Below are positions 1 to 39,860 of a stretch of DNA of 39,860 nucleotides, piece by piece (positions within the stretch are counted from its first letter, which is position 1; every line of letters starts with the position of its first letter). The stretch is from assembly GCF_001435315.1 (NCBI RefSeq), contig NZ_AZGK01000017.1, forward strand, positions 1 to 39,860, given 5' to 3'. A program made the position numbers and the translations under genes. The stretch is from Lentilactobacillus parabuchneri DSM 5707 = NBRC 107865. Its GTDB lineage: Bacteria; Bacillota; Bacilli; Lactobacillales; Lactobacillaceae. The notes under the pieces were generated by a model. It saw only the letters and a program-made list of their open reading frames with translations. It searched no databases and had not been told where the DNA came from.

Positions 1-46
1 TAATCTCGATTTAGGTGTTAAAAAGTTACCAACAGGGGGAATTATC

Positions 47-511
47 ATGAACAAGATTGTCAAGTGGATCATATCATTCGTGGGAATCTTAGTATTATCA
101 GTTACGTTCAGTTCGACGGCCAGTGCCAATCGGGTACACGATGGCTTTCCCGCCCCAATTCAAGGAAGATATTGGCGTACCACGGTCAATCAGGGGACTA
201 ACTCCGTTCCAAGACATATGTACTTTTACGCTGTTAAAGATGGCTTTGTCATTAAAAATACAGCTACTGGGACGATCAGATGCAAGTGGATGATTTACAC
301 ACACGATTACACTACATACGTACTAAACGGGTCGGAAAATAACGACCTGTCAAAAGTCGTTTGGGTCTTCATTACACCTGATAAGAATTGGAAAACTGTC
401 AAGATCGGTTATAAAATTACAGGTATAAATGGGGAGCCAAAATATCCTGCTATTCACTATCAGCATTACACAGCTACTTCAGTTTCCAAAGTAACAGCAA
501 TCGTTCACTAA
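47..511 (+). CDS. small secreted protein of unknown function
   Basis: The 154-residue product begins with a lysine-containing N-terminus, a hydrophobic core (about residues 7-24) and an Ala-Ser-Ala site near residue 27, which is a typical Sec signal peptide. The mature part is about 125 residues, rich in Tyr, Trp and Thr, with one cysteine and no membrane segment or cell-wall anchor. It is therefore probably released or loosely wall-associated. A purine-rich ribosome-binding site (AGGGGGA) sits about 6 bases before the ATG. I do not recognise a named family; similar short secreted proteins of unknown role are common in lactobacilli. The gene is followed by a strong terminator shared with the convergent downstream gene. 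It is confident as a gene, with function unknown. Confidence 0.8.
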   Translation: MNKIVKWIISFVGILVLSVTFSSTASANRVHDGFPAPIQGRYWRTTVNQGTNSVPRHMYFYAVKDGFVIKNTATGTIRCKWMIYTHDYTTYVLNGSENNDLSKVVWVFITPDKNWKTVKIGYKITGINGEPKYPAIHYQHYTATSVSKVTAIVH

Positions 512-535
512 ACATAATAAGTATAATAATCAAAA

Positions 536-573
536 ATAGAAGCCCCAGAGCAAGTTTGCTCCAGGGCTTCTAT
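536..573. terminator. bidirectional rho-independent terminator
   Basis: A hairpin with arms ATAGAAGCCC and GGGCTTCTAT encloses an inner AGCAAG/TTTGCT pairing and is followed by a T-rich stretch on the plus strand. It lies between two convergent genes and can serve both. Confidence 0.85.
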
Positions 574-613
574 TTGTTGTTATTGTTTTAGTTATTTTGT
601 TGCTAAAGTGAAA

Positions 614-1702
614 TTAAACAATTTCGAGATGCAATTGTTGATCCTTAACCCAGTGCATGCCGAGCAGAACTCTGTAGAGCACGATTGAGATAACAGCTGG
701 GACAACGATTCCCATTACCAGATAAGCAACGAACATGTTCATGTTGGTTGATGCCAGGTTAAGTGGGGCGATAAATGAGTTCAAGCCTAGTCCACCTAAT
801 GTGTAGGGTACCTTGAAACCAAAGAACATGGTTGCAATTGGTGCGGCCACGACTGCGGCAGTCATTGACGGAATTGCCAGTCGTGGGTTTGCCAGCAAGT
901 TCGGGAACTGAACCTTTGGTGTGATGAAACCCTGGGCGATATTGGCACCAAGGTTGTTTTGACGCCATGAGATGACCGTGAACCCAACGAATTGAGCGGT
1001 GGTTCCGATCAAGGCAGCCCCTGATGAAAGTGGATCAAGCATGACAGCAACTGCCAGAGCAGCTGATGAGGCAGGTGTCATCAAGAAGAGTGACCATGCT
1101 AGTGCAACAGCCATTGAACCGACGATTGGGTTGATTTGCATTGATTGGGCGATGAACGCACTCAGCCAGTTAAGTGCTGGCGTGGTGACACTTGCAAGGC
1201 CCAACCCTGCGATTGAACCGACTAAAGTTGCGGCAAGTGGAACTAACATCATATCAAGCGGCGTTTTACCGGTTAAGTATTTACCAACTAAGGCAGCAAT
1301 TAATCCGGCAGCAACGGCACTAATAGGTTGACCAGTTGTAAAGACCCCGTTTCCAGCTACTTGTGCCATTTGATTACCCGTTGCGGTTGCGGCATGAACG
1401 CCGGATGAAATGAAGTAAACGGCGTTTGCGCCAACAGTTGAGGCAATCATGGAACTAAACAGGACCAGTGTGTTGGTTTTTAATTGTGAGGCCACGGCGG
1501 CACCGAATGCTGGAGCTAAGAGCCACTGAGCAATTGAGCCGATTTGATGTAATTGTGGCCAGTTCACGAAGTTGGCAATGGTTTGGGTTAATAATCCAAC
1601 CCCTAACATAACTAGGACGGCGTTTGAGACACCGGCTGAAACTAAGTATACGTAATCTTTGACTGTCAGTTTTTCTACTGGCTTATTTGCTTCTGTATCC
1701 AT
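614..1702 (-). CDS. PTS EIIC-type membrane transporter (orphan)
   Basis: This 362-residue protein is almost entirely hydrophobic, with about 8-10 membrane segments separated by short Gly/Ala/Pro-rich loops. It resembles the stand-alone PTS_EIIC_2 type permeases found in Firmicutes. No phosphorylatable EIIA or EIIB domain is fused or encoded nearby, so it either borrows those from another locus or works as a PTS-independent transporter; its substrate is unknown. The start was placed at the second of two close ATGs (1702) because GAGG lies 8 bases upstream of it, whereas the longer reading frame has no ribosome-binding site. Two inverted repeats lie just upstream. The family call comes from general sequence resemblance, not from a diagnostic motif. 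Confidence 0.65.
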   Translation of the reverse strand: MDTEANKPVEKLTVKDYVYLVSAGVSNAVLVMLGVGLLTQTIANFVNWPQLHQIGSIAQWLLAPAFGAAVASQLKTNTLVLFSSMIASTVGANAVYFISSGVHAATATGNQMAQVAGNGVFTTGQPISAVAAGLIAALVGKYLTGKTPLDMMLVPLAATLVGSIAGLGLASVTTPALNWLSAFIAQSMQINPIVGSMAVALAWSLFLMTPASSAALAVAVMLDPLSSGAALIGTTAQFVGFTVISWRQNNLGANIAQGFITPKVQFPNLLANPRLAIPSMTAAVVAAPIATMFFGFKVPYTLGGLGLNSFIAPLNLASTNMNMFVAYLVMGIVVPAVISIVLYRVLLGMHWVKDQQLHLEIV

Positions 1703-1744
1703 TGGCATTACCTCGCTTTTTATAATTATAATTGCATGAGAACT

Positions 1745-1798
1745 AAATGATAAAAATGAAATTGTTATCATTTAACCATCTTGACACGCCAATGTCAA
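1745..1798. promoter_or_regulatory. paired inverted repeats upstream of the EIIC gene
   Basis: The 428-base gap from 1703 to 2130 holds two inverted repeats close to the EIIC gene. AAATGATAA (1745-1753) matches TTATCATTT (1765-1773), and TTGACA (1781-1786) matches TGTCAA (1793-1798). They fall where a minus-strand promoter for the EIIC gene would lie and could be operators. The AT-rich one may be chance. In the rest of the gap I see only a TATAAT at 2090-2095, a likely -10 for the DegV gene. Confidence 0.35.
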
Positions 1799-2130
1799 CA
1801 CCTGATTTAAAATTGATTGATAACCAGCCGAATTAATGGCGTTAAATTGCTACCATGCTGGCGCTATCATCGTTGATACCACTGATTAATCAATTCAACT
1901 ATTAGTTTGGAAAAAAGTTCCGAATTTATTTTTGCTGTTTTCACATCTTCTCCATTTTGGCTCTCATAATTTCCGAGTGATTTGATGAGAATTTTATCAT
2001 AATTCAAAATTTCTTCATTTCGGGGATTCCCTCCTAATCAACAGCCGGCAAATTCTAACAAATCCATCATGGCCTAACGGATTATATGATATAATCGATT
2101 TATTATTAAATAAAGAATGGAAGTGGACTC

Positions 2131-3000
2131 ATGACAAAAGTTGCGATCGTCACCGACAGCACAGCAGCCCTTTCAGATGATACTGTTCAGAAAATGGCCA
2201 ACGTGTTTGTCGTCCCGATTGTCGTGAACATGAACGGGATCACGTATCGCGAAGGTATTGATATTACCAACGAACAATTTTACACAGCGTTGGCGAAGGC
2301 CAAACAATTGCCGACGACGGCGCCACCAACACCAATGGAAATGCTGAAAGTGTATGATAATTTAGCCAATCAGGGATATGATGACATCATTAGCATCCAT
2401 CTCACTTCCGGCATTACCGGCTTCGTCAACAATCTCACCACCGTTGTCCGGGGCTACACCAATGCCAACGTCCACGTCTACGACTCACACATTACCATTG
2501 AGCCGATGGGCTATCTGGTCAAATACGCATCAATGTTGGCTCACCAAGGACTTGAAGTTACCGACATCATCGACCATTTGGATCGTATTCGAGCGACGAT
2601 GGATGAGTATTTCGTTGTCGATGACTTAAAAAATCTCGTTACTGGCGGTCGGCTGACCAACGCGGCCGCATTTGCCGGTGGCCTGCTACGAATTAAGCCG
2701 ATTCTCACGTTAAATGAGAAGTACCAAATTGAAGCAATCGGCAAGATTCGCACAATGAAAAAAGCACTCAAACATTTAGAGGATGAATTTAACCAGCAAT
2801 ATCAGAAGCTGGACTATCCGATTCACGTCATGCTAACGGGGACCAATAATTTGCCTGCCGTTAACAAATGGTGTGCGGACATGAAACCAAAGTATCCAAA
2901 CGCCAGCTTCCAAGTTGGTCAAATTGGTCCGGTTGTCGGCACCCATTTAGGGTCGAATGCATTTGTCATACTTTGGTGTAAACAAGTCCCTGAATTATAG
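2131..3000 (+). CDS. DegV family fatty-acid-binding protein
   Basis: This 289-residue protein begins with the DegV signature (KVAIVTDSTAAL, residues 3-14) and carries the conserved threonine-rich PTTAPPTP segment near residue 62. The characteristic LKNLVTGGRLTNAAAFAGGL block lies near residue 170, followed by IKPIL. Members of the family (FakB in staphylococci) bind a fatty acid and present it to the kinase FakA for entry into phospholipid synthesis. Which fatty acid this copy prefers cannot be read from sequence, and no fakA gene is in the window. Length and motif order are normal. The ATG has a GGAAGTGG ribosome-binding site and a TATAAT at 2090-2095 upstream. It appears to be transcribed alone. 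Confidence 0.92.
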   Translation: MTKVAIVTDSTAALSDDTVQKMANVFVVPIVVNMNGITYREGIDITNEQFYTALAKAKQLPTTAPPTPMEMLKVYDNLANQGYDDIISIHLTSGITGFVNNLTTVVRGYTNANVHVYDSHITIEPMGYLVKYASMLAHQGLEVTDIIDHLDRIRATMDEYFVVDDLKNLVTGGRLTNAAAFAGGLLRIKPILTLNEKYQIEAIGKIRTMKKALKHLEDEFNQQYQKLDYPIHVMLTGTNNLPAVNKWCADMKPKYPNASFQVGQIGPVVGTHLGSNAFVILWCKQVPEL

Positions 3001-3084
3001 GTTTAACCGCGTTAGGTATTAACCTTCACGTAAGGTATAATTGACTTATTACACATGATGTAACCGATTGAAGGGAGAAATTTC

Positions 3085-4926
3085 ATGCTTAGTTATTTTG
3101 CGCTTATTACCCTGGTTAAGCTGTCAGGTTTACTCATTCCGTTTATCTGGCTGTTGATTATCGCAGATCGCCGGGGTCGCTTGTATGGAACATTAGCCAT
3201 CGTGCTGATGTTTATCGTGAGCTATATCAATACGTACTTTAATTTACCGGATCTTGCCTACCCGTCATTGATTGACGGCTGGCTGATGTGGTTCATTGCC
3301 GGAATGATTATCGTCGCAGCCTTACGCCGATTCCTCTATTCGCCAAACGCCGCCGTTGCCCGCACCAAGACTCAAAGCGGCGTTGTCGGGCAAATCGTTG
3401 AGCGGTTTACCGGCACCTTTGGCTGGATTGGTAAAATCGCCATGGCAGTTGTCATTGCCGTGATTGTCTTCATTATATTAGGCAGCATCACGTCGCTGGT
3501 GACGCAAATGAATCCCCGTCCTGCCGTTCAATCCATCAAAACGGATATGAACGATGACACCAAGAACGCGCCAATGCCCGTCATTAAAAATAGTGCTGAA
3601 ACACCGGTTGTTAACGCGCCTCAAACGATTTCAACCGATATGAACAACTCGTTGAACAGTTTTAAAAATTCCAACGTATACGACCTCAATCACATGCGGG
3701 TTCAGATGTTCAAAGGTAAGATGATCTACGTTGCCCCCGTTGAATTCTCCGGTGGTTTCTGGCGTTACATTCACTACCTAAAGGTCCCGGGGTATTTCAG
3801 AACAAATGCGACGGATAAAAACGCCGATCCAAAATTTGTCGCCAAACCAATGAAGTACACCCCAAGTGCCTACTTTAACAACGATGCCGACCGCCGGATC
3901 AGCGCCCACAGTTTGGGCTACACCATGGTCGGGGCAACCGCACAGCTTGAAATTGATGATAACGGCACTCCTTACTATGTGCGGACACTTGCCAAACCAA
4001 TTTCATACCTGAATCGAAATTATGATTACAGCCACTACAAAGTTGCCGTCTTAAACACAATTACCGGTAAAGTAAAAGTTTATTCACCAAAGAAAGTTCC
4101 AAAGTTCGTTGATATCGCCGTCACACCTGAATTTGTCAGCCAAGAAGTGTCACTCTTTGGTCGTTATCGTCACGGATTCTGGAATGCGACCAGCTTTGGT
4201 GGCCACAGTGGCGTTATGAAGCCAACGACTGCCGGAACTGAGGGTGGCGATAAGCTGACGCCTTATGCTTACAAGGGCCGGGTTTACTACTTCACCGGAA
4301 TGACCAGTGTCAACGAGCATCAAAGTTCAATTCTGGGCTACACGTTCGTGGATGCCCGAACCAACACGCTTCATTACTACCGTGAGCACGGAAACGTGAT
4401 GACACCTGAGCGGGCGATCTCTTACGCCCAGCAGGATATCAACCCACAGAACTACCGAGGAACCTTACCACTGCTCTATCGAATCAACGGTGATCCAACT
4501 TGGGTAGTTTCGATGCTTGATCGGGATAATAACTCGTTTATGAAATACGTCTACCTGCTTGCGGACGGTAACAACCAAAGCGGCACCTACGCCATTGGTG
4601 ATGATGCCCAAAGCACGTTGGCCATCTTTGAACAACGAGTTGAAGCCAAGACTGGCGTGGCAGCCAGCGTTCCAACCAGTAAAACCATCTCAGGAACCAT
4701 CAACCGAGTTGTCAGAACCAATGATAGCCTGCTGTTTATTCTAAAGAATAACAACCAAGTTTATAAAATTGATACAACCGCGAAGAATTTCAACCCATTA
4801 CTCCAGTTCATCGCTGAAGGTGATCGGGTAAGTTTCAAGGCTGAAACAATTACCGGCAACAGTTTAGCAACCGCAAACGTTTCGCTTTCGACGTTTAAAG
4901 ATGCTTCACTGAGTGCTAAGAAATAG
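3085..4926 (+). CDS. large membrane protein of unknown function with extracellular domain
   Basis: The 613-residue product has three or four N-terminal membrane segments (about residues 1-90), another near residue 115-145, then about 460 soluble residues probably outside the cell. The soluble part is rich in Tyr, Asn and Thr and contains a motif-like stretch around YTMVGATAQLEI. A C-terminal segment of about 80 residues (SGTINRVVRTNDSLLFIL onward) alternates short beta-like stretches in the manner of a small OB-like fold. I do not recognise a catalytic motif. The ribosome-binding site GGGAG precedes the ATG by about 7 bases. It sits 84 bases after the DegV gene and ends at a strong terminator. 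A role in the envelope is only a guess from topology. Confidence 0.85.
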   Translation: MLSYFALITLVKLSGLLIPFIWLLIIADRRGRLYGTLAIVLMFIVSYINTYFNLPDLAYPSLIDGWLMWFIAGMIIVAALRRFLYSPNAAVARTKTQSGVVGQIVERFTGTFGWIGKIAMAVVIAVIVFIILGSITSLVTQMNPRPAVQSIKTDMNDDTKNAPMPVIKNSAETPVVNAPQTISTDMNNSLNSFKNSNVYDLNHMRVQMFKGKMIYVAPVEFSGGFWRYIHYLKVPGYFRTNATDKNADPKFVAKPMKYTPSAYFNNDADRRISAHSLGYTMVGATAQLEIDDNGTPYYVRTLAKPISYLNRNYDYSHYKVAVLNTITGKVKVYSPKKVPKFVDIAVTPEFVSQEVSLFGRYRHGFWNATSFGGHSGVMKPTTAGTEGGDKLTPYAYKGRVYYFTGMTSVNEHQSSILGYTFVDARTNTLHYYREHGNVMTPERAISYAQQDINPQNYRGTLPLLYRINGDPTWVVSMLDRDNNSFMKYVYLLADGNNQSGTYAIGDDAQSTLAIFEQRVEAKTGVAASVPTSKTISGTINRVVRTNDSLLFILKNNNQVYKIDTTAKNFNPLLQFIAEGDRVSFKAETITGNSLATANVSLSTFKDASLSAKK

Positions 4927-4937
4927 CGATTAGTTAA

Positions 4938-4986
4938 AAAGTCCCCATCAAAAGCCAGTGCACAACCGGCTTTTGATGGGGACTTT
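4938..4986. terminator. bidirectional rho-independent terminator
   Basis: The hairpin has perfect 19-base arms (AAAGTCCCCATCAAAAGCC and its complement) around an 11-base loop, with A/T tracts on both sides. It lies between convergent genes. Confidence 0.95.
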
Positions 4987-4991
4987 AGTAT

Positions 4992-6479
4992 TTATATTTG
5001 CATTCGCTGTTTCAAAAACTTATCATGTTCCAACTTCTGCGCCCAAATGTTAATCAGCAAGGAAATCATCATCAAGATCAACGACAGCCACATAATGTTA
5101 TGAAGCCCGTTAAACAATATTACCCGCATTTGCGGCAACAAGTGGTGTGGTAATGCGCCACTGCTGGATGCGTCACTTAACTCGTTCATCATCTTCATCG
5201 TGATTGAACCGCCGGACTTGCTAACCCCATCACGTAACGCGTTGTTCATGATGATACCGAAGATCGAAGCCGTAAACGTCTGGCTTAACATCCGTATCAA
5301 AAAACTAAACGACGTTGCGATTGGGATATCAGTTGGATCGGCATCTTGTTGAACCTTAACCTGCAGCTCATTGAAGCACGCCCCATTACCAAAACCTTCA
5401 AAAGCCCCGGCAATCAGCAAGACCCAATAGGGTGTCTGCACGCCGGAAATCACCATGATGATAAACGAAATCATCAGCATGATAATCCCCATGGCAATCA
5501 CCCGTTGTGGCGACAAGAAGTTTCGAATTGGCGCAACAATTTCTGATCCCAGAAAATCCGTAAAGGCGCCAGGAATCTGAGTGGCCCCACCAATTAAGGC
5601 CGAGGTTGCCAATAACCCCTGGGCCCACATTGGACTATAAATCAGAAAAGCGATAAATGCTCCCCAAATCAGCGTAAACAGGACAAAATCAATCATCAAT
5701 GGCAAGTTCTTAAATAAGCGGCTTGGAATAATCGGGTCATCAACCTGCTCCTCGAGTACCGCCATGACAACTAATACCACAATCGCAAATCCAATCACTG
5801 TCAGAACAAGCAAAAGGTTGGCATTTCCAATCATTTCAATTCCGGCAAGCAGGCTGACTAATCCGACGGTCATCATGATCGCGCCTCGATAATCAACTGC
5901 TCGTGTTTGCCGAGTTTCATGACTGACTTTATAATAAATTTGAACCAGGATAATTGAAATCAGGCCAATTGGGACGTTTAAGTAAAAGACCCAGTGCCAA
6001 CTAAATGTGTCGACGATATATCCGCCAACCAATGGACCAATGATCGTTGCCATACTGTAACTGGCAGAGACAAAGCCAAGGACCTGCATTCGTTTGCGCG
6101 GATTTTGATACATTTTGGCATAGATAATGTAGGGTAGCGAAACGGTTCCGCCATTCCCAATTCCCATCAACGTTCTGGCGAGAATTAAAAAAACAATGTT
6201 GGGCGCCATCCCCTGTAAAAATGACCCAATGACAAATAGTGTTGCGGCCAACTGATAGCTGCGTTTATTGCCAATGTGCTCACCTAATTTACTCCATAAA
6301 GGTGTACTAACCGCAGTCCCAAGCAAAAAGACGGCGACAATCCACCCCATTAATTCAATTCCGTGGAGATCGGATATAATAGCTGGTAATGCAGTATTGA
6401 TGGTTGTGTTATCCAGCCCACTCATTGCGTTTGATAGCAACAGCGCACAGGTCACAATCAGGATATCGCGTTTAGACAA
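4992..6479 (-). CDS. MFS multidrug exporter, 14-TM DHA2 (EmrB/QacA) type
   Basis: This 495-residue protein has the length and hydrophobic pattern of a 14-segment drug:H+ antiporter. The family motif LDNTTINTALP is in the first membrane segment, and the motif C region (SMATIIGPLVGGYIVD) is in segment 5, which marks exporters. The substrate cannot be named. I placed the start at TTG 6479 because AGGAG lies 6 bases upstream of it, while the upstream in-frame ATG would add 28 residues that are not family-like and would run through the promoter. The gene is monocistronic: its own promoter lies at 6514-6542, and it meets a convergent gene at a shared terminator. Confidence 0.9.
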   Translation of the reverse strand: MSKRDILIVTCALLLSNAMSGLDNTTINTALPAIISDLHGIELMGWIVAVFLLGTAVSTPLWSKLGEHIGNKRSYQLAATLFVIGSFLQGMAPNIVFLILARTLMGIGNGGTVSLPYIIYAKMYQNPRKRMQVLGFVSASYSMATIIGPLVGGYIVDTFSWHWVFYLNVPIGLISIILVQIYYKVSHETRQTRAVDYRGAIMMTVGLVSLLAGIEMIGNANLLLVLTVIGFAIVVLVVMAVLEEQVDDPIIPSRLFKNLPLMIDFVLFTLIWGAFIAFLIYSPMWAQGLLATSALIGGATQIPGAFTDFLGSEIVAPIRNFLSPQRVIAMGIIMLMISFIIMVISGVQTPYWVLLIAGAFEGFGNGACFNELQVKVQQDADPTDIPIATSFSFLIRMLSQTFTASIFGIIMNNALRDGVSKSGGSITMKMMNELSDASSSGALPHHLLPQMRVILFNGLHNIMWLSLILMMISLLINIWAQKLEHDKFLKQRMQI

Positions 6480-6513
6480 GGTATTCTCCTCTTTCTTAAT
6501 AAAAGTCACTCTT

Positions 6514-6542
6514 TCTATAGTACAACTTTTATGGCTGAACAA
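6514..6542 (-). promoter_or_regulatory. sigma-A type promoter of the DHA2 exporter
   Basis: On the minus strand TTGTTC (6542-6537) is separated by 17 bases from TATAGA (6519-6514), which places the transcript start a few bases upstream of the AGGAG and TTG start. Confidence 0.55.
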
Positions 6543-6682
6543 GAAAGGAAGAATTGAAATCACTTTGAATTAAGTGATGAAACATTTAGGAATGTTATTC
6601 GGTTCTATCTCCTTAATTTCAATAGTAAAGCCAGTCTTACGCATCCATTTTTGACTTCAGATCGGTCGTGTAATAGACAAAA

Positions 6683-6726
6683 AATACCCCGACAAGTAGA
6701 GATGACCTTTACTTGCCAGGGTATTA
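6683..6726 (-). terminator. terminator of the alpha-galactoside operon
   Basis: The minus-strand hairpin pairs AATACCC with GGGTATT, and CAAGTA with TACTTG inside it. A run of six T follows. It lies 23 bases after the melA stop codon. Confidence 0.85.
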
Positions 6727-6748
6727 TTTTACTCTGAACGAATTTAAT

Positions 6749-8974
6749 TTACTTCACGGCATCAATCACAAACAGCTTCGAATTAAAGTCAGCTGACTGA
6801 TCCGTTCCGTGGGTTTCATGCAGAATATCACTCACGAAGAGTCCGGCGTTCATCAGCTCATCGCCGTAAAATTGTTCATTGCCGCCATTAACCGTGTACT
6901 TGGTGTCAGGATCAAGTCCTTCGAGATACAGGCGGATATAACCGGTATTTGGTCGATTCAAAATCTGGTATCGGGCAGCAATTGCGTGCTGTTTGTCATC
7001 ACTCACGACTTCCCAGCTCATTACGTTGCCACCGTTGGCAAATGGATTATCGATTCGATAGAACTTACCGAACTGGAAGAGTTGTCGGTGTTCCTTGTAA
7101 AACGCGGTCTGTTCTTTAATCTGTTGCTGTTCTTCGGGCGACATCTTGGTAATATCCAACTCGTAACCAAAATCACCAAAGTAGGCAACAGCCGCACGGG
7201 TTTTCAACGATGTAATCCGGCCAACCTGATCGTTAGGGACTGCCGAAACGTGAGCCCCCATCATCATTTGTGGGTAACCGTATGAGGTGCCAAACTGAAT
7301 CAACATCCGCTCAACGGCATCGGTATCATCGCTAGTCCAGGCTTGTGGCGCATAATACATCATTCCCAAGTCAAACCGGCCACCACCTGATGAGCAGGAT
7401 TCAAACAACACATCCGGGTAAGCTTTTACCAAGCGATCATAAAGTTGGTAAACACCCAGAATGTATCGGTGCGGCATTTCCAGCTGATCAGCAGCACGCA
7501 AGTGAGGACTATACGTCTCAGTAATATTGCGGTTCATATCCCACTTGATATAATCCAGCTTGGTTAAATCAATGATTTTGCTCATTGCATCAAAGAGGTA
7601 GTCCACCACTTCCGGTCGGGTCATATCAAGAACAAACTGTTGCCGTTCCGGCGATGCATGCCGTCCGGGTGCGTTGATCAACCAATCCGGATGCTCTTTG
7701 TACAATTCACTGTCAATTGAAATCATTTCCGGCTCAAACCACAAGCCGAACTTCAATCCCAAGTCGTGGATTTTTTGGGTAAAGGTGCCAAAGCCACTCG
7801 GGAATTTTGGTTCATTCACAAACCAATCCCCTAATGAACTGTCATCGTTATTTCTGTGACCAAACCAACCGTCATCCAGGACAAACATTTCCAGTCCCAA
7901 CTTCTTGGCCGTAGTCGCAAAGCTCAGTAACTTATCTTCATCAAAGTCCATGAAAGTAGCTTCCCAATTGTTAATGAGCGTTGGTCGCTGCTCATGGGCA
8001 AAGCGCTGATTAACCAAATGATTCTGATAGAAAACGCCCATTTGCTGGCTTAGTTGGTTCATTCCGGCATCTGTGTAACTCAAGACCGCTTCAGGTGTCT
8101 GGAATTTGTCACCAGGCTTGAGATTCCAAGCAAACTCTTCTGGATTAATTCCGACCAGTACGCGGCTGGCATCATATTGGTCAACTTGGACCTGATCGGA
8201 AAAGTTGCCGGAATAAACCAGATTGAAGCCAAAGACCGAACCGCTGGCATCATCAGTGTTGGGCCGAGCCAACATCACAAATGGATTTTGTTGATGACTG
8301 GACGTCCCACGAAGACTGCCGATGCTTTGAACACCAGAGCGAAGATGCGTTCTGATCATGTGTCGTTCACGCGACCAGGCCCCCGAGAACTGGATGAAAT
8401 CATAATCTGCATCCGGTAAATCAAGTTGGGCACTGGCAGCTGAATTCAAAGTTAATTTTTCGTTTCCCTGGTTTTGGAACTCCGCACTGCGGATAATGAC
8501 ATCTTGATGAGGAAAAATCGTGTAGTTCAGGTGCATCACGAGCCCCAGCAATTGATCTCTCAACGCAATGGTTAATGTCTGGGCATCATCATGATTGTCG
8601 TCAAACGTGGACGGAAGCCCCGCCAAACGCTTCTTGCCATCAACCAATTCGTAACTTTCATACTTGAATTCAGTAATTCGGCTGCCATTTTCTTGGGTAA
8701 CTTGATAAGCCGGGTAACGGAAGTCCCCTTTCCCCAAGCTGGCATATTCCTGCTTGAGTACTTGCGGTTGAACATCCTTATGATCAAGGCGCCAAACTGT
8801 GGCAGCATTATGCCACTCTTTTGTCGTCAAGTTATCATAGGAAGGCTTCGAGTGAACCCGTTTGCCATAATAAACCTGGCCAAGTTCCCCATTTTCCATT
8901 ACGCGAAAGATATAACTGGTGTGGTCCGTCTGTAAATGAAACAGAAGATTCTGATCCTCAATTCTAATTGCCAC
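6749..8974 (-). CDS. melA: alpha-galactosidase, glycoside hydrolase family 36
   Basis: This enzyme cleaves terminal alpha-1,6-galactose from melibiose, raffinose and stachyose in the cytoplasm. The 741-residue length matches bacterial GH36 enzymes. Seen in order are an N-terminal beta-sandwich, the barrel motif FVLDDGWFG (about residue 365), the nucleophile motif YIKWDMNR (Asp about 479) and the acid/base motif WTSDDTDA (Asp about 549). Those two positions agree with the known family pair. CSSGGGRFD, which lines the galactose pocket, is intact. The GTG start at 8974 is preferred because AAGGGA lies 9 bases upstream; an in-frame TTG three codons earlier has no room for a binding site. It follows the permease gene by 33 bases and shares its promoter and cre site. 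No signal peptide is present. Confidence 0.95.
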   Translation of the reverse strand: MAIRIEDQNLLFHLQTDHTSYIFRVMENGELGQVYYGKRVHSKPSYDNLTTKEWHNAATVWRLDHKDVQPQVLKQEYASLGKGDFRYPAYQVTQENGSRITEFKYESYELVDGKKRLAGLPSTFDDNHDDAQTLTIALRDQLLGLVMHLNYTIFPHQDVIIRSAEFQNQGNEKLTLNSAASAQLDLPDADYDFIQFSGAWSRERHMIRTHLRSGVQSIGSLRGTSSHQQNPFVMLARPNTDDASGSVFGFNLVYSGNFSDQVQVDQYDASRVLVGINPEEFAWNLKPGDKFQTPEAVLSYTDAGMNQLSQQMGVFYQNHLVNQRFAHEQRPTLINNWEATFMDFDEDKLLSFATTAKKLGLEMFVLDDGWFGHRNNDDSSLGDWFVNEPKFPSGFGTFTQKIHDLGLKFGLWFEPEMISIDSELYKEHPDWLINAPGRHASPERQQFVLDMTRPEVVDYLFDAMSKIIDLTKLDYIKWDMNRNITETYSPHLRAADQLEMPHRYILGVYQLYDRLVKAYPDVLFESCSSGGGRFDLGMMYYAPQAWTSDDTDAVERMLIQFGTSYGYPQMMMGAHVSAVPNDQVGRITSLKTRAAVAYFGDFGYELDITKMSPEEQQQIKEQTAFYKEHRQLFQFGKFYRIDNPFANGGNVMSWEVVSDDKQHAIAARYQILNRPNTGYIRLYLEGLDPDTKYTVNGGNEQFYGDELMNAGLFVSDILHETHGTDQSADFNSKLFVIDAVK

Positions 8975-9007
8975 GTTTATCAATCCCTTTTCAGTGTTTG
9001 TTAAGCG

Positions 9008-10978
9008 TTATTTTTGATCATCGTTATCGTCTGAAGCTTCCGGTGTCGATAATGTGAGTAAATCGTCACCATGAGTAATATCACCGGATTCAACGACGTA
9101 ATTAAAGTCCTTGATGTCCTTGTAATTATTAATCACAACCATCACAGTATCATCGTAACCAGCCTTCTTAATTGCCGGATCCCAGAATTCAATCAATTCT
9201 TGGCCTTGCGAAACGTGTTGGCCCTTTTGAACATACTGAACAAATCCGGTCCCACGCATTTCAACCGTGCCAATTCCGATATGAATCAAAGTTAGGATGC
9301 CATTATCCGAACGCAAGCCAATCGCGTGTCGGGTTGGGAAGGTTGCTTCAACCGTTCCGTCAAATGGCGCGTAAACTTTGCCATCCGTTGGTTTAATGGC
9401 AAGTCCTTTACCCATCGTACCGGAGGCAAAGTTCTTGTCAGAAACTTCTGATAATTTGAGCATAGAACCACTGATTGGTGCCTTGTAAGTTGTTTCTTTG
9501 GCAACTTCTTTGGCAATATCAGCCATTGATTCCTCACCATTCGTTTCCAAATGCTCATTCCAAGTCTTCTCAAGTTCATCAACAATCTTGGCGTGTTCTT
9601 TTTCATCCAAAGTAACTTTCTTGAAGAAGATGAACGTTCCACTCAAAATCAGAATCGCTGGAACGCCGAACATAAACATCTTGAAGATAATTTGACCGCG
9701 AGTGGTAATATCACTTGCAGTCGCACCGGCGGTCATGCCGGCCATAACAGCGGCAATTCCGACAACCCAGTTAGAAAGCGCACCACCTAATTTGTCAAGC
9801 AGCGGCCGAACAGCCAAGGTTAAGGATTCATCACGGTGCCCAAATTTCAACTGACCGTATTCAACGGAATCACTTAAAATCATCAAAACAACCAAGAAGA
9901 TAAGTGGTTGTGGAATGTAGAAGAGAATTGCGGCGAGCAGAACTAGTGGTAATGATGTTCCCGCAAAGGTGAATAAGATAATCGCAACTACCATGATACT
10001 AATTGATAGGAAGAAAACATTACGACGACTGTATTTTTGAGCCAATGGTGGGAATAGCAATACTGAAATAACACCAATCACCATGTTCAATGATGCCAAT
10101 ACAGAGAATTCGCCAGGCTTTCCAATGATGTACGTGAAGTAGTAAAGTTCCAAAGAGTTGGTAATGGCAATGCCTGAAGTGTACAGGCCATATGTCAGCG
10201 ATAACCACATTAACTGGTCATTTCGTGCCAAAACCTTGAACACGTCACGCATCCGAGTCTTTTCAGTATTCTTACGAAGCAATGAATCATTTTCTTTAGT
10301 TCCCATGGCAACAACAACAGCTGATAACCATGAGATCAAACCAATGATGGCACCAAATGCAAACCAGCCTCGCATGTCACCTTGGCCGTGGTTGGCATTG
10401 ATTGAGAAGAAGACAACCAGTGGCATTACGATCACACCCACGATGTTGGCACCAATGTTTGAGCCGACACGGGCATAGGTTGCCGTCTTTTCACGTTCAG
10501 CTGAATCAAACGAAATTGCTGGAATCATTGACCAGAAACCAACATCTTTAAATGAATAGAAGATATCCATGGTGATGTACAAAACAGCAAAGATCAAGAG
10601 ATAAAGCAATGGGTTTGATTGGTTCAAGCCACCCATGTTGGTGAATAAAATAGCTAATGTAATCGAACCGATCGTCCCACCAGCGAGGATCCAAGGTTTA
10701 AAATGGCCCCACTTGGTTTCAGTATTATCGATCGTATTTCCAATAAATGGATCAATTGCCAACTCAACAAATCGCAAGAGCGAAATAATCGTTGTAATCC
10801 AGAAAATCATTTTATCGTTTTGTCCACCCGCACTCTTGTCGAACAAGTGAGAGGTAACAAACATGATAAAGTATGTTGACAACGTCGCATAGAACATGTC
10901 ATGACCGAACGCACCAAATGAGTACGACAGTCGTGAAGTCAGCCTGCGACCAGTTGTAACAGTGTTGTTACTTGCCAT
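9008..10978 (-). CDS. rafP: GPH-type galactoside:cation symporter with C-terminal EIIA domain (LacS/RafP type)
   Basis: The 656-residue protein has two parts. Residues about 10-455 form a 12-segment glycoside-pentoside-hexuronide symporter that imports alpha- or beta-galactosides with a proton or galactose counter-ion. Residues about 500-640 form a glucose-type EIIA domain with both active-site histidines, TRHAIGL (His 551) and LIHIGIGTVEM (His 566), the second being the residue phosphorylated by HPr in LacS. Transport is therefore probably tuned by the PTS. The neighbouring alpha-galactosidase gene makes raffinose or melibiose the likely substrate; the symbol follows that inference. GGAGG lies 9 bases before the ATG. 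Transcription starts from a promoter overlapping a cre-like palindrome shared with the divergent regulator. Confidence 0.9.
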   Translation of the reverse strand: MASNNTVTTGRRLTSRLSYSFGAFGHDMFYATLSTYFIMFVTSHLFDKSAGGQNDKMIFWITTIISLLRFVELAIDPFIGNTIDNTETKWGHFKPWILAGGTIGSITLAILFTNMGGLNQSNPLLYLLIFAVLYITMDIFYSFKDVGFWSMIPAISFDSAEREKTATYARVGSNIGANIVGVIVMPLVVFFSINANHGQGDMRGWFAFGAIIGLISWLSAVVVAMGTKENDSLLRKNTEKTRMRDVFKVLARNDQLMWLSLTYGLYTSGIAITNSLELYYFTYIIGKPGEFSVLASLNMVIGVISVLLFPPLAQKYSRRNVFFLSISIMVVAIILFTFAGTSLPLVLLAAILFYIPQPLIFLVVLMILSDSVEYGQLKFGHRDESLTLAVRPLLDKLGGALSNWVVGIAAVMAGMTAGATASDITTRGQIIFKMFMFGVPAILILSGTFIFFKKVTLDEKEHAKIVDELEKTWNEHLETNGEESMADIAKEVAKETTYKAPISGSMLKLSEVSDKNFASGTMGKGLAIKPTDGKVYAPFDGTVEATFPTRHAIGLRSDNGILTLIHIGIGTVEMRGTGFVQYVQKGQHVSQGQELIEFWDPAIKKAGYDDTVMVVINNYKDIKDFNYVVESGDITHGDDLLTLSTPEASDDNDDQK

Positions 10979-11025
10979 AAATTTCTGCCTCCAAAAATAA
11001 ATTTTAAAAAATAATTGCTATCTAG

Positions 11026-11054
11026 AATGTAAACGTTTACAGTTAAATTGTCAA
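11026..11054 (-). promoter_or_regulatory. rafP-melA promoter overlapped by cre/LacI operator
   Basis: On the minus strand TTGACA (11054-11049) is separated by 17 bases from TACATT (11031-11026). The perfect 14-base palindrome TGTAAACGTTTACA (11028-11041) covers the -10 and part of the spacer. It fits the CcpA cre consensus fully and is equally a good operator for the LacI-family protein encoded divergently, so it may serve both repressors. Confidence 0.85.
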
Positions 11055-11142
11055 TTAATTTTATTAAAACTGTGGAAATATTTATTAAAACATTTAATCG
11101 CATTTAAGTGTCTTAACTTTTGTAATTGAGGAGTGAATGAAC

Positions 11143-12156
11143 ATGGCTACAATCAAGGACATTTCTAAGCTGGCGCATGTCTCGCCGGGAACAGTATCGC
11201 GTGCGCTCAGCCCCGAAAAAAGTGAGTATGTTGCCAAGCAAACGCGCGATAAGGTCCGCCAAGTCGCAGACAAATTGGGCTACAAATATTCGCTGGAACC
11301 CAAACAATCTAAAAATCAGCTTAATTTTGTGTTGATGACGACTTTAAGCTTGGAAGAAGAAACGCGCGACGAATATTGGCGCTTTGTTCGCCGTGGCGTT
11401 TACGAAGCGGCAAATTCCCGCCACATTAACATCGCCCGTGTGATCCGACCAGATAAAAGTATTGATCCACACCGATTTGCAGAGTACGATGCGGTCATTA
11501 TTGTCGGTACAATTTCACAAGCCGCCATTAAAACCATTAAAGCGGTTAACCCCAATTTGGTCGTTGTCGACAGCGGCAGTTATGACCATGACCAAATCGA
11601 TATTGTCGACACCAATTTGGCTGAATTAACGACCCATGCACTTGACGAAATGGGCCGGATCAGCCAATCCATCGCCTTTATTGGCGGCAACCGACATGAG
11701 GTTGACATAGACGGCAAATCCGGCGTCATTGTCGAAGATGCCAGAACCGGTGCTTATAAAAAATGGTGTCAAGATAACAACCGAACCCCCATCATTAAGC
11801 TGACTGATTGGACCGCGAAGCAATCGATGGATGCAACGGATGCGCTATTAGGTCAATACGGGCACAAAATCGATGGTCTGATAGTGGCGTCGGACCCGCT
11901 ATCAATCGGCGTCATGAAAGGGCTGGCCAAACACAATGTGGTTCCAGGCAAGGATCTCAAGCTCATTAGTTACGATGATCTCGAGTTTGCGTCCTATCTA
12001 ACACCGTCATTGACGAGCATTTGGCTGCCGAAAGTCGAATTAGGTTATGCGGCCGTCCTGCATGCCGAAACACTTGTCAATTTCCCGCGAAATTGGCATA
12101 CCCGAAACATCATTCCCGGAAAATTCCACTACCGGGAAACCTTCCAAAAGCCCTGA
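11143..12156 (+). CDS. LacI/GalR-family transcriptional regulator
   Basis: The 337-residue protein starts with the LacI helix-turn-helix (ATIKDISKLAHVSPGTVSRA, residues 2-21), then the hinge helix region, then a periplasmic-binding-protein-like effector domain. It ends with the usual SYDDLEFASYLTPSLTSI segment that contacts sugar. It very probably represses the divergent rafP-melA operon through the palindrome at 11028-11041, with galactose, melibiose or raffinose as inducer. That target is inferred from position. I chose the second ATG (11143) because GAGGAG lies 9 bases before it, whereas the first ATG (11137) is only 3 bases from it. The stop codon abuts the convergent thiW stop codon with no bases between. 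Confidence 0.92.
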   Translation: MATIKDISKLAHVSPGTVSRALSPEKSEYVAKQTRDKVRQVADKLGYKYSLEPKQSKNQLNFVLMTTLSLEEETRDEYWRFVRRGVYEAANSRHINIARVIRPDKSIDPHRFAEYDAVIIVGTISQAAIKTIKAVNPNLVVVDSGSYDHDQIDIVDTNLAELTTHALDEMGRISQSIAFIGGNRHEVDIDGKSGVIVEDARTGAYKKWCQDNNRTPIIKLTDWTAKQSMDATDALLGQYGHKIDGLIVASDPLSIGVMKGLAKHNVVPGKDLKLISYDDLEFASYLTPSLTSIWLPKVELGYAAVLHAETLVNFPRNWHTRNIIPGKFHYRETFQKP

Positions 12157-12675
12157 TTACTTCTTGCCGATTCCGAGCTTATCCTGTTGTGGCACGATAA
12201 TCCGTTTCCAAATTGCCTTTAAAATGATGTATCCAAAAATCACGCCAACCAGTGCACTTAAGAAGAAGCTGGGAATAAACAGGTATACAGCACCGGTTGT
12301 GCCCATCAGCCACTGCGCAATCGGATAGGCGACAATCGCCCCTAAAATGCCCGTTCCAATTAATTCTCCCAGGGCCGCTACAATCAGCTTTTGCGTTTTC
12401 TGGAACAGCCAGCCGACGCAAAAGGCCCCAATCATACTGCCGGGAAAGGCCAAGACTGTCCCGGTTCCCAATAAATTTCGAATCAGCGACGTTATGAATG
12501 CTTGGGTAACCGCCCACCACGGCCCCACCAGCACGCCCGACACCAAGTTAATCAAATGCTGCATCGGGGCCACTTTGGCAACTCCGACCGTAAATTCAAA
12601 CATACTGCCGCCAACGACGCCAATCGCCGACAAAATTGCAGTTAAGACCATTTTATAGGTCGTATGATTCCGCAT
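12157..12675 (-). CDS. thiW: ThiW, substrate-binding subunit of an ECF thiamine-precursor transporter
   Basis: The 172-residue product has about five or six membrane helices and the ThiW-type arrangement (FEFTVGVAKVAPMQHLINLVSG near residues 26-47, GPWWAV following, GSMIGAF in the middle). ThiW is an S-component. It binds a thiamine precursor, thought to be hydroxyethylthiazole, and docks on the shared ECF module (EcfA, EcfA', EcfT), which is not in this window. Control supports the call: a complete TPP riboswitch precedes it. The ribosome-binding site GGGAGG is 7 bases from the ATG and lies inside a 12-base-pair hairpin. No terminator separates it from the convergent regulator gene. Confidence 0.9.
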   Translation of the reverse strand: MRNHTTYKMVLTAILSAIGVVGGSMFEFTVGVAKVAPMQHLINLVSGVLVGPWWAVTQAFITSLIRNLLGTGTVLAFPGSMIGAFCVGWLFQKTQKLIVAALGELIGTGILGAIVAYPIAQWLMGTTGAVYLFIPSFFLSALVGVIFGYIILKAIWKRIIVPQQDKLGIGKK

Positions 12676-12682
12676 ATAAAAA

Positions 12683-12710
12683 CCTCCCTTTGTTTGATAA
12701 CAAAAGGAGG
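12683..12710 (-). promoter_or_regulatory. expression-platform hairpin hiding the thiW ribosome-binding site
   Basis: On the minus strand CCTCCTTTTGTT pairs with AACAAAGGGAGG (12 base pairs, one G-T) around a 4-base loop. The 3' arm contains the thiW ribosome-binding site, and TTTTTAT follows, so the hairpin may block translation, end transcription, or both. Confidence 0.75.
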
Positions 12711-12730
12711 CCTTTTTCGCTGTAAAAACA

Positions 12731-12812
12731 TCTTTCCTACGCTGGCGCTAACCAGATCAGGTTCGAAGGGTCCGTGAATGAATTCCGTCTCAGCCAAATG
12801 GCTCCCCTAATG
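12731..12812 (-). ncRNA. TPP (THI-box) riboswitch
   Basis: The minus strand carries the conserved THI elements in order: GGGGAGCC, GGCTGAGA, GGACCCTT, GAACCTGATCTGGTTAG and CCAGCGTAGGAAAG. Binding of thiamine pyrophosphate should favour the closed form of the downstream hairpin and switch thiW off. Confidence 0.97.
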
Positions 12813-12843
12813 TTATCTTGGTATTCAATTAAGTTCATAGTCC

Positions 12844-12872
12844 ATTATAACGGATAAACAACGAGTTGTCGG
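12844..12872 (-). promoter_or_regulatory. promoter of the TPP riboswitch-thiW transcript
   Basis: On the minus strand CCGACA (12872-12867) is followed after 17 bases by a perfect TATAAT (12849-12844). The transcript would start about 25 bases before the riboswitch core. The promoter lies immediately after the aroE stop codon. Confidence 0.6.
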
Positions 12873-12883
12873 CGAACACAGTT

Positions 12884-13756
12884 TTAAGATTTAACACGTT
12901 CCCTGACAGCCTGGTTGACCGCCGTAATCACTTGGTCGATCGGCATCTGCTGACCCGTCCATTCCAAAAAAGATCCGGCAGCTTGATTAACCAGCATCCC
13001 AATCCCATTGTATGTATGGCTCCCCTGTTTTGCGGCCGCTTTAAGAAACGGCGTCTCTAATGGAAAGTAGATAACGTCCACGACCACGTGCTGAGGGCCA
13101 AACTGTTGCATCACTTCATCTGTCACTGGACTGGCCTGGTCACCGGCCATCCCGATGTTGGTCGCATTGACAACAATTTGACTGGCCGCAATTGGCCGTT
13201 GCATGTTGACAATGTCCTCATATGGAAACACCGAAACGACATCCGACCAATTCTCCAGCTGTGCTTTAAGTGTGGCAAAGGTCGCATTGTGGCGTTTAAA
13301 GACATAGATCTTTTTGACGCCGGCATCGATCGCCGCTGAGATAATCGCCCGGCCGGCACCGCCAGCTCCTAAAACGGTCATTGTTTTATCTTCAAGTCTC
13401 ACGTTTTCTTGTTTTAGTGCATCAACGAATCCTTGGCCATCAGTGCTGTCACCCACTAAGTGACCGTTGCGATTGACAACCGTATTAACCGCGTGCAGGC
13501 GTTCGGCTCTGGGCGTGATTTCGTCTAAGAAAGCAATGACATCGGTTTTGAGTGGCATCGAAAGATTAAAGCCGCCAATATCCATAACGCGCATCGCATC
13601 CAAAGTAGCCGCAAGGCCATCAGAAGTCACATCAAACGCCAAATAGGCGCCGTTAATCCCGGAGACTTTAAAGCTGGTGTTATGAATTAGCGGCGACAAG
13701 CTGTGGGCTGCCGGATGTGCCAAAAAGCCAAATAATTTTGTGTGTCCATCAATCAT
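12884..13756 (-). CDS. aroE: shikimate dehydrogenase
   Basis: AroE reduces 3-dehydroshikimate to shikimate with NADPH. The 290-residue sequence shows SLSPLIHN (substrate-binding serines, about residues 19-26), the catalytic lysine in NLSMPLKTD (Lys 70), the catalytic aspartate in GDSTDGQGF (Asp 106; the family more often reads GDNTDG) and the nucleotide-binding loop GAGGAGRA. It is the last gene of the aro operon, 14 bases after aroK, with GGAGG 7 bases before the ATG. No clear terminator follows, so read-through into the TPP riboswitch region is possible. Confidence 0.96.
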   Translation of the reverse strand: MIDGHTKLFGFLAHPAAHSLSPLIHNTSFKVSGINGAYLAFDVTSDGLAATLDAMRVMDIGGFNLSMPLKTDVIAFLDEITPRAERLHAVNTVVNRNGHLVGDSTDGQGFVDALKQENVRLEDKTMTVLGAGGAGRAIISAAIDAGVKKIYVFKRHNATFATLKAQLENWSDVVSVFPYEDIVNMQRPIAASQIVVNATNIGMAGDQASPVTDEVMQQFGPQHVVVDVIYFPLETPFLKAAAKQGSHTYNGIGMLVNQAAGSFLEWTGQQMPIDQVITAVNQAVRERVKS

Positions 13757-13770
13757 CTGATTACCTCCAC

Positions 13771-14277
13771 CTATAGTTGAATGAATAAATGTGTCCGAAT
13801 TGCCTCAACCACTTCCAATGGAGACAGATTATCGGTTGCCACTCGGAAATCACTTACTTGTTCATATTTACGGTCACGCTGCCCTTTTAGATCAACCAAG
13901 CCATCCAGTCCCAGCTGTTTGGCAAGCGGCCGATCCGTGTCATCTTTGAGACGATTAAAAATGGTTGCCGGCAAAACATCCAGCAACACGACTGGAACAT
14001 CACTTTGTTTGAGCATCTCAAAATTGTTGGGTTGAATTGGTGTGCCACCGCCAGTCCCAAGAATGCCGTCATCATCCATTGCGGCTTCCAGCGCCTGGTG
14101 CTCTAATTGACGAAAGGCAGCTTCTCCTTCTTCGGCAAAAATCTGTTTGATTGACTTGCCTGCATTTGCGACCACGATATCATCCAGATCATGGTAAGGA
14201 ACCCCAATTTTGGCGGCCAACAAATGACCAACCGTCGTCTTGCCGCTACCCATAAATCCAACTAATATTGCTCTCAT
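13771..14277 (-). CDS. aroK: shikimate kinase
   Basis: AroK phosphorylates shikimate to shikimate 3-phosphate. The 168-residue length is normal. Visible are the P-loop GFMGSGKTT (residues 7-15), DLDD with the shikimate-binding aspartate (about residue 32), the Walker B-like GTGGGT segment near residue 76, and the lid region DRPLA. GGGAG precedes the ATG. It lies 11 bases after tyrA and 14 before aroE, so all are on one transcript. Confidence 0.95.
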   Translation of the reverse strand: MRAILVGFMGSGKTTVGHLLAAKIGVPYHDLDDIVVANAGKSIKQIFAEEGEAAFRQLEHQALEAAMDDDGILGTGGGTPIQPNNFEMLKQSDVPVVLLDVLPATIFNRLKDDTDRPLAKQLGLDGLVDLKGQRDRKYEQVSDFRVATDNLSPLEVVEAIRTHLFIQL

Positions 14278-14288
14278 AAGCCCACTCC

Positions 14289-15140
14289 CTATTCGTCTAA
14301 TGATTTGCGAATCTTCTGTGCCTTGGTAAACGTGGCAATAATTTTCTCTTCATTTCGGCTTGAAATCGCCTGCTGAAATTCAGTCAATTCTCGCTTAAAA
14401 TCGGCAATTTCTGAACTAATTTCCTCAGAATTGCTCATCATAATGGCCGTCCACATTTTCGGATCCGATGCCGCGATTCTGGTGGTACTTTTAAAGCCAC
14501 CGGCGGCTGCGGTCAAGCCAACCGGATCATTACCAACGCTATCGGCGACGGTGTTTACCAAAGTCGCCGCAATGACATGCGGTACGTGACTCAGTTCGCT
14601 AACCAGTTTGTCATGGGTTTGCGCGTCAATCATCGTCCAATCAACATTGCCAGCCTTCATCAGTTTCTGAAATTCGGAAAGTTGCTGCTTGGTTTGTGAA
14701 CCGGTTACCAGAAAGTATTTAGAACCGGAGAACAACTGTGTTGTCCCGTTTTGAGCGCCGACCAAATGCGATCCAGCCATCGGGTGACCACCTAAAAATC
14801 CAATTCCTTGTCTGCGTAAATTTTCGGCCGCTTGCATCACTTCAACCTTGGTACTGCCGACGTCAGTCACTAACAGGTTTGACTTTAATGAAAGATGCGC
14901 CAGTGTTTCAATTTGCGCGATAATCACCGACACCGGTCCGGCTAACACAATGACGTCTGCTTTTGGTGCTGCTTGAGAAAAGGGTTCGTGCTTGTTGATA
15001 ATTTGCCGGCTAAGTAAAAACGCCGCCGCATCATCATCCGGATCAGCCCCAATAATCTCAACGTCCGTTTGACTTTCTCGCATAATTCGCGCGATTGAAC
15101 TGCCGATTAGCCCCAAGCCGCTGATTAAAACCATTGTCAT
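14289..15140 (-). CDS. tyrA: prephenate dehydrogenase
   Basis: TyrA oxidatively decarboxylates prephenate to 4-hydroxyphenylpyruvate, the tyrosine branch. The 283-residue protein has an N-terminal NAD-binding fold (GLGLIGSSIAR, residues 8-18), VTDVGSTK, and the conserved GGHPMAGSH active-site block with its histidine, then the helical C-terminal domain. There is no ACT domain and no fused chorismate mutase. GGAGG lies 8 bases before the ATG. It lies 12 bases after aroA. The matching phenylalanine-branch gene pheA is not in the window. Confidence 0.95.
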   Translation of the reverse strand: MTMVLISGLGLIGSSIARIMRESQTDVEIIGADPDDDAAAFLLSRQIINKHEPFSQAAPKADVIVLAGPVSVIIAQIETLAHLSLKSNLLVTDVGSTKVEVMQAAENLRRQGIGFLGGHPMAGSHLVGAQNGTTQLFSGSKYFLVTGSQTKQQLSEFQKLMKAGNVDWTMIDAQTHDKLVSELSHVPHVIAATLVNTVADSVGNDPVGLTAAAGGFKSTTRIAASDPKMWTAIMMSNSEEISSEIADFKRELTEFQQAISSRNEEKIIATFTKAQKIRKSLDE

Positions 15141-15152
15141 TGTGTTGACCTC

Positions 15153-16463
15153 CTATATTAGTGTCGCTAAATCATCAAAGAACTGCGGGTACGAAATGTT
15201 GATACTGTCAGCGCCCTTGAGGGTCAATGGTTCCTTGACGAGCAGTGCCGCAACTGCCAAAACCATACCAATTCGATGATCACCATGACTATCCAAATGC
15301 GAATCAGTGACGTGCCAAGGCTGACTGCCGTCGATGATAAAACCGTCCGGCAAATCTTTAATCGCAATTCCCAACTTGGTAAATTCATCGACAATTGCCG
15401 CGATTCGATCCGTTTCCTTAACTCGGAGCTCACCTGCGCCGGTGACTTTGCTGACGCCATTTGCCTTTGCTGCTAACAGGGCGACCAATGGCAATTCATC
15501 AATGACTGCCGGAATTTCATCGGCGCCAATTTCAACCGGCTTTAAGTCCGCAGATTCAACCGTCAGATCCGCAGTCGGCTCGCCTGAGTGATTCTCGTGG
15601 CTCAGCGTGATCTGTCCGCCCATCCGCTTTAAAATGTCGTATAGCCCCGTTCTGGTCTCATTCATCCCCACATTCGTGAGTTTCACTTTCGAATGTGGCA
15701 CCAGGCTGGCCGCCGTGATAAAAAATGCGGCTGAAGACATGTCGCCTGGAACGTTAAGGGTCAGACCAGTCATCGTTGGGTTCGGATGAACCGTAATCGT
15801 AACGTCGTCGGCTTCAGTTTCAACCTTGGCACCAAATGCCTTTAACATGATCTCAGTGTGATTTCGAGTTGGCTGCTTTTCAACAATTGTTGACGTCCCG
15901 TCGGCTTGCAACGCCGCTAAAATCAGTGCGCTTTTGACTTGAGCACTGGCAACTTTGAGGTGATAATCCACCGCATGTAAGGATTTCCCGTTAATCATCG
16001 CTGGTAGATGGCCATCGGTCACCCGAATGTCGGCTCCCATTTCGCCTAAGGGATCACTGACCCGTTTCATTGGCCGTTTAGATAACGATGCATCCCCAAC
16101 TAATTTTGTTTGAAACTTTTGCCCAGCCAGTAACCCCATTATCAACCGGGTTGTTGTGCCGGAATTTCCCATATCCAACGCATCGGCCGGCTGCTTCAGT
16201 CCATGAAGGCCGACGCCTTTAATTGTGACGGTTTCGCCGTCGCGCTCAATTGGAACGCCTAACTGTTGAAATGCTTTTAAAGTTGATAAACAATCTTCAG
16301 CTGTCAAGAAATGACGCAGGATTGTGGTCCCCTGGCTGATTGCACCGAACATAATGCCCCGATGAGAAATACTTTTATCACCCGGAACTGCCAGTTCGCC
16401 GTGCAGTCCTCCCTGGAGGTTTCCTTGAAGTGCTTGATTAGTTTGACTTTTAATATTGACCAT
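15153..16463 (-). CDS. aroA: 3-phosphoshikimate 1-carboxyvinyltransferase (EPSP synthase)
   Basis: AroA joins shikimate 3-phosphate and phosphoenolpyruvate to give EPSP. The 436-residue sequence carries PGDKSISHRG near the N-terminus (phosphate and PEP binding), MGNSGTTTRLIMGLLAG (PEP loop) and RVKETDRI toward the C-terminus. PEP-loop spacing and length are normal. GGAGG lies 6 bases before the ATG. The gap from aroC is 9 bases, consistent with cotranscription and translational coupling. Confidence 0.96.
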   Translation of the reverse strand: MVNIKSQTNQALQGNLQGGLHGELAVPGDKSISHRGIMFGAISQGTTILRHFLTAEDCLSTLKAFQQLGVPIERDGETVTIKGVGLHGLKQPADALDMGNSGTTTRLIMGLLAGQKFQTKLVGDASLSKRPMKRVSDPLGEMGADIRVTDGHLPAMINGKSLHAVDYHLKVASAQVKSALILAALQADGTSTIVEKQPTRNHTEIMLKAFGAKVETEADDVTITVHPNPTMTGLTLNVPGDMSSAAFFITAASLVPHSKVKLTNVGMNETRTGLYDILKRMGGQITLSHENHSGEPTADLTVESADLKPVEIGADEIPAVIDELPLVALLAAKANGVSKVTGAGELRVKETDRIAAIVDEFTKLGIAIKDLPDGFIIDGSQPWHVTDSHLDSHGDHRIGMVLAVAALLVKEPLTLKGADSINISYPQFFDDLATLI

Positions 16464-16472
16464 TGGAACCTC

Positions 16473-17639
16473 CTAGAATTGTTTGATTTCTTCGCGGTAT
16501 GCCGTCAGTTGCTCCTGCAATCGCTGCACGTTATCCGCATCAAATTTATCCGTCAGTGCTTTGGCAAGTTCAATGGCGACCACACTTTCGATCACGATTG
16601 AAGCCGGCACAATTGCCGTGGTGTCGGAACGCTCGACACTGGCTTTTTTGACTTCCTTCGTTTGAATATCAACGCTTTGAAGGGGTTTATATAGCGTCGG
16701 AATTGGTTTCATCGCTGCTTTGACAATAATTGGCATGCCATTGGTCATTCCGCCTTCAAATCCGCCCAAGTGATCGGTGTTTCTGTAGAAACCGTCTTCT
16801 TTATCCCAATCAATTTCGTCCATGACTTGGCTGCCGAAGCTGGTCGCAGCTTTGAAGCCGTCGCCAATTTCAACCCCCTTCATCGCATTAACGCCCATCA
16901 CTGCCGCAGCCAGCTTGCCGTCCAATTTGGTATCCCAGCTGATATAACTACCGAGTCCGGCTGGAACATGAGTGGCCACCACGCGGATAATGCCGCCCAG
17001 TGTGTCCCCATCTTTTTTTGTCTGGTCGATCAATTCGTGAATGTCGTCCACTTTTGATTGGTCAATCATTCGAAGGTCGTTTTGGCTAATTTCGGATTCG
17101 ATCTTTGAGACGTCCAACTCTTGGTTGTCATCAGTCGAAATCTGGCCAATTTGTTGAACATAGCCAACGATGTCGATGCCAACCTGGGCCAATAGCTGCT
17201 TACAAACCGCTCCGACAGCCACTCTAATAGCGGTTTCTCGTGCTGATGAGCGTTCCAAAACGTTTCGCAAATCTTGGTGGCGATACTTCATCCCACCTAC
17301 CAGATCCGCGTGACCTGGACGGGGACGTTCGACTTTTCGCAAGGTATTCTCGGCCGTCTCTGGGCTTACCGGATCCATAATTTGATTCCAGTGAGCGTGA
17401 TCCCGATTTTGGACCACCATCGAGATTGGCGATCCCAGCGTGATACCGTGGCGAACCCCGCCGGTAATTGTGACCTGGTCGTGTTCAATCTTTTGTCGGT
17501 TACCGCGGCCATAGCCACCTTGGCGCTTTTTCAACTGCTCGTTAATGGCGTCAACGTCCAAATGCAATCCGGAAGGCACGCCCTCAATAATTCCGGTTAA
17601 TTGTGGTCCGTGTGATTCTCCAGCCGTTAAGTAATTCAT
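16473..17639 (-). CDS. aroC: chorismate synthase
   Basis: AroC removes phosphate from EPSP to make chorismate and needs reduced FMN. The 388-residue sequence begins with the signature GESHGPQLTGIIEG and contains RPRPGHADL, the SSARETA block and a C-terminal RSDTTAIVPASIV. All are typical of the flavin-binding active site. Its ATG shares one base with the stop codon of aroQ (TAATG), a strong sign of translational coupling. Confidence 0.96.
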   Translation of the reverse strand: MNYLTAGESHGPQLTGIIEGVPSGLHLDVDAINEQLKKRQGGYGRGNRQKIEHDQVTITGGVRHGITLGSPISMVVQNRDHAHWNQIMDPVSPETAENTLRKVERPRPGHADLVGGMKYRHQDLRNVLERSSARETAIRVAVGAVCKQLLAQVGIDIVGYVQQIGQISTDDNQELDVSKIESEISQNDLRMIDQSKVDDIHELIDQTKKDGDTLGGIIRVVATHVPAGLGSYISWDTKLDGKLAAAVMGVNAMKGVEIGDGFKAATSFGSQVMDEIDWDKEDGFYRNTDHLGGFEGGMTNGMPIIVKAAMKPIPTLYKPLQSVDIQTKEVKKASVERSDTTAIVPASIVIESVVAIELAKALTDKFDADNVQRLQEQLTAYREEIKQF

Positions 17640-17980
17640 TAGTCATTCTCCTTTATGTCGTTGTCAGTTGCGTCATCCCCAGCTAAATCATGCTGATAGT
17701 CGCGGGAATTTTTCAAGATTTCTTCAAAAATATTTCGTAAGTATTTTTCGGTGGTGGGGTCTGGATCAAGTGAGACAACCCTTTCCAGCACCTGCTGTTC
17801 GCGCCCGCTGTCAAGGACTGGTAGGTCGGCTGTTTCTTTAATCTTGCCAATCAAAGCCGAGGTCTGAAATCGTTGTCTCAGTAAATCGATTAGTTTCTCA
17901 TCTATCTGATTAATTTGATTTCGCGCCGCTGTGATCGCCTCGCTATCATCAATTGATGGTCTTGAAACGTGATTTGTCAT
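17639..17980 (-). CDS. aroQ: chorismate mutase, AroQ type
   Basis: This converts chorismate to prephenate. The 113-residue all-helical sequence has the AroQ pattern: INQIDEKLIDLLRQRF (residues about 24-39) with its arginine and aspartate, IGKIK, and a distal SGREQQVLERV segment. It is a single-domain enzyme without a fused dehydrogenase or dehydratase. I placed the start at ATG 17980, 8 bases after GGAG; a GTG three codons earlier overlaps that binding site. It is the first gene of the aro operon and follows the aromatic leader and terminator at 18002-18246. Confidence 0.92.
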   Translation of the reverse strand: MTNHVSRPSIDDSEAITAARNQINQIDEKLIDLLRQRFQTSALIGKIKETADLPVLDSGREQQVLERVVSLDPDPTTEKYLRNIFEEILKNSRDYQHDLAGDDATDNDIKEND

Positions 17981-18001
17981 TATGAACACTCCTTTTCCAT
18001 G

Positions 18002-18036
18002 AAAAAAACCAGCTAGATAAAGTCTCCAGCTGGTTT
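18002..18036 (-). terminator. attenuator terminator before aroQ
   Basis: Minus-strand arms AAACCAGCT and AGCTGGTTT are followed by a run of seven T that ends 21 bases before the aroQ start. It interrupts the transcript between the leader peptide and the operon, so it must be conditional. Confidence 0.85.
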
Positions 18037-18160
18037 ACAAAATTCGTAAAGAATGATAACTTACCCAGCCAGACTATAACGTCTAGTGGGCTCAACAAAG
18101 CATTGACTCTGCACCACTTGGACGCGAACGCTCAATTTGCGTCCGCCTCGAAAGCGGACA

Positions 18161-18220
18161 CTACTTAAAGTAGGCATAGTCAAAATAATAGGCTGTTTGA
18201 GTTGCAGGTTGCTTTGTCAT
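18161..18220 (-). CDS. aromatic leader peptide of the aro operon
   Basis: The 19-codon frame reads MTKQPATQTAYYFDYAYFK then TAG. Six of its last nine residues are Tyr or Phe (4 Tyr, 2 Phe). AGAGGA lies 10 bases before the ATG. It starts about 26 bases after the predicted transcript start. A second leader of identical length and a closely similar C-terminal half lies at 25581-25640. It probably acts in cis through translation rather than as a protein. Confidence 0.85.
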   Translation of the reverse strand: MTKQPATQTAYYFDYAYFK

Positions 18221-18252
18221 AATTATCAATTCCTCTCGTAAAAGTTGTATTC

Positions 18253-18281
18253 ATTAAAACATATTAGAAATTATTCGTCAA
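18253..18281 (-). promoter_or_regulatory. promoter of the aro leader
   Basis: On the minus strand TTGACG (18281-18276) is followed after 17 bases by TTTAAT (18258-18253). The spacer and flanks (AATTTCTAATATGT) are nearly identical to those of the promoter at 25675-25703. Confidence 0.85.
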
Positions 18282-18330
18282 CCCTAATAATTTACTCATT
18301 GGATTTTAATTCCGAAATATTTCCGGATAT

Positions 18331-19596
18331 CTAAATTGCGGCACTAACTTGGTTCGACATTTGTGGTTGCTTACTTGCCTCAACACCAGCCTCTGCGTGA
18401 ACTTTGGTGCCATTTTGATAAACGTCTTTGTCATGTTGGATCACGCTAATATCATCAATCGGATTTTCCTGCATTGAAATAAAATCGGCATAGTTGCCGG
18501 CGGCGATTTGGCCGTACTCATCGTCAACATGCATTGCTCGGGCACAATTGATAGTCGCCGAGTCAATTGCTTGTGCAGGGGTCATCCCAGCCTTTTCAAC
18601 GTATAATTCCATCTCATAGGCACTTTCATTTCGAAAGCCATTGTAAGGTGTTCCGGCATCCGTCCCCATTGCAATTGGAATTCCAGACTGAACGGCTTTC
18701 GTAATGCTTGCAAAATGCTTCTTGATATTCACGATCACTTTTTCACGGGCCCAATCCGGTACGGTATTTTCACCATATTTATAGATGGCGTACATTGCGT
18801 TCATCGTAGGAACAATCACTGTTCCGTGGGCTTTCATCATTTCGATGGTCTCATCATCAATATCGAAAGCATGCTCGATGGTATCGAAGCCAGCTTCAAC
18901 CGCTTCTTTGACCCCGGCATTGCCCTGAGCATGGGCTGCAGCCGTCTTTCCTTTGTGATGTGCCTCAATGACGGCCGTTTTGGCTTCTTCAGACGTAAAT
19001 TGAATATCATCGGGAGTCTCACCATTTTTAAGAACGCCACCGGTAACCATCATTTTGATGTTATCGACACCGTTTTTCATTGCCTGGCGAACACCTTTTC
19101 TCACTTCATCTACGCCATCAACTTCATAACCGCCGCCGGAGCCATGACCGCCCGTAATTGAAAATGCTTTTCCGGATGTCATAACCTTGGGGCCTTTAAT
19201 CCATCCCTTTTCCTGCATCTTTTTAACTTCGATATCAATATCATAGGCCGCACCCACGTTTCGGATGTAAGTAATGCCATGATTAATGGCGTCTTCCATA
19301 TTTCTGACAGCAAACATCGTGTTAAATTCACGGGAGTCTGAGTGGCGTTGCTCCTTGCCATCGTTCCACCAATATGTTGGAATACTGGTGATGTGAGTGT
19401 GAGCGTTCATGATCCCAGGCATGACGAACCGGCCATGCATATCGGAAACTTCATCAATCACTTGATTTGTGGAACTACCGTTGCCTACTTCCACAATTTT
19501 TCCGGTATCGGTGTCAACGACCATATGCTGATGGGCGATGAAGTCCTGTTTTTCATGGTTGTAAATTGCGACATTCGTATAATTGATTTTTGTCAT
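18331..19596 (-). CDS. metal-dependent amidohydrolase family protein
   Basis: The 421-residue protein has the amidohydrolase superfamily barrel: the N-terminal metal motif NAHTH (about residue 80), NIKMMVTGGV with a candidate carbamylated lysine, AAHAQG, TIEHAFDID, and the C-terminal GTDAGTP with the catalytic aspartate. This set fits the imidazolonepropionase-like/prolidase-like branch that includes Xaa-Pro dipeptidases and related deacylases. The substrate cannot be assigned. There is no signal peptide. AGGAAGAG precedes the ATG. A small frame (19553-19681) with a strong ribosome-binding site overlaps its start. It lies upstream of the aro leader promoter on the same strand. Confidence 0.88.
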   Translation of the reverse strand: MTKINYTNVAIYNHEKQDFIAHQHMVVDTDTGKIVEVGNGSSTNQVIDEVSDMHGRFVMPGIMNAHTHITSIPTYWWNDGKEQRHSDSREFNTMFAVRNMEDAINHGITYIRNVGAAYDIDIEVKKMQEKGWIKGPKVMTSGKAFSITGGHGSGGGYEVDGVDEVRKGVRQAMKNGVDNIKMMVTGGVLKNGETPDDIQFTSEEAKTAVIEAHHKGKTAAAHAQGNAGVKEAVEAGFDTIEHAFDIDDETIEMMKAHGTVIVPTMNAMYAIYKYGENTVPDWAREKVIVNIKKHFASITKAVQSGIPIAMGTDAGTPYNGFRNESAYEMELYVEKAGMTPAQAIDSATINCARAMHVDDEYGQIAAGNYADFISMQENPIDDISVIQHDKDVYQNGTKVHAEAGVEASKQPQMSNQVSAAI

Positions 19597-19681
19597 AATA
19601 ACTCTTCCTTTCGATATAAAATACTTGGTTGCAGACTAACTGAGATGGAGCAGCTTTAGATTTCGTTAACTGGGATGCCAT
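19553..19681 (-). CDS. possible small ORF overlapping the amidohydrolase start
   Basis: A 42-codon frame starts with ATG 8 bases after a near-perfect AAGGAGG and ends 44 bases inside the amidohydrolase gene in another frame. It would begin MASQLTKSKAAPSQL. There is no recognisable domain. It may be a leader peptide coupling translation to the amidohydrolase, or a short protein of its own. The binding site is stronger than that of the amidohydrolase itself, which is the main support. Confidence 0.4.
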   Translation of the reverse strand: MASQLTKSKAAPSQLVCNQVFYIERKSYYDKNQLYECRNLQP

Positions 19682-19712
19682 GGCAACCACCTCCTTAAGT
19701 GATATTTTTATG

Positions 19713-19829
19713 GTGCTCTACTGTTATCTAGATAAAACGTGTTTCGATGACCGCAAACAAGTTGCAGCGTCTAGTCCTGTGGACGACGCAACTGACGCTA
19801 ACATATAAGCCGGTAGTTCGTCACACTCT
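19713..19829. repeat. intergenic repeat, copy A
   Basis: On the plus strand it runs from GTGCTCTACTGTTATCTAG to GTCACACTCT. It shares both ends, and the internal ATCTAG-ATAAAACGTGTTTCGA-like stretch, with copy B at 19861-20001. The interior differs and holds its own inverted segments (AGTTGCAGCGTC against GACGACGCAACT). This accounts for part of the 317-base gap between the amidohydrolase region and oppA. Confidence 0.7.
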
Positions 19830-19860
19830 CTAGTGAAACTTTGGATGTGGGGTGGCTTGG

Positions 19861-20001
19861 TTGCTCCAATGTTACCTAGATGAAAACGTGTTCCGACGAC
19901 CCAGATGCTAACTTTTAAGACGGCTTTGATTCAAACCCAACCCCAGGGTTTAAACCAAATCCGCCTTAGAAACCGCATCTCCCGGGTCTCGTCACACTCT
20001 A
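19861..20001. repeat. intergenic repeat, copy B, reaching the oppA stop codon
   Basis: It runs from TTGCTCCAATGTTACCTAG to GTCACACTCTA. Read on the minus strand the element begins TAGAGTGTGACGAG, and that TAG is the stop codon of oppA. An inner inverted pair (GGCGGATTTGGTTTAAAC and its partner around CCAGGGTTTAAACC) may act as the oppA terminator. Confidence 0.7.
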
Positions 20002-21636
20002 TTTCCAGTACGCATACTGCAACTTTCCTGATTGGCCAGACATTGCATCCCACTTCAAGCCACCGACCTTACTGTTGATCAAATGGGCCTGTGAGGCTTG
20101 ATACGTTGGTGCGACTGCTGCAATTGACATCAACCGCTTATCGGCCTGCTTTTCAAAGTTCCATCGCTGTTCAGCGTTATATTTTGTCGTATCGTCGACC
20201 TTGTTCATCAGCTCATCGTATTTGGCATCTTTAAATTTCGAGAAATTAATCGCATTATTGCTCCGCATGCCGTCCAAGAAATTCTGAGCATCCGGGTAAT
20301 CCGGCCCCCAGCCGACCGTACAAATATCAAAATCAGTTGAAAAGTCTCGAGTCACGTGGGTCGCATGTGGCACAGACACGATGTTAATCTCCAAGCCTTT
20401 TAGATTCTTGGAAACCGCGCCTTGAACGTATTCGGCCAGCTTCTTTTCGGTATCGGTGTCATCAACCAGGAAATCCAGTGACACTTTGTCCTTGCCGACT
20501 TCTGTTTGAGCCTTTGCCCAATACTTCTTGGCTTCAGTAATATTGGTTGGTGCTTGGTCGCCCATTTCTTTAGTGAAATCTTCACCAGTCTTTGGGTCCT
20601 TAGCATAGTTTTTGGGAACAATATTGTTTGCGGCAACAGAGCCATCTTGCAACACATCGTTGGCAAGTTGGTCCTGGTCGATCACCATACTGATCGCCTT
20701 GCGCAAATTCTCGTTTGAAGTCGCCTTCTTTTTATCATTAAAGTAAATATAGTTGTTTCGGCCGGTCTCTGTTACCACCAAATTTTTGTTGTTCTTGTTC
20801 TCTTTAACATATTGGCCGGTCAAGCTTGTCAGATCAATTTGACCGCCGTTAAACATGTTCTGTGCGGTATTGTTATCTTTGACCACCGTCACCTTAACTT
20901 CGGGAATCTTAACATTCTTGGCATCCCAGTAGTTCTTGTTTTTTTGGTATGTCCAAGAATCGTTGGACCCATTCCAGCCTTTAATCGTATATGCCCCGTT
21001 GGCCACGGTCGTCTTTGCACTGGTTCCATACTGACTGCCAAATTTTTTAATCGCAGCTGTTTGGATCGGGTAAAAGTTGGTAAACTCATAATTCATGAAC
21101 GGCACCGGCTTAGTAACCTTAATGGTAAATGTCCGGTCATTAACGGCATGAATTCCAAGCTTACTTGGCTTCTGCTTGCCACTGTTAACTGCGGCAAAGT
21201 TTTGAATGTATTGAATTGAAGTCGTCTGCTGTGACTTTGTTTTGGGGTCGGCCTGTCGTCGAATTGAATTGACAAAATCAGCCGATTTAATTGGTGTTCC
21301 GTCCTGCCACTTGGCATTCTTTTTGATGGTAAATGTGTATTGGGTTTTGTTGTCAGTCGGTTTAACAACTTTTTCAACAACCCCTGCGGCAATCTTGTTG
21401 TCAGCATTCCTGCGGTAGATGCCCTCACTGACTTGGTCAATCACGGCACCCCCGTTTGTTTCAATTGATTTAGTCGGATCAATCGTCAACGGTTCTCCAG
21501 GGATCGTTATTTTTAAGGCCTTTTCGGCGCTTCCTGCACCTCCGCCAACTGCTGTCGACGCACAGCCGCTTAATAAGACAGCCATTACTCCAATAGCAAC
21601 GCTAACGATGGCTGTAAATCTTATATCCTTAAACAT
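19999..21636 (-). CDS. oppA: oligopeptide ABC transporter substrate-binding lipoprotein, OppA type (orphan)
   Basis: The 545-residue product has a lipoprotein signal (VLLSGC, Cys 25), a Gly-rich linker, and the SBP family 5 layout including EPLTIDPTKS, VSEGIYRRN, and YTFTIKKNAKWQDGTPIKSADFV-like peptide-binding motifs. It captures peptides outside the cell for an OppBCDF permease that is not encoded here, so it must share one from another locus. The start at 21636 has GGAGG 7 bases upstream; the longer frame would run through the T-box. Expression is controlled by the T-box at 21700-21985. Its TAG stop coincides with the start of an intergenic repeat. Confidence 0.93.
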   Translation of the reverse strand: MFKDIRFTAIVSVAIGVMAVLLSGCASTAVGGGAGSAEKALKITIPGEPLTIDPTKSIETNGGAVIDQVSEGIYRRNADNKIAAGVVEKVVKPTDNKTQYTFTIKKNAKWQDGTPIKSADFVNSIRRQADPKTKSQQTTSIQYIQNFAAVNSGKQKPSKLGIHAVNDRTFTIKVTKPVPFMNYEFTNFYPIQTAAIKKFGSQYGTSAKTTVANGAYTIKGWNGSNDSWTYQKNKNYWDAKNVKIPEVKVTVVKDNNTAQNMFNGGQIDLTSLTGQYVKENKNNKNLVVTETGRNNYIYFNDKKKATSNENLRKAISMVIDQDQLANDVLQDGSVAANNIVPKNYAKDPKTGEDFTKEMGDQAPTNITEAKKYWAKAQTEVGKDKVSLDFLVDDTDTEKKLAEYVQGAVSKNLKGLEINIVSVPHATHVTRDFSTDFDICTVGWGPDYPDAQNFLDGMRSNNAINFSKFKDAKYDELMNKVDDTTKYNAEQRWNFEKQADKRLMSIAAVAPTYQASQAHLINSKVGGLKWDAMSGQSGKLQYAYWK

Positions 21637-21699
21637 AGCAATTCCTCCAATAATTATTTTTTGATGTCGATGAGAAAATACAAACGCGCTTGTGTCCAT

Positions 21700-21985
21700 G
21701 AAACACAAAAAGCGCCCAATCAGAAGTTAAACTTCTAAAAGGACGCTTACACGCGGTACCACCTTCATTGTGAAATTGACATTTCACCTCTCACGTACGA
21801 CCGGTCGACTCGGTATACGTTGGCGCTGTATTGGGCGCACCCTAGTGACTCTAAACGAATCACCGTGCTCAAAATTGACTTTAAGTAATTAAGAAATTAC
21901 GCCTTCACAGATCACGACGCTCTCTTGGAATTTCTTAATACCGACTTCTCAATTTCTCTTAGCACTTTCTCATCGATATCTAATG
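21700..21985 (-). ncRNA. T-box leader upstream of oppA (probably valine)
   Basis: The minus strand contains the T-box core GGTGGTACCGCG (in 21750-21763), then a terminator with arms AAGCGTCC and GGGCGCTT (21748-21708) and a T run. Upstream is stem I, with AAGAGAGCG-like and CTGTGAAGG elements. Aligning the 3' side of the specifier loop (AAA-GTC-A before a helix and GAGC) with that of the well-known glyQS leader gives GTC, valine. The TGGT bulge would match tRNAs with A73, which valine tRNAs have. The specifier is a manual alignment. Confidence 0.9.
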
Positions 21986-21991
21986 GTGAGT

Positions 21992-22020
21992 AGCTTAACG
22001 AATCTAAAATCAATTGTCAA
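21992..22020 (-). promoter_or_regulatory. promoter of the oppA T-box
   Basis: On the minus strand a perfect TTGACA (22020-22015) is followed after 17 bases by TAAGCT (21997-21992), a weak -10. Confidence 0.5.
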
Positions 22021-22191
22021 CCGCTATTTTAAAATTAGTGAAAAATCTCAAAACCAATTTTGTTGCTCAAGGCCTTATAAATCAAGCTTTGAGTCCATAA
22101 AAACCGATTAAAAATATCTTTGATTGACTTACCTATGGCACAATGTGAAAATGATTTTGGAATCATATTCATAACTTTAGACGGGGTGATC

Positions 22192-23217
22192 ATGATGTTC
22201 AATAAGCATTTTTTAGCAGCCATGGGGATTGCTGCAGCTTCGGCATTCGCATTCAGTTTTAGCAATTATCAAATTCCTTCAGAAAATGCCAGTGCAGCAA
22301 CGCAACTGACTTACGGCAAAATTACCAATAACAGTCTTCATCGGTTGGGGACAATCCGTCAACTAACTCGGGCTCAGTTGGCTGAGGATCATCAATTAAC
22401 CGGCAAGCAGGTCCAAAATTTAATCTATCTGCCGCTGCCGAAACGGTTAACCGCCCATAACTTTACTTTAACGAAAACTGATTTAACAATTCACTTAACC
22501 AAGAATGCATATAGCGTTAAATCCGTTGCCATTCCATTGAACAAGTTAACCGGAATTATCCTGAACCGTTACATGCCATCACAATATGATTTCGTTAAGC
22601 CGAAGTCACCGAAGAAGGTCGTCTCGTTGACTTTTGATGATGGTCCAGATCCAACCTTAACTCCAAAATTATTAAAGATCTTAAAACACTATAACGTTCA
22701 CGCGACATTCTTTGAAGTTGGCAGCAGCGTTATTCGGTACCCAAGTGTCAGTCGCCTGGTTCTCAAATACGGAAACCAAATCGGAAACCATTCTTGGAAC
22801 CATCCTGATTTAACCACCTTGTCAACCGCAAAGGCCCAAAGGCAAATCGCCTTGACTGATGCTGCAATCTACAAGGCAACCGGAACAATTCCAATGTATA
22901 TCCGACCGCCATACGGATCGGTGAACAGTCGAATCGGCAACCTGTACGACCGACCGATTGTTCGCTGGAATGTCGACTCCAGGGATTGGGCTTACCTGAA
23001 TACGCCAAAGACGGTTAACCACGTCTTGGCAACGACGCACAATGGCTCAATTATTTTGATGCACGATATTCACCCGACATCAGTTGCAGCCGTACCACAA
23101 ATTATTCGTTCACTCAAAAGACGCGGGTACACGTTTGTTACCCTACCAACGTTGATGCAAAAGCCACTGTTGGCTAACCTGCAATACTTTGGCCGAGGAG
23201 ATTTTCGCGGATTTTAA
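22192..23217 (+). CDS. secreted polysaccharide deacetylase (NodB domain)
   Basis: The 341-residue protein has an N-terminal signal or anchor segment (about residues 5-25), a linker of about 120 residues, and a NodB deacetylase domain. TFDDGPDPTLTP contains the catalytic aspartate and metal-binding aspartate. NHSWNHPDL provides the two metal-binding histidines. RPPYGS and the C-terminal HDIHP complete the pocket. It probably removes acetyl groups from peptidoglycan or another wall glycan, which in related bacteria raises lysozyme resistance. The start was chosen at ATG 22192, 5 bases after GGGG; an ATG immediately after it is also possible, while the upstream ATG at 22120 has no binding site. 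A strong terminator follows. Confidence 0.9.
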   Translation: MMFNKHFLAAMGIAAASAFAFSFSNYQIPSENASAATQLTYGKITNNSLHRLGTIRQLTRAQLAEDHQLTGKQVQNLIYLPLPKRLTAHNFTLTKTDLTIHLTKNAYSVKSVAIPLNKLTGIILNRYMPSQYDFVKPKSPKKVVSLTFDDGPDPTLTPKLLKILKHYNVHATFFEVGSSVIRYPSVSRLVLKYGNQIGNHSWNHPDLTTLSTAKAQRQIALTDAAIYKATGTIPMYIRPPYGSVNSRIGNLYDRPIVRWNVDSRDWAYLNTPKTVNHVLATTHNGSIILMHDIHPTSVAAVPQIIRSLKRRGYTFVTLPTLMQKPLLANLQYFGRGDFRGF

Positions 23218-23230
23218 TAGCTGGACAAGT

Positions 23231-23270
23231 AAAGCCGGCGCAAAAGGGTTCGATCTTTTGCGCCGGCTTT
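23231..23270 (+). terminator. rho-independent terminator
   Basis: Perfect 16-base arms (AAAGCCGGCGCAAAAG and its complement) enclose an 8-base loop and end in CTTTG-TTTG. Confidence 0.92.
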
Positions 23271-23336
23271 GTTTGCCTATCTAATTGATAATTGGTAAAC
23301 TAATGGCAATTATGTATCCGGAAAGGAATCATTGCC

Positions 23337-24092
23337 ATGAGTGGAAAAGTAACCGTTAATCAAACAACTTTTGAGCCCGGCTCGACTAAAGTGGCTGTTC
23401 CAATCATGGGACAGACGCCCCAAGAAGTACTCAGCCAGGCTAAAAATGCAATCCGGCAGCATCCCGATGTGATTGAATGGCGAATCGATTATTTTTATGA
23501 CGCCTTCGATCAGGAAATTTTTCAAAGCACCGCTAACAGTTTAAGGGAAATCCTGGGAGGAACAGTTCTTCTGACAACCTTCCGAACAACTGGTGAAGGC
23601 GGAAAGGGCCAGGTGCCGGATTCAGAATACATCAAACTCTATCACTGGATTTTACTTAATCATCTAACGGATATGATCGATATCGAACTTCATTTTGCCG
23701 AAGAAACGATTGCTGAATTAGCTTACTTGGCGCACGCTCACCAAATTAAAGTTATCTTGAGTGTCCACGAGTTTGTTGGAACCCCGCCAGAGCTTGAAAT
23801 TATCAACGTTCTTGAACAAATGGAAAATCAAGGCGCAGACATTGCCAAAATTGCGACGATGCCAAAGAAGTTTAAGGACGTCCTCACGCTAATGCGAGCG
23901 ACTGCCACTGAGTCTGCCAAGCTGACAATCCCAATCGTTGCCATCTCAATGGGCCCGCTTGGCAAGTTATCAAGAATCGCCGGCCCACTATTTGGATCTG
24001 TTATGAGTTTCGCAACGGTTGGAGAAGCCTCGGCGCCCGGCCAGTTAGCAATTGAAGATTTGCGCCAACAAATGACTTTAATTAACAAATAA
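23337..24092 (+). CDS. aroD: 3-dehydroquinate dehydratase, type I
   Basis: AroD converts 3-dehydroquinate to 3-dehydroshikimate through a Schiff base. The 251-residue sequence shows EWRIDYF (residues 47-53), the general-base histidine in SVHEF (His 144), the Schiff-base lysine in ADIAKIATMP (Lys 171), and a C-terminal GEASAPGQL. All fit the type I enzyme. It is apart from the aro operon, which lacks this step, so it completes that pathway between dehydroquinate and AroE. AAAGGA precedes the ATG. It is convergent with the MFS gene that carries an aromatic leader, and they share a terminator. Confidence 0.95.
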   Translation: MSGKVTVNQTTFEPGSTKVAVPIMGQTPQEVLSQAKNAIRQHPDVIEWRIDYFYDAFDQEIFQSTANSLREILGGTVLLTTFRTTGEGGKGQVPDSEYIKLYHWILLNHLTDMIDIELHFAEETIAELAYLAHAHQIKVILSVHEFVGTPPELEIINVLEQMENQGADIAKIATMPKKFKDVLTLMRATATESAKLTIPIVAISMGPLGKLSRIAGPLFGSVMSFATVGEASAPGQLAIEDLRQQMTLINK

Positions 24093-24127
24093 AAGGAAAC
24101 TGCAAACCATGCAGTTTCCTTTTTTCA
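24091..24127. terminator. terminator between aroD and the convergent MFS gene
   Basis: AAAAGGAAACTGCA pairs with TGCAGTTTCCTTTT around a 5-base loop. The plus-strand T run serves aroD. The A-run before it can serve the minus-strand gene. Confidence 0.9.
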
Positions 24128-24128
24128 T

Positions 24129-25385
24129 TTATTCGTCCTTCGATTGTCCACCATCAACAGGTGCTGCCCCAAGATGAAGCAAATTCATCACTGAATGGCC
24201 AGCCACTGAAAATACATTTCCAGTCCCGATTGCCATTGCGGTTACTACTACCAGCACGGTACCAACCAAGCCGATTAAAACGTCGAAATTCATGACTGAT
24301 TGGATGCTGATTTGAGATAGTACGCCGGTCACAATCGGAATCGTGAAAGTGGCAATGCTGCCAAAGGTCATGTAGGTACCGGTAATAACGCCTTTATGAG
24401 TTGGAAACATCTTGAGCAGAACGTTCAGCGCAACCTGCAAGACGCCGCCTGCTGCGGTAAATCCGAATGTAAAGCAGGCAATTGAAGTAAAAATAACCGA
24501 TGATGCATTGGCAACTGTGAGTATTGCAATTAACGAAATGGTGTTCATCACCACCAACAATTTGGTTTCCGTAAACTTGAGTTTGAGCAGGATAAACATC
24601 ACGATCACCCCGCTAATGGAGCCGATGCTGTAAAGCGAAAGCAATCCGTGGGAAACAAGTGAGCTGTATCCCAAGTCTTTGTTGGCAAATAAACTAATCC
24701 ATTGAGTGAATAAGATCATAATCGCCATGGTCGTGTACCCGTATACGGCAAGAGCAATTGTCGCAATTACCCGCCGGAATTTTGAGAGTGACTGGTGGGC
24801 TTCACTAAACGTTTCATCAACATTGTTCCGATCTGGGAAGTGTGCGCCTTTCAAAATGAACAAGTTCACGATTAAAACCAACAATGCACCGATAAAGGAC
24901 CAACCGAACCACAGATGGCGAGCTTCCAGAGTGGCAATGAATAGCGGCAGAATGAATTCCCCCATCGACATGAAGGCTTTAATAAAGACGTTGGAAGCAC
25001 TTGAGTTGCCACCCATTTCGACGAAGGTCGGGTAAGTTCCTGAATCAAGGGCAGAATTGGCAACACCGGCAATAATCGCAAACAAGTAGGCAATAGCGAT
25101 ATTGTGAGTGAACGGAATCCCGATAAAGAAGACCATGTAACTCAACGTCCCGGTAAGGACCAGCATTCGACGGCCAAATCGGTCTGACAGGTAGCCAAAT
25201 AGAAAGTAGGCAATTAACTTACCAATCCCAATTCCGGAGATGACGTACGAGACGGTTGCGATTGGAACACCCCAAAAGCCCCCAAGTGCCTGCATGTTCT
25301 GCGTCAAGATGATTAAGCCGATTCCGTGAACCAGGTAGTTCAAGTATAAAGCCATTGATAGTCGACGATTATTTGATTTTGTCAT
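24129..25385 (-). CDS. MFS transporter under aromatic leader control
   Basis: The 418-residue protein has about 12 membrane segments and the MFS loop motif (GYLSDRFGRRMLVL, about residues 68-81). It has no exporter-specific motif that I recognise. The substrate is unknown, but three facts point to aromatic metabolism. Its leader peptide is rich in Tyr, Trp and Phe. Its promoter and leader copy those of the aro operon. Its neighbour is aroD. Candidate substrates are shikimate, quinate, dehydroshikimate or an aromatic amino acid. The start was placed at ATG 25385, 10 bases after GGGAG, since a GTG three codons earlier is too close to that site. Confidence 0.88.
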   Translation of the reverse strand: MTKSNNRRLSMALYLNYLVHGIGLIILTQNMQALGGFWGVPIATVSYVISGIGIGKLIAYFLFGYLSDRFGRRMLVLTGTLSYMVFFIGIPFTHNIAIAYLFAIIAGVANSALDSGTYPTFVEMGGNSSASNVFIKAFMSMGEFILPLFIATLEARHLWFGWSFIGALLVLIVNLFILKGAHFPDRNNVDETFSEAHQSLSKFRRVIATIALAVYGYTTMAIMILFTQWISLFANKDLGYSSLVSHGLLSLYSIGSISGVIVMFILLKLKFTETKLLVVMNTISLIAILTVANASSVIFTSIACFTFGFTAAGGVLQVALNVLLKMFPTHKGVITGTYMTFGSIATFTIPIVTGVLSQISIQSVMNFDVLIGLVGTVLVVVTAMAIGTGNVFSVAGHSVMNLLHLGAAPVDGGQSKDE

Positions 25386-25416
25386 AGTTATCACTCTCCC
25401 AAGTATGTAGGTAAAT

Positions 25417-25451
25417 AAAAAGCCAGCCGGATATTAGAAATCCAGCTGGCT
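25417..25451 (-). terminator. attenuator terminator before the MFS gene
   Basis: Minus-strand arms AGCCAGCTGGAT and ATCCGGCTGGCT (one mismatch) are followed by TTTTTATTT, 32 bases before the start codon. It occupies the same place as the terminator before aroQ. Confidence 0.85.
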
Positions 25452-25580
25452 AATTTCTGATGCACTCGCTCAAGAAATTATATCAACCCAGCTAGACTCT
25501 AGCGTCTAGCTGGCAACAACAAAGTTACGACTTTGCCCAGGTTAGACGCGAACGCGTTGTGCGCCCGCATCTCCCGGGCG

Positions 25581-25640
25581 CTACTTAAACCATGCATAGC
25601 CGTAATAATAGGCATTCAGTTGTTGCAAATGAGTATTCAT
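25581..25640 (-). CDS. aromatic leader peptide of the MFS gene
   Basis: The 19-codon frame reads MNTHLQQLNAYYYGYAWFK then TAG. Its final ten residues align without gaps to AYYFDYAYFK of the aro leader, with a Trp added. GGGGAG lies 9 bases before the ATG. Codons for four Tyr, one Trp and one Phe fall within nine positions. Confidence 0.85.
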   Translation of the reverse strand: MNTHLQQLNAYYYGYAWFK

Positions 25641-25674
25641 CGATATAATCTCCCCTTCTTGAAATGTTGTGTTA

Positions 25675-25703
25675 ATTAAAACATATTAGAATTATTTCGT
25701 CAA
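25675..25703 (-). promoter_or_regulatory. promoter of the MFS aromatic leader
   Basis: On the minus strand TTGACG (25703-25698) is followed after 17 bases by TTTAAT (25680-25675). It is the near-twin of the promoter at 18253-18281, including the spacer. Confidence 0.85.
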
Positions 25704-25744
25704 CTCTAATATTATTTTAATTTTATTTGATGGTCTTTTAAAAA

Positions 25745-25778
25745 CGAAAAAACAGCCAGGAACCAAGTCCCTGACTGC
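25745..25778 (-). terminator. terminator of the amino-acid ABC operon
   Basis: Minus-strand CAGTCAGG pairs with CCTGGCTG (one G-T) around a 9-base loop and is followed by TTTTTT. Confidence 0.85.
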
Positions 25779-25785
25779 CAAAATG

Positions 25786-26640
25786 TTATTTAACTGGTAA
25801 TACGATATCTGAGGGCTTCACTTCTTTGCCAAAGTAAGGCTTCAACTGCGTGTTGTAGTCCTTTACGAAGAAGCTTTGCTTGGTTAACTTGTCAATTTCC
25901 TTGTTAGTCCAGTTGAGAAGTGACTTGTTGCCCTTCTTAACCGCTGGGGCAATGTATGATTTAGGCCCGATGCTCTTAATGCCAACAGTGTACTTCGGAT
26001 TGTCTTTTGACCATGCGTACAAGTATGAATTATCATCGGCCAACGCAACCCCACGACCATTCTTCAAGGCGTTAAATTGCTGGGTCTTTGAATCGAACTT
26101 CAGCAAATTAACATCCGGCTGTTTAGAAGTGAAGTAGTTTTCAGCAGTCGTTCCCTTTGTGACGATCACGTTTTTGCCCTTTAACTGACTTGCGTTGGTA
26201 ATTGGTTTGCTCTTAGGTGAAACGACACCGACAGATACTTTCATATATGGCTTGGCAAAGTCAATCACTTGTTTTCGCTCTGGTGTCACAGTGAAGTTTG
26301 CCAGTACCAAATCAACCTTGTTGGAGTTCAACGCGTCAACCCGGTTGTTGGCGTTAACCTGCACGAATTTCACCTTAACACCAAGGTCTTTGGCAACTTT
26401 GTGGGCAAGGGTCACGTCATAACCAACACGCTGACCATCCTTGTTTACCCAGCCGTAAGGTGGTAAATCACCAAAGACCGCAATTCGAATGGTTCCCTTT
26501 TTCTTAATCTGTTGAACGGAACTCGGATTAGAACTTTGCGAACTTGATTTCTTGCTATTCCCGCATCCGGAAAGAACCAATAATAGTGTTGCGAAGACAC
26601 TGATGATGGCAATAATACTTGCTAATGAACGTTTTTTCAT
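25786..26640 (-). CDS. amino-acid ABC transporter substrate-binding lipoprotein (probably cyst(e)ine)
   Basis: The 284-residue product has a lipoprotein signal (VLSGC, Cys 26), a Ser-rich linker, then a family 3 solute-binding domain. The domain shows IRIAVFGDLPPYGWVNKDG, GYDVTLAHKVAKDLG, NSNKVDLVLANFTVTPERKQ and VTKGTTAENYF, the usual amino-acid-binding framework. The order in the operon (permease, permease, ATPase, SBP) is that of polar amino-acid importers. Cystine or cysteine is the best substrate guess, because the operon's T-box reads most consistently as cysteine; the binding pocket itself does not settle this. It is the last gene, followed by a terminator. Confidence 0.9.
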   Translation of the reverse strand: MKKRSLASIIAIISVFATLLLVLSGCGNSKKSSSQSSNPSSVQQIKKKGTIRIAVFGDLPPYGWVNKDGQRVGYDVTLAHKVAKDLGVKVKFVQVNANNRVDALNSNKVDLVLANFTVTPERKQVIDFAKPYMKVSVGVVSPKSKPITNASQLKGKNVIVTKGTTAENYFTSKQPDVNLLKFDSKTQQFNALKNGRGVALADDNSYLYAWSKDNPKYTVGIKSIGPKSYIAPAVKKGNKSLLNWTNKEIDKLTKQSFFVKDYNTQLKPYFGKEVKPSDIVLPVK

Positions 26641-26659
26641 GAACTGTTCCTCCTCAATA

Positions 26660-27400
26660 TTAGAAATCCATACTGTCTAAAAATTCCTGTGCGCGTTTCG
26701 TTTGCGGTTTACTAAAGAACTGCTCGGAAGGTGTTTGTTCCAAAATATGACCATCTTCCAGAAAAATAACCCGATCGGCAATCTGCTGGGCAAAATTCAT
26801 TTCATGAGTCACCACAATCATGGTCATGTGGTCAACCTTGGCCAAATCAGCAATAATATTTAAAATGCCGCGAACCATTTCCGGATCCAATGATGCGGTT
26901 ACTTCGTCAAACAGCATAAAGTCCGGATGAAGTGCCAGCGCTCGAACGATTGCGACCCGTTGCTTTTGCCCACCGGATAATTGCCGTGGATAAGCGTCCG
27001 CGTAATCTTCCAGCCCCACTCGTTTCAAAAGTGCCAGGCCTTCTTGCTTTGCCGCCTCTTTGGCTTGCTTTTGAACCTTGGTCGGCCCAAGTAAAATATT
27101 ATCCAGGACCGACAAATTTGGAAATAGGTCGTAGCTTTGAAATACCATCCCGATCTTTTGGCGAATTTGCTGCCAATTCTTTTCGGTGGGAACAATCTGC
27201 TTTCCCTCAAAGGTAATCGTCCCTTGTTGGTATTCCTCAAGACCGTTCAAACAGCGAATCAGCGTACTCTTACCCGATCCCGACGGTCCCAGCAACGTGA
27301 CAACTTCTCCTTTTTCAACGTGGAAATTAATATCATGTAACACGTGCTTTTTTTGATAGAACTTTTCTAAATGTTCAACTTGTAAAATCTGCTCAGCCAT
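26660..27400 (-). CDS. amino-acid ABC transporter ATP-binding protein
   Basis: The 246-residue ATPase has Walker A GPSGSGKST (about residues 38-46), the Q-loop VFQSYDLFPN, the signature LSGGQKQRV, Walker B MLFDEVTASLDPE and the switch histidine in VVTHEMNFA. The sequence follows the GlnQ/TcyC/TcyN group that powers polar amino-acid uptake. Its ATG overlaps the end of the upstream permease gene by 8 bases. GGAG lies 7-8 bases before the ATG. Confidence 0.95.
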   Translation of the reverse strand: MAEQILQVEHLEKFYQKKHVLHDINFHVEKGEVVTLLGPSGSGKSTLIRCLNGLEEYQQGTITFEGKQIVPTEKNWQQIRQKIGMVFQSYDLFPNLSVLDNILLGPTKVQKQAKEAAKQEGLALLKRVGLEDYADAYPRQLSGGQKQRVAIVRALALHPDFMLFDEVTASLDPEMVRGILNIIADLAKVDHMTMIVVTHEMNFAQQIADRVIFLEDGHILEQTPSEQFFSKPQTKRAQEFLDSMDF

Positions 27401-28082
27401 TTGCCCGCTCCAATCTCTTCTTCTCTAACCGTTTTGCCCACCATGATAGCGGATAATCAATCAAAAAGTAGAATAGAAATATCAATCCGTAAACCCAAAA
27501 GACGCCGGTCGGATGGGAATGGTTATTGGCCTCAATGATTTGTTGGCCAATATTAATCACGTCCATAACCGAAATCAGCATCAACAGCGAAGTGGTCTTG
27601 ATGACCCGGGTTGCCAAATTAATGGTTGCCGGAATCTCCAGACTCATCGCTTGGGGAATTAACACGTAGCGATAAAGCTGGTAACGATTGAGCCCGATGG
27701 CTTTGCCGGATTCCCGTTGATGTTTGGGAACCGAAATTAAAGCCCCCCGGACAATGTCACTCATTTCAGCAGCAACCCACAACGCAAAAACCAAGGTCGC
27801 CAACTGATCTGCCGGCAAATTGAAGTTTAGTTGGCGGGGTAAGATGTAGTAGAACAAAAATAGCAGAACAACCGTTGGGACGATCCGGAAAAATTCCAAG
27901 TAGAGCCGCAACAAAACCCGCAGTGGCCGGTTCTTAAACGTTCGCAAAACACCTAGAATGATTCCCAATATTAAGCCAAAAATCAACGCGACTCCGGCAA
28001 TTTTAACTGTTACCCAGAGTCCGCCAAGCAACCGTTGAAAATTGGTTCCTTCAAATAACACACTAATTCCCGAATGAGCCAT
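27393..28082 (-). CDS. amino-acid ABC transporter permease
   Basis: The 229-residue protein has about five membrane segments and the HisMQ-type EAA loop (ESGKAIGLNRYQLYRYVLIPQA, about residues 124-145), which docks on the ATPase. An N-terminal segment GLWVTVKIAGVALIFG fits the family. It overlaps the upstream permease gene by 20 bases and the ATPase gene by 8. The two permeases probably form a heterodimer. AGAGGG precedes its ATG. Confidence 0.93.
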   Translation of the reverse strand: MAHSGISVLFEGTNFQRLLGGLWVTVKIAGVALIFGLILGIILGVLRTFKNRPLRVLLRLYLEFFRIVPTVVLLFLFYYILPRQLNFNLPADQLATLVFALWVAAEMSDIVRGALISVPKHQRESGKAIGLNRYQLYRYVLIPQAMSLEIPATINLATRVIKTTSLLMLISVMDVINIGQQIIEANNHSHPTGVFWVYGLIFLFYFLIDYPLSWWAKRLEKKRLERANG

Positions 28083-28725
28083 AGCGAACCCTCTTTTCTA
28101 ATAAAGTCAAAATAATCGACAACGGAATTAAAATGATTGCATAGGCGACAACCAACACAAACAGATACTCGTTGGACCGGTAATACATTCCAATCAAATC
28201 CAGGGCAGTGTTGGTCAGTTCCGGAATCGCAATCACTGTAAAGATCGACGTTTCCTTGATTAAGAAAATGATGTTGGCCGCCATTGCCGGAACGCTAAGC
28301 GAAAAGCCTTGCGGAAAAACAATGTATCTCGCCAACTGAAAACCACTAAGCCCAATCGCCTTGCCAGACTCCAATTGCCCCTTGGAAACGCCGTTGAAGC
28401 CACCGGTAAATCCCTCAGCCATGTAACTGCCCCCAAGAAAGATCAGGCCAATGATGCCACAGAGCTCTGCACCAAGCTTAATGCCAATCACCGGAAAGGC
28501 ATAGTACAGGAAGAATAACTGAATCAATAACGGCGTATTTCGTGATACTTCGACATAAATCGACGCGATCTGATGCAAAATCGGCACTTTGAAGTATTGA
28601 AGCAGACTAACAATCAGTCCAACAATAATCGAGCCAACGATCCCAATTAGGGATAGCCACAACGTTAGGACAAAGCCTTTTTCAAACATTGGCAGACTCT
28701 GTTGGATAATAGTCCAGCTGCTCAT
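28063..28725 (-). CDS. amino-acid ABC transporter permease
   Basis: This is the first gene of the operon. The 220-residue protein has about five membrane segments and the EAA loop ESGKAIGLSGFQLARYIVFPQG. It is the likely heterodimer partner of the downstream permease. I chose ATG 28725 because GGGAG is 10 bases upstream; an in-frame TTG two codons earlier is only about 4 bases from it. The T-box at 28769-28979 lies in front. Confidence 0.92.
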   Translation of the reverse strand: MSSWTIIQQSLPMFEKGFVLTLWLSLIGIVGSIIVGLIVSLLQYFKVPILHQIASIYVEVSRNTPLLIQLFFLYYAFPVIGIKLGAELCGIIGLIFLGGSYMAEGFTGGFNGVSKGQLESGKAIGLSGFQLARYIVFPQGFSLSVPAMAANIIFLIKETSIFTVIAIPELTNTALDLIGMYYRSNEYLFVLVVAYAIILIPLSIILTLLEKRVRYGSFGN

Positions 28726-28768
28726 TAACAATCATCTCCCTCACAAGTTTAGTTAACAGTCATTACAC

Positions 28769-28979
28769 AAAAAAGTCCCCGACAACCAGACTCGCTGGTT
28801 ATCAGGGACGTATTACCGTGGTTCCACCCTTTTTCGCACTTCAGTCAAACAACCAAAATGCCTCGTTTGGAATACATATTTAAGCTGAAACACACAACTC
28901 CGAGCGCACTTTCGGAAAACACCTGCCCGCCCTTTCACTTACAGCGGTCGCTTTAATCAGGCATTAACTTACTCTTCTC
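28769..28979 (-). ncRNA. T-box leader of the amino-acid ABC operon (probably cysteine)
   Basis: The minus strand carries the T-box core GGGTGGAACCACGG (within 28815-28829) and a terminator with arms GTCCCTGATAACCAG and CTGGTTGTCGGGGAC followed by six T (28809-28769). Stem I shows the loop E pair AGTA and GAA. After GAA the specifier strand reads AG-TGC-G before CTC, giving TGC (28908-28906), cysteine. The bulge is TGGA, expecting a tRNA with U73, which tRNA-Cys has and tRNA-Val (the GTG register) does not. Confidence 0.9.
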
Positions 28980-28984
28980 TTCAA

Positions 28985-29013
28985 CATTGTGAAATTCAAA
29001 TAATGACTGTCAA
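28985..29013 (-). promoter_or_regulatory. promoter of the cysteine T-box operon
   Basis: On the minus strand a perfect TTGACA (29013-29008) is followed after 16-17 bases by CACAATG, a moderate -10. Confidence 0.5.
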
Positions 29014-29075
29014 TCGATTACCTAATAATGTAAAGGTTAATTCGCTAAAAGTCAACTATTATTACTAACAAATAT

Positions 29076-29825
29076 TCAGTGCAGCATAAATCCTTGTTTG
29101 CGAATCACGTCAACCAATTCTGCCCGCCGGCCGTGACCGGCAGCCAATTCGGAAACTATGTGATGACTGAAGGTTTCCGTTCTGTCGTTTGAGCTTCGAT
29201 GCTTATAGTATGCCGCTACCAGAGCATCATAACTTGCTAACTGCTGATCAAAGTTTTCGTCCGAACCATATTGATTGCGAAAATGAACTGCTTCTTTTGG
29301 CAACCTTGGTTTTAATTCCGGTTCATCGGCAGGATAGCCCAGCGCAATTCCCAATAGTGGAAATGTCAGCTCCGGTAAGTTCAATAGCTCAATCATTTTT
29401 TGAGAATCGTTTAAAATGCTCCCCATGATTGTGCCACCAAGCCCCATGCTTTCGGCCGCAACCATGATATTTTCCGTAGCGATTGCGGTATCAAAGACAC
29501 TGGCAAGAAACTTATCCATTGAATGAAGGATGAACGGATCGCTGTCATGTGCTTTGGCAATTCGTAAATTTCGATGTTGGTCTGCCACCATCACGAAGTA
29601 GTGACCAGCGTTCATCAACCAATGATGTCCGCTAATCCGACCAATTTCTTTAAGGATCTCTGGGTCTGTGACACTAATAATTGAGTATTGCTGGGAAAAA
29701 GTACTGGTCGATGCGTGTTGGGCAGCATCCACCAAAACAGCAACCTGTTCATTAGTGAGTGGCTTGTTCTGAAAGTTGCGAATACTTCTGTGCTGAGTTA
29801 ATTGGTCAATGATTGGATTGGTCAA
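29076..29825 (-). CDS. NADPH-dependent nitroreductase-family oxidoreductase (NfsA/NfrA type)
   Basis: The protein (249-252 residues) has the FMN-binding HRSIRNF near its N-terminus, ASTSTFSQQYSII, and the GLGGTIMGSI loop, followed by FPLLGIALGYPAD. It is typical of the NfsA branch that reduces nitro compounds, quinones or flavins with NADPH. The physiological substrate is unknown. For the start, GGAG touches the ATG at 29834 directly, so the TTG at 29825 with 9-base spacing is more credible; the ATG start would add three residues. The gene is divergent from the first VIT gene. Confidence 0.88.
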   Translation of the reverse strand: MTNPIIDQLTQHRSIRNFQNKPLTNEQVAVLVDAAQHASTSTFSQQYSIISVTDPEILKEIGRISGHHWLMNAGHYFVMVADQHRNLRIAKAHDSDPFILHSMDKFLASVFDTAIATENIMVAAESMGLGGTIMGSILNDSQKMIELLNLPELTFPLLGIALGYPADEPELKPRLPKEAVHFRNQYGSDENFDQQLASYDALVAAYYKHRSSNDRTETFSHHIVSELAAGHGRRAELVDVIRKQGFMLH

Positions 29826-30020
29826 AAGTGGCATCTCCTAAACTATTGTGTGGCTAACTATTTGATAGTGATTCTAAATTGGGACTTTAATTATGATGTA
29901 AAAAGTGGCATGATGAAGTTATCATTACAGGCAATACTTTTGATTTACATTTTAAGTACGAAGGTATAGAATTAATTTCGTTAGATAATAATGATTATAA
30001 ACTACAAAGCAGGTGATTCG

Positions 30021-30701
30021 ATGGCGAAGAAAAGATCGCTCTCACAAAAGATTAACGTTCTAAGGGCTTCCGTAATGGGTGCCAACGATGGTATCGTCTC
30101 AGTTGCCGGGATCGTTATTGGTGTTGCCGGAGCTACTTCGAGTAATTTTGCTATTTTTATTTCAGGAATTTCCGGTATGCTGGCCGGAACGGTTTCAATG
30201 GCAATGGGTGAATGGGTATCCGTCAACACCCAAAAAGATTCACAGCGCCATGCAATCAGCCTTCAAAAAGCGGCCCTCAATTCCGCGTATGACAATGAAT
30301 TTAACACGGTTCAGCATAAGTTGATGGGTGATGGCATTTCATCGGATCTCGCCAAACAAGCGACCTCTGAAATGATGAGTAAAGACCCGGTCAAGACGAC
30401 CGTTCGCCAAAAATACGGCTTTAACGTTGGTGAATACACTAACCCATTATCAGCAGCGATCGCTTCAATGATTTCATTTCCAACAGGGTCAATTCTACCA
30501 CTTTTAGCCATTACATTGTTCCCCAAGGCAATCCGAATTCCCGCTACGTTTATTGCGGTGATTATCGCGCTGGCCATTACCGGATACACCGCAGCTCAAC
30601 TGGGGAACGCCAATAAAGTTCGTGGCATGATTCGAAATATCGTTTCGGGTGTCTTGACGATGCTTGTGACCTACACCATCGGAACATTAATTGGATCTTG
30701 A
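30021..30701 (+). CDS. VIT1/CCC1 family metal transporter
   Basis: The 226-residue protein has the VIT1/CCC1 pattern: LRASVMGANDGIVSVAGIVIGVAGA in the first segment, SGMLAGTVSMAMGEWVSVNTQKD in the second, a charged cytoplasmic loop of about 80 residues, then three C-terminal segments. In characterised relatives this family moves Fe(II) or Mn(II) out of the cytosol. The start was set at ATG 30021, 8-10 bases after AGGTG, not at the upstream 29991, which has no binding site. It is followed after 33 bases by a second copy. Confidence 0.92.
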   Translation: MAKKRSLSQKINVLRASVMGANDGIVSVAGIVIGVAGATSSNFAIFISGISGMLAGTVSMAMGEWVSVNTQKDSQRHAISLQKAALNSAYDNEFNTVQHKLMGDGISSDLAKQATSEMMSKDPVKTTVRQKYGFNVGEYTNPLSAAIASMISFPTGSILPLLAITLFPKAIRIPATFIAVIIALAITGYTAAQLGNANKVRGMIRNIVSGVLTMLVTYTIGTLIGS

Positions 30702-30734
30702 TCATTTAAAAGAACGTAGAGGGGAGCAAAAAGT

Positions 30735-31439
30735 ATGGTAAGCGTTCGTTCTAAGAAGAAAAAAGACGGCCAAACAATGGACGAAAAGCTCAATACGCTG
30801 CGTGCCGGCGTGTTGGGTTCCAATGATGGTATTTTAACCGTTGTTGGTGTCCTATTTAGTGTTGCGGTTGCAACAACCAATCAATTTACAATTTTCATTG
30901 CCGGATTATCTGACCTATTGGCCTGTGCTTTTTCAATGGCATCGGGCGAGTACGCATCCGTTAGTACCCAAAAAGATACCGAACAATCGGTCGTCGAAAA
31001 AGAAAAAGCCTTACTCAAAACTAATTATGAAGATCAATTGAACGTCGTTTCAGACTACTACGTTGATCAAGGGGTTACCAAACAAACTGCGGATAAGATT
31101 GCCAAAGATTTAATGAGCAAAAAGCCTTTGGAAACCATTGTCAATGTCAAGTATGATCTGCAGCTCGGACATTATATGAACCCCTGGGACGCAGCTTTCT
31201 CATCGTTATTTTCAGCTGCTGCCGGTGGTATTTTCCCACTTGTGGCGATGACTGTAACGCCTGTTGCATTTCAGTGGCCGGCTACTATCCTGGCCGTCTG
31301 CCTATCAGTTGGCATCACCGGATTTTTGAGCGCCCGCTTAGGAAATGGTTTGGTCAAAACAGCCATTATCAGAAACATTATTGTCGGCATTATCACCATG
31401 ATCATTCACTATTCAGTTGGTATGCTACTGGCTGTTTAA
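30735..31439 (+). CDS. VIT1/CCC1 family metal transporter, second copy
   Basis: The 234-residue paralogue of the preceding gene has the same landmarks: LRAGVLGSNDGILTVVGVLFSVAVA, SDLLACAFSMASGEYASVSTQKD, a charged loop and three further segments. Differences are spread over the whole length, so this is an old pair. They may form a heterodimer or differ in metal. GGGGAG lies 8 bases before the ATG. A terminator follows at 31464-31494. Confidence 0.92.
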   Translation: MVSVRSKKKKDGQTMDEKLNTLRAGVLGSNDGILTVVGVLFSVAVATTNQFTIFIAGLSDLLACAFSMASGEYASVSTQKDTEQSVVEKEKALLKTNYEDQLNVVSDYYVDQGVTKQTADKIAKDLMSKKPLETIVNVKYDLQLGHYMNPWDAAFSSLFSAAAGGIFPLVAMTVTPVAFQWPATILAVCLSVGITGFLSARLGNGLVKTAIIRNIIVGIITMIIHYSVGMLLAV

Positions 31440-31463
31440 AACAATTCAATCATGTAGAATATG

Positions 31464-31494
31464 AGAAGCGACTTCATGGGAGCCGCTTTTTTTG
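31464..31494 (+). terminator. probable terminator after the VIT pair
   Basis: AAGCGACT and the GAGCCGCTT region form an imperfect hairpin followed by seven T. Confidence 0.65.
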
Positions 31495-31534
31495 TATAAA
31501 AATCTGCTCATATCAAGAACGGGGTGACGGCCCA

Positions 31535-32227
31535 TCACCTCTCCGGTATCCCCTCATACAACTGCGCCAGATGCTTGGCGTCAACTTCGGGAATGTTGTA
31601 CAAATAGGTTGGGGCAGCTTCCTGCATGATGGAATGAGGACTATCGCTGTGTTCGAGCCCTAAATCATGACCCAGTTCGTGCATCGCTACACTGGCCTGT
31701 TCGTTGACAGAATCATAGTGTGCTTGTTTCATCGAATTAATAATCAAATAGCTTTTATTTTGATGGACAAATAACGGTATCCCGTCCACATGGCCAAATT
31801 CCTCTCTTGTATAACCGACAACGCCGCCAGCGATGTTCTCAACGGTCCCACCGCCTTCATGATAGGACGTCTTCACACTCAAAATAATGTCAGCTTGACT
31901 AGAATTCCCTGCTGGTATCAGATTAACCACATCAACCGCATTCCACGCCTTAATTGCCCGCATCCAAGCTTGTCGATAATGGCCAGGCGTCGTCTCAGTA
32001 ATGTGATAAGAGATTGTCTTGGTTGACCAATGGAAATTTGTTTTTGGACTATAGGCGGGCGTCGTGGTTGTATCCACTTGCTCGGTCGGCACGTTATTTT
32101 CATCAACCACGGCCGGCGATAAACTCGTTGAAAATCCAACTAGCCAAATGATTAGGCTGATCAAGAATGCGCCAATTGACAGCCAGATTACGCGTTGAAT
32201 GAAATTTTTGCTGAATAATTCGTTCAT
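31535..32227 (-). CDS. membrane-anchored matrixin-like zinc metalloprotease
   Basis: The 230-residue product has one N-terminal membrane anchor (about residues 12-34), a Pro/Thr-rich linker and an extracellular catalytic domain. The zinc motif HELGHDLGLEHS (His 183, His 187, His 193) and the Met-turn in HSIMQ (Met 201) match peptidase family M10A. A DIILS-x-GGGTVENIAGGVVGYT segment is the usual structural-zinc/calcium region. There is no pro-peptide cysteine switch. The substrate is probably a wall or surface protein, which is inference. The ribosome-binding site is weak. Confidence 0.88.
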   Translation of the reverse strand: MNELFSKNFIQRVIWLSIGAFLISLIIWLVGFSTSLSPAVVDENNVPTEQVDTTTTPAYSPKTNFHWSTKTISYHITETTPGHYRQAWMRAIKAWNAVDVVNLIPAGNSSQADIILSVKTSYHEGGGTVENIAGGVVGYTREEFGHVDGIPLFVHQNKSYLIINSMKQAHYDSVNEQASVAMHELGHDLGLEHSDSPHSIMQEAAPTYLYNIPEVDAKHLAQLYEGIPER

Positions 32228-32330
32228 TTCTATTGTTCACCCAACTTCCATATTTGACAGGTTAAGCATAGCACATCGCCGATTGTAAGGGGCTTTCATC
32301 ATATTCAACTTCGAAAAAGAAGGGCCATTT

Positions 32331-32357
32331 TTAGCACTCTCAACATTCGAGTGCTAA
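32331..32357. promoter_or_regulatory. CIRCE operator (HrcA binding site)
   Basis: TTAGCACTC (32331-32339), nine bases, then GAGTGCTAA (32349-32357) is a perfect CIRCE element. A possible promoter follows at CTGGCA (32361-32366) and TATTAT (32384-32389) with a 17-base spacer. HrcA repression of the hsp20 pair is therefore expected. Confidence 0.95.
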
Positions 32358-32481
32358 ATGCTGGCATTCATTTCAAAACTGATTATTATAGAAGATGAAA
32401 GGTAACAGAGGAGCGAAAAAGTGAAGCGTTGTTCCGACATTACCTGATCATAATTAATTCGAAAATAAGGAGATCGATATT

Positions 32482-32916
32482 ATGGCAAATGAATTAATGA
32501 ATCGTTTCGACTTGGATCCGTTCTTTGATCGTATGGCACATCGTTTCTTCAGCCCTTCGGATTTTGATAAGGACTACGAGAACTTTGGTAGCCTTAAGAC
32601 AGACATTAACGAAACTGATAAAGACTATTCATTAAAGATTGATGTTCCCGGTGTTGATAAAAACAATATTCATTTGAATTACCAAGATGGTGTATTGTCC
32701 TTGAACATTAACCAAGAGCACACCAGCGAACAAAAAGATGAAAACGGCAAGGTCATTGCCAGCGAACGTAGCCACGGTGTCATGTCACGCAGCTATTCAT
32801 TACCGGGTGTTGACCGTGACAATATCTCAGCTCACATCGACAACGGTGTTTTGAACGTTACATTACCAAAAGTAACCGAGAGTGAAGACAAGTCAGGAAA
32901 TATTGATATTCAGTAA
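32482..32916 (+). CDS. small heat-shock protein Hsp20, copy 1
   Basis: The 144-residue chaperone has the alpha-crystallin domain: DINETDKDYSLKIDVPGVDK (about residues 41-60), LSLNINQE, SERSHGVMSRSYSLPG, and the C-terminal GVLNVTLPK with an I-x-I tail (IDIQ). It binds unfolding proteins without ATP. AAGGAG lies 10 bases before the ATG. It is behind the CIRCE site and followed by a paralogue. Confidence 0.95.
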   Translation: MANELMNRFDLDPFFDRMAHRFFSPSDFDKDYENFGSLKTDINETDKDYSLKIDVPGVDKNNIHLNYQDGVLSLNINQEHTSEQKDENGKVIASERSHGVMSRSYSLPGVDRDNISAHIDNGVLNVTLPKVTESEDKSGNIDIQ

Positions 32917-33012
32917 AAATTTGATTGGGGGAACGTGACGCAACAATCATGTTTCACCACCCTTGACGCTTATTAATTTACATTATTAATAAACAAAAAG
33001 GAGATTGGTATT

Positions 33013-33447
33013 ATGGCAAATGAATTAATGAATCGTTTCGCAATGGATCCGTTCTTTGATACTTTGGCACGTCGCTTCTTTAGCCCAGCTGATGCAGATA
33101 ATGACTACATGGCAACGGGTGATTTGAAGACCGACATTACCGAAAACGACAAGAACTACGTCATGAAAGTTGATGTCCCTGGTGTTGATAAGAACAATAT
33201 CCACTTGGCATATCAACATGGCGATCTGGCATTAAGCATTGACCAAGAAAATGATTCCGAAAAGAAGGATGAACAAGGTCGAGTGGTTGCCAGCGAACGT
33301 CGTCATGGCGTCATGTCACGAACTTACGAATTGCCTGGTGTTGACCGCGATCACATCTCAGCCCAAATGAATGACGGCGTCTTAACTGTAACGTTACCAA
33401 AGGCTGCAGATAGTCAGCAAGACAATGGCCAAATCGAGATTCAATAA
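33013..33447 (+). CDS. small heat-shock protein Hsp20, copy 2
   Basis: The 144-residue paralogue is the same length as copy 1. The first nine residues (MANELMNRF) and most of the DNA from the ribosome-binding site through codon 20 are identical or nearly so, indicating tandem duplication. The alpha-crystallin landmarks are all present (DVPGVDKNNIHLAY, SERRHGVMSRTYELPG, GVLTVTLPK, IEIQ). A palindrome (TTATTAAT/ATTAATAA at 32970-32992) and a TTGACG lie in the 96-base gap, so it may have a promoter of its own. Confidence 0.95.
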   Translation: MANELMNRFAMDPFFDTLARRFFSPADADNDYMATGDLKTDITENDKNYVMKVDVPGVDKNNIHLAYQHGDLALSIDQENDSEKKDEQGRVVASERRHGVMSRTYELPGVDRDHISAQMNDGVLTVTLPKAADSQQDNGQIEIQ

Positions 33448-33466
33448 TCAGATGCTATGATATAAC

Positions 33467-33509
33467 AAAAGCGTTCACTTCGAAAGATTGTTTCGAGGTG
33501 AACGCTTTT
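33467..33509 (+). terminator. terminator of the hsp20 pair
   Basis: AAAAGCGTTCAC and GTGAACGCTTTT pair, with TCGAAA/TTTCGA inside, and a T-rich end follows. Confidence 0.93.
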
Positions 33510-33520
33510 AGTATGGCGAT

Positions 33521-33608
33521 TTTGCAGAAAAGTGTGCCACAAAGCAGTAACTTGCACCTAAGGGGACTGCTGGGAAAATCAAACTCGATTTTTCCAGAAG
33601 CCCCCTCC
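33521..33608. repeat. palindromic intergenic element, short copy
   Basis: It shares with 33724-33848 the stretch from TTTGC(A/T)GAAAA through CCACAAAGCAG, AACTTGCACCTAAGG, GACT, and GGGAAAA-TCAAACTCGATTTT. It breaks off after the loop (AGAAGCCCCCTCC), so it looks truncated. Confidence 0.75.
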
Positions 33609-33723
33609 CTGTTTAGTGCATTACTTTTATCTAGCTGAAACGTGCCTCAAACGGCTGATCCCGGCCATTTAAGGCGAACAAGTCATCATTCCAAAGCCGG
33701 GAATAATAAATTGTTTCTGCTAC
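33609..33723. repeat. intergenic repeat related to 19713-20001
   Basis: GTGCATTACTTTTATCTAG-CTGAAACGTG resembles the start of copies A and B near oppA. It contains an inner inverted pair CCCGGC/GCCGGG, and appears nested between the two copies of the palindromic element. There is no gene here. Confidence 0.55.
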
Positions 33724-33848
33724 TTTGCTGAAAAACGTGCTCCACAAAGCAGCAACTTGCACCTAAGGAGACTTTGGGAAAAATCAAACTCGATTTTCCC
33801 CAAAGTCTCCTTAGGCTCCAGTTGCTAAGCGCTTTGTTCCGCACTCTA
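33724..33848. repeat. long palindromic element reaching the exporter stop codon
   Basis: The element folds into one long imperfect hairpin. CCTAAGGAGACTTTGGG pairs with CCCAAAGTCTCCTTAGG, and GAAAAATC pairs with GATTTTC. Outer arms are CACAAAGC-AGCAACT and AGTTGCTAAGCGCTTTG. Read on the minus strand it begins TAGAGTGCGGAAC, whose TAG is the stop codon of the exporter gene. It probably acts as that gene's terminator or as a mobile palindromic unit. Confidence 0.75.
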
Positions 33849-35642
33849 GTCTAAATGCGCCGAATTTTGCAACTGGATCATATCATAATAAAAGCCGTGC
33901 TTCTGCAGCAATTCATCATTGGTTCCCCGCTCGACAATTCTTCCTGACTCAAGGACCAGGATCAAATCCGCGTTTTGGATCGTCGACAATCTGTGGGCAA
34001 TCGCAATCGTTGTTCTTCCCTCTTGGAGCTTAGCCAATCCGGCTTGAATTACCTGCTCGGTTTCCGTATCAATATTTGCGGTTGCCTCATCCAAAATTAG
34101 AATTTTGGGATCCGTCACCAGCGTTCGGGCAAATGAGATTAACTGTCGTTGACCACTGGAATAGCTGGCCCCACGCTCAATGACCCGAGAATTATATTGA
34201 TCCGGTAAGTCTTCAATAAATTGATCTGCCTGAACGAACCGCGCCGCTTCTCGAACCTCTTCGTCAGTGACTTCTTGATTAAACATTCGAATATTTGAGG
34301 CCACCGTCCCATAGAACATAAACGGCTCCTGCAGAACCAAGCCCATTTTTTTGCGTAACTCCTGAATCGAATAGTCACGAATGTCTCGGTCATCGATCAG
34401 GATTTCACCGGAACCAAATTCATAAAAGCGCATCAAGATATTAATCATAGACGTCTTTCCACTCCCGGTTTCACCAACCAGCGCGACTGTCTGCCCCGGC
34501 TCTGCCACAAAGGAAATATCGTGGAGGACATCGTTTTTGCCGTCATATGAAAATGTGACGTGTTTAAATTCGATCTTGCCTTCCGTAATTCGGGCATCCG
34601 GGTCGACGTGCTGCTTCGGTTCATCGGTTTGATCATCCATAATCTTAAGCACCCGTGATCCGGCAACCACACCATCTTGAAAGTCACTCAATCGGTCCAT
34701 CATTTCAGACATTGGGTTGTAGAAATTGGACAGATAAGTAATGAACGCATAAATAATTCCGGCGGCCACGTAACCATGAAGACCCCGAATACCAAACATC
34801 CCCAACGCCAGAACAGTGCCCAATGCGTAGAACAGATTAATGATTGGGTTTAACAGCAATGAGTTAATTCGAATCATCGCCCGCCGAGTGTCATAGTACT
34901 GATCATTTGTATCGCTAAACTCTTGGTTAATCCGCTTTTCTTGACGGAACTGCTGCACCACGCTGATTCCGGTAATCCCTTCAGCCAACTTGGCGTTTAA
35001 CAGACTCAGCCGTTCCCGCATCCGCCGATAAACTCGGGTACTGTATCGCTGATAGTACCAGACCGTGACAAACAAAAATGGCATGAAGACCAGCAACCAC
35101 ATCGCAATCTTTGCGTCAGCCAGATACATGGCAACAAACGACGAAATCATCGCCGATATCGTGACCACCAGGCTGCTGAAAAGTGCCCAGAAGTTCGCAA
35201 ACGCCATCGTATCATTTGTGAGTCGGGAAAGGATTGAACCGCTTGGGGTTTGGTCGAAGTAACGCATCCCCAAGGTGTGCAATTTTGCAAACAGTTTCCG
35301 ACGGGTATTTTCAAGCATATACTCGGCGCCCATTTCATATAAATACGTTTGAGCAAACTGCATGATCGCCTTTGACAGCATGCCGAAGAAATACAGGCCG
35401 GCAAAGAACCACATCATCGCAAAGTCAGTGTGTCCGACAACCAAGTGCGAATCCATAAAAGTTTGAATGATTCGGGGCAGTAAAATATTGACAACGGCAA
35501 CCGCAATCGCAAACAGAACCGAAAAGTAAAAGTACCATTTGTAGGGAGCCGCATACTTAAACAATCGCCAAATGATGTGCATCTGTTGTTTAATCGGGAT
35601 ACTTTTCGACCAAGCGGATTGGTGCTTCGTTGAATTATCCAT
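33846..35642 (-). CDS. heterodimeric ABC exporter subunit with consensus catalytic site
   Basis: The 598-residue half-transporter has six membrane segments (about residues 35-310) and an ATPase domain with Walker A GETGSGKTS (about 390-398), a signature reading YSSGQRQ rather than LSGGQ, and Walker B LILDEATANID with the catalytic glutamate. With the upstream partner it matches BmrCD/LmrCD-type heterodimers that export drugs or lipids. Its ATG overlaps the partner's stop codon (TGATG). The TAG stop lies at the edge of a palindromic repeat. Confidence 0.93.
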   Translation of the reverse strand: MDNSTKHQSAWSKSIPIKQQMHIIWRLFKYAAPYKWYFYFSVLFAIAVAVVNILLPRIIQTFMDSHLVVGHTDFAMMWFFAGLYFFGMLSKAIMQFAQTYLYEMGAEYMLENTRRKLFAKLHTLGMRYFDQTPSGSILSRLTNDTMAFANFWALFSSLVVTISAMISSFVAMYLADAKIAMWLLVFMPFLFVTVWYYQRYSTRVYRRMRERLSLLNAKLAEGITGISVVQQFRQEKRINQEFSDTNDQYYDTRRAMIRINSLLLNPIINLFYALGTVLALGMFGIRGLHGYVAAGIIYAFITYLSNFYNPMSEMMDRLSDFQDGVVAGSRVLKIMDDQTDEPKQHVDPDARITEGKIEFKHVTFSYDGKNDVLHDISFVAEPGQTVALVGETGSGKTSMINILMRFYEFGSGEILIDDRDIRDYSIQELRKKMGLVLQEPFMFYGTVASNIRMFNQEVTDEEVREAARFVQADQFIEDLPDQYNSRVIERGASYSSGQRQLISFARTLVTDPKILILDEATANIDTETEQVIQAGLAKLQEGRTTIAIAHRLSTIQNADLILVLESGRIVERGTNDELLQKHGFYYDMIQLQNSAHLD

Positions 35643-37393
35643 CAGCTTTTTGCCCCCTTCACTTTGGTTTCCAGTTCCTGTCTCTCAAACATGTCGTGAT
35701 ACCAGCCACCACGGGCCATTAATTGATCATGGGTCCCGCGTTCAACAATTCGACCATCATCAATCACTAGAATTTCATCTGCGTTCATGACTGAACTCAA
35801 ACGATGAGCCGAAATGATTGTCGTCTTATCGGACCGTTCGGCATGCAAATTCTCCAAAATCTGAGTTTCCGTTTCCGCGTCCACGGCAGATAGCGCATCA
35901 TCCAAGATTAATAACTCTGGATTAATTAAAAGAGCGCGGGCAATCGACAACCGCTGACGCTGGCCGCCAGAAAGCGAGATGCCTTCCTCACCAACCGCAG
36001 TATCGTATCCCTCGGGCATTCCTGTAATCTGATCATACAAATCGCTCTTCTTAGCGGCTGTTTCAACCTCAGCCTGTGTCGCGTTTGGCCGGGCAAAACG
36101 GATATTTTCTCGAATGCTTTCCGAAAACAGAAAAGTATCCTGTGGCACGTACCCGATCGCTGGAATCAAGGCGTCCATCTTGTATTTTTTGATGTCAATG
36201 CCGCCAAATTTAATGGTGCCTTCATAATTATCAAACTGGCGTAAAATCAGTCTGAGAATGGTACTTTTACCCGAACCAACTTTACCAACCAGACCAACTG
36301 TTTTTCCAGCCGGCACCTTAAAATCGATGTCCTGCAAAGCCAGCCGCTTATCGCCAGGATACGAGAACCGCTTAACGTCATAGTCAAGCTCCCCCTTGGG
36401 AGAAGTCGCCACCCCATTAGGATCATCAATCACTTTACTTTTTTGATTAATTAAGTCCATAACCCGATCGTAGCTGGCATTTCCACGTTCCAGTGTATTG
36501 AACAGCATCCCGATCGCAAACATTGGCCAGATCATCATGGCCAGATAGGAAACAAACGAGACCAGCGAACCAATCGTAATCGTCCCGTTAGTCACTAAAT
36601 AGCCACCATAAACAATGGTAATGACATACGACAAGGCAATAATCATGGTTGTCATTGGATCAAACATCGAATCCAACAAGTTAACCCGTCGATTGATATT
36701 AATGGTCCGCGCAACCTGGTTATCAAAGTCCTGCATGTCTTCTTTTTGCTGGCCGAGACCTTTAATGACCTTGATTCCGGTAATACTTTCCTCAGCCTTG
36801 TTATTCAGTCGTGAAAACGCGGCCTGAGAATCTCTAAATGCAAAATGAATTTTCGTCCCCAAATAACGCGCCATCACAGCCAATAATGGAAACGGTAAAA
36901 TGGCAATTAACGTTAATCGCCAATCAATTAGGGTAACCATGGCAATCAGCGTCGTTCCTCCAGTAATCATGGAGTCGGCAAACTGGAGAATGCCACCGCC
37001 GGCAACCCGCTGAATCGCTGACAAATCATTGGTTGCATGGGCCATTAAATCACCGGTCCGGTAATGTTGAAAGAATTCATGATCCATACTGGTGTAATGG
37101 AAAAATAGCCGGTTCCGCAAAACCTTTTCAAGCTTGGCTGCCTCGCCCCAAATCGCCGTTCGCCATAAGTACCGGGCACCATATTGGGCAAAGGAAACAA
37201 TTGTTAAGACAATCAATAAAAATGCCAGGTATTTTGCGGTTAACTTACCGTTGTGAATTGAGTCAACCAAGTTTCCGATAATCCGTGGTGGAACGATTCC
37301 CACCAGCGCCGTCAGCAGCAGGCCAAACAATCCGACCAGGTAGATTTTCCATTCCCGTTTGAAATACCATCCCAGCTTGACGAAGATACTCAT
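35642..37393 (-). CDS. heterodimeric ABC exporter subunit with degenerate catalytic site
   Basis: The 583-residue half-transporter has six membrane segments, Walker A GKVGSGKST, a normal signature LSGGQRQRLSIARAL, and Walker B LLILDDALSAVD, in which aspartate replaces the catalytic glutamate. The switch histidine (ISAHRLSS) is present. One consensus and one degenerate ATP site is the hallmark of the BmrC/LmrC-type partner. AGAGGTG precedes the ATG. It is the first gene of the pair. The substrate cannot be named. Confidence 0.93.
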   Translation of the reverse strand: MSIFVKLGWYFKREWKIYLVGLFGLLLTALVGIVPPRIIGNLVDSIHNGKLTAKYLAFLLIVLTIVSFAQYGARYLWRTAIWGEAAKLEKVLRNRLFFHYTSMDHEFFQHYRTGDLMAHATNDLSAIQRVAGGGILQFADSMITGGTTLIAMVTLIDWRLTLIAILPFPLLAVMARYLGTKIHFAFRDSQAAFSRLNNKAEESITGIKVIKGLGQQKEDMQDFDNQVARTININRRVNLLDSMFDPMTTMIIALSYVITIVYGGYLVTNGTITIGSLVSFVSYLAMMIWPMFAIGMLFNTLERGNASYDRVMDLINQKSKVIDDPNGVATSPKGELDYDVKRFSYPGDKRLALQDIDFKVPAGKTVGLVGKVGSGKSTILRLILRQFDNYEGTIKFGGIDIKKYKMDALIPAIGYVPQDTFLFSESIRENIRFARPNATQAEVETAAKKSDLYDQITGMPEGYDTAVGEEGISLSGGQRQRLSIARALLINPELLILDDALSAVDAETETQILENLHAERSDKTTIISAHRLSSVMNADEILVIDDGRIVERGTHDQLMARGGWYHDMFERQELETKVKGAKS

Positions 37394-37482
37394 GATTTCA
37401 CCTCTAAATTAGAATCAGATTAAATAAAACAATTTTAGCACAAATCTTTGATTGATAACACTAAAGTCATTGCTTACAACGC

Positions 37483-37509
37483 ATTATAGTGTTAGTATTT
37501 TGACATCAA
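37483..37509 (-). promoter_or_regulatory. possible promoter of the ABC exporter pair
   Basis: On the minus strand a perfect TATAAT (37488-37483) lies 15 bases from TTGATG (37509-37504). The spacing is short. An inverted repeat AACACTA/TAGTGTT overlaps it. Confidence 0.35.
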
Positions 37510-37527
37510 TTATCATCAAATTTTAAT
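37500..37527 (+). promoter_or_regulatory. promoter of gshA
   Basis: A perfect TTGACA (37500-37505) is followed after 16 bases by TTTAAT (37522-37527). The transcript would start just before the AAGGAGG of gshA. Confidence 0.6.
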
Positions 37528-37550
37528 TAATCAGACTAAGGAGGAATGCT

Positions 37551-38927
37551 ATGTTTAGCGAAATCGGTCAGTTAATATTCGATAATGAGGCTGTGGCCAA
37601 GACCTCAGATTTTACGATGGGCTTGGAAATTGAAATGCAGCGGGTTGATGAAAATGGGAACTTCAGCCAGGAACCCTATCCTGCCGCAGCTGGAAATGAA
37701 CAAACCAATCCCTGGATCACCAATGATTTTTTGGAAACGATGTCTGAGGTGGTAACACCACCTGCCGCTCACGCGTTAGATGCCATGCACTATTTGTTTA
37801 GTATTAATAACGCACTCAGATCAGCGCTATCACCAGGTGAATTATTGTGGCCGTTATCCATGCCACCGCGTTTACCTAAGGACAAATCCGCCATTCCGTT
37901 GGCTAAGATGGGTCCTGAAAAGGAAGCCTACCTCAAAGAATGGGTCAAACGCCACGGATTTTCGGCAGGAACGCCTTGTGGTGCCCACATTAACTTGAGC
38001 ATTGATCCCCACGTCTTCGAACTAGTATTGGATCAAATGGGCGATCAGTTCAAATCAAAAGTTGAACTTCAAAATTATTTGTACGCAAAAGTTGCACAGG
38101 GATTTTTACGTTACCGATGGGTCATTACATATCTATTTGGTGCCAGCCCAATTGCTGAAGCCAACTACTTCAAATCTGGTGAGGGCCCAAAGAAGCCTAT
38201 CCGGAGTATTCGTCAAAGTTCCCATGGATTTGGGAATCCATTTACCGGGGATTACACCAACGTCCAACGATACGTCGACCGAATTGAAAAGGGCGTAGCG
38301 GATGGCAAGCTGATTTCTGATTACGAATTTCACGGCGCCGTTCGCTTTAAGGGTAACAGTCATCTCAAAGAGCTTCCTAAAACGGGGATTAATTACCTTG
38401 AATTGCGGATGCTCGACCTTGACCCCAGCAGTTCGGTGGGGATTCGAACCAATACGCTACGTTTTATCCGATTGTTAGCCAGCTACTTTATTATGTCGCC
38501 GGCACTGAATCCTGACGAAGTTCAAAAGGTCATCGCCCGTTCAGATAAGATGAATGAAGCCGTCTCTGAAGAACACCCCAATGATGTTTCGAAGTACCAA
38601 GCAAATGCAAGGGCCTTTCTTCAAAGCTTGGAAATGTATGCCAATAGGATTCAACTGGGACCGGAATACCAAGAAGAACTTCAGGATCTGCAGGATCGGG
38701 TGGAAAATCCGTTGACGACGCCGAGTGCCAAGTTGTTAACCCACATTAAGGACGGATCGCTCACAGACTACGCGTTAAACCGAGCCAAACGTTACCAGCA
38801 ATCAGCCCTGCAATCGATTCGTCCATTTAAGGGATTTGAGAATCACGCCAAACTATCAGCGAATGACTTGAAACATGAATTGTTTAAGGGCAGCTGGGAG
38901 CCTGACAAAGATAAAGACCAGGCCTAG
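37551..38927 (+). CDS. gshA: glutamate-cysteine ligase
   Basis: GshA joins the gamma-carboxyl of glutamate to cysteine using ATP. The 458-residue protein shows the metal/glutamate motif GLEIEMQRV (about residues 24-32), ETMSEVVTPP, PCGAHINLSI, and YLELRMLDLDP with the arginine and acidic residues of the active site. It corresponds to the ligase half of the fused GshAB of many Firmicutes. The ATP-grasp half is absent and no gshB is near, so the likely product is gamma-glutamylcysteine unless gshB lies elsewhere. AAGGAGG lies about 6 bases before the ATG. Its position after the exporter pair shows no link, but a candidate gamma-glutamyl hydrolase follows. Confidence 0.92.
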   Translation: MFSEIGQLIFDNEAVAKTSDFTMGLEIEMQRVDENGNFSQEPYPAAAGNEQTNPWITNDFLETMSEVVTPPAAHALDAMHYLFSINNALRSALSPGELLWPLSMPPRLPKDKSAIPLAKMGPEKEAYLKEWVKRHGFSAGTPCGAHINLSIDPHVFELVLDQMGDQFKSKVELQNYLYAKVAQGFLRYRWVITYLFGASPIAEANYFKSGEGPKKPIRSIRQSSHGFGNPFTGDYTNVQRYVDRIEKGVADGKLISDYEFHGAVRFKGNSHLKELPKTGINYLELRMLDLDPSSSVGIRTNTLRFIRLLASYFIMSPALNPDEVQKVIARSDKMNEAVSEEHPNDVSKYQANARAFLQSLEMYANRIQLGPEYQEELQDLQDRVENPLTTPSAKLLTHIKDGSLTDYALNRAKRYQQSALQSIRPFKGFENHAKLSANDLKHELFKGSWEPDKDKDQA

Positions 38928-39030
38928 TGCGATTTTTAGTTGGCAGCGTTCAAAATTTCGCTTTAATTGAATGGTTTGGAGTACAATAACAAAAGTATAT
39001 GTAAAGTGATTATTTTGAGGAGGGATTTTA

Positions 39031-39771
39031 TTGCGCCCAAGAATTGCACTACCTGCGGACACACTTGCTGAAGCGACGAACGTCATCAACGAGAGAAACG
39101 CCGCGTTTGCACCACGACCGGCAATCGAAGCAATCGTTAAGTCTGGTGGGGTTCCAGTTATTTTTCCAAGTGTTAATCCCGAAGATGTGCGCGATTATAT
39201 GACACTGTTTGATGGCGTCTGTTTCCTCGGTGGCGCGGATGTCGACCCAACTTTTTACGGAGAGGAACCTTTCCAAAAGCTGGGAATGACTTATTTAAAA
39301 CGTGACTTATTTGAAATTGAGCTATTAAAACAATCAGTGACGGCGGGAAAAGCCATCATGGGAATTTGCCGCGGTATGCAGCTGATTAACGTCGGACTTG
39401 GTGGAACACTCTATCAAGATTTGTCACAGGACCTGCATGCGACCCTCAAGCACTCTCAGGAGGCGCCTGGCAACATGCCTTCCCATCATGTCACAGTGGA
39501 CCCGGACAGCCGTCTAAACGATATTATCGGCCAACGCCCGTACGTTAACTCAAGGCACCACCAAGCGGTCAAAGATGTCGCTCCATATCTGAAAGTAACC
39601 GCCAGAGCAGACGATCAAGTGATTGAAGCGATTGAGTCGGTGAACACGGACCAAATCCTAGCAGTCCAATGGCATCCGGAAAACATCTTCAAGCATTTCG
39701 AAGATTCAAGAAAGTTGTTCAAAGACTTTATTGATAGAAGCCAGAAGGTGGCGGATAGGACAAGAAAATAG
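39031..39771 (+). CDS. class I glutamine amidotransferase-like hydrolase (peptidase C26, PuuD type)
   Basis: The 246-residue enzyme has the nucleophile elbow GICRGMQLINVGLGG (Cys 113) and the His-Glu pair in QWHPE (His 215, Glu 217), with FLGGADVDPTFYGEE before the elbow, typical of gamma-glutamyl-GABA hydrolases. Members cleave gamma-glutamyl bonds. It follows gshA by 103 bases, so gamma-glutamyl peptides are plausible substrates. The TTG start has GAGGAGGG 8 bases before it and no better ATG nearby. The TAG stop is the first three bases of an intergenic repeat. Confidence 0.9.
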   Translation: MRPRIALPADTLAEATNVINERNAAFAPRPAIEAIVKSGGVPVIFPSVNPEDVRDYMTLFDGVCFLGGADVDPTFYGEEPFQKLGMTYLKRDLFEIELLKQSVTAGKAIMGICRGMQLINVGLGGTLYQDLSQDLHATLKHSQEAPGNMPSHHVTVDPDSRLNDIIGQRPYVNSRHHQAVKDVAPYLKVTARADDQVIEAIESVNTDQILAVQWHPENIFKHFEDSRKLFKDFIDRSQKVADRTRK

Positions 39772-39860
39772 AGTGCGTACCAAGCCGGGGAGCTTTCGAG
39801 CATTAGTGTAACAACAGACTTTGACGCGTTTCGCGTTGAAGTCTGTTGTTGGACTAAGCG
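39769..39860. repeat. intergenic repeat starting at a stop codon, cut by the window edge
   Basis: It begins TAGAGTGCGTACCAAGCC, in the same way as the elements at 20001 and 33848 read from their genes. It includes a hairpin with arms AACAACAGACTT and AAGTCTGTTGTT around a GACGCG/CGCGTT stem. The far end lies outside the window. Confidence 0.65.

Follow-up and report, generated by a model that had tools for sequence, protein, structure and literature searches.

The aro leader and its operon

The window, by which we mean the whole 39,860-nt stretch of Lentilactobacillus parabuchneri DNA analysed here, carries on its minus strand a presumed operon of aromatic amino acid genes, preceded by a short leader ORF, a series of potential hairpins and an intrinsic terminator. 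In the direction of transcription, the main features are as follows.

18253..18281, minus strand: predicted promoter, read from the sequence, with TTGACG (18281-18276), a 17-nt spacer and an extended -10 element, TG-T-TTTAAT (18261-18253)
18231..18237, minus strand: putative ribosome-binding site (RBS) of the leader ORF, GAGAGGA, ending 10 nt 5' of the ATG; read from the sequence and similar in the genus alignment
18161..18220, minus strand: leader ORF MTKQPATQTAYYFDYAYFK*, supported by the sequence and the genus alignment
18002..18036, minus strand: intrinsic terminator, with a stem at 18036-18006 (segment G, 18036-18025; segment H, 18017-18006) and a U-run to 18002
12884..17980, minus strand: presumed regulated operon of chorismate mutase, aroC, aroA, prephenate dehydrogenase, aroK and aroE, from NCBIfam matches

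The leader ORF runs from ATG to TAG (18220-18161) and has 19 codons, with four Tyr and two Phe among its last nine residues. A sequence-only reading of this DNA had described a 19-residue leader with its own RBS and a terminator 21 bases 5' of the first gene, and both descriptions stand: the U-run ends at 18002 and the chorismate mutase gene starts at 17980. Three hallmarks of an attenuator are present by sequence, namely a translatable leader ORF with an RBS, control codons for the end products, and a terminator before the first gene. The promoter is predicted by reading the sequence and its elements are kept in the genus alignment; a generic promoter scan called no promoter at the aro leader. 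Among the operon genes, aroC, aroA and aroE match above the curated cut-offs, and chorismate mutase, prephenate dehydrogenase and aroK below them. The final gene was at first guessed to be pheA, a name dropped on finding that its NCBIfam match is aroE.

The RNA from 18221 to 18000 folds at -79.5 kcal/mol, compared with -53.6 (sd 3.9) in shuffled sequences (z -6.7). Where the sequence-only reading had seen at least four mutually exclusive pairings, a competing chain of seven is now proposed: A:D, B:C, C:D, D:E, E:F, F:G and G:H. The segments that lie 5' of the terminator are these.

18166..18181, minus strand: segment A, the control codons Asp-Tyr-Ala-Tyr-Phe, partner D; from covariation
18154..18161, minus strand: segment B, from the last base of the stop codon, partner C; from covariation
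18139..18149, minus strand: segment C, partner B or D; from covariation
18105..18131, minus strand: segment D (GCGTTCGCGTC..GCAGAGTC), partner A, C or E; from covariation
18080..18090, minus strand: segment E, partner D or F; from covariation
18063..18075, minus strand: segment F, partner E or, as antiterminator, the 5' arm of the terminator; from covariation for E:F and duplex energy for F:G

No family in Rfam 15 matches the element above its gathering score. A scan of the entire window gives only a TPP riboswitch at 12716-12818 (minus strand), which lies before thiW, and a search of 17950-18350 at E up to 1 returns a single match, an sRNA on the opposite strand with E 0.41. Two T-box leaders that score under the gathering score also lie in the window, both on the minus strand: one at 21736-21969 (70.5 bits) before an oligopeptide-type binding protein gene and one at 28801-28993 (53.4 bits) before an amino acid ABC transporter operon.

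A second copy in the window

A search of the source genome with the aro leader uncovered a second copy, absent from the sequence-only reading, at 25640-25421 on the minus strand with 70% identity. It precedes a transporter gene of the major facilitator superfamily (MFS).

25581..25640, minus strand: second leader ORF, MNTHLQQLNAYYYGYAWFK*, from the own-genome search and the genus alignment
25486..25580, minus strand: second hairpin relay, segments B-F, matched by covariance model R1 at 138 bits and R2 at 81 bits (models described below)
25421..25451, minus strand: terminator of the second copy, from the sequence
24129..25385, minus strand: MFS transporter gene 3' of the second copy (Pfam MFS_1)

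In the source genome R1 finds the two window copies alone at E up to 0.01, and R2 finds the same two, its next match having an E of 0.9. A type I dehydroquinase gene (aroD; 23337-24092, plus strand) adjoins the MFS gene on the opposite strand. Both window leaders also carry an inverted repeat, ATTAG-N16-CTAAT, over the -35 element (18263-18288 and 25685-25710, minus strand), which is possibly a repressor operator.

Conservation and distribution of the leader

DNA matches to the leader were obtained in 17 of 60 genomes searched, the source genome included. Counted from the nearest ATG, each of 23 copies from the genus (L001-L016 and L019-L025) has a 19-codon ORF, and in L014 and L023 an additional in-frame ATG lies slightly upstream. 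The first half of the peptide is variable and its end, ..YYFDYAYF or ..YYYGYAWF with near variants, is conserved; conservation of the aromatic codons in relatives is a check that the sequence-only reading had proposed. Five more divergent places in the genus (L079, L093, L114, L120 and L121) have ORFs of 18 to 22 codons.

The wider search made use of two covariance models, whose E-values are rough. R1 was built on alignment A2, which holds the 23 genus rows and one row, L017, from another genus, and R2 was built on the scaffold alone, from the stop codon to segment F (alignment A4, below). Within the family, R1 matched 120 of 350 genomes sampled and 25 of 40 genera; a first sample of the order yielded 14 of 295 genomes, four of them in a second family, f5. 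With R2, matches were found in 35 of 76 genomes and 19 of 21 genera of f5, at up to five places per genome, and in 111 of 395 genomes and 42 of 80 genera of the order Lactobacillales. A class-wide sample gave nine matching genomes in 299, two of which lie outside the order, with the match in G689 standing before a trpX-type gene and that in G800 before an MFS-like gene.

The R2 places that were read comprise all but two of the 75 in f5 and an order-wide part consisting of loci L258 and L261-L269 and stretches L278-L297. At 83 of the 107 distinct places, an RBS-bearing ORF ends where the match begins and has at least four of its last ten codons in one class, as happens in 0.5% of 5350 shuffles. 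R2 takes in nothing 5' of the stop codon and so does not see the codons, which makes the control codons found just before its matches an independent check. Many of the 24 places missed by the strict RBS rule show a suitable ORF by a looser rule, and L191 and L234 have three aromatic residues. No ORF occupies the fixed place in L238; the leader of L134 is doubtful and lacks a terminator by rule, and L269 denotes this locus too; and L244, with neither leader nor gene, was taken as a false hit.

Leader codons and downstream genes

The genes behind aromatic leaders encode or resemble MFS transporters, chorismate mutase-aroC, aroE, aroA, aroK, pheA-type, trpX-type and NhaC-type proteins, and others. 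In f5 the same scaffold also occurs with Ile-rich leaders (..IISIIR*; MTVTTLTVMQTPLIISIIR, MKKSVLNVQNIISIIIR) before ilvA, ilvB, ilvE and livJ-type genes. Representatives were named by hmmscan and the rest by tblastn against these; the ilvA, ilvB, ilvE and aroE representatives score above curated cut-offs and the livJ-, trpX- and pheA-type ones below.

An automatic count over 222 distinct leaders placed aromatic leaders before 179 aromatic-or-trpX genes and no branched-chain amino acid (BCAA) gene, and BCAA leaders before 4 aromatic-or-trpX and 17 BCAA genes. The four discordant leaders (L072, L077, L194 and L243) proved to be frames misread by the automatic caller, the true frames being aromatic. 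With these four corrected the counts become 183 and 0, and 0 and 17, so leader class fits gene class in all 200 classable leaders, though all 17 BCAA leaders come from family f5 and are not independent events; a single exchange, or a few, may account for all of them. The other 22 of the 222, all aromatic, were left out because their genes were of other kinds or unassigned. Among them L133 stands before a BcaP-type permease, a match below cut-off to a family named for branched-chain substrates, and is a possible disagreement between leader class and gene class.

The leader codons also bear on how some of these genes are annotated. The last ten residues of the 70 trpX-type leaders (assigned by tblastn; L173, L275 and L120 are examples) hold 129 Tyr, 210 Phe and no Trp, and the three trpX-type representatives scanned score under the TrpX cut-off. 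The absence of Trp codons questions the Trp annotation at these loci. At five NhaC-type loci (L126 and L130 among them) the leaders are nearly all Tyr, with 21 Tyr and one Phe in the last ten residues, suggesting that the gene behind them encodes a tyrosine transporter.

Two further arrangements were observed. In L042 an aromatic leader lies upstream of a gene (1-1404, minus strand) for an MFS transporter that carries a chorismate mutase domain at its C-terminus (MFS_1 + CM_2). Many other loci may hold fusions of this kind, to judge from the chorismate mutase matches that tblastn gives there at about 1.2-1.3 kb. L021 (genome G006) keeps an MFS-type leader, its terminator region deviates and no MFS start follows in the alignment; this is perhaps an orphaned leader.

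Covariation of the exclusive pairings

Alignment A4 was made by plain MAFFT from sequence only and holds 79 scaffold rows, out of 83 non-redundant scaffolds that remained once near-duplicates (likeness of at least 0.93) were removed; L131, L132 and L134 had been left out earlier as odd, and the step from 83 to 79 rows left out L092, L095, L135 and L171. On A4, C:D is paired in 93.6% of 864 cells with 62 double changes against 17.9 (sd 7.4) in shuffles, D:E in 98.3% of 538 cells with 56 against 15.6 (sd 8.2), and B:C and E:F together in 91.6% of 1410 cells with 156 against 42.0 (sd 6.0), while partners slid out of register pair in 18-54%; these figures are to be read with the structures drawn from the same sequences, the slid controls generous and the cell counts inflated by relatedness. 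Alignment A3, of 95 distinct rows, was fitted to a model holding A:D, B:C and E:F. On it A:D is paired in 89.6% of 1000 cells with 77 double changes against 22.2 in shuffles, and D:E, which was not in the fitting model, has 74 against 17.4. The covariation scores of C:D, D:E, and B:C with E:F on A4, and of A:D on A3, were each reached by none of 500 shuffles.

All told, five pairings covary in the family-wide alignments, which answers a second check that the sequence-only reading had suggested. Segments C, D and E each show covariation with at least two partners, which is what mutually exclusive pairing calls for. On A2, the change from a Tyr to a Trp codon in MFS-type leaders is accompanied by double changes in two A:D pairs; C:D and D:E are nearly invariant in this genus alignment and gain no support from it alone. 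On A4, neither C:D nor D:E shows more further pair types than shuffles do.

The adopted register of C:D, GAUGCGGACGC:GCGUUCGCGUC, was found by reading the same sequences. The first one tried, GGACGC:GCGTCC, was rejected because across the family it did not surpass shuffles: 83.8% of cells paired, and 174 of 500 shuffles attained its covariation score. Also dropped was a hairpin within D (CAAAG:CTTTG), which looks plausible in the genus but, by eye, is short in L017 and shifted in L023 and L025.

The pairing of F with the terminator arm was approached through duplex energy. Among 228 leaders examined, 205 are distinct and have a terminator, the rest having none by rule or being repeats. In 146 of the 205 the upstream region forms a stronger duplex with the 5' arm of the terminator than its shuffled versions do at p<=0.05, and in 85 at p<=0.01; the median z is -3.0. 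That F is the best partner of the arm was read in some alignments, the count of 146 applying to the upstream region as a whole. In the window the MFS copy has a z of -3.8 and the aro copy a z of -1.7, which is not significant (p 0.09), nor is the value for the pheA-type leader L211 (p 0.40).

Folding as a function of ribosome position

The RNA up to segment E from the 79 loci of A4 was folded with the bases under a ribosome hidden, the mask reaching 13 nt past the start of the A site; taking 10 or 16 nt instead moves the outcome by one codon. The mean probability of D:E is 0.11 without a ribosome. It lies at 0.66-0.76 when the A site is 9 to 5 codons before the stop (0.73-0.76 at 7 to 5), falls to 0.60 at 3 codons and 0.27 at 2 codons before it, and is 0.10 at -1 and 0.18 at the stop codon itself. 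All three states fit in 59 of the 79 loci, where the ON intermediate arises solely with the ribosome on the control codons, and the test fails in 20, the MFS copy of the window (L002) among them. For the aro copy the probability is 0.0 without a ribosome, 0.67-0.70 on the control codons, and 0.07 and 0.08 at -1 and at the stop.

Tyr or Phe is the commonest leader residue at positions -9 to -5, -3 and -2, with Ser and Ala leading at -4. In this folding model, then, the ON stretch spans most of the control codons, and the last of them, at -2, falls in the OFF part of the mask profile. When the two window copies are folded at full length to equilibrium, the terminator is favoured (0.89-0.98) at every ribosome position and ON is not distinguished from OFF, so the switch would have to be kinetic and decided during transcription.

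A proposed mechanism and its alternatives

We hold with considerable confidence that the element is best read as a transcription attenuator of the ribosome-mediated type, with charged tRNA-Tyr and tRNA-Phe as its signals. The sequence-only reading had likewise proposed ribosome-mediated attenuation, and that proposal agrees with the codons of the leader, the spacing, the covariation, the kinds of genes behind it and the folding under a ribosome mask. What has been computed are the ORF, its codons, the terminator, their conservation, the covarying exclusive pairings, the match of codons to genes and, in three quarters of loci, the dependence of D:E on ribosome position; translation, termination in cells and the response to starvation are what we infer.

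In this attenuator, the leader would be translated by a ribosome while RNA polymerase transcribes it. With no ribosome, A:D would form and enclose hairpin B:C, E would pair with F, and G would be left to pair with H as the terminator, leaving the operon OFF. When Tyr and Phe are plentiful, a ribosome reaching the stop codon would cover B, and C:D, E:F and G:H would again give OFF. When either amino acid is short, a ribosome stalled on its codons would cover A and not B, allowing B:C and D:E to form; D:E would leave F free to take the 5' arm of the terminator, and transcription would continue into the operon (ON). The scaffold would be modular in that other codons could re-address the switch, for example to isoleucine.

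Three other explanations were weighed, each improbable. The first is an arrest peptide, in which the nascent chain and free Tyr or Phe in the ribosome would halt translation and the codons would matter only through the peptide they encode. TnaC, where translation is halted by the nascent peptide with Trp, works in this way. The end of the peptide is indeed conserved in the genus beyond its aromatic residues, and a halt at the stop codon would likewise give OFF. The non-aromatic residues, however, sit in segment A, and the A:D pairing accounts for them. Moreover, the 222 leaders have 149 distinct strings of last nine residues in which Tyr, Phe and some Trp are interchanged, and Ile, Leu and Val take their place before Ile-type genes; a ligand-specific arrest would hardly survive such exchange, and we consider it very unlikely.

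Less probable still is that an RNA-binding antiterminator, or tRNA itself as in a T-box, reads the hairpins, the ORF being incidental. T-boxes are abundant in this genome, with 47 matches, of which 11 lie above the cut-off and two fall within the window. None of the 47 is at the aro leader, however, in keeping with the sequence-only reading that no T-box core is present there, and TRAP (PF02081) has no match in the genome at E up to 0.001 in a search whose Bacillus subtilis control was positive. The conservation of ORF, RBS, stop-codon position and codon class across families also argues against an incidental ORF. The least probable alternative, a plain terminator with a repressor site at the promoter and no attenuation, draws on the inverted repeat over the -35 element. 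In the genus, 22 of the 23 copies have this repeat, compared with 9% of shuffles; among the other family members 19 of 97 have it, roughly double the chance rate, and elsewhere 10 of 108, no more than chance (shuffles 9-10%), while the relay persists. Repressor control and attenuation may coexist.

The attenuator reading leads to a broader proposal, which we put forward as somewhat more probable than its contrary: a single ancestral Lactobacillales relay would be a modular counterpart of the T-box, its codons exchanged on a kept scaffold (from Tyr/Phe to Ile/Leu) and revealing the true substrate of the gene behind, and the trpX-type systems would serve Phe or Tyr and not Trp. The usual account of amino acid control in lactic acid bacteria is one of T-boxes plus repressors. 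To this would be added widespread translated attenuators with a covarying scaffold, fronting genes of aromatic synthesis and transport and, in one family, isoleucine genes. Their leader codons offer a direct handle on the substrates of poorly annotated transporters, and because nature has swapped codons while keeping the scaffold, the logic of the switch can be tested and the element could serve as an exchangeable sensor.

Comparison with known attenuators and T-boxes

The trp, phe and his attenuators of enterobacteria combine a leader ORF enriched in end-product codons with exclusive hairpins and an intrinsic terminator, and the his leader forms a six-segment relay. The element described here has in common with them the leader ORF, the exclusive hairpins and the terminator before the first gene. 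It differs in having eight segments, in that the control-codon segment pairs with the distant segment D and encloses B:C, and in that a single scaffold serves operons for different amino acids in a Gram-positive order rich in T-boxes.

The sequence-only reading had regarded the aro leader as an independent solution in lactobacilli, a view that finds no support in that form: several families of the order carry the scaffold, also with Ile leaders, and leader-peptide attenuation in Firmicutes has been published for branched-chain genes and proposed for histidine genes (PMC5864092, PMC5794164, PMC2965389, PMC9413887). According to these papers, Rli60 is an ilv attenuator of Listeria tested with a reporter and mutants (PMC5864092), and the Staphylococcus aureus ilv leader is an instance of leader-peptide attenuation (PMC5794164, where predicted lactococcal and streptococcal branched-chain leaders are also cited). 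Both share the leader-peptide principle with the aro element but front branched-chain genes and have other leader sequences, the likeness to the aro element being one of description. Histidine leader peptides have been proposed in bacilli and other Firmicutes, in PMC2965389 and PMC9413887, as replacements for T-boxes; they too are leader peptides in place of T-boxes, but with His codons and in other lineages. The Acholeplasma motif uORFC-13-1 is presented, in PMC8632094, as a proposed Phe-dependent uORF and terminator before aroF, with 24 sequences from Acholeplasma and environmental DNA. Set against the aro leader by description, it is alike in its Phe uORF and terminator before an aromatic gene, and the gene differs.

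A description of the present element was not found in the literature searched, which was mainly open-access, and an earlier one may exist in print, for instance among the lactococcal and streptococcal branched-chain leaders mentioned above; within that literature, the order-wide modular scaffold and the long relay look new. T-boxes provide amino acid control in the same bacteria. Two papers report a tested Trp T-box at trpX of Streptococcus suis (PMC9382623) and list T-boxes before chorismate mutase genes (PMC2494555). The T-box takes its specificity from a codon, as the aro relay would, but in the T-box the RNA itself reads uncharged tRNA, whereas here, at a site with no T-box match, the codons would be read by the translating ribosome.
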